Part shown: piece by piece, positions 1 through 27,990 of the stretch | How positions within the stretch are numbered: position 1 is the stretch's first letter | Layout: each line of letters opens with the position of its first letter | Position numbers and translations under genes: made by a program | Notes under the pieces: model-generated | The model's input: the letters and a program-made list of their open reading frames with translations, nothing else | Databases searched by the model: none | Told to the model about the DNA's origin: nothing | Virus record (IMG/VR): IMGVR_UViG_3300006916_000281 | Location: 1 to 27,990 of that record | Direction: 5' to 3' (one strand) | DNA length: 27,990 nucleotides | From: a virus

Positions 1-881
1 TTAATAAAGATCTCAGCGTTGGTGGAAAATCCCACACCACCATCGACTATAGAAAAATTAACCTGGCCCGATTTAGCTTCAACACCAGAAATACGCAGCA
101 ATGCATTTTTACCAAAAGAAACCACATCATTATTTGCTGGGTCTCTATGTGTAACCTTTAGAACGTCTCCGATTTCAAACTCGGGCGCGGATGATGTGAT
201 ATTAAGGGAAGATAAAGAACCTTTGATCACTGGGGCTGCACTTACAGCTACTGCATTGGCTTGCTGGCTTTTATCAATAACTTTCTCACCGATAATGAAT
301 CCGTTGTCGGAAAGAACTATATTACTGAGGTATATTGTTTGGATTAAATTTTTATTATAGTATTCTCTAATCAAGCTCTCAACAACTGCAGTAGAGCCTG
401 ACGAAAGACCAATGATAGTTTTACCTTGCATTTCATTTAGCTGATCGCTATTTGTAATTTCTAAATATTTCTGAGACACCCATTTGCCGTCTGACACCCT
501 CAACATGTCATTACTTGGGAGGTATATTTCTATATCTTCGTCGTATAACATTTTAAACAGCAATCTAAACGATTGCGTTGATCCCTTAGACCTATAGATA
601 TCGAGAATATGTTTTAATAGAAATCTCTTATTAGAGATTGTCTCGAATGGGATACCATGAAGATATTTCTGTGTGAAATGGACAAGAAAATCAGATAGAG
701 TATCGTCAACGTCACCATACTCATACAATCTCCTACTGTGGTAAATAGGTTGACCGCTAGATTCCATCCATTCATAATACGCCTTCATGAATAGTGGCAG
801 ATCAGATCCTTCTTCATCATAGAATTGAGGAAACTGACTTTCTACAAAATTAGATATATATTTTTGAACTTTGTTATCCAT
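1..881 (-). CDS. Baseplate wedge protein, gp7-like (3' part outside the window)
   Basis: The frame opens at ATG 879-881, just after the gp6 stop, and stays open to the window edge (about 293 codons), so the C-terminus is missing. The N-terminal part reads MDNKVQKYISNFVESQFPQFY and continues with a helical segment containing LPLFMKAYYEWMESSG, then KGSTQSFRLLFKMLYDEDIEI. As I recall T4 gp7, its C-terminal third has the same order (an F-x-x-F-x-E-A-Y-x-x-Y-L helix, then KGIEASYKFLFKVLYNEEVEIEI, then a V-G-Q-T-I segment), and this ORF matches EMQGKTIIG there. It would sit in the wedge with gp6, gp25 and gp53. The first roughly 600 residues of T4 gp7 are absent, so this may be a shorter wedge protein of the same fold. 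It is the last minus-strand gene of the baseplate operon visible here. Confidence 0.7.
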   Translation of the reverse strand, partial: MDNKVQKYISNFVESQFPQFYDEEGSDLPLFMKAYYEWMESSGQPIYHSRRLYEYGDVDDTLSDFLVHFTQKYLHGIPFETISNKRFLLKHILDIYRSKGSTQSFRLLFKMLYDEDIEIYLPSNDMLRVSDGKWVSQKYLEITNSDQLNEMQGKTIIGLSSGSTAVVESLIREYYNKNLIQTIYLSNIVLSDNGFIIGEKVIDKSQQANAVAVSAAPVIKGSLSSLNITSSAPEFEIGDVLKVTHRDPANNDVVSFGKNALLRISGVEAKSGQVNFSIVDGGVGFSTNAEIFI

Positions 882-882
882 T

Positions 883-2733
883 TTATATTCTAGTTTCTGT
901 TACAGTTATTGAAACGTCTGCAGGGTCTATCACAAGAATTTTATTCTGGGAAGCCCGTATATCACCACCTAATATTCTACAGTAAAGAGATATATAATCA
1001 GTGTACGATGAAACATTTAGATCATTTATAGTTATACGACCAGTAGTGTAGTCTACAGTCCCTATATCATCAATTTTAATCACATCTGAGCCGCTGTTAT
1101 AATAAACACCAAGCACACCATCATCGTCTTCAATGAAAGCTAGTTGATATGAACCACCAGCCTTTGAAGTGTACGTGAAGAATGAAGACAACACTGTTGC
1201 ATGACTAGAAATCAAATCGAAATCAGAACTATGGCTGGAGCTGTGTATTTCACTCGTAATGAATCGTGTTTGATCGTAATCAAACGCATTTCCTATTTGT
1301 ATATCGAATGTTGTATTAACATTTAGCGGCGGAGCAATTCTCTTAATTGCCCTATTAATGGTGAAATTACTTGTCACGCTACTATCAGCTGCATCTATAT
1401 CACTAACCAACTTACTCATTCTAAGGTCTTTGCCAAATTTCTCTAGATTGGAATTAGTGAACGCGCTGATCTTAGAACTAATCAAGGAAGCAATATCTGC
1501 ATGGCTCTTATCAGTCACCTTGGTATCATACTCAGCAGCGACCTTCAGGGAGCAATAAATGTATTCTGGGTCTGTTAACACAACTCTATTAGGTAGAGCA
1601 ATATAATCCTCAAGATATTTCTTAACATCAGTTTTGATATAATCCGGGACAATCTCGCCATAAATAGGGTTCAACGCAATGGCGACGCGACCGTATAGCT
1701 TAGTTTCTAATTCTTGACCACCATAAACATTGACATCATCAATAGTATCACTAAACTCAGCCAACACCAATGAAGAGTAGTCATCATTTGTCACTGCTCT
1801 TTGCTGGGTGGCAAAATATCTAGGAGCTGCGAACCTAATAGACTCGGCATCTTCTTGTGCGGACCCACCACCTGAATTTTGATTAACGGTGAGTTGGTAG
1901 CTTGAAACCACCCCAGAGTTGGTTGGACCAAGGTCGTCTAATAACGTGAAGTTATTAATTCCGTCAGCATCCGCCCCTGTCGACACCCTATAGTTAATCA
2001 GTACTGTCGATCCATTAGTTGGCTTCTTACCAAATGTCCCATCACCAAATACAATCTCATATAAGTTATTTTGGGAGGCTTGGACAAAGAACACCTCGGA
2101 GTCAGAACCTAATCCAAATAGAGTTTCTTTTTTAGTATATTCTGTGTTCGAAGCGCCATTATTTTCTATAAGGTGTACTGTGATACTTGAAGTGTCAACA
2201 TCAACCGTATTGATGAGAAATTGTTGTCTTTCAATATCACCGTCAACAACATATGTATCTGATAGATAATCACCTTCTTTAATAGTAAGGTCGCTCAATG
2301 CGTATGTTGTGTTTCCAGAAGTAATCGACTGAGCTTCATTGGTAGTATAAACAAAAACACCATTTGAGTTAGTGCCTGAAAATCTTGTCCCCTTTGGTAC
2401 ACTCATTGCACCAGTTATACCTGATGTCTCCATAGTTAATGTCACATTAGCAGAAGAAGAAGTAGCACTTCGTGGGATGTAGTTGAGTTCTTTCGCATGC
2501 GATACAATAGAATCGTATTGTTGCGCGGAATCAAGGAACATCTCTGAAGCGGCCATATTCAAATAGAAAGAATTTAAATATGAGTTATATGACATAACAT
2601 CAAGTAAAGTATTGATGTTGGAACCTTCATAATCAAAATCTTTAAAGACCGATTGTGTTTTTAGAAATTCCTTAAAATTTGTTTTTAGCGTATCGAAATC
2701 AATCGAACTTAGTGTTAAAGAACTATTTGCCAT
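883..2733 (-). CDS. 6: Baseplate wedge protein gp6
   Basis: This 616-residue protein is close to the size of T4 gp6 (about 660). It begins with an N-terminal segment ending KDFDYEGSNINTLLDVMSYN, followed by NSFYLNMAASEMFLDSAQQYDSIVSHAKELNYIPRS, the strongly conserved signature of the gp6/BplB (J-like) wedge family. The middle (about 290-450) contains AAPRYFATQQRAVTNDDY, also typical of the family. gp6 dimers join wedges into the baseplate ring. The gene abuts gp25 (ATG directly after its stop) and is followed by the gp7-like gene, the usual wedge order. The ring function is known for the family; identification rests on these motifs and context. Confidence 0.92.
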   Translation of the reverse strand: MANSSLTLSSIDFDTLKTNFKEFLKTQSVFKDFDYEGSNINTLLDVMSYNSYLNSFYLNMAASEMFLDSAQQYDSIVSHAKELNYIPRSATSSSANVTLTMETSGITGAMSVPKGTRFSGTNSNGVFVYTTNEAQSITSGNTTYALSDLTIKEGDYLSDTYVVDGDIERQQFLINTVDVDTSSITVHLIENNGASNTEYTKKETLFGLGSDSEVFFVQASQNNLYEIVFGDGTFGKKPTNGSTVLINYRVSTGADADGINNFTLLDDLGPTNSGVVSSYQLTVNQNSGGGSAQEDAESIRFAAPRYFATQQRAVTNDDYSSLVLAEFSDTIDDVNVYGGQELETKLYGRVAIALNPIYGEIVPDYIKTDVKKYLEDYIALPNRVVLTDPEYIYCSLKVAAEYDTKVTDKSHADIASLISSKISAFTNSNLEKFGKDLRMSKLVSDIDAADSSVTSNFTINRAIKRIAPPLNVNTTFDIQIGNAFDYDQTRFITSEIHSSSHSSDFDLISSHATVLSSFFTYTSKAGGSYQLAFIEDDDGVLGVYYNSGSDVIKIDDIGTVDYTTGRITINDLNVSSYTDYISLYCRILGGDIRASQNKILVIDPADVSITVTETRI

Positions 2734-3162
2734 TTATCGGACTCTTCTTAAAATATGATTAAATACTTTTGGTTCAGGGGTATTGATAGTGCTGTAAAAA
2801 ACACTAATAGTAACTTCATTATTATCTTGACTGGAGTCCACCCGCACATCCTCCAAATACACCCTTGGTTCATTTATATCGATAGTTGATCTTATATAGT
2901 GTTCCGCAGTCGAGGCAACAAACCCAGCGTCGTTTTCAAATAACATTGCTCTGATATTAGATCCAATCTGGGGTTGGAATAATCTCTCACCGACATCAGT
3001 CATCATTAAGTTTTTTAATGATTGTTCAATGGAGCGATCATTCACCACCCTAGCCAATTGATCACCAACTGGAGTCTTAGCGAACGAGCTCATGAAATCA
3101 GAATAGTACTCTGTTTTTTTCTTCCCCGATGTTAAGAACTGCGCTCTTGTTATTCTAGCCAT
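2734..3162 (-). CDS. 25: Baseplate wedge protein gp25 (lysozyme-like fold)
   Basis: The 142-residue product matches gp25/GpW-family size. It carries TDVGERLFQPQIGSNIRAMLFE (about residues 54-75), the family hallmark (normally T-x-x-G-E-R-x-x-x-P-x-x-G), then an amphipathic C-terminal beta segment ending in ILRRVR. gp25 sits at the core of the wedge, where it joins sheath and baseplate; despite the lysozyme-like fold no catalytic activity is expected. It lies between the PAAR tip gene and gp6, an order common to contractile injection systems. Confidence 0.93.
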   Translation of the reverse strand: MARITRAQFLTSGKKKTEYYSDFMSSFAKTPVGDQLARVVNDRSIEQSLKNLMMTDVGERLFQPQIGSNIRAMLFENDAGFVASTAEHYIRSTIDINEPRVYLEDVRVDSSQDNNEVTISVFYSTINTPEPKVFNHILRRVR

Positions 3163-3167
3163 TTACT

Positions 3168-3464
3168 TTAATCTCCGTATGAGTACACGTCAGGTGAACC
3201 ACCACTGGTGGCGGGATTACAGTGATTACCGCCAGGTATAGGACAAAGACCATCAGGCGAAGCGCTATCAGGAGCATTCACTATAACGTTTGCGCCTTCT
3301 ACGAAAACAGTACTACCTGAATTTACCAAATTACCACCACCATGACTATTTGGATCGCCTGCAACCGCCCAGAGTTCACCATTTACATATACAGTCGATT
3401 GGTTACTGACTATTGTGGTGGCTCCACATGTCCTGATATCTGAATTTCTATGTGCTGCTGGCAT
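3168..3464 (-). CDS. PAAR-motif membrane-piercing tip protein
   Basis: This 98-residue protein starts MPAAHRNSDI, a PAAR-type start, and repeats short strand-turn units (VYVNGELWAV, STVFVEGANVIV) typical of the conical PAAR cap. Several His and Cys residues (H5, C13, the CPIPGGNHC segment near 73-81) could hold the metal ion that stabilises the tip. It is encoded next to the beta-helical spike it should cap, matching T4 gp5.4 and VgrG-PAAR pairs. There is a 31-nt gap to the spike gene upstream. Confidence 0.88.
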   Translation of the reverse strand: MPAAHRNSDIRTCGATTIVSNQSTVYVNGELWAVAGDPNSHGGGNLVNSGSTVFVEGANVIVNAPDSASPDGLCPIPGGNHCNPATSGGSPDVYSYGD

Positions 3465-3495
3465 AGTTTTTTTAATTACTCTTATTTTCTTATAT

Positions 3496-4251
3496 TTAGT
3501 TGAGGTCTATACGCGTTGCATCAATATCGATAGCGGAATCTGTTATGACTATAGTAGAACTACCTACTTTAATAGTTATCTTCGTAGCGCTTTCGATCAA
3601 TAAATCGCTTTCTGAATAGATTGCTGTCTTGCCATTAACGTGCTGATCGAAATTACCGCCTTGTACGTTAACGCCATATTCATCTCCGACGATAACCAAC
3701 TTACTACCATTATTGGATTCTACATTATCGCCTTCGACAGTTTGGTTTTTATCACCCTTCACTGTGTCCGTTGAATCACCATTTTTAATGTCATATGTTG
3801 GCGCTTCGGAAGCACCAAATGTTGTCACAACACGTGATTCCCTAACAGCCGTAATCTCTTGACCCTTCACGGCAACAAACTTATTACCGATGATGTCAGT
3901 ACCAGAATCACCCGCCACGGAAGTCTTATCTGTGGCGTTTACTGTTTTATCGTTATGTCCGTAAACAGTCTGTGATGCACCACCTTGGATGAAATCCCTA
4001 GAATGATGTTTGAAAGAAATACTCAAACCCCTGTGATCATCTTCCGGATACGAACCCTTAGAACTATACTCCCCAGAAGCATCATAAAATTCATCGAAGC
4101 TAGTTTTCTTATAGTCCTCGGGATTCATATGGGATATCTTGAAATTGATACCATCGCTCTCGGTGTAGATATACCGAACATCAAGTTCGTCCTGTACAGA
4201 ACTTAAAACTTCTGGTAACTTTTTATTATCATGTCCTGGTTTTATAGCCAT
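3496..4251 (-). CDS. Central spike protein, gp5 C-terminal/gpV-like beta-helix
   Basis: The 251-residue protein has about 90 N-terminal residues of mixed character, then from about residue 95 a long run of short strand repeats with V-x-G and G-D/N turns (KTVNATDKTS, FVAVKGQEIT, DTVKGDKNQTVEGDN). It ends in KVGSSTIVITDSAIDIDATRI, the usual closing element of trimeric needle spikes such as T4 gp5C, Mu gp45 and VgrG. It has no lysozyme domain. Here the T4 gp5 architecture is divided among separate genes: OB-fold at 5396-5758, spike here, PAAR tip downstream. Confidence 0.85.
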   Translation of the reverse strand: MAIKPGHDNKKLPEVLSSVQDELDVRYIYTESDGINFKISHMNPEDYKKTSFDEFYDASGEYSSKGSYPEDDHRGLSISFKHHSRDFIQGGASQTVYGHNDKTVNATDKTSVAGDSGTDIIGNKFVAVKGQEITAVRESRVVTTFGASEAPTYDIKNGDSTDTVKGDKNQTVEGDNVESNNGSKLVIVGDEYGVNVQGGNFDQHVNGKTAIYSESDLLIESATKITIKVGSSTIVITDSAIDIDATRIDLN

Positions 4252-4256
4252 ATTAT

Positions 4257-5390
4257 TTAAGTTCCACTAAATGTATTTGTAAGTAATTGTGATATTTTAG
4301 CAGCCTTTGCCACCTTATCCTCATGACTCGTCATAAGTGCTGACATCTTACTACTATCCAAAACCTGCCCACTACGTGCCATCTGTTGAGAAGATTGCGC
4401 GCTTGATCTAGTGCCAGCAGCACCCATCAGTATTTGCATCAAAGAAGAAACATTGAGACCACTTGAGTTCTTACCTAGCGTCTTTTCTTTATTTTTAGTA
4501 TTGACATCAGAATCAATGGAAGCCAATATATCATTAAAAACAGAAATTGACATAGACTCTAGATCAACATAAGGGTCTAAAGCCAAAACTGCTTCATCAA
4601 CAGCAAGGGACAATATTTCCTCATCGATTGATTCATAATATCTCTCACCCAAGACCCTAGCTATGAATACGTACTCACTCCCATCACTAGAAATCCATTT
4701 TGTATAACCTGGGTTCGGATCTTCGTCATAACTATAATATACTTGAGTGTATAAGTCTGGTATAGTAGTGTCTAACCCAACAGGTGGATCACCAATCTGC
4801 AGGACAGTCTTATATGTTATAGTTGGTATAACGCTTGAACCATAAGTTTCGTAATCGTTTTGGATAGATTTGTATGATTCTGTGACAACATCTTGGTATA
4901 ACTCTGTGACATTTAATATATTCTCCGAGATTGAAGACAATATAATATCTAATTTCTCGTATGTTCTAGAGTTTGATAACACAACATAAGCCTCGGAAAG
5001 CGCCAAGGTCATTATTCTTTTTCTGGACGATTCAGAATCACCACTCACCAACGAACTCACAGAAGCCATAGATGGATACATTTTAGGCAAGAAACCCGCG
5101 CCTTGCCCAGCCTTAGACATAGCTCCAGGTAAAGTCTTTACCGATGGATCAACTGATGATGTTGTTTCTTTGTTGGCGAGTTCTGCATCAGCCTGTTGTC
5201 TGGGCACGGTTGTGGTTGCATCAGCACCTAGTGGGTTCTCAGGGTCATTCGCCTTATTAAATATCTTTGCGTAATCAGGCTTTTTAATGAGTTTTTTTGG
5301 ATCGGTAACGATCCAAGTTTCTGTTAAAAGAACATTTTCTTTATGTTGTTGAACAAGGTATTCGCCCGGCGACAGTCCATTGCTTGCCAT
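4257..5390 (-). CDS. Unrecognised baseplate-operon structural protein
   Basis: I do not recognise this 377-residue protein. It has no signal peptide or membrane segment. The N-terminal third is polar and Lys/Pro/Thr rich. The middle (about 120-290) looks globular, with helices such as RIMTLALSEAYVVLSNSRTYEKLDIILSS cut into shorter runs and an acidic beta-rich section around YYSYDEDPNPGY. The last 80 residues are Ser/Gln/Lys rich and probably flexible or helical. It lies between the OB-fold hub protein and the spike in a tightly packed operon, so a hub or spike-adaptor role is the best inference. In T4 this position inside gp5 holds the lysozyme domain; I see no lysozyme catalytic pattern. Confidence 0.6.
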   Translation of the reverse strand: MASNGLSPGEYLVQQHKENVLLTETWIVTDPKKLIKKPDYAKIFNKANDPENPLGADATTTVPRQQADAELANKETTSSVDPSVKTLPGAMSKAGQGAGFLPKMYPSMASVSSLVSGDSESSRKRIMTLALSEAYVVLSNSRTYEKLDIILSSISENILNVTELYQDVVTESYKSIQNDYETYGSSVIPTITYKTVLQIGDPPVGLDTTIPDLYTQVYYSYDEDPNPGYTKWISSDGSEYVFIARVLGERYYESIDEEILSLAVDEAVLALDPYVDLESMSISVFNDILASIDSDVNTKNKEKTLGKNSSGLNVSSLMQILMGAAGTRSSAQSSQQMARSGQVLDSSKMSALMTSHEDKVAKAAKISQLLTNTFSGT

Positions 5391-5395
5391 ATCAA

Positions 5396-5758
5396 TTACA
5401 CCTTCAAATCTGGGTTGTCTATAGTGTCGCCATCAGCGCCAGTGTTATGATCCCTATCTTGGATACCTTTTTCTTTAGCGCCATAGGCTCTCGGCAAAGT
5501 CCCCATAATGATAGGAGATTGTTTGTCATGGTCTTCTGGCATGTACATCAAAAGAACACGAGCTCCAACAACTAACGCTTTCGGTTTGATGCCAATACCA
5601 CCACTAGAAGAAGATGTGATTGGCGTCATTGGATGCGCCCAACACAAGCTTTCATCGGGTACAGCTTGTTCATCATTTTCCCTGTTATATCTCCTGACTT
5701 TACAACGTCCGGAGCCTGATGGATCTCTATTGTCGCGTACTTCGCCTATTTCAATCAT
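5396..5758 (-). CDS. gp5-type OB-fold baseplate hub protein
   Basis: This 120-residue protein starts MIEIGEVRDNRDPSGSGRCKVRRYN and continues with CWAHPMTPITSSSSGGIG, KPKALVVGARVLLMYMPED and SPIIMGTL. The order V-x-D-(N)-x-D-P-x-x-G-R-x-x-V and later W-x-x-P is that of the gp5_OB / VgrG beta-barrel domain, which joins the hub ring to the spike. The start overlaps the stop of the upstream hub gene in an ATGA arrangement. T4 gp5 has OB-fold, lysozyme and spike in one chain; here the OB-fold stands alone. Confidence 0.82.
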   Translation of the reverse strand: MIEIGEVRDNRDPSGSGRCKVRRYNRENDEQAVPDESLCWAHPMTPITSSSSGGIGIKPKALVVGARVLLMYMPEDHDKQSPIIMGTLPRAYGAKEKGIQDRDHNTGADGDTIDNPDLKV

Positions 5759-6981
5759 GCGCTCTTACCCTTACTTTCCTCGAATCCACCCTTTACCACT
5801 GTAAGCTCCATAATGTAGTTGGGTGATGAACCAGGAGTGCCAATCTTATGTTTTATACCAACCACAACCACATCACCATTGAACTGTCTCTCGCCGCCTG
5901 TTTTGTCTTCATCCACCCCAGCAGGCATCTCTAATGTTATAGTATCACCCAAAGAAATGTCTGGGTTCCCATAAGTTTTAATAGTTCCTTGGTTTTGCGT
6001 TAAGTGTGATAAATATCTAGTTCTCTGTTCTTTGGAAATGGTTGAATTATGGGATTTCGAATTATTGATAGTGTCCTCAGAAGAAGGTACTGAATATTTG
6101 CTTTTGCTATCCCTTTTATCACTATAGAGTTTTTTACCCTTAACCGTACCAACTTCCGAGCTACTTGGTTTTCTATCGACCACAGTGTGGGTTGATAGAT
6201 TAAACGACTCAGCAGCTGCTGCTTCTCTAATTCTATTACTGCTATCGAATAGTCTATCAACATTAGCCGCCAATATAACATTACGCTTCTCATCATCAGT
6301 CGCGCCAGTGTAATTGACATTCGAATATTTTAATGTAACTTTGGGAGATCTCTTCATTATTTCTTCCCAATTAGTTATCTGAAGTTCTTGTTTCCCGTCT
6401 TTTTGTGTCTGGAACACTGCGGCTGGAGAGTGTGGTGCATCGGGGAATGTCATGTCTCGCATCAACGCTCTAGTGACGCCCGATGTTGGGATGGATGCGT
6501 ATGTCTTATCCCTCTTTTCGGCTTCAGACAGAACATTTATTTTCTTTTTTGTTTTGGTGTAATCTTCGTATGTCTTCTTAAGAATCTCAGTCGTTGGTTT
6601 ATCACTGTGTGCCGAAGTTACTGTTCGGTCATCTTTACTGAGATACTCAGGACTGACACACCTAATAGAATAATTTTTAGATCTTTTAGAATCCGCGGCA
6701 ATTGTTTGACCGACCCCGCTATGTTGTCTGAACTCAAAAGCAGAAATTTTATTATTTTCTGTGTCTTTAAACTTAACCTTCACAACGTCCTGAAAAGAAC
6801 CCGTCACCTCATTTTCTTTAGCGCCGTCGACAGCATCTAATAATTTTATCTCACAAGAAGGTCCGAATGGTTTGAGAATATCCTCGATTATAGTCACACC
6901 AATGTAAATAGGTGTGTCATCTGCAAGCAAATTCATGTCACCAATCTTGAGGTCTTCGAATGATATATCACCAATAGCCAT
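5755..6981 (-). CDS. Baseplate hub protein, gp27-like
   Basis: I chose ATG 6979-6981 rather than the TTG one codon upstream because a strong GGAGGAG lies just before it; the product is 408 residues, near T4 gp27 (391). The N-terminal half contains beta-rich hub-domain text (IYIGVTIIEDILKPFGPSCEIKL, then a second FKDTENNKISAFEFR strand pair). The C-terminus has GDTITLEMPAG and NGDVVVVGIKHKIG, typical of the second barrel of gp27/gpD hub proteins (the general NPxIxxGDxIxL pattern, here NPDISLGDTITL). It directly precedes the OB-fold gene, the partner of gp27 in T4. Identification is by fold pattern and context. Confidence 0.7.
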   Translation of the reverse strand: MAIGDISFEDLKIGDMNLLADDTPIYIGVTIIEDILKPFGPSCEIKLLDAVDGAKENEVTGSFQDVVKVKFKDTENNKISAFEFRQHSGVGQTIAADSKRSKNYSIRCVSPEYLSKDDRTVTSAHSDKPTTEILKKTYEDYTKTKKKINVLSEAEKRDKTYASIPTSGVTRALMRDMTFPDAPHSPAAVFQTQKDGKQELQITNWEEIMKRSPKVTLKYSNVNYTGATDDEKRNVILAANVDRLFDSSNRIREAAAAESFNLSTHTVVDRKPSSSEVGTVKGKKLYSDKRDSKSKYSVPSSEDTINNSKSHNSTISKEQRTRYLSHLTQNQGTIKTYGNPDISLGDTITLEMPAGVDEDKTGGERQFNGDVVVVGIKHKIGTPGSSPNYIMELTVVKGGFEESKGKSA

Positions 6982-6984
6982 CAA

Positions 6985-7860
6985 TTACTCCTCCAATAGA
7001 TCTCTTAGGTTTATCACAGCCTGAGCCGATTCATCAGAATCCATAACCCTAATCGAGCGGTTATATTCATTCTGTTCGTACTCATGATCGTAGTATGTTA
7101 TCGGTTTCCAGTAAACAAACTCACCATCGTCTATATTAGAATAAATAGTAGTTGCTTCCGTCACGGCTGTATTAACTTGACTTTCATTACCATATATGTA
7201 TCCACTACTGATGGTCAATGTGTCTGTTTCTTGGAAATCACCAGTAACGTGTTGTACATATACATGCGTATTTGTAGACATAGTCACTTGACCTTTACCG
7301 ACCGCTGAGCTATTCAGGTATATATCGCATATTTCGTCTTTAGTGAAGCTAGTATTAGCAACAGTGTAAGAAATAACTTTATTAGTGCTAGTCGCCCAAT
7401 CAACTTCCTTTCGGGAATATGACATGACACTATTGGTATCACTGTAGTTAGGTTGCCAGTATTTTCTCATTCCTATTGAAAGTGCATTATAAGCACTCAC
7501 AGAAATATCTTCTTGTGATTCCCAGTTATTACGGTAATAATACGTTTTTGATTTAGAATCATATACCGAACTATATTTCTTCTCAAGAAGACCATCAAGC
7601 TCTTCTTCTGAAAGATACCATTCGTAATATGGATCGTTTATTTTATTACTGAGATACAACAACCAACTTTTATGGGGATCGTCGTAATATCTATTACTAA
7701 ACTGATCTGGCCTTTCGTTAGAGTTTATATCATATGGATGGAATGTGTATGGATCACGGGACACTCTATCGCTTATAGTCACACGCCGTGTTATATCCAC
7801 AACTTGGTTATTAGCGAATGTGACAATAGGGAATTTATCAAAATACTTATCAGTAGCCAT
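6985..7860 (-). CDS. 53: Baseplate wedge protein gp53
   Basis: The N-terminus (YFDKFPIVTFANNQVVDITRR) and the following section with DPYTFHPYDINSNERPDQFSNRYYDDPHKSWLLYLSNKINDPYYEW match the gp53 family (PF11246): a short strand, then a helix containing W-x-x-Y-x-x-N-x-I-x-D-P-Y. At 291 residues it is longer than T4 gp53 (196), with an extra beta-rich insertion roughly at 160-235. The end returns to family text (YWKPITYYDHEYEQNEYNRS). Its start codon overlaps the upstream stop (TAATG). Confidence 0.9.
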   Translation of the reverse strand: MATDKYFDKFPIVTFANNQVVDITRRVTISDRVSRDPYTFHPYDINSNERPDQFSNRYYDDPHKSWLLYLSNKINDPYYEWYLSEEELDGLLEKKYSSVYDSKSKTYYYRNNWESQEDISVSAYNALSIGMRKYWQPNYSDTNSVMSYSRKEVDWATSTNKVISYTVANTSFTKDEICDIYLNSSAVGKGQVTMSTNTHVYVQHVTGDFQETDTLTISSGYIYGNESQVNTAVTEATTIYSNIDDGEFVYWKPITYYDHEYEQNEYNRSIRVMDSDESAQAVINLRDLLEE

Positions 7861-8777
7861 TACCGACCTCTGCCTCCTTGAGAGTAATCATGTCTCCACC
7901 ATAGTTCAATTTCTTGACATTGCATAGTTAGGGAAACAAGGGTTGGCGCGCCAGTTTGTTCGAAGAAAGAAGGCGCTGGTGAAGCCACATTCTCGACACT
8001 TATAGCTTGGACGGCCATTGTTTTAAATTTCATATGATTATTTAGATCTCTAGGGTGCATCTTCATCTCCATGACATATGGATAATCCATTGTCATTCTA
8101 TTTTGAGATAATTCCGGTGCAGTAAACATTTTAAAGTCATTGACCATCCGCGAAAGCGTGTCTGATTCTTTTTCGGTTCTTGGTGCTAATAGCCATGTGA
8201 ACTGGTGTTGTTTGAGTGTTGGACCTTGAAAATGTAGGAATAAGCCTGGATTGATAGCTTTACCTGTCACCGCGCCAATTAATGGCCCAAGTCCCGTCAC
8301 CGCTAAAGCCGTAGAGGTCGCTAACTCCGGCAACGCTCCTGCTGCCTTGTCCCACATTTCTGTGGCAGACATGCCCATTGCGTTAACTAGTGTAGCCAGA
8401 GCCGCCGTTGTCCCGAGACCACCCAAAACACTAGTAGGCGCTAATCCCGCTAAAGCCTCGCGAACTGTAGACTCAGACCAGTTCAAGACAGTTGTATCGT
8501 TGACGCTTAATGGGATAGGTAGAATATACGCAGCTGTTGAACTTAGTGTTTGTGAAGACCCACCACCAAGTGTTTCCATTAAACTACGGAATCCTCCGCC
8601 GAACGCAGTGCCGAGATTACTAATTAATCCCGAAGGTAGTTTATTCCTATAATCATGGAATACGATTGATGTGTAGTATTCCCTACCGCTAGCTAAAAGG
8701 TCGTTAGGCATACTCATACTGTTAACGGCTGGACCACTTCCTGGACTCGGGAAGTTTACGCGGTTTCTAAAGCTCAT
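7860..8777 (-). CDS. Baseplate tail-tube protein, gp48/gp54-like
   Basis: The start is set at ATG 8775-8777 (MSFRNRVNF), preceded by AAGGG; the longer in-frame ATG at 8822 would fall at the predicted transcription start of the minus-strand late promoter. The product is 305 residues. A Gly/Ala-rich middle is followed by FQGPTLKQHQFTWLLAPRTEKESDTLSRMVNDFK, then MKFKTMAVQAISVENVASPAPSFFEQ and VSLTMQCQEIELW, the strand-helix-strand pattern of tail-tube-fold proteins (gp48, gp54, gp19). gp48 and gp54 start the tube on the baseplate hub. Position next to gp53 favours gp48, but I cannot separate the two by eye. First gene of the minus-strand baseplate operon. Confidence 0.72.
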   Translation of the reverse strand: MSFRNRVNFPSPGSGPAVNSMSMPNDLLASGREYYTSIVFHDYRNKLPSGLISNLGTAFGGGFRSLMETLGGGSSQTLSSTAAYILPIPLSVNDTTVLNWSESTVREALAGLAPTSVLGGLGTTAALATLVNAMGMSATEMWDKAAGALPELATSTALAVTGLGPLIGAVTGKAINPGLFLHFQGPTLKQHQFTWLLAPRTEKESDTLSRMVNDFKMFTAPELSQNRMTMDYPYVMEMKMHPRDLNNHMKFKTMAVQAISVENVASPAPSFFEQTGAPTLVSLTMQCQEIELWWRHDYSQGGRGR

Positions 8778-8789
8778 TTCTAACCCTTG

Positions 8790-8797
8790 TATAAATA
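8790..8797 (+). promoter_or_regulatory. T4-type late promoter for the gp4 operon
   Basis: TATAAATA on the plus strand about 48 nt upstream of the gp4 ATG. It faces away from, and is interleaved with, the minus-strand late box at 8826-8833. The downstream leader ends in GAAGGT, a good ribosome binding site for gp4. Confidence 0.7.
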
Positions 8798-8825
8798 TAT
8801 TATGACAGACTGTAATATTCATTCT

Positions 8826-8833
8826 TATTTATA
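8826..8833 (-). promoter_or_regulatory. T4-type late promoter for the baseplate operon
   Basis: TATAAATA on the minus strand, an exact match to the T4 late-promoter -10 element. It lies about 49 nt upstream of the chosen gp48-like start codon. The plus-strand late box at 8790-8797 lies downstream of it on this strand, so the two transcripts would overlap for several tens of bases at their 5' ends. Activity is inferred from the motif and from gp33 elsewhere in the window. Confidence 0.7.
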
Positions 8834-8844
8834 TAGAAGGTAAT

Positions 8845-9285
8845 ATGCCAAGATACCAAGGATTCTTCAAACCAAAAAACCCAAGTAAATATAAAGGTGA
8901 TCCAACAAACATCGTTTATAGATCAGGTTGGGAATTGAAGCTTATGCTTTATCTGGATCAAAGAAAAAACGTTATCCAGTGGTCGTCCGAGGAGTTGATA
9001 ATCCCATACATATCCCCTATTGACAATAAAATACATAGATATTTTCCTGATTTTGTTGTTACTAAAATGGACAAACAAAATCAAAAAGAAACTGTTGTGA
9101 TCGAAGTAAAGCCTGCTAAACAGTGCATTGCACCAAAGAAACAAAAAGAAATATCTAGGAAGTATATTACTGAGGTGAAAAACTGGGGTATAAATGAAGC
9201 TAAGTGGAAAGCGGCCACAGAGTTTTGTATGGACAGAGGCTGGGAGTTTAAGATTTTCACTGAGAAAGAGCTAGGTATTAAATAA
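8845..9285 (+). CDS. 4: Head completion protein gp4 (TnsA-like nuclease fold)
   Basis: The 146-residue product matches T4 gp4 (150) in size. Text such as GFFKPKNPSKYKGDP, YRSGWELKLMLYLD and QWSSEELIIPYISPIDNKIHRYFPDF is the gp4/gp50 family signature. Candidate catalytic residues of a PD-(D/E)XK nuclease are visible: E in GWELK, D in YFPDF, and E-x-K in VIEVKPAK. gp4 acts in finishing the packaged head before tail joining, possibly trimming DNA ends. It begins the plus-strand operon after the divergent late promoter, and is followed after 2 nt by the next gene. Confidence 0.92.
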   Translation: MPRYQGFFKPKNPSKYKGDPTNIVYRSGWELKLMLYLDQRKNVIQWSSEELIIPYISPIDNKIHRYFPDFVVTKMDKQNQKETVVIEVKPAKQCIAPKKQKEISRKYITEVKNWGINEAKWKAATEFCMDRGWEFKIFTEKELGIK

Positions 9286-9287
9286 TT

Positions 9288-9824
9288 ATGGAAGACAACG
9301 ATACATTTACACAGAAACTGAATGAATCTAGATCATCATTAGCCAACTCCGCAAAGGAAGCCATGAAGTGGATTGGTGATAAGATTAAAGGGATGGCGAA
9401 GCCACCAGCTCGTATGTTTAAGAAAGCGAGCACACCAACCATAGGAGAGATGTATTTATTCCACTATGACGCGAAACACAAGGCCACTCTTCCAATGTGG
9501 GACGCTCACCCTTTGGTGTTTCCTATAGAGTTCTACTCGGATGGTTTCTTGGGTCTGAATCTCCACTATTTACCTCCAGCAGCTCGCGCTAAACTATTAG
9601 ACAATTTAACTAAGTTGGTTGGGAATACTAAATACAACGATAACAAAAAGCTAACAATTTCGTATCAGGTATTGAAGGCTCACAGTCGACAATTTTCTGG
9701 TTATGGTGATTGCGTTAAGAGATATTTGTACGGTCACATTAGATCACCTTTCCATAAGGTCGATTCAACGGACTGGTCAAAAACAATAATGCTACCACTC
9801 GCAAGCTGGCAGCATAAAAGGTAA
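9288..9824 (+). CDS. Conserved virion-associated protein, possible gp2 (DNA end protector)
   Basis: This 178-residue soluble protein has a basic N-terminal part (KWIGDKIKGMAKPPARMFKKA) and a compact core: GEMYLFHYDAKHKATLPMWD, HPLVFPIEFYSDGFLGLNLHY, then KAHSRQFSGYGDCVKRYLYGHIRSPF. I have seen this core as a conserved gene beside gp4 in T4-like phages, but I cannot assign it firmly. In T4 gene 2 lies beside gene 4 and near gene 53, and gp2 binds packaged DNA ends, so position and basic charge fit gp2. The length is shorter than T4 gp2. Treat the gp2 label as inference. Confidence 0.6.
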   Translation: MEDNDTFTQKLNESRSSLANSAKEAMKWIGDKIKGMAKPPARMFKKASTPTIGEMYLFHYDAKHKATLPMWDAHPLVFPIEFYSDGFLGLNLHYLPPAARAKLLDNLTKLVGNTKYNDNKKLTISYQVLKAHSRQFSGYGDCVKRYLYGHIRSPFHKVDSTDWSKTIMLPLASWQHKR

Positions 9825-9838
9825 GTCTAGGTCCATAT

Positions 9839-10486
9839 ATGTCTTTCAATATAAAGAACTTTAAATCTAATATTGTAGCCGATGGTTATCTAAAAAATAA
9901 CTATTTTGAGGTTTGGGTGCAACCACCAAGCTTTATGCAAAACTCCACGATCTCCAACGTAAGCGGGGAACGTGGTGTCAACACATCATTCTCAGATATG
10001 TTACGGTACAGAATTGAGCAAGTAAGAGTCCCTGGTATATCATTAACGTCTAACGATATGCGGGTGTATGGTATCGGGCCAACACAAAAAATGCCATACG
10101 CCGCTCAGATTATGGACACAACCTTCTCTATTCTTGTTGATAGAAAAACAGATATTTGGGATTTCTGGTATAACTGGATTAATCGCATCTTTAATGTTAA
10201 TGGGGTAGATGCTAGCGGGAATAGGCAACCAACATATACAACAAGCTACAAAGAAGATTACACTACAACCATGGTGATAGTAATCTATGACAATACTGGT
10301 AAAGTGGTCAGAAAAATCAACCTGTTAGAAGCATTCCCATCCGCCTTGGATGATGTTCCATTAGCTTGGAATGACACTCAAGGTCTCATTAGATTAGGCG
10401 TTGCAATAACATTTACATCTTATACAACTGAAGAAGGTGATCAACTGAATAATAACACCAACTCTTCAGTTCAGATAACGTTCTAG
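9839..10486 (+). CDS. Tail-tube-fold protein (gp19/gp54 family)
   Basis: The 215-residue product shows the tail-tube barrel layout: an N-terminal strand (NYFEVWVQPP), RYRIEQVRVPGISL, the loop Y-G-I-G-P, a helix region (DIWDFWYNWINRIFN), then TTTMVIVIYDNTGKVVRKINLLEAFPSAL and a closing strand LGVAITFTSYTTEE. T4 gp19 has the matching motifs of a VxD-x-W-x-x-W helix and an I-x-G-L-W-P turn. It may be the tube protein itself or the gp54 initiator; the larger size than T4 gp19 (163) and the head/neck-gene context do not decide. Last gene before tandem hairpins. Confidence 0.7.
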   Translation: MSFNIKNFKSNIVADGYLKNNYFEVWVQPPSFMQNSTISNVSGERGVNTSFSDMLRYRIEQVRVPGISLTSNDMRVYGIGPTQKMPYAAQIMDTTFSILVDRKTDIWDFWYNWINRIFNVNGVDASGNRQPTYTTSYKEDYTTTMVIVIYDNTGKVVRKINLLEAFPSALDDVPLAWNDTQGLIRLGVAITFTSYTTEEGDQLNNNTNSSVQITF

Positions 10487-10499
10487 TTCTATTCTAATA

Positions 10500-10527
10500 C
10501 ACCCTTCGGGTGGTGACCTTCGGTCAC
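10500..10527 (+). terminator. Tandem small hairpins with CTTCG loops
   Basis: Two adjacent hairpins follow the tube gene: CACC-CTTCG-GGTG (10500-10512) and GTGAC-CTTCG-GTCAC (10513-10527). There is no long T-run, only TTCTTATTGTTTATT downstream. They probably end or stabilise the 3' end of the gp4 operon transcript. Confidence 0.5.
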
Positions 10528-10698
10528 TGGTATTCTTATTGTTTATTGTCTTATCCTTAAGAAGCAGTAAAAGCATTAAAGTATATTCTTAGGCGACAAC
10601 CTATTATACCGTTGTTCGTGGATTAAGTCAAGTAAATAATGACAAAAAAGTGAAAAAAAGTTAAATTAATTTAATTTGCTTATTATTACAATTAAGTG
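10528..10698. other. AT-rich intergenic stretch with inverted repeats, no gene seen
   Basis: No convincing reading frame or tRNA is visible. It holds an imperfect inverted repeat (CCTTAAGAA at 10556 with TTCTTAGG at 10588), a CAAC/GTTG pair around 10600-10615, and a perfect 14-nt palindrome TTAAATTAATTTAA at 10661-10674 just upstream of the DUF932 promoter. This could be a structured RNA end or an AT-rich regulatory site. Confidence 0.4.
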
Positions 10699-10727
10699 TT
10701 GACTTTTTATCAAAACAATAGTATTAT
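10699..10727 (+). promoter_or_regulatory. Sigma70-type promoter for the DUF932 gene
   Basis: TTGACT at 10699-10704 and TATTAT at 10722-10727 with a 17-nt spacer; TATACT at 10725 is an alternative -10. The 14 bases ATTATTACAATTAA at 10682-10695 recur at the gp32 promoter in the same position relative to TTGACTTT. Confidence 0.7.
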
Positions 10728-10767
10728 ACTAATATAAATTGATAAAGATAAAAAGGAATACCTGAAA

Positions 10768-11730
10768 ATGGCACACGAACTTGAAATGAATGGCGATGAA
10801 GCTTCCATGGCGTATGCTGGTGATTTGCCTTGGCACGGTTTAGGCACCAAAGTACCACACGACTTATCAACTGACCAAATGCTTAAAGTTGCTGGTCTTG
10901 ACTGGGAAGTGGAAAAGATCCCAGCGTATGTTGATATCAAAGGCGTCCCGACTCAAATCGGTAAATCTGCTTTGGTCCGCTCGAGCGATAACAAAATCCT
11001 AGACACTGTGACAGACGATTGGAATCCAGTGCAAAACCAAGAAGCATTTGATTTCTTCAATGAATATGTGCAAATGGGTGATATGGAAATGAATACAGCT
11101 GGTTCGCTCAAAGGCGGACAGATTATTTGGGGATTAGCCAAAGTGAAGGATTCCTTCGAATTGTTCAAAGGCGATCAGATTGATTCGTATCTTCTATTCA
11201 CAAACTTCCATAAATACGGTTTTTCTACAGACGTAAGGTTCACACCAATTCGCGTTGTTTGTAACAATACACTGACGCTTTCACTGAGTGGAAATGTAGA
11301 TCGTATGGCTAAGGTCTCGCATCGTCGGGTGTTTGACCCTTCTCATGTTAAAGAAATGCTTGGTGTCGCCACTGATAAACTTTCACAATACAAAGAAATG
11401 GCTGCATTCCTTGGTGGTAAACAGGCTAAGAATGAAGATGTTGTAACTTACTTTAATCGTATCTTCCCTGTAACTGGAGTTGTTAAAAAAGACGATAACA
11501 AGAGAAAGAAAGTTTCTAAGAATGCTCAGCTGGCTATGGATATTCTCCACACACAACCTGGCGCTGAATACGCTTCTGGATCTTGGTGGCAGCCATTCAA
11601 CGCTGTGACTTACTTAACAGACCATCTTGCAGGTCGCTCGGTGGATAGCCGCCTGACATCAGCTTGGTATGGTCAAAATAAAACATTGAAAACAAAAGCT
11701 CTCAATACTGCACTCGAGATGGCTGGATAA
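10768..11730 (+). CDS. DUF932 / TIGR03299 phage-plasmid protein
   Basis: The 320-residue protein starts MAHELEMNGDEASMAYAGDLPWHGLGTKV, the classic DUF932 start (AYxGxxPWHGLG), and continues with SALVRSSDNKILDTVTDDWNPVQNQEAFDFF and RFTPIRVVCNNTLTLSL, all family hallmarks. Family members occur in phages and plasmids; the function is not established. It has a good AAGGA ribosome site and its own sigma70-type promoter, suggesting early or middle expression. The next gene starts 10 nt after its stop and is likely co-transcribed. Confidence 0.9.
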   Translation: MAHELEMNGDEASMAYAGDLPWHGLGTKVPHDLSTDQMLKVAGLDWEVEKIPAYVDIKGVPTQIGKSALVRSSDNKILDTVTDDWNPVQNQEAFDFFNEYVQMGDMEMNTAGSLKGGQIIWGLAKVKDSFELFKGDQIDSYLLFTNFHKYGFSTDVRFTPIRVVCNNTLTLSLSGNVDRMAKVSHRRVFDPSHVKEMLGVATDKLSQYKEMAAFLGGKQAKNEDVVTYFNRIFPVTGVVKKDDNKRKKVSKNAQLAMDILHTQPGAEYASGSWWQPFNAVTYLTDHLAGRSVDSRLTSAWYGQNKTLKTKALNTALEMAG

Positions 11731-11740
11731 GGATAACATT

Positions 11741-12868
11741 ATGGCTCGTCGTAAAGAAAACGCTAAAGCGCGAATGTCTAAGAAACAAGAATTTATTATC
11801 AACTCCAAGCATCTTGGCGACGAGCCTATTCTTAAAGAAGGATACACCAGTTGCGAGATGACAGTTGCACTCAACTGGTGTAACTACATGTATTCGGTTA
11901 ATGACGCCAGGAAGTTTATCGAAGAATACCTTAAATCTTCAGACCGTAAAGAGGATTTAGTTCAATTTAATAGGGTCAATGATTCTAATGTAACCCGTTC
12001 CGTTGCTTGGGTCGCTAGGTTAATAAACAATGGCAGTGAAGTGTCTGACCGATCTATTGAATATTTCGAAGAACTTCTGGGAAAAATACTAAGTTCTGCG
12101 GAGAAACCAAAGAAAGTTGTAGTTGATAACATTAAAGAAACTAAAAAAGTTATTTCTATCCAAGAAAGAATGGCTATCAAATCCGGCGAGCTCATCGCTG
12201 AGATTGAAGAGTTGGTAGACCACTGGCAATCAAAAACTGATTTTTCTTTTTATGAGTGGTTAGTGGAAAGGAATATCCCCGCGGCTTACGGGGCGTCTAT
12301 CATCAACTATTATGGTCCAATTTTAATGGAGTTAGTCGAGGCCAAAGAAGGCGAGTGCGACCAGCTGAATGAAGCTTATTCTTACCTGAAGAAAAAAGAA
12401 TTGACCAGTTTAGTTAGATTTATTGCAATGATTGTTGATGATACAGAGAAGTATTCTACTAACGTCAAGAAAACCAGAAAACCGAGCAAACCAAGAAAGG
12501 TGTCTGTTGAGAAAAAACTAAAGAATCTTAAATATAAAAAAGAAGACAAGGAGTATAAGATAGCTTCTATTAATCCAGAAAAGATGTTAGGTTCTCAAGA
12601 AGTTTGGATGTTTAACACGAAATATAAAACTATCACTGTTATTCGTGCTATGAATCATGATGGTATTCAAGTCAAAGGTACAAGCCTAATTAATTATGAT
12701 GTTGAAAGTTCCCAGACTAAGAGAACTGGTAGAAAAGCAGAACACTTTATCAGTAGAGCGCTGAATGGTGGTAAGGTAGTGCTCCGGAAGCTCATGGATG
12801 AGATGGATAAAGAAACAAACCTAGCTTATAGACTCAACGAGAATACTATTATTCTTCGGGTGTGTTAG
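11741..12868 (+). CDS. Unrecognised protein, basic and helical
   Basis: This 375-residue protein has no membrane segment. The start MARRKENAKARMSKKQEFI is strongly basic. About 20-130 is helical (KEGYTSCEMTVALNWCNYMYS; ARKFIEEYLKSSDRK); a Lys-rich linker lies near 245-275 (NVKKTRKPSKPRKVSVEKK). The C-terminal 100 residues look like a small beta-rich domain (QEVWMFNTKYKTITVIRAMN ... IQVKGTSLINYD). The ribosome site AAGGA overlaps the DUF932 stop, so it is translationally linked to it. Similar two-gene arrangements occur in T4-like marine phages, but I know no function. Nucleic-acid binding is a guess from charge. Confidence 0.6.
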   Translation: MARRKENAKARMSKKQEFIINSKHLGDEPILKEGYTSCEMTVALNWCNYMYSVNDARKFIEEYLKSSDRKEDLVQFNRVNDSNVTRSVAWVARLINNGSEVSDRSIEYFEELLGKILSSAEKPKKVVVDNIKETKKVISIQERMAIKSGELIAEIEELVDHWQSKTDFSFYEWLVERNIPAAYGASIINYYGPILMELVEAKEGECDQLNEAYSYLKKKELTSLVRFIAMIVDDTEKYSTNVKKTRKPSKPRKVSVEKKLKNLKYKKEDKEYKIASINPEKMLGSQEVWMFNTKYKTITVIRAMNHDGIQVKGTSLINYDVESSQTKRTGRKAEHFISRALNGGKVVLRKLMDEMDKETNLAYRLNENTIILRVC

Positions 12869-12909
12869 TGGGGTTTGTGGATAATTACTCGCTATTTATA
12901 TTATTACCA

Positions 12910-12917
12910 TATAAATA
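12910..12917 (+). promoter_or_regulatory. T4-type late promoter before the synthetase-like gene
   Basis: TATAAATA, exact late-box match, 50 nt before the ATG of the synthetase-like gene. Downstream a hairpin with CCCC (12925-12928) and GGGG (12937-12940) around the self-complementary CTTCGAAG would lie in the leader. Confidence 0.6.
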
Positions 12918-12966
12918 TAATAATCCCCGCTTCGAAGGGGTAATACTACAAAGGTAAATATGACCT

Positions 12967-13803
12967 ATGACACAATTGATTGATCCAGAAAAATTCACTA
13001 ACGTCACAAATCTTCTTCGTTCTTTTTTTGCAAAAAAAGGGTTTCAAGAAGTTCACACTCAAAATCGTCTTAGCATTCTAGCTGCCTGCGAAGACCCATT
13101 CAACGTCGCTACTTATAACTATGAGGGTAAAGTTTGGCCGTTACCGCAAACCGGCCAGATGTGGTTAGAGCACGAATTATTGTCCAAGCCTTCTTCGAAA
13201 GGCTTTTTTTGTGTCAGTACCTCATACCGCCAAGAGCCTAACGCTATCCCTGGCAGACACGATACTATTTTCCCGATGTTCGAATTTGAAATGCCAGGCG
13301 ATATTTATGATTTGAAGGAAATGGAATATGAATTGGTGGAATACTTAGGATTTGATAAGCCTACAGAAAAAAGGTATGTTGAATGGCAAGAACACTATGG
13401 TATAGAGGGCGAGATTGAAGCTGGACACGAGACAACTATGTTTAATGATTTCGGTAGCACAATGATCACTGACTTCCCAGAGTCCACAAGCCCATTTTGG
13501 AATATGAGTAGATACAATATCTTCCAAAGTAAGACCCAATACAGTAAAAAGATTGATGTTATCCTTGGCGGTATGGAAACAATTGGTAGTGCTGAACGGA
13601 GTTCAGATATAGATAAAATGCGCGACACTTTCTACACTATCACAGACGGCGCGTACTCGAATCTATTATTCTCATTGTTCGGTAAGGACAGAGTTGAGGC
13701 TGAACTTGAAGAGTTCTTTAAGTTTGATTTCTTCCCTAGAGTTGGTGGTGGTATTGGACTAACTAGACTCATCTCGGCTATGGATAAACAGAATGTGCGA
13801 TAA
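12967..13803 (+). CDS. Stand-alone class II synthetase core, asparagine synthetase/AsnRS-like
   Basis: The 278-residue protein has the class II aminoacyl-tRNA synthetase catalytic fold of the Asp/Asn/Lys subgroup. Visible elements are a motif-1-like helix (VTNLLRSFFAKKGFQEVHT), PQTGQMWLE (about 60-68, as S/TGQLxxE in AsnRS), motif 2 YRQEPNAIPGRHDTIFPMFEFE (87-108, R88 and E90), MITDFPESTSPFWNM (166-180, as D-Y-P-x-x-x-x-P-F-Y), GGMETIGSAERSSD (201-214) and motif 3 GGGIGLTRL (260-268, R267). There is no N-terminal OB anticodon-binding domain. That size and layout fit the archaeal AspRS-derived asparagine synthetase or a free-standing synthetase paralogue. Substrate is not decided by sequence; asparagine synthesis or modification of an amino-acyl acceptor are options. 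ATG 12967 is used because the ATG at 12960 leads to a stop after seven codons. Confidence 0.75.
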   Translation: MTQLIDPEKFTNVTNLLRSFFAKKGFQEVHTQNRLSILAACEDPFNVATYNYEGKVWPLPQTGQMWLEHELLSKPSSKGFFCVSTSYRQEPNAIPGRHDTIFPMFEFEMPGDIYDLKEMEYELVEYLGFDKPTEKRYVEWQEHYGIEGEIEAGHETTMFNDFGSTMITDFPESTSPFWNMSRYNIFQSKTQYSKKIDVILGGMETIGSAERSSDIDKMRDTFYTITDGAYSNLLFSLFGKDRVEAELEEFFKFDFFPRVGGGIGLTRLISAMDKQNVR

Positions 13804-13942
13804 GTGTGACCGAAAAGTGATACACGAAACCACAGATAAAATGTACAAAATACAGTGTGGTGGGTGTCACAAACCAATCTACGGTGACCCAGAAAAAGAC
13901 TGTGAGCAGTTTATCTTGTCACCAGTAAGAGGGAATAAATAA
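13793..13942 (+). CDS. Small CxxC protein (49 aa), zinc-ribbon-like
   Basis: This short frame starts inside the end of the synthetase-like gene (11-nt overlap, different frame) and reads MCDKCDRKVIHETTDKMYKI, then QCGGCHKPIYGDPEKDCEQF and a short basic tail. Cys pairs at 2/5 and 22/25 could bind one zinc as a mini zinc ribbon; a fifth Cys is at 37. The overlap suggests translational coupling. No function can be assigned. Confidence 0.6.
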   Translation: MCDKCDRKVIHETTDKMYKIQCGGCHKPIYGDPEKDCEQFILSPVRGNK

Positions 13943-13964
13943 AGAATACTATCAAAAATATAAC

Positions 13965-14237
13965 GATTGATAGTTAATTTAGGCGATGTATGAGATATTA
14001 CGGACTCGGCTTCGATGCCGACATCTCCACCATAAAGCGCGTATTAAATATGTGTTTTATTTCGGGGATGAAATGGATTCGACGTGTGTTAATTACAAAG
14101 TTTAGTTATCGGGATCTAAGCGCCGTTACCGCGAAGAAAAACTATAATTGCAAATGACAATTATCAAATTATGGCTATGGCTGCTTAGGTAGCATAGTTC
14201 GGGGTGACCCACCAGACCTAGCAACAGAACTGGTGGG
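13965..14237 (+). ncRNA. ssrA: Circularly permuted tmRNA gene
   Basis: The two ends of a tmRNA occur in swapped order. First comes the acceptor piece: CGGAC at 14001, T stem TCGGC/GCCGA (14006-14010 with 14017-14021), acceptor strand CATCTCC (14022-14028), then encoded ACCA (14029-14032). After a 31-nt spacer comes the normal tmRNA 5' end, GGGGATG (14064-14070) followed by AAATGGATTCGAC. GGGGATG pairs with CATCTCC over 7 bp, including G3-U70, the alanine identity pair. TTAGTTATC (14102-14110) pairs with GATAGTTAA (13969-13977) as helix P2. A PK1-like and A-rich segment (14111-14149) precedes the tag frame (14150-14188), and a hairpin surrounds its stop. An 8-bp stem CCCACCAG/CTGGTGGG (14208-14237) then GTTTTCT closes the gene. 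Maturation would remove the spacer to give a two-piece tmRNA. It should rescue stalled ribosomes with SmpB and tag proteins for proteolysis. Outer ends are approximate. Confidence 0.9.
14150..14188 (+). other. tmRNA tag reading frame, peptide ANDNYQIMAMAA
   Basis: From resume codon GCA the frame reads ANDNYQIMAMAA followed by TAG. E. coli tags read (A)ANDENYALAA and alphaproteobacterial tags commonly begin ANDN. The tag keeps the C-terminal Ala-Ala recognised by ClpXP, but the preceding residues are MAM rather than the common ALAA or VAA. The charged alanine would add one more N-terminal Ala. Confidence 0.88.
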
Positions 14238-14238
14238 G

Positions 14239-14254
14239 TTTTCTGATCAGAAAA
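14239..14254. repeat. 16-bp perfect palindrome after the tmRNA
   Basis: TTTTCTGATCAGAAAA is fully self-complementary. It follows the closing hairpin of the tmRNA and lies 31 nt before the permease ATG. It could be an operator or part of a transcription end signal. Confidence 0.5.
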
Positions 14255-14285
14255 TACTCAAACACTTCCATTGAAAGGGAAAAAA

Positions 14286-15599
14286 ATGATTAAAAATTTT
14301 ATTGAGAAAGTTGACGGGTTCTTCGGTATCGCTAAAAGTGGCAGTAATGTAAGAACTGAAGTCATGGCTGGTCTGGCCACGTTTTTGACTATGGCGTATA
14401 TCACAGTAGTCAATCCTGCCATTCTATCAACCGAAGGCACTGGTATGCAGTTCGGTGCTGTATTTACAGCTACTATTATCGCCGCTGTTGTCGGTACACT
14501 TATTATGGGTCTATATGCAAAATGGCCTGTTGCTCTAGCTCCTGGTATGGGGTTGAACGCATTCTTTGCGTTTGGTGTTATTTTTGGTATGGGTTACACA
14601 TATCAACAAGCGCTCGCGGCGGTATTCATTGCAGGACTGGTGTTCGTAATCCTTAGTGTGACGCCGGTGAGGAAACACATGATCAATGGTATCCCAAAAT
14701 CCATGAAGTATGGTATTGGTGCTGGTATTGGTTTGTTCCTAGCTATTATCGGTCTTAAGAACGCTGGTGTGGTCGTAGACAATCCAGCAACGCTAGTGGG
14801 TCTGGGTGACATCTCAAGCTGGCCAGTTCTCCTAGCTGGACTTGGTTTTGCAACCATGGCAATTGCTGATAGACGTAAGATCCCTGGAGCTATTATTATT
14901 GGCGTGATGTTGACGAGTCTTGTGGCTTGGATCTTCGGTATTTCGGAAATCAATGGTATTGTTGGTAGTATCCCAAGCCCTGTGCATGCTTTCAGCATGG
15001 ACTTTAGCTTGATCGCCACATCAGGGTTTATTGGTGTAGTATTTGCGTTCTTGTTCGTGGACTTCTTCGATACAGCTGGTACACTCACAAGTGTGGCCAA
15101 CATGACAGGAAAAGTCAATAAAGATGGAACTGTCAAAGATGTACATAAAGCTGTACTAGCTGACTCGGTAGCAACTACTGTCGGCGCTCTAGTCGGCACC
15201 AGTAACACCACTTCATACATCGAATCTGGTGCTGGAGTTAAAGAAGGCGGGCGTACTGGGTTAACTGCAGTCGTAGTAGCTGTATTATTCGCTCTATGTT
15301 TGTTCTTCGCGCCGCTGGCTCAAAGTATCCCAGCTTTTGCGACGGCTCCTGCGCTTGTGTTCATTGCGGCATACTTCTTGAAGAATATCAAAGATATTGA
15401 TTGGGATGACGTTAGTGAATATGCGCCAGCTGTTCTAGCGGCTATTATCATGCCTCTAACATTTAGTATCGCTTATGGTATTGCACTTGGTTTTATCGCG
15501 CACGTTGTGATTAAATTCCTGAGTGGAAAGCGCAAAGATTTAAATGTTGGATCAATTGGAATCGCGGCGGTAAGTGTCTTGTACTTCTTGGTAGTATAA
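14286..15599 (+). CDS. NCS2/AzgA-family purine permease
   Basis: I use ATG 14286 (437 aa) because GAAAGGGA lies just upstream; an in-frame TTG at 14271 would overlap this site. The length is normal for the family (430-450). The protein is very hydrophobic, with about 12-13 membrane segments. AzgA/PbuG-type motifs are intact: TEVMAGLATFLTMAYI near the N-terminus, LAPGMGLNAFFAF, DFFDTAGTLTSVA, GTSNTTSYIESGAGVKEGGRTGL and IIMPLTFSIAYGIALGF. Family members take up adenine, guanine or hypoxanthine by proton symport across the inner membrane. In a phage this would feed purine salvage for DNA synthesis (inference). It is followed by a strong terminator and may be read from upstream together with the tmRNA; I see no clear promoter of its own. 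Confidence 0.92.
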   Translation: MIKNFIEKVDGFFGIAKSGSNVRTEVMAGLATFLTMAYITVVNPAILSTEGTGMQFGAVFTATIIAAVVGTLIMGLYAKWPVALAPGMGLNAFFAFGVIFGMGYTYQQALAAVFIAGLVFVILSVTPVRKHMINGIPKSMKYGIGAGIGLFLAIIGLKNAGVVVDNPATLVGLGDISSWPVLLAGLGFATMAIADRRKIPGAIIIGVMLTSLVAWIFGISEINGIVGSIPSPVHAFSMDFSLIATSGFIGVVFAFLFVDFFDTAGTLTSVANMTGKVNKDGTVKDVHKAVLADSVATTVGALVGTSNTTSYIESGAGVKEGGRTGLTAVVVAVLFALCLFFAPLAQSIPAFATAPALVFIAAYFLKNIKDIDWDDVSEYAPAVLAAIIMPLTFSIAYGIALGFIAHVVIKFLSGKRKDLNVGSIGIAAVSVLYFLVV

Positions 15600-15621
15600 A
15601 ATACTTTTAAAACTTTATGTG

Positions 15622-15653
15622 AAAGCACCACTTATTAAGTGGTGCTTTTTTTT
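15622..15653 (+). terminator. Rho-independent terminator after the purine permease
   Basis: A 12-bp stem, AAAGCACCACTT (15622-15633) with AAGTGGTGCTTT, a 3-nt loop (ATT), and an eight-base T-run. It separates the permease from the SbmA-like operon. Confidence 0.92.
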
Positions 15654-15663
15654 AATTTAATGC

Positions 15664-15692
15664 TTGACTTTATTGTTTTAATAACGTATAAT
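15664..15692 (+). promoter_or_regulatory. Sigma70-type promoter for the sbmA-decarboxylase-33-59 run
   Basis: TTGACT (15664-15669), 17-nt spacer, TATAAT (15687-15692): near-consensus for the host primary sigma factor. No terminator is visible until after gp59, so five genes are probably transcribed from here. Confidence 0.85.
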
Positions 15693-15719
15693 AGATTATA
15701 ATTTAATAAAGGAATGAAG

Positions 15720-16691
15720 ATGTTAAAGTTCTTTACAGATAAAAAATGGTGGCCGTGGTCGATTGGTGGTACGATTGTTATTGTGGCTGCTGTGTACACC
15801 ATCGTAAGGCTTGACGTCATGATTAATGAATGGTTTGGTGCATTCTACGATCTTTTACAAAAAGCTCTCTCAGCACCAAATGCTGTTTCTCTGGGTGAAT
15901 TCAATTCACAGTTAATTACCTTCTTTACTATTGCAGGTGTATATGTGATCATTAATACAGTGTTCAACGGCTTCTTGGTGAATCACTGGACTTTTCGTTG
16001 GAGACAAAGTATGGCAGAATACTATCTTGCCAACTGGGCGAAAGCGCGTAAGGTAGAAGGCGCAAGCCAACGCTTACAAGAAGACACACTAAAGTTTGCT
16101 CGTATCACAGAATCTCTTGGTATCGGACTGCTCGAATCTATTCTGATGCTTGGTGCTTTTATACCTGTACTTTGGGTGTTATCCGAAAAGATTACTGTCC
16201 TGCCGATCGTAGGCGAGGTTAGTCAATCCCTAGTTTGGGTCGTGATTCTCACTGCTCTCGGTGGCACTGTAGTGCTGACATTGGTTGGACACAAGCTTCC
16301 TGGAATTGAATATGATATTCAAAAAGCCGAGGCTGCTTACCGCAAAGAGCTAGTAATTGGTGAAGATGATTCGACCAGAGCGAAGAAAGCTGATGTAGAT
16401 TTCCTATTCAGAGATGTAAAGAAAATACACTTCCGTTCATATATGCATTACTTCTACTTCAATATTGCAAAATGGTCATATATCCAAGGTATGGTAATCG
16501 TACCATATGTTGCTTTGGCGCCAACTATTGTAACGGGTGCGATCACTCTCGGTGTTGTGTCACAAACATCAAGGGCTTTCGGTAAAGTTGCGGAAAGTCT
16601 CCAGTATGTAGTGAGAAGTTGGACGCAGATTGTAGAAGTAATTTCTGTTTATAAAAGGCTGTCCGAGTTCGAGTCAAAAATTAATGACTGA
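15720..16691 (+). CDS. SbmA/BacA-family inner-membrane peptide transporter, short N-terminus
   Basis: The product is 323 residues if the ATG at 15720 is used; AAAGGA touches the first ATG (15714) and is well spaced for the second. It follows E. coli SbmA (406 aa) almost throughout from SbmA residue about 86. The motifs are NEWFGAFYDLLQKALS, the very conserved FRWRQSMAEYYLANW, VEGASQRLQEDTLKFA, LPGIEYDIQKAEAAYRKELV, GEDDSTRA, SYMHYFYFNIAKW, and the end RSWTQIVEVISVYKRLSEFE. About 80 N-terminal residues with the first membrane segment(s) of SbmA are absent. SbmA/BacA are proton-driven importers of peptides (microcin B17, Bac7) and related compounds, without an ATPase domain. First gene of a run with the decarboxylase, gp33 and gp59. 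Confidence 0.93.
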   Translation: MLKFFTDKKWWPWSIGGTIVIVAAVYTIVRLDVMINEWFGAFYDLLQKALSAPNAVSLGEFNSQLITFFTIAGVYVIINTVFNGFLVNHWTFRWRQSMAEYYLANWAKARKVEGASQRLQEDTLKFARITESLGIGLLESILMLGAFIPVLWVLSEKITVLPIVGEVSQSLVWVVILTALGGTVVLTLVGHKLPGIEYDIQKAEAAYRKELVIGEDDSTRAKKADVDFLFRDVKKIHFRSYMHYFYFNIAKWSYIQGMVIVPYVALAPTIVTGAITLGVVSQTSRAFGKVAESLQYVVRSWTQIVEVISVYKRLSEFESKIND

Positions 16692-16724
16692 AACTATTAT
16701 TATATCCAACAAGGGAGAATTTAG

Positions 16725-17912
16725 ATGACCGAAATGCCCGTAATGAGAAACACCATACAAGAAATCATTAAAACACACCCAACGGAAGAGCCGTTATATG
16801 TTTTTGATCCAATGGAACTAGAGAAAACATATAATGAATTTAATGACAATTTCAACGGGATGGTTACATTTGCTGTAAAATCTAACCCACATGCATTAAT
16901 CCTAGAAAAGCTTTTGGATCTAGGCATTAAAGGATTCGATGTAGCTTCGATAGCAGAAATTGAACTCACTAAAAACCTATCAGCTGATATGGGTTTTTAT
17001 ACCGCACCTGATATGCATTACAACAATCCCATCAGGAGTGATTATGAAAATTCTTGCGCTTTATCATTAGGAGTCCGATCATTCGTAATTGATTCTTATT
17101 CAGAGCTTTTTAAATTAGCAGAGGCTTGTAATGATACTGGAATATCAACCAGGGAGGTCGAAGCCACTATTCGTTTCTACGTATACGTTCCGGACGCCGC
17201 TGGGTACGATTTCAGTACTAAATTTGGAGCGAATGCTGATAAGTCTATTTCGCTTCTAAAGAGTGCTGCAGATCTTGGTTTCCAGCTTGCAATTACGTCG
17301 CATCCTGGGTCCCAATGTAAACGAGCAGAAACATTTGCGATATATATGAAAACTGCAAGAGATATTGTTGTCTCTTCCGGTCTCGTATATGATGTCAAGA
17401 GAATGAATGTTGGTGGTGGGTTTCCTATTGGATTTCCGTTACAAGAAGTTGATACGTTCGATCAGTATATGTCAAAGATCGAAGGCACTACAGCAGAACT
17501 ATCAAAGAGCGGATGGACGCCTGATTTGATATGCGAGCCAGGGAGAGGTATGGTAGCATCATGTGTTAGTTTGATCACACAAGTCAAGGCTATCAAGGAA
17601 GACGGTAGAATCTATATTAATGATGGCAAGTATGGAGCTTTTGAAGAGTGTCGAACCCTCAAGTTAATCCCTAAATTCGAAGTCGTTGATCATGAAGGTA
17701 ATCCAAAAACCTCAACAAACACTCGGCCTAGATCAATATTCGGACCGACATGTGATTCGGATGATGTGATGCCGTATGAATTAGACATGCCATTGGGTTT
17801 AATGCCAGGCGATCATATCGTTTTCTATAACATGGGTTCTTATGGCTCAGCAACAACAACAGATTTTAACGGTTACTGCAGTAGAAACTACATAACAATT
17901 GAGGATTATTAA
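16725..17912 (+). CDS. Ornithine/lysine decarboxylase, PLP fold type III
   Basis: The 395-residue protein is full length for eukaryotic-type ODC/LDC. All active-site elements are visible: PLP lysine in FAVKSNPH (K52), FDVASIAEIE (71-80), TSHPGSQC (H193), glycine loop NVGGGFP (228-234), CEPGRGMVA (E271-R274), the catalytic Cys-Asp in GPTCDSDD (C343, D344) and GSYGSATTTDFNGY (Y373). It should decarboxylate ornithine and/or lysine to putrescine or cadaverine in the cytoplasm; specificity cannot be read by eye. Polyamines neutralise packaged DNA and aid replication, so a phage role is reasonable (inference). The ribosome site is AAGGGAG; the small unknown gene follows at once. Confidence 0.92.
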   Translation: MTEMPVMRNTIQEIIKTHPTEEPLYVFDPMELEKTYNEFNDNFNGMVTFAVKSNPHALILEKLLDLGIKGFDVASIAEIELTKNLSADMGFYTAPDMHYNNPIRSDYENSCALSLGVRSFVIDSYSELFKLAEACNDTGISTREVEATIRFYVYVPDAAGYDFSTKFGANADKSISLLKSAADLGFQLAITSHPGSQCKRAETFAIYMKTARDIVVSSGLVYDVKRMNVGGGFPIGFPLQEVDTFDQYMSKIEGTTAELSKSGWTPDLICEPGRGMVASCVSLITQVKAIKEDGRIYINDGKYGAFEECRTLKLIPKFEVVDHEGNPKTSTNTRPRSIFGPTCDSDDVMPYELDMPLGLMPGDHIVFYNMGSYGSATTTDFNGYCSRNYITIEDY

Positions 17913-17914
17913 AA

Positions 17915-18118
17915 ATGAAAATCGAAAATGGACCATTTAAAGACGCATTAGATAGTGACAACGTCGGCGTCATTCTAAGGGAGATTATTACATATCGTAA
18001 AAAGGGCGATATGCTAGTACGGGAAGTTGTGACTCGGAATTACCGTGTAGGTGGTGATTACCACGATACAACTACCATGACCCCAATAACTTATAATCTC
18101 ATGACAGGAGTAGTATAA
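17915..18118 (+). CDS. Small unrecognised protein (67 aa)
   Basis: A short soluble protein reading MKIENGPFKDALDSDNVGVI with a central VREVVTRNYRVGGDYHDT and no membrane segment. It has a GAGG site in the decarboxylase end and is followed after 2 nt by gp33, so it is a real member of the operon. I see no motif that suggests a function. Confidence 0.65.
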   Translation: MKIENGPFKDALDSDNVGVILREIITYRKKGDMLVREVVTRNYRVGGDYHDTTTMTPITYNLMTGVV

Positions 18119-18120
18119 TA

Positions 18121-18372
18121 ATGCAATTAGATCTAACGCCAGACGAAACAGTTATTTACGATCAGAATTTATTTGTTCTTGAGATCGAGAGAATTAATAA
18201 TGAGACAGGTGTAGGGTACATCGATTCAGTAGTGCATTGGTGTGAGAAAAACAATCTAGATATTGAGACTGCTGCTTACTGGGTGAAAAGGAACCCAACT
18301 ATCAAATCTAAGATCCAGGCCGAGGCTGAAGATATTAATGTTCTCAAAAGAGGGGCACAATTACCAATATGA
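18121..18372 (+). CDS. 33: Late promoter transcription accessory protein gp33
   Basis: The 83-residue product ends in a conserved block: YIDSVVHWCEKNNLDIETAA, then YWVKRNPTIKSKIQAEAEDI and NVLKRGAQLPI. The closing A-E-x-L/I-N-x-L-x-x-x-A-x-L-P pattern is shared with T4-type gp33, which binds the beta flap of host RNA polymerase and couples late promoters to the sliding clamp. T4 gp33 is 112 residues; marine relatives are often shorter. Its position directly before gp59 and gp32 is the T4 order. Its presence supports the TATAAATA boxes seen in the window. Confidence 0.85.
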   Translation: MQLDLTPDETVIYDQNLFVLEIERINNETGVGYIDSVVHWCEKNNLDIETAAYWVKRNPTIKSKIQAEAEDINVLKRGAQLPI

Positions 18373-18944
18373 CCGGATTCGAATCCTATCAAATATACTT
18401 AGCTATGAAAAATCACTTCACTAAAGACGGATATGATTTCTTCAAGTATAACGGTAAAGTTAGGGTTAAAGAATCTTCGTTCATTAAGAGGAATGATAAG
18501 TTGTTTTTTGAGAAATTAGCCAAGCACGATGATCCATATGGATTGCTTGTGTCTAATCTCTCCCAAAACCCTAAACTATGGATAAGAGACATTTCTTATA
18601 GTGATGCTGCTAATGAAACGTATATCAAGTGGTTGAAGATCCAACAATCAATGAAGTACACAGTAAAACAAGACTTAGCTAAACTACATCAAAGTTTTGA
18701 TGATAATTTTATTATCAAAGCCAACGAACACCCAATACTGCTGAGAGCGTATCTGGGTGGTGAAATAACTCTAGAAACTATATGTTTACTTCTAGAGTTA
18801 TCCAAAGCTTCTAAACATTGGAATTCCAAATTACAGTATGATTTGATCTATGAGGAATTAAAAATGAAGTTTCGGAAATACACGCCATTTATTAAAACTG
18901 ACCGTGTAGAAATTAAAAAAATAATTGTAGATTATTACAATTAA
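18369..18944 (+). CDS. 59: Replicative helicase loader gp59
   Basis: The 191-residue protein follows T4 gp59 (217 aa): YQIYLAMKNHFTKDGYDFFKYNGKVRV, KRNDKLFFEKLAKHDD, VSNLSQNPKLWIRDIS and a helical C-terminal half with DLAKLHQSFDDNFIIKANEHPILLRAYLGGEITLET. T4 equivalents are YKLYLMIKQHMNGKYDVIKYN, KRRDKYFFQKL and ISNLVANQDAWIGDIS. gp59 loads the gp41 helicase on gp32-coated forks. The start overlaps the gp33 stop (ATGA). Its last codons double as the upstream part of the gp32 promoter element. Confidence 0.93.
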   Translation: MTGFESYQIYLAMKNHFTKDGYDFFKYNGKVRVKESSFIKRNDKLFFEKLAKHDDPYGLLVSNLSQNPKLWIRDISYSDAANETYIKWLKIQQSMKYTVKQDLAKLHQSFDDNFIIKANEHPILLRAYLGGEITLETICLLLELSKASKHWNSKLQYDLIYEELKMKFRKYTPFIKTDRVEIKKIIVDYYN

Positions 18945-18947
18945 CAC

Positions 18948-18978
18948 TTGACTTTAATACGAAAACAGGGTATAAATA
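18948..18978 (+). promoter_or_regulatory. Composite promoter for gene 32
   Basis: TTGACT (18948-18953), 17-nt spacer, TATAAA (18971-18976) makes a sigma70-type promoter; the same -10 extends to TATAAATA (18971-18978), an exact T4 late box. Gene 32 could thus be read both early and late, as in T4, where it has several promoters. Confidence 0.75.
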
Positions 18979-19015
18979 CTTATCAGTTCGCAAAGGGCTG
19001 GTAAACTTGTAATAT

Positions 19016-19037
19016 AACGCAAATACAACGCAAATAC
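19016..19037 (+). repeat. Tandem 11-mer in the gene 32 leader, possible translational operator
   Basis: AACGCAAATAC occurs twice without a gap (19016-19026, 19027-19037), ending at the GGAG ribosome site of gp32. T4 gp32 represses its own mRNA by binding a pseudoknot and an unstructured A/U-rich leader at the ribosome site; this unstructured repeat is in the right place for such an operator. Confidence 0.5.
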
Positions 19038-19050
19038 GGAGAATATATAT

Positions 19051-19995
19051 ATGTTAGATTTTTCTACACTCAAAGCCAACTCTGGCAAAAAAACACTCGA
19101 TCAACTTACTTCAAAGTTAGCTTCCGTTTCTGGTGGTGAATCCAAATCAGGTGATGAGAACTTCTGGAAACCAACAGTAGACAAAGCAGGAAACGGTTAC
19201 GCTGTAATTCGTTTTCTACCAGCGCCTGTTAATGAGGATGTTCCATTCGTTCGAGTCTTTGATCATGGTTTCCAAGGTCCAGGTGGTTGGTATATCGAGA
19301 AGTCTTTGACCACTCTAGGCCAAGACGATCCTGTTTCACAATATAATAGTAAACTGTGGAACAGCGGTATTGAATCGGATAAGGATATCGCCCGTAAACA
19401 AAAGCGTCGTCTACAATTCTACTCAAACATCTATGTTGTGCAAGATCCTGGTAATCCTGCTAATGAAGGTAAAGTCTTTCTATATCGTTATGGTAAAAAG
19501 ATCTTTGATAAATTGAACGAAGCTATGAATCCTCAGTTCGAAGACGAACAAGCTATCAACCCATTTGATTTTTGGGCTGGCGCTAACTTCAAACTCAAGA
19601 TTCGACAGGTCGAGGGATATCGTAACTACGATAAATCCGAATTTGATTCTGCATCTCCTTTACTTGAAGATGATTCAGAACTTGAAGCTGTTTGGAAAAA
19701 AGAACACTCACTAGCTGAGATCATTGATCCTAATAACTTCAAGAGCTATGCTGAACTGAAGACCAAACTAGCTCGAGTTCTTGGTGAGGGTGCAGAACCA
19801 CACGCCGCACCACAGCCAGTAGCTAGTGCTCCTGTATCCCCTGCTGCAGTATCAGCGGAGTCACTCCCTTGGAATGACACCCCTCAACAAGTAGCGGAGG
19901 CGACGCCTATGGCTTCAGCTTCTTCATACCAACAATCTAATGACGATGAAGATGACGAATCATTGGCTTTCTTTAAGAATCTAGCTAACGACTAA
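19051..19995 (+). CDS. 32: Single-stranded DNA-binding protein gp32
   Basis: The 314-residue protein has the gp32 layout. A basic N-terminal cooperativity segment (about 1-25) is followed by the OB core with FWKPTVDKAGNGYAVIRFLPAP, GGWYIEKSLTT and YSNIYVVQDPGNPANEGKVF, then FLYRYGKKIFDKLNEAM; a Pro/Ala/Ser-rich linker (about 250-295) and an acidic tail DDEDDESLAFFKNLAND complete it. The protein contains no cysteine, so the zinc site of T4 gp32 is absent, as in marine cyanophage-type gp32. It coats single-stranded DNA and recruits gp59. It has its own promoter and a terminator directly after it. Confidence 0.95.
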   Translation: MLDFSTLKANSGKKTLDQLTSKLASVSGGESKSGDENFWKPTVDKAGNGYAVIRFLPAPVNEDVPFVRVFDHGFQGPGGWYIEKSLTTLGQDDPVSQYNSKLWNSGIESDKDIARKQKRRLQFYSNIYVVQDPGNPANEGKVFLYRYGKKIFDKLNEAMNPQFEDEQAINPFDFWAGANFKLKIRQVEGYRNYDKSEFDSASPLLEDDSELEAVWKKEHSLAEIIDPNNFKSYAELKTKLARVLGEGAEPHAAPQPVASAPVSPAAVSAESLPWNDTPQQVAEATPMASASSYQQSNDDEDDESLAFFKNLAND

Positions 19996-20001
19996 ACTAT
20001 G

Positions 20002-20029
20002 GGAGAGAGTCTAGACTCTCTCCTTTTTT
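20002..20029 (+). terminator. Rho-independent terminator after gene 32
   Basis: A perfect inverted repeat, GGAGAGAGTCT (20002-20012) with AGACTCTCTCC, is followed by six T. With almost no loop the hairpin would open a few central pairs. It limits the gene 32 transcript. Confidence 0.9.
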
Positions 20030-20049
20030 ATATACATAAAGGAAATAAT

Positions 20050-20190
20050 ATGAAAAAAACAACTATTAATAAAATCTTACTGGTTACGGCTGTATGCTTT
20101 ATAGTTTTCGTCGCCTTATTCAATTACAACAAAACTGAAACTGTACCTGAAACTACCGTTGAAGAACGCAGTGTAGTAGTCGGCGAATAG
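20050..20190 (+). CDS. Small single-pass membrane protein (46 aa)
   Basis: I start at ATG 20050 (MKKTTINKILLVTAVCFIVF), which has AAAGGAA upstream; the longer in-frame ATG at 19999 lies before the terminator hairpin. Residues about 8-26 form one membrane helix after a basic start, leaving an acidic C-terminal tail (ETVPETTVEERSVVVGE) that would lie outside. No family is recognised. It sits between gp32 and the phosphate-permease-like gene and may be expressed by read-through. Confidence 0.6.
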   Translation: MKKTTINKILLVTAVCFIVFVALFNYNKTETVPETTVEERSVVVGE

Positions 20191-20261
20191 ATAAACATTC
20201 GAATAAATGGCGTTTGTGAGCGATGGGGTAAAGCCATCAAGCAAACAAAAGGATTATAAAA

Positions 20262-21218
20262 ATGGAAGCACTGACTTTATGGAGCGCTATTGGGTTCCTC
20301 CTGGCAGCATATGCTGTTATTGCTAATGATTCAGTACAGACTTTGGGTACATGGATCGCGAGTAACAATGAAAAGTTTAACTGGAAAATTATGTGGGCTG
20401 CTGCTTCAGCAGTCTTATTGTGGGCGTTGTGGTATGGATATATCATGCATGGCGATATAACTTATGGTCGTCTGAACAAGATACCATTCGAAGGTGTTCA
20501 TTGGTATCACGCAATGGCGCCATTGGTGTTGTTACTATTAACAAGAATCGGTGTGCCTGTATCCACAAGCTTCTTAGTTCTGAGCGCATTCGCCACTACA
20601 TTTGTCCTTGAGCAAATGCTTATCAAATCTATGATGGGGTATGTAGTGGCTGCAACAGCCGCCTACTCTATCTGGTATGTTATAAGTCGTTGTATGGATG
20701 AAGCAAAACCAGTCAAAGAAGACCATAAGACTTATTGGAGAGTAGCCCAATGGGTGACAACAGGTTTCTTATGGTGGACTTGGTTAAGCCATGACATGGC
20801 GAATATTGCCGTGTTCCTACCACGCGAAATGACTATAGATTTAATGTTAATGATCAGTGTGGTTTTTGTCGGCGGGCTTTGGTTCATGTTCCGTGAAGGT
20901 GGTGGTAAGATCCAAAAGATCGTATTGGAAAAGCATAATACTCGTTATGTCCGAAGCGCGACTATTATTGATCTAGTGTATCTTGTTATCTTATACTTCT
21001 TCAAAGAACTTAATGACATCCCAATGTCGACCACGTGGGTGTTTGTCGGTATGTTGGCTGGGCGCGAGTTTGCTATTGCATCCTTTATTGGTAAGGAAAA
21101 AACACGTAGTGTCTTTCCATTCCTAGCGAAAGACTTTGGTAAGATGATGATCGGGTTATGCGCTTCGCTGGCTATTGTCTTGCTTATTCATTATGTTATC
21201 GTGCCAAACGGGCTGTAA
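20262..21218 (+). CDS. PiT-like (PF01384-type) phosphate permease homologue
   Basis: The 318-residue, multi-pass membrane protein shows the internal inverted-repeat signature of PiT transporters. In the first half: AVIANDSVQTLGTW (about 18-31; PiT has G-x-N-D-x-A-N-x-x-G) and RIGVPVSTSFLVLSA. In the second half: LSHDMANIAVFLPRE (PiT G-A-N-D-V-A-N-A-x-G-P) and LNDIPMSTTWVFVGMLAGREF (PiT L-P-V-S-T-T-H). The second signature has His instead of Asn before the Asp, so transport mode or ion could differ. Phosphate uptake during infection is a reasonable inference. AAAGGA precedes the ATG; a bidirectional terminator follows. Confidence 0.72.
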   Translation: MEALTLWSAIGFLLAAYAVIANDSVQTLGTWIASNNEKFNWKIMWAAASAVLLWALWYGYIMHGDITYGRLNKIPFEGVHWYHAMAPLVLLLLTRIGVPVSTSFLVLSAFATTFVLEQMLIKSMMGYVVAATAAYSIWYVISRCMDEAKPVKEDHKTYWRVAQWVTTGFLWWTWLSHDMANIAVFLPREMTIDLMLMISVVFVGGLWFMFREGGGKIQKIVLEKHNTRYVRSATIIDLVYLVILYFFKELNDIPMSTTWVFVGMLAGREFAIASFIGKEKTRSVFPFLAKDFGKMMIGLCASLAIVLLIHYVIVPNGL

Positions 21219-21240
21219 TACATCCTCGGGCTTGGTTTAA

Positions 21241-21267
21241 AAAAAGGGAGCTATTGGCTCCCTTTTT
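21241..21267. terminator. Bidirectional terminator between convergent operons
   Basis: AAAAAGGGAGC (21241-21251), loop TATTG, GCTCCCTTTTT (21257-21267). It has T-runs on both strands, so it ends the plus-strand permease transcript and the minus-strand structural operon. Confidence 0.9.
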
Positions 21268-21271
21268 GCCA

Positions 21272-23974
21272 TTAGCCCACCATGGTCGCTGGTTCTTCTG
21301 GTGAAAATGCTGGTTTAGTAGAAGTTTTGCCTGGGAGCACTATATTTGGCGCTGTTGCGCTGGCCAAGATTTGACCAGCATTTTTGATATTATTTGTAGC
21401 TAAATTAACCGTCTCATGCAATCCAAGTACAGCGCCGTTGCCAGGTGTTTCATCCGGCAATTCTTTATCGATATCTAATAATATTTGTTCACCAGGTGTA
21501 ATATTTTCTATCGCGCCTCCTGTCACAAACCCAGAATTTATTGATTTTGGGCTTGTGGTGGTGTCTTCTGGTGTAGACCCAGCTTTCTTCCTTTCTTCGC
21601 GAATCCTAAGAACCTTTTCTCTACCCGATTTAGTGAATTTAATATCTACATGTTTACCAGTGCCATGATTGAAGTTTCTGACGATTTTAAAATCACTAGG
21701 CTCATTAAGACCATACCTGCTTTTCATTTCTGAGACTAATTTTTTAACCTCAGAATTGTAATTACCGTTGATTGTAAAATCAAGTCTAATGCCTTGAAGA
21801 TGTTCGCTCATATATTCTTTGGAATACGGGCCATGATGGTAGCTATCATTCTGAGCCGTAGTGCGGTTAAACGCACCTCCGAGGATATCTTGGATTTCGC
21901 CTGCCATGAATGTCACATTGGGGTCATTAAACTTGCCAAACTTCCCTCCAGCGAATGCTTGGCCGCCTTTCTCATTTAGCTCTGAATATGTTGTCACACC
22001 CAGATCTTGTAATGTGGTGGTTTTGCCGCCGGTTAATTTAACACGCAATTTAAGCACAGACTCCGGTAGGGTGTCCATAAGTTTTTTATTATCTCCAGTG
22101 GCGTCGAACAAGCCACTTTCAACAGCCGAAGTTGTCAACTCAGGGATTTCAGCCTCACCCCTATTACCGGATATATTCCCTGTTTCCTTGAAGTTCTTAA
22201 CAGCTTCTTCTGGGGAAATGGATTTTCTATTGATGACCTTAGACGAAGGCATAACCCTATAGAGCGCGCGGCCAGATCCATCATTCTCAATCACCAAAGT
22301 CAATTTTTCACCCGTGCCACTTAGTGCTTTTTGGGCTTTTTCCATATTGTATATCAATCTCGCATAATCTTCTGGCGGGACAGTTATGCAACCATTAGAT
22401 CTTAATTTATCAAGATCACTTCTTATGTTTGAATGAATTTGTATTCCTATGCGACCACGACTCTCTGCTGGATCGTAACCAGTTGAGATTCTGGCGCCAG
22501 GTTTTCCGACGTTGAATACTTTTTTGAATGCACCCAATTTCTTTATACCACCCTTCGCATAGTAACCGGATACAACAGGACCTGTTGCCTGCTCTGAAAG
22601 GAGAAACGTCCCAGATGGCGCTGATTTAAATATACGTCCGTCGCGGCGGACGCGTCCGCCGCCGCCAGCCTCGAATGTATTGAATTTATAGTCAGTATAT
22701 TCATCGAATCCCCTAAATGAAAAGATGCCTTTGGCGACCGCCTTCCTTTCGGCCTCAACTTTAGGGTCATAGCCCCTTATATTTTTACCAACACCATATC
22801 CTGATAATGGTGTGCTTGGTATTACGCTGTCTGGAGATGTTGTTGTGGGCGTTGTTGTGGGCGTTGTTTTGGAATTGGGTGATATATTTATGGTGGCTTT
22901 TTTATCAATCACTATTTTGTTATATTCCACAACACCACCAGCGTTTGCTATATCAAACGATACTGACATTTCTTCACGTGGTAGTAGTGCATATTTAGCG
23001 CCAGCTTCATGTTTACCAAATTGTTGGAATAAACTTAACATGAAATCGCGATCGTGGGTCATCTCTGATGTTAATATAGTATTTGCAGATATTGGTTTAC
23101 CTCTAAATGTCAACTTCGGTAATACTGGTGTTACACGGGCGTTTTTGTCTCCATAACGCCATTTTTTAACAGCGCCAGCTAGAGTTAGGTTAGTGTACAC
23201 ATCTTGGAACAGAGACATGTTGGAAGCCAAACCCAATTTCCTAAAGGGGTATAGCCCTATTTTATGCCCGCCGCTTATTATACCGTAACCCTGGAGTCCA
23301 AATTTAACATCTTTTGCTCTAGGATAAGAAGCGCCTGGGTTATTGTATCTTACAGAAGCGGCGGTTTTTTTGCCGGTGACCTTGTTTATTTGTGGCGGGC
23401 CTTTGATCCTTTTTTTATGCGCGCCTGGAATAAATCTAATCCCTGTAATTGGTTCCCCTGGTTTAGGGGTGGAGCCTGTGGTTGGGGGCGTCGCACCGGG
23501 AGTGTATGGTGTGGGTGGGTCATCCCCTGTGGGTGTGTCATCCACTGTGGGAGTGTATGATGTGGGTGGGTCATGCCTCGGACTGCCTGGGGCTGAGTAT
23601 CCACTATCATTACCGTCCCCTAAAAATGCAGCAGCGCCCCCAAGCGCCAGCGCTCCAATACCAGACCCGGACAGCCGAGCGCCTCTGGGGTCGCCGGAAA
23701 ACATTAATTGTCTACTAGCAGCGAGAATCTGCGACAATAGACTATTAGTCTGTTGTTGTAGTTCTATATCTTGTTGTGCTAGTGTATTATATTGACCTAC
23801 CGCTGAAGTTGATTTCGCAATATTAGAATTTTGATTGTTGAGCAGATCGCCTAGACCATTGATCGACTGCATTGAAGCGTTATTGTTATCTAATGCCGCT
23901 TGTTTGAAAGTATTGGTTTCTTCGCTGTGGTCGGTAATAGATTTAGTAATTTGTGATAATATTTCTTGTGACAT
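21272..23974 (-). CDS. Large virion protein with L,D-transpeptidase-like domain
   Basis: This 900-residue protein appears modular. Residues 1-95 are helical with a polar start shared with the upstream protein. About 125-175 is a Pro/Thr/Asp-rich linker. About 205-350 is a domain with VRYNNPGASYPRA, FGLQGYGIISGGHKIGLYPF and LTLAGAVKKWRYGDKNA, a pattern I know from phage virion proteins beside wall-active domains. A Thr/Pro linker (368-385) follows. About 440-565 matches the YkuD L,D-transpeptidase layout, with GRIGIQIHSNI (H514) and LRSNGCITV (S526, C529), the H...S-x-G-C signature. A C-terminal region (about 720-795) holds HHGPYSKEYM and HGTGKHVDIKF, possibly metal binding. It lacks signal peptide and membrane segments. 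Position at the end of the gp26 operon suggests a tail-inner or tip protein acting on peptidoglycan at entry (inference). Confidence 0.75.
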   Translation of the reverse strand: MSQEILSQITKSITDHSEETNTFKQAALDNNNASMQSINGLGDLLNNQNSNIAKSTSAVGQYNTLAQQDIELQQQTNSLLSQILAASRQLMFSGDPRGARLSGSGIGALALGGAAAFLGDGNDSGYSAPGSPRHDPPTSYTPTVDDTPTGDDPPTPYTPGATPPTTGSTPKPGEPITGIRFIPGAHKKRIKGPPQINKVTGKKTAASVRYNNPGASYPRAKDVKFGLQGYGIISGGHKIGLYPFRKLGLASNMSLFQDVYTNLTLAGAVKKWRYGDKNARVTPVLPKLTFRGKPISANTILTSEMTHDRDFMLSLFQQFGKHEAGAKYALLPREEMSVSFDIANAGGVVEYNKIVIDKKATINISPNSKTTPTTTPTTTSPDSVIPSTPLSGYGVGKNIRGYDPKVEAERKAVAKGIFSFRGFDEYTDYKFNTFEAGGGGRVRRDGRIFKSAPSGTFLLSEQATGPVVSGYYAKGGIKKLGAFKKVFNVGKPGARISTGYDPAESRGRIGIQIHSNIRSDLDKLRSNGCITVPPEDYARLIYNMEKAQKALSGTGEKLTLVIENDGSGRALYRVMPSSKVINRKSISPEEAVKNFKETGNISGNRGEAEIPELTTSAVESGLFDATGDNKKLMDTLPESVLKLRVKLTGGKTTTLQDLGVTTYSELNEKGGQAFAGGKFGKFNDPNVTFMAGEIQDILGGAFNRTTAQNDSYHHGPYSKEYMSEHLQGIRLDFTINGNYNSEVKKLVSEMKSRYGLNEPSDFKIVRNFNHGTGKHVDIKFTKSGREKVLRIREERKKAGSTPEDTTTSPKSINSGFVTGGAIENITPGEQILLDIDKELPDETPGNGAVLGLHETVNLATNNIKNAGQILASATAPNIVLPGKTSTKPAFSPEEPATMVG

Positions 23975-23975
23975 A

Positions 23976-25334
23976 TTATGCGCTCGGTACCCAATTATCG
24001 TCTTCTGACGGTCCTGGTGTTACTTTTATACTGGCCAATTGTTGCGTCACCGACGATGCTCCTTTTATCAACCCAGAAGAAGCATCACTCATGCCTTTAA
24101 GTGCTACTACTAAGGCCGACAGTGATTGATTGGATTGTTCGCTTTTTGGTGTTGATTTATTAATTGATGCCAGTTGTTTGACAGCGCCTGGTGATAATAC
24201 CGGAGCTTGCACGCTCGCCAATGATACAGGTCTTAATGGGTTCGGACCGCCAGCTGATGGAGTTATTGGCGCGGGTAGTGCGCTCGGTGTTGTGGAATTT
24301 CCACTTCCGCCGAGAGGCATGTTGTTTTGCGTTGGTGATATTGAGGCTATTTGTTGGGTTGTTGGCAACCCAAAGCTTTGGTTATTAACATTATCCCCTG
24401 GCAATCCCATACCTGTGCCCATAACAGGATCTTTGGAGATTACTGAAGCTGTCTGAGTTGATTGGACTCCAGAGGGCATTGAGACGTTGGTTCTGATGGG
24501 GTCATCATATGGTGTAGCGACGGTGCTAGTACCACTGATATCTGGTCCCATAGCGGCTGTTTGTATTGGCATATCTATAGGCGTGCTCTCACCACCGCCG
24601 GTTGGCGGAGCTGCGCTAGGCGCCACTGCGCTAGGCGCCACAGCTTCTCCCACAGAAGCCACCGCCGTTGATTGTGGTTGTGTAGTAGGAGCGGCTGGTG
24701 GGGTGTATGGTGTGCTACCCGATTCAGCGCTAGAATCCACCGCAGCCGTAGGTGACACCGAGGCGCTAGCAACCGTCAGGGGTTCAGCTCTTGTAGAGCC
24801 GCCAGCGGTTGTCGAGGTCGTAGTTGCTGGTGGTGTGTATGCAGTAGCTACTGTGGACGTAGTTGCTGGTTGGGGTGTGTATGCAGTAGCTACTGTGGAC
24901 GTAGTTGCTGGTAAACCCATAATACTAGCCGCGCTAGCATGAGGGCCCATGGGCGGTGGTTGCGTTCCAAACTTACTTCTGAACTTACTTCCAATCGCAC
25001 CCGCTGTCCTGCTAAAGATCCCTTGTCTAGCATTACTGCCACCCGTTCCCCTTAATGAAGCGAGTATTTGTTTCTGTATAGCCACCAATTGCTGCAAAAG
25101 GCTTACAGTGGTTTTCGCGTTCTGTTCTTTGTTTCGCGATTGGGACTTTATATTAGAAACTGCATTACGAACATCATCAGCCATACTTCTGCCACTATCA
25201 AATGCTCTTTTGATACCAGCAGCTATACTTGCTATTTTTCCTGAATTATCCCTGGCGGCTTTCCGGAAAGCCCCTGATTCCCTCGATTGGCGGGATATAT
25301 GGTTTCTAATCCCTTTTAATGCTTCATTGATCAT
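23976..25334 (-). CDS. Tail structural protein with coiled-coil start and Pro/Thr/Ala-rich body
   Basis: The 452-residue protein has a helical N-terminus (about 1-97: IRNHISRQSRESGAFRKAAR, then VSLLQQLVAIQKQILASLRG) related to the N-terminus of the 900-residue protein. The centre (about 130-340) is low-complexity Ala/Pro/Thr/Ser with tandem repeats, and the end again is helical (SLSALVVALKGMSDASSGLIKG). No enzyme motif is seen. It lies directly after the frameshift-linked ORF pair, where long-tailed phages usually encode the tape measure, so a tape-measure or tail-lumen role is possible. The ATG overlaps the small ORF stop (ATGA). Confidence 0.6.
   Translation of the reverse strand: MINEALKGIRNHISRQSRESGAFRKAARDNSGKIASIAAGIKRAFDSGRSMADDVRNAVSNIKSQSRNKEQNAKTTVSLLQQLVAIQKQILASLRGTGGSNARQGIFSRTAGAIGSKFRSKFGTQPPPMGPHASAASIMGLPATTSTVATAYTPQPATTSTVATAYTPPATTTSTTAGGSTRAEPLTVASASVSPTAAVDSSAESGSTPYTPPAAPTTQPQSTAVASVGEAVAPSAVAPSAAPPTGGGESTPIDMPIQTAAMGPDISGTSTVATPYDDPIRTNVSMPSGVQSTQTASVISKDPVMGTGMGLPGDNVNNQSFGLPTTQQIASISPTQNNMPLGGSGNSTTPSALPAPITPSAGGPNPLRPVSLASVQAPVLSPGAVKQLASINKSTPKSEQSNQSLSALVVALKGMSDASSGLIKGASSVTQQLASIKVTPGPSEDDNWVPSA
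24835..24911. repeat. 42-nt tandem repeat within the 452-aa protein gene
   Basis: GTGTATGCAGTAGCTACTGT and the bases after it recur with a 42-nt period (starts at 24835 and 24877). They encode two copies of ATTSTVATAYTPQP-like 14-residue units in the protein. A second, 15-nt duplication (GCGCTAGGCGCCAC at 24613 and 24628) lies nearby. Confidence 0.85.
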
Positions 25335-25504
25335 TTATTTTGTTTTTCTTCTAGCTCTTTAATGAGTTGGGCTAACATATCAACATAAATGTCACGTTCA
25401 AATGGAATTAGATTTTCAACTTCGGTTATGCTATATTTATGCCGCTGAACCAACGCAAATACTGTTTTATAGTAATTTGTTAAGTTGTTGTGGCTCAGCG
25501 CCAT
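25331..25504 (-). CDS. Small ORF after gp26, likely also a -1 frameshift extension (57 aa)
   Basis: The frame reads MALSHNNLTNYYKTVFALVQ, RHKYSITEVENLIPFERDIY and VDMLAQLIKELEEKQNK. It overlaps the gp26 end by 10 nt, and its stop overlaps the next start (ATGA). The motif of an aromatic-rich helix followed by I-T-E-x-E-x-L-I-P-F-E-R-D-I-Y is typical of the small proteins encoded after tail chaperone or gp26 genes in contractile-tail phages. It may be made alone from its ATG, or as a C-terminal extension of gp26 by slippage on the T7 run just upstream. Confidence 0.78.
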   Translation of the reverse strand: MALSHNNLTNYYKTVFALVQRHKYSITEVENLIPFERDIYVDMLAQLIKELEEKQNK

Positions 25505-26202
25505 GTAAAAAAATCGTCTAACGTATTCAAGTGAATTTCCCTTTTAGCCCCGAGACTATTCTGGTATTCAAGTTTATATTCAATCTTTGGTGTGTTTACT
25601 AGAAACTCTTGAACATTGTTAAACACTTCCAAACTCAGATCTTCAAGGAATTCTTCCATTTCCTTAGTTGGGATACCAGAAGCCTCAAATACCTCTTCGC
25701 CATTATATACCTTATCTACACACCTAATGATAAGACTAAAGTAGTGGTCTTCTTCTGTCTCCAGGAACTCTTTGTCACCATATAGCTGGGCTGATGGATA
25801 TTTCATAATAAGACCGGCTGTCTTAGAAACCTCCACCACTTTCTCAGGTGTTTCCTTTGGGAATTCGACCTTAACTTCATGCAAATTAATATCGAAGTCG
25901 TAGACTTTATCGTCTTGATCGTCTCTGTAAGATACATTAACAACGTTATCAATTGAGTGTGCTCTTAATTGTAGGAATATGTATTCCAAGTCGAAAAGAG
26001 CAAGGGTGTCAATATCGAGTTTATCGATACAACAGTTAGTCACAATCTGCCTGATAGCGGAAAGGATGTCAGTGGGGTTTTTACTTTCTTTGGCCATCAG
26101 GAGAAGCTTTTCTTCTCTCACCAGGAAAGGTCGAAAGCTATATTTCTTCCCTAGTGATGGCACTTCAATCCTGTATACAGGATGTTCTATCTTTGGTAAC
26201 AT
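25495..26202 (-). CDS. 26: Baseplate hub subunit gp26
   Basis: The 235-residue protein carries the family text: EVPSLGKKYSFRPFLVREEKLLLMA, AIRQIVTNCCIDKLDIDTLALFDLEYIFLQLRAHS. T4 gp26 (208 aa) has the same pattern (YRPFLVKEEK, I-x-N-C, L-P-x-F-D-x-E-x-x-F-L-x-x-R). gp26 helps assemble the baseplate hub; related proteins behave as tail assembly chaperones. GAAGGT precedes the ATG. It is encoded downstream of three membrane-protein genes and upstream of two long tail proteins. Confidence 0.92.
   Translation of the reverse strand: MLPKIEHPVYRIEVPSLGKKYSFRPFLVREEKLLLMAKESKNPTDILSAIRQIVTNCCIDKLDIDTLALFDLEYIFLQLRAHSIDNVVNVSYRDDQDDKVYDFDINLHEVKVEFPKETPEKVVEVSKTAGLIMKYPSAQLYGDKEFLETEEDHYFSLIIRCVDKVYNGEEVFEASGIPTKEMEEFLEDLSLEVFNNVQEFLVNTPKIEYKLEYQNSLGAKREIHLNTLDDFFTWR
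25507..25513 (-). promoter_or_regulatory. Candidate -1 ribosomal frameshift site (seven T)
   Basis: On the minus strand the gp26 end reads GAT TTT TTT ACA TGG CGC TGA. The run T TTT TTT is an X-XXY-YYZ slippery heptamer in the gp26 frame; a -1 slip continues as TAC ATG GCG CTG, exactly the frame of the 57-aa ORF. Slippage would give a gp26-ORF fusion of about 290 residues. Confidence 0.55.
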
Positions 26203-26228
26203 ATTATAATACCTTCATAATAATAATA

Positions 26229-26741
26229 TTATTGTTGGATTGGATCTTTTAAATGATCGAATTTTGGACTGTCTTCGAAGTTGTAGAACTCTAGAGTGGG
26301 CTCTGGCATAACTAGACCCTTACGGTCTGGTTTTTTATCACTCTTGATTCCTGTAGGAATACCATATTTAGATTCTTTTTCTGCAGCTTCCTTGAGTTTT
26401 TGTTCTTCTTCTTTTGTCCAGGGAATACTTATTGTGATAGGACGTTCATCCCGTTTGAGCGAGATAAAGATCGCGATCCTCTTCTCTTCTGATTTCGTGA
26501 AAACCGTGTAACCTTTAATGATACCATCAACTCCATAAAAGTTATTAGGTTTTGGTTTCCCTAGCATATTGTCAGTGATAATGAACACCAAATACACTTG
26601 TGAGAATAATAATAAAATTAGTATAGCTTTCAACCAAGCTCTAATCGGTGAGAACGATAGCAGTACAGCTGATAGTAGGCTGGTGGCTAAACAAAGCCCC
26701 AAGAACCATTTTGTTATTTCGTAATCTAAAAACCAAAGCAT
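26229..26741 (-). CDS. Membrane protein, third member of the ExbB/ExbD-like trio
   Basis: I start at ATG 26739-26741 (MLWFLDYEITKWFLGLCLAT), 1 nt after the ExbD-like stop; this gives 170 residues. Two membrane helices fill about residues 10-55, with KPKPNNFYGVDGIIKGYTVFTKSEEKRI after them. A beta-rich segment (IAIFISLKRDERPITISIPW) leads to a charged helix (TKEEEQKLKEAAEKESKY) and a polar tail. No family is recognised. Tight linkage with the two motor-like genes suggests one complex. Confidence 0.7.
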   Translation of the reverse strand: MLWFLDYEITKWFLGLCLATSLLSAVLLSFSPIRAWLKAILILLLFSQVYLVFIITDNMLGKPKPNNFYGVDGIIKGYTVFTKSEEKRIAIFISLKRDERPITISIPWTKEEEQKLKEAAEKESKYGIPTGIKSDKKPDRKGLVMPEPTLEFYNFEDSPKFDHLKDPIQQ

Positions 26742-26742
26742 A

Positions 26743-27492
26743 TTAATAACTTCTCTCTTCTTCACTTTGTAGTACGGAGTAGACAAAAAGGTCTTTTGCG
26801 TTTTTGTCTATGTCGATTACTTTACCGTCTATATTAGTTTCAAACACAAATGCTGTATCTTGCTGGCCCTTCTTAGTAAGGGTGACATCTTTTTTAGTTA
26901 ATGATCGAAAATCAGGATCAATACTTAACAACTCAACTGTAACTGTGGATTCTTTTGTGTATTTATTAATGATATTATTATTAGTATCATCGGCGACCCT
27001 AACATTATCTGAAGGCGTTCCAGTAACGGTCTGTGGGGGAATCACCCCGTATGGTAATCCAACCCTATACATATGTACATTAACTGTATAAGTGTTTTCA
27101 CCCTTTAACTTGATATAGAGTATCTCTTGGTTAATAGGGTTGACAATTACAGTGCCATCGCTGGTTGTGATTCTATCATTATGTAAACCAGTATCATCAC
27201 GGTCCAAGAACATACTACGCCCCTGTTTGCGGGTAAAGCTGATTACCTCATTAAACATACCTTCTGACTTGACCCAAAGGTCGATATCATTATCTTGGCC
27301 TTCAGGCCATGTGATCTTAATTACTAGATGTCCTTTAGTTTCCATATTAGTGGGAGTTGATTCATCTTCCACTTTAAGGATCATAAGAAGGATAATGAAC
27401 AGAGCAGCAAAGCCCAGCATCAAATTAAGGGATAGATCAATGTAACCAATATTACTGAGACCAATAGATTTCTTTGTATTGTTATCTGCCAT
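26743..27492 (-). CDS. ExbD/TolR/MotB-like stator protein with DUF2135-like outer domain
   Basis: The 249-residue protein has one membrane helix near the N-terminus, YIDLSLNLMLGFAALFIILL (about 17-36). Its Asp (D19) sits at the helix start in the manner of the proton-carrying Asp of ExbD, TolR and MotB (D-x-x-x-N/L pattern). The rest would be periplasmic. About 50-145 resembles the YfaP/DUF2135 beta-sandwich (ITWPEGQDNDIDLWVKSEG, MFLDRDDTGLHND, then ENTYTVNVHMYRV). The last 80 residues are polar, with no OmpA-like peptidoglycan motif seen. It begins 3 nt after the ExbB-like gene, the usual order of such pairs. Confidence 0.65.
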   Translation of the reverse strand: MADNNTKKSIGLSNIGYIDLSLNLMLGFAALFIILLMILKVEDESTPTNMETKGHLVIKITWPEGQDNDIDLWVKSEGMFNEVISFTRKQGRSMFLDRDDTGLHNDRITTSDGTVIVNPINQEILYIKLKGENTYTVNVHMYRVGLPYGVIPPQTVTGTPSDNVRVADDTNNNIINKYTKESTVTVELLSIDPDFRSLTKKDVTLTKKGQQDTAFVFETNIDGKVIDIDKNAKDLFVYSVLQSEEERSY

Positions 27493-27495
27493 GGT

Positions 27496-27939
27496 TTAGT
27501 CTTCCGCGACTAATAGTTGAACCTGCAATAACAATCCGCCAGTCATACCGAAGAAAGTTGTTAGTAGAGCTGTCGCCATACCAATACCGATATCGGTAAG
27601 GGCTGCTTGAGTCGATTCAATATCAGACAGATCAATAGAAGCAAATGCGTTACTAAGCATCAATAGGAATCCTATAACGGTACCTATCATACCTAATGTA
27701 ACAAGCGCTTGTGTGCACCACCATAGCTTACCAATAACGTTATCTGAGTTAATCCGAACTGCACATTGCCAGCCAGCTACTATAGAAGAACAGATGAATA
27801 GCCCAATAATAAGGAAAGAAAGCTTGGTGGGGTCATTAGCGTAAACATATTTGAAAAATCCTAAGTGATTGGCGACTACTGCACAAAGCGCTGTGAAGCC
27901 CACAATTACGACCCAACTCGAAAATTTAGAATATACCAT
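27496..27939 (-). CDS. ExbB/TolQ/MotA-like membrane channel protein
   Basis: The 147-residue protein has four membrane helices (about 7-29, 39-62, 72-98, 112-140). The last two carry the channel-family pattern TLGMIGTVIGFLLMLSNAFA and, after a short polar loop, ALTDIGIGMATALLTTFFGM, where ExbB/TolQ/MotA have T-L-G-L-L-G-T-V-x-G-x-x-x-x-F and A-L-x-x-T-A-x-G-L. It lacks the large cytoplasmic domain of MotA and the long tail of Zorya ZorA, so it is a minimal channel subunit. An AGAGG site lies before the ATG. With the ExbD-like partner it would form an inner-membrane, proton-driven complex; its purpose in a phage is unknown. Confidence 0.68.
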   Translation of the reverse strand: MVYSKFSSWVVIVGFTALCAVVANHLGFFKYVYANDPTKLSFLIIGLFICSSIVAGWQCAVRINSDNVIGKLWWCTQALVTLGMIGTVIGFLLMLSNAFASIDLSDIESTQAALTDIGIGMATALLTTFFGMTGGLLLQVQLLVAED

Positions 27940-27990
27940 GTTAAAAAATTAAACCTCTCAAAGCTAAATTAATGATAATAATAATAATAA
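27940..27990. repeat. Leader of the membrane trio with ATA microsatellite
   Basis: The leader holds the ribosome site for the ExbB-like gene. From about 27975 to the window edge it is a run of ATA triplets (TAT on the coding strand). No promoter can be called because the window ends here. Confidence 0.6.

Follow-up and report, generated by a model that had tools for sequence, protein, structure and literature searches.

The window, that is, the whole 27,990-nucleotide stretch of viral DNA analyzed here, carries an intact-looking, divergent tmRNA gene of a T4-like phage, which, judged from its sequence and from covariance models, is of the permuted (two-piece) form. In bacteria, tmRNA rescues ribosomes that have stalled. 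The parts follow one another in the order acceptor piece (P2 5′ strand, T arm, CATCTCC, ACCA), 31-nt spacer, GGGGATG...TCGAC, tag, and 3′ hairpin, and are located as follows, together with the flanking features.

12967–13803, plus strand: class II tRNA-synthetase-like ligase gene (Pfam PF00152; 'tRNA ligase' of P-SSM2/P-SSM7)
13948–13955/13967–13974, plus strand: predicted leader hairpin ACTATCAA/TTGATAGT (fold −5.8 kcal/mol, z −3.5)
~13968–14237, plus strand: permuted (two-piece) tmRNA gene (sequence and Rfam cmscan)
13968–13977, plus strand: P2 5′ strand TGATAGTTAA, close to where the mature acceptor piece begins, forming a 10-bp helix with 14102–14111
14006–14021, plus strand: T arm, stem TCGGC/GCCGA with the 6-nt loop TTCGAT (sequence; cmscan alignment with one loop deletion)
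14022–14028 and 14029–14032, plus strand: acceptor-stem 3′ strand CATCTCC and ACCA, the alanine acceptor end with U70 (cmscan)
14033–14063, plus strand: 31-nt spacer, predicted to be cut out; past the acceptor stem, a hairpin takes up almost its whole length
14064–14083, plus strand: 5′ end of the coding piece, GGGGATG (14064–14070, with G3) and the D-like segment ATGGATTCGAC (cmscan)
14102–14111, plus strand: P2 3′ strand TTAGTTATCG (own-versus-swapped pairing test)
14110–14112/14123–14125, plus strand: pseudoknot-1 stem 1, CGG/CCG (aligned sequences, by eye)
14150–14188, plus strand: tag frame ANDNYQIMAMAA with stop, resume codon GCA (sequence)
14208–14215/14230–14237, plus strand: 3′ hairpin CCCACCAG/CTGGTGGG with the conserved loop ACCTAGCAACAGAA, the 3′ end of the coding piece (arms covary in relatives; consistent with where the alpha model ends)
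14286–15599, plus strand: xanthine/uracil-type permease gene (Pfam PF00860)

A cmscan against all of Rfam placed RF04321 (tmRNA_permuted) at 13973–14188 with 105.6 bits (E 6.3e-20; curated cutoff, 47 bits), the match spanning the full model (positions 1–213). The features that define membership in this family, namely, the upstream acceptor end with ACCA and a spacer, G3-U70, P2, and a tag frame with a stop, were all present. Among the three clade models with which an earlier note on this DNA had proposed a covariance search, the alphaproteobacterial one scored best (RF01849, alpha_tmRNA; 85.9 bits at 13912–14239, cutoff 50), whereas the beta model RF01850 (65.6 bits, cutoff 84) and the cyano tmRNA model (39.1 bits, cutoff 70), scored separately, remained below their cutoffs. 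The phage-encoded two-piece tmRNA described in that note is thus confirmed at the level of sequence, with both RF04321 and RF01849 above their cutoffs and all parts in place. Indeed, the acceptor end lies upstream of the 5′ end across a spacer of exactly 31 nt, the acceptor stem with G3-U70 forms 7 of 7 pairs (GGGGATG/CATCTCC), and the tag frame opens with GCA AAT GAC as had been described (complete codons, GCA AAT GAC AAT TAT CAA ATT ATG GCT ATG GCT GCT TAG). The P2 helix joining the two pieces is also present, but is 10 bp long (13968–13977/14102–14111) rather than the 9 bp noted earlier.

Folding calculations agreed with this layout, giving z −4.1 for the whole precursor. The acceptor stem and spacer together fold at −20.3 kcal/mol versus −6.5 ± 2.4 kcal/mol for shuffles (z −5.8), as a continuous structure of CAUCUCC, a 13-bp spacer hairpin, and GGGGAUG, with a symmetric 3 × 3 internal loop beside both predicted cleavage sites. 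Spacer stems are present in relatives too. The 3′ arm of the leader hairpin overlaps the P2 5′ strand; since it uses these bases, the hairpin modeled there may mask P2 in the precursor and could hold it open until processing. The leader hairpin, the 6-nt T loop, and the 3′ hairpin are additions to what the earlier note had described.

Comparison with phage relatives and transcription

An exact pattern scan of IMG/VR yielded 58 contigs sharing this acceptor stem. A neighbor-gene search combined with whole-record Rfam scans added further tmRNA copies, found in 11 of the 50 relatives retrieved through the permease and in 7 of the 50 retrieved through the ligase, many of these records being fragments. 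G3-U70 was found in all 60 distinct phage tmRNAs, for which the pairing filter allowed any pair at this position; about half of these copies were found with a pattern fixing CATCTCC and the rest without it. In 13 aligned phage sequences, the P2 strands paired better with their own than with swapped partners (mean 6.3 versus 4.7 bp; 0 of 5000 permutations) in a test limited to regions picked after inspecting the alignment, and the helix in the window was the longest of the 13. This region-limited test replaced an unconstrained search for P2 duplexes, in which shuffles were as good in 1381 of 2000 cases because the regions were too long. Moreover, the arms of the 3′ hairpin change together around the conserved CAACAGAA loop in the 13 sequences, and pseudoknot-1 stem 1, read by eye from aligned sequences, is CCG/CGG or CCC/GGG in relatives; in the window, the stem shares its first two bases with the outermost pairs of P2. 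A near twin of the window tag, ANDNYQPEMAMAA, occurs in L199. Reduced permuted tmRNAs, which lack the P2 3′ strand and the pseudoknot-1 region and keep the tag and the 3′ hairpin loop, were observed in L085, L149, and L189.

Identity to the window is 99.9% in three contigs (L002, L024, and L040), with zero differences in 13945–14245. In a variant, L027, SNPs at 13999, 14074, 14169, and 14207 spare the helices and preserve the tag frame, with a change of I to T; its mismatches at 13971 and 13976 lie in a duplicated copy before an inserted purM rather than in the one adjoining the tmRNA. This purM-like gene (352 aa, named by eye; L027:1320–2520), just upstream of the tmRNA, is flanked by two copies of the stretch 13921–13978, possibly through misassembly.

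No sigma-70 promoter was found near the window tmRNA, and a 49-aa zinc-ribbon-like frame has its stop ~25 nt before the start of P2, which makes read-through likely. In T4-like relatives, a TTGACA-N17/18-TATAAA promoter abuts P2, in agreement with the early promoter reported for Melnitz, and transcription may therefore start at the mature 5′ end in these phages. The arrangement TTGACA-N17/18-TATAAATA directly before the P2 5′ strand was seen in L082, L106, L122, L138, L167, L199, L213, L216, and others. A T4 late promoter (TATAAATA) was considered for the tmRNA and rejected: the motif is common in relatives, and most of them have TTGACA or a near match 17–18 nt upstream, which is better explained by a sigma-70 promoter. 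In the window, TATAAATA with at most one mismatch occurred 63 times versus 61.9 expected, with no excess over chance.

The lack of a promoter match and the 6-nt T loop, in place of the standard 7-nt loop, are what would be expected of a decaying copy, once functional in the phage lineage, from which working tmRNA is no longer made. Such decay appears improbable, as the helices, tag, and 3′ hairpin are all intact, nearly identical copies occur in several metagenomes, and the changes in L027 avoid all helices. Furthermore, other phage tmRNAs whose helices are complete also have 6-nt T loops, L016 being an example (GGGGC TTCGAA GCCCC). Because loops of 6, 8, and 9 nt occur among the 60 phage copies, the 7-nt T loop was not treated as defining.

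Proposed function, origin, and known counterparts

The gene probably encodes a functional two-piece tmRNA of the alphaproteobacterial layout, as far as can be read from its sequence. One precursor would be transcribed, probably by read-through from the ligase and zinc-ribbon genes lying upstream in the contig, and would fold into the acceptor stem and spacer hairpin. By analogy with known permuted tmRNAs, host RNase P and 3′-processing enzymes would cut at G1 and after ACCA, removing the 31-nt spacer, and the acceptor stem and P2 would keep the resulting two pieces together. The G3-U70 acceptor would then be charged by host alanyl-tRNA synthetase, host SmpB would bring the charged tmRNA to stalled ribosomes, and the tag ANDNYQIMAMAA would direct the product to host proteases. 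The likely benefit to the phage is that ribosomes stalled on broken mRNAs are freed during infection and amino acids are recycled. A search of 50 related phage records (which may be fragments) found no SmpB in 49 of them, and host SmpB is therefore presumably used. Since, in addition, no RNA-processing gene was recognized on the window contig, maturation is probably carried out by host enzymes, as the earlier note had supposed. The sole SmpB carrier among the 50 records searched, L268 (G106, a 296-kb virus record), also contains a permuted tmRNA.

An opposite role, in which the RNA would be an inhibitor or decoy that occupies host SmpB or alanyl-tRNA synthetase and switches off host trans-translation, has a suggested precedent in mycobacteriophage DS6A, whose phage-borne, tag-less tmRNA has little beyond the tRNA-like domain (PMC4131195). 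In contrast, the window copy is complete; its full tag frame, pseudoknot 1, and P2 would be superfluous in a decoy, making this role very unlikely.

The tmRNA lies upstream of gp33-gp59-gp32 on a T4-like contig that also encodes a gp6-type baseplate wedge and other baseplate proteins, the nearest baseplate relatives being those of phages of Caulobacter, Pelagibacter, Sinorhizobium, and Stenotrophomonas (~34% identity). The ligase gene is widespread in T4-like phages, and in several relatives the tmRNA is directly upstream of the permease gene, as in the window. Permuted tmRNAs are common in bacteria, but it is hardly conceivable that this one is a bacterial gene and its contig misassembled or host DNA, since T4-like baseplate genes, gp33, gp59, and gp32 lie on the contig as well, independent contigs share the arrangement, and there is synteny with Melnitz. 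Three metabolic genes stand between the tmRNA and gp33, namely, the permease and, at 15714–17912, an SbmA/BacA-like transporter and an Orn/DAP/Arg-type decarboxylase. Elsewhere in the window, 27496–27939 encodes a MotA/TolQ/ExbB-like proton-channel protein (Pfam PF01618, E 8e-6), followed by a gene without a Pfam match, and 21272–23974 encodes a 900-aa tail-region protein without a Pfam match, in which SNGCI resembles, by eye, the L,D-transpeptidase active-site motif.

The sequences closest to the window tmRNA are those of other T4-like phages with the same gene neighborhood. Neither the T-loop nor the D-loop pattern of the window occurred in any of 385 sampled alphaproteobacterial genomes, and the exact acceptor plus ATGGATTCGAC pattern had no match in 84,980 species genomes. 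These results lend no support to the transfer from a host that had been put forward earlier. Host assignment by a looser pattern was also tried and abandoned, as its 19 genome stretches did not pin a host; those with a T arm and TCGAC came from alphaproteobacterial or loosely named proteobacterial/bacterial genomes, mostly with alpha-type loops, and the remaining ones looked like chance.

The view that phage tmRNAs are mostly one-piece is outdated, because 53 two-piece tmRNAs, 50 of them aquatic, have been reported in a 2021 phage collection by use of ARAGORN (Buchholz et al. 2022, PMC9004378); the tmRNA database in its current form contains 79 unique bacteriophage sequences (PMC11915505). Thus, of the earlier interpretation, the permuted phage tmRNA and its probable processing by the host are supported, whereas the one-piece view is outdated and direct transfer from the present host is unsupported. 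Two-piece phage tmRNAs are already known from the sea, and the window gene is a divergent addition to those of marine T4-like phages. ARAGORN, the customary finder of such genes, made no call on the window tmRNA; it detects 35 of the 60 distinct phage copies and misses 25, so that the published count of 53 is probably low.

A close counterpart is ssrA of the Methylophilales phage Melnitz (MZ577097; PMC9004378), a permuted two-piece tmRNA of a T4-like phage, which likewise lies upstream of gp33-gp59-gp32 and shares with the window an alpha-type coding piece and the resume region TATAATTGCAAAYGACAATTAT. It differs in having a 7-nt GGCAGTA T loop, a 142-nt spacer, a sigma-70-like promoter at the 5′ end, and the tag ANDNYVPVDYALAA, whereas the window has the 6-nt TTCGAT loop, a 31-nt hairpin spacer, no promoter match, and the tag ANDNYQIMAMAA. 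Similarly, RF01849 covers the whole window gene and has in common with it the ANDN tag start and the 3′ CAACAGAA loop, whereas its T loop (GGCRGTA) and D segment (ATAGGATCGAC) are replaced in the window by TTCGAT and ATGGATTCGAC; the loops of the window are not of the alpha type. The D segment of the window is instead similar to that of the beta type RF01850 and of the freshwater phage copies L016 and L047 (with ANDERFALAA-type tags), and some phage copies have a 6-nt TTCGAN T loop like that of the window, although the tag and coding piece of this type and of L016 and L047 differ. Phage copies with shortened T loops provide natural variants for testing the requirements of SmpB and alanyl-tRNA synthetase.

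A gene inside the spacer of relatives

The spacer of the window is short (31 nt) and empty, whereas those of relatives can be 100–207 nt long. Among the best 80 contigs encoding a 62-aa frame (MEVIWHILLTVCLGSTCLEQDVQWF...), 23 have it within the tmRNA spacer, with six different acceptor stems (L278–L281, L283–L291, L301–L304, L308, L310, L311, L313, L320, and L350). The nested frame is conserved, comprising 16 distinct DNA sequences with a median dN/dS of 0.18. An AAGGA ribosome-binding-like site lies in the 5′ arm of a 12–13-bp spacer stem, and the last codons of the frame, GS(M/V)SL-stop, constitute its 3′ arm, while non-nested homologues of the protein have different ends. In L310, both arms of the stem are altered together, and the stem of L350 is another one, read by eye as ACACGGA/TCCGTGT. 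In Melnitz, by contrast, the homologue of the 62-aa protein is encoded directly upstream of ssrA. The protein had no match in PHROG, and no description of the spacer gene was found in literature searches; it is more novel than the window tmRNA itself.

Because the start region and the last codons of the 62-aa gene form the spacer hairpin, one transcript would give both a two-piece tmRNA and a messenger. How one transcript could act as tmRNA and mRNA is the question raised by these relatives; alternatively, expression of the 62-aa gene would depend on transcript escaping processing. The window could accordingly represent a permuted tmRNA locus that evolved in phages, here in its 'empty' form, with the excised spacer as a cargo site, a reading for and against which we see the chances as evenly balanced. 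Short frames with a ribosome-binding-like site were also observed in two other spacers: a 45-aa frame starts inside that of L211 (160 nt), and a short frame in that of Melnitz (L216; 142 nt) extends into the coding piece.
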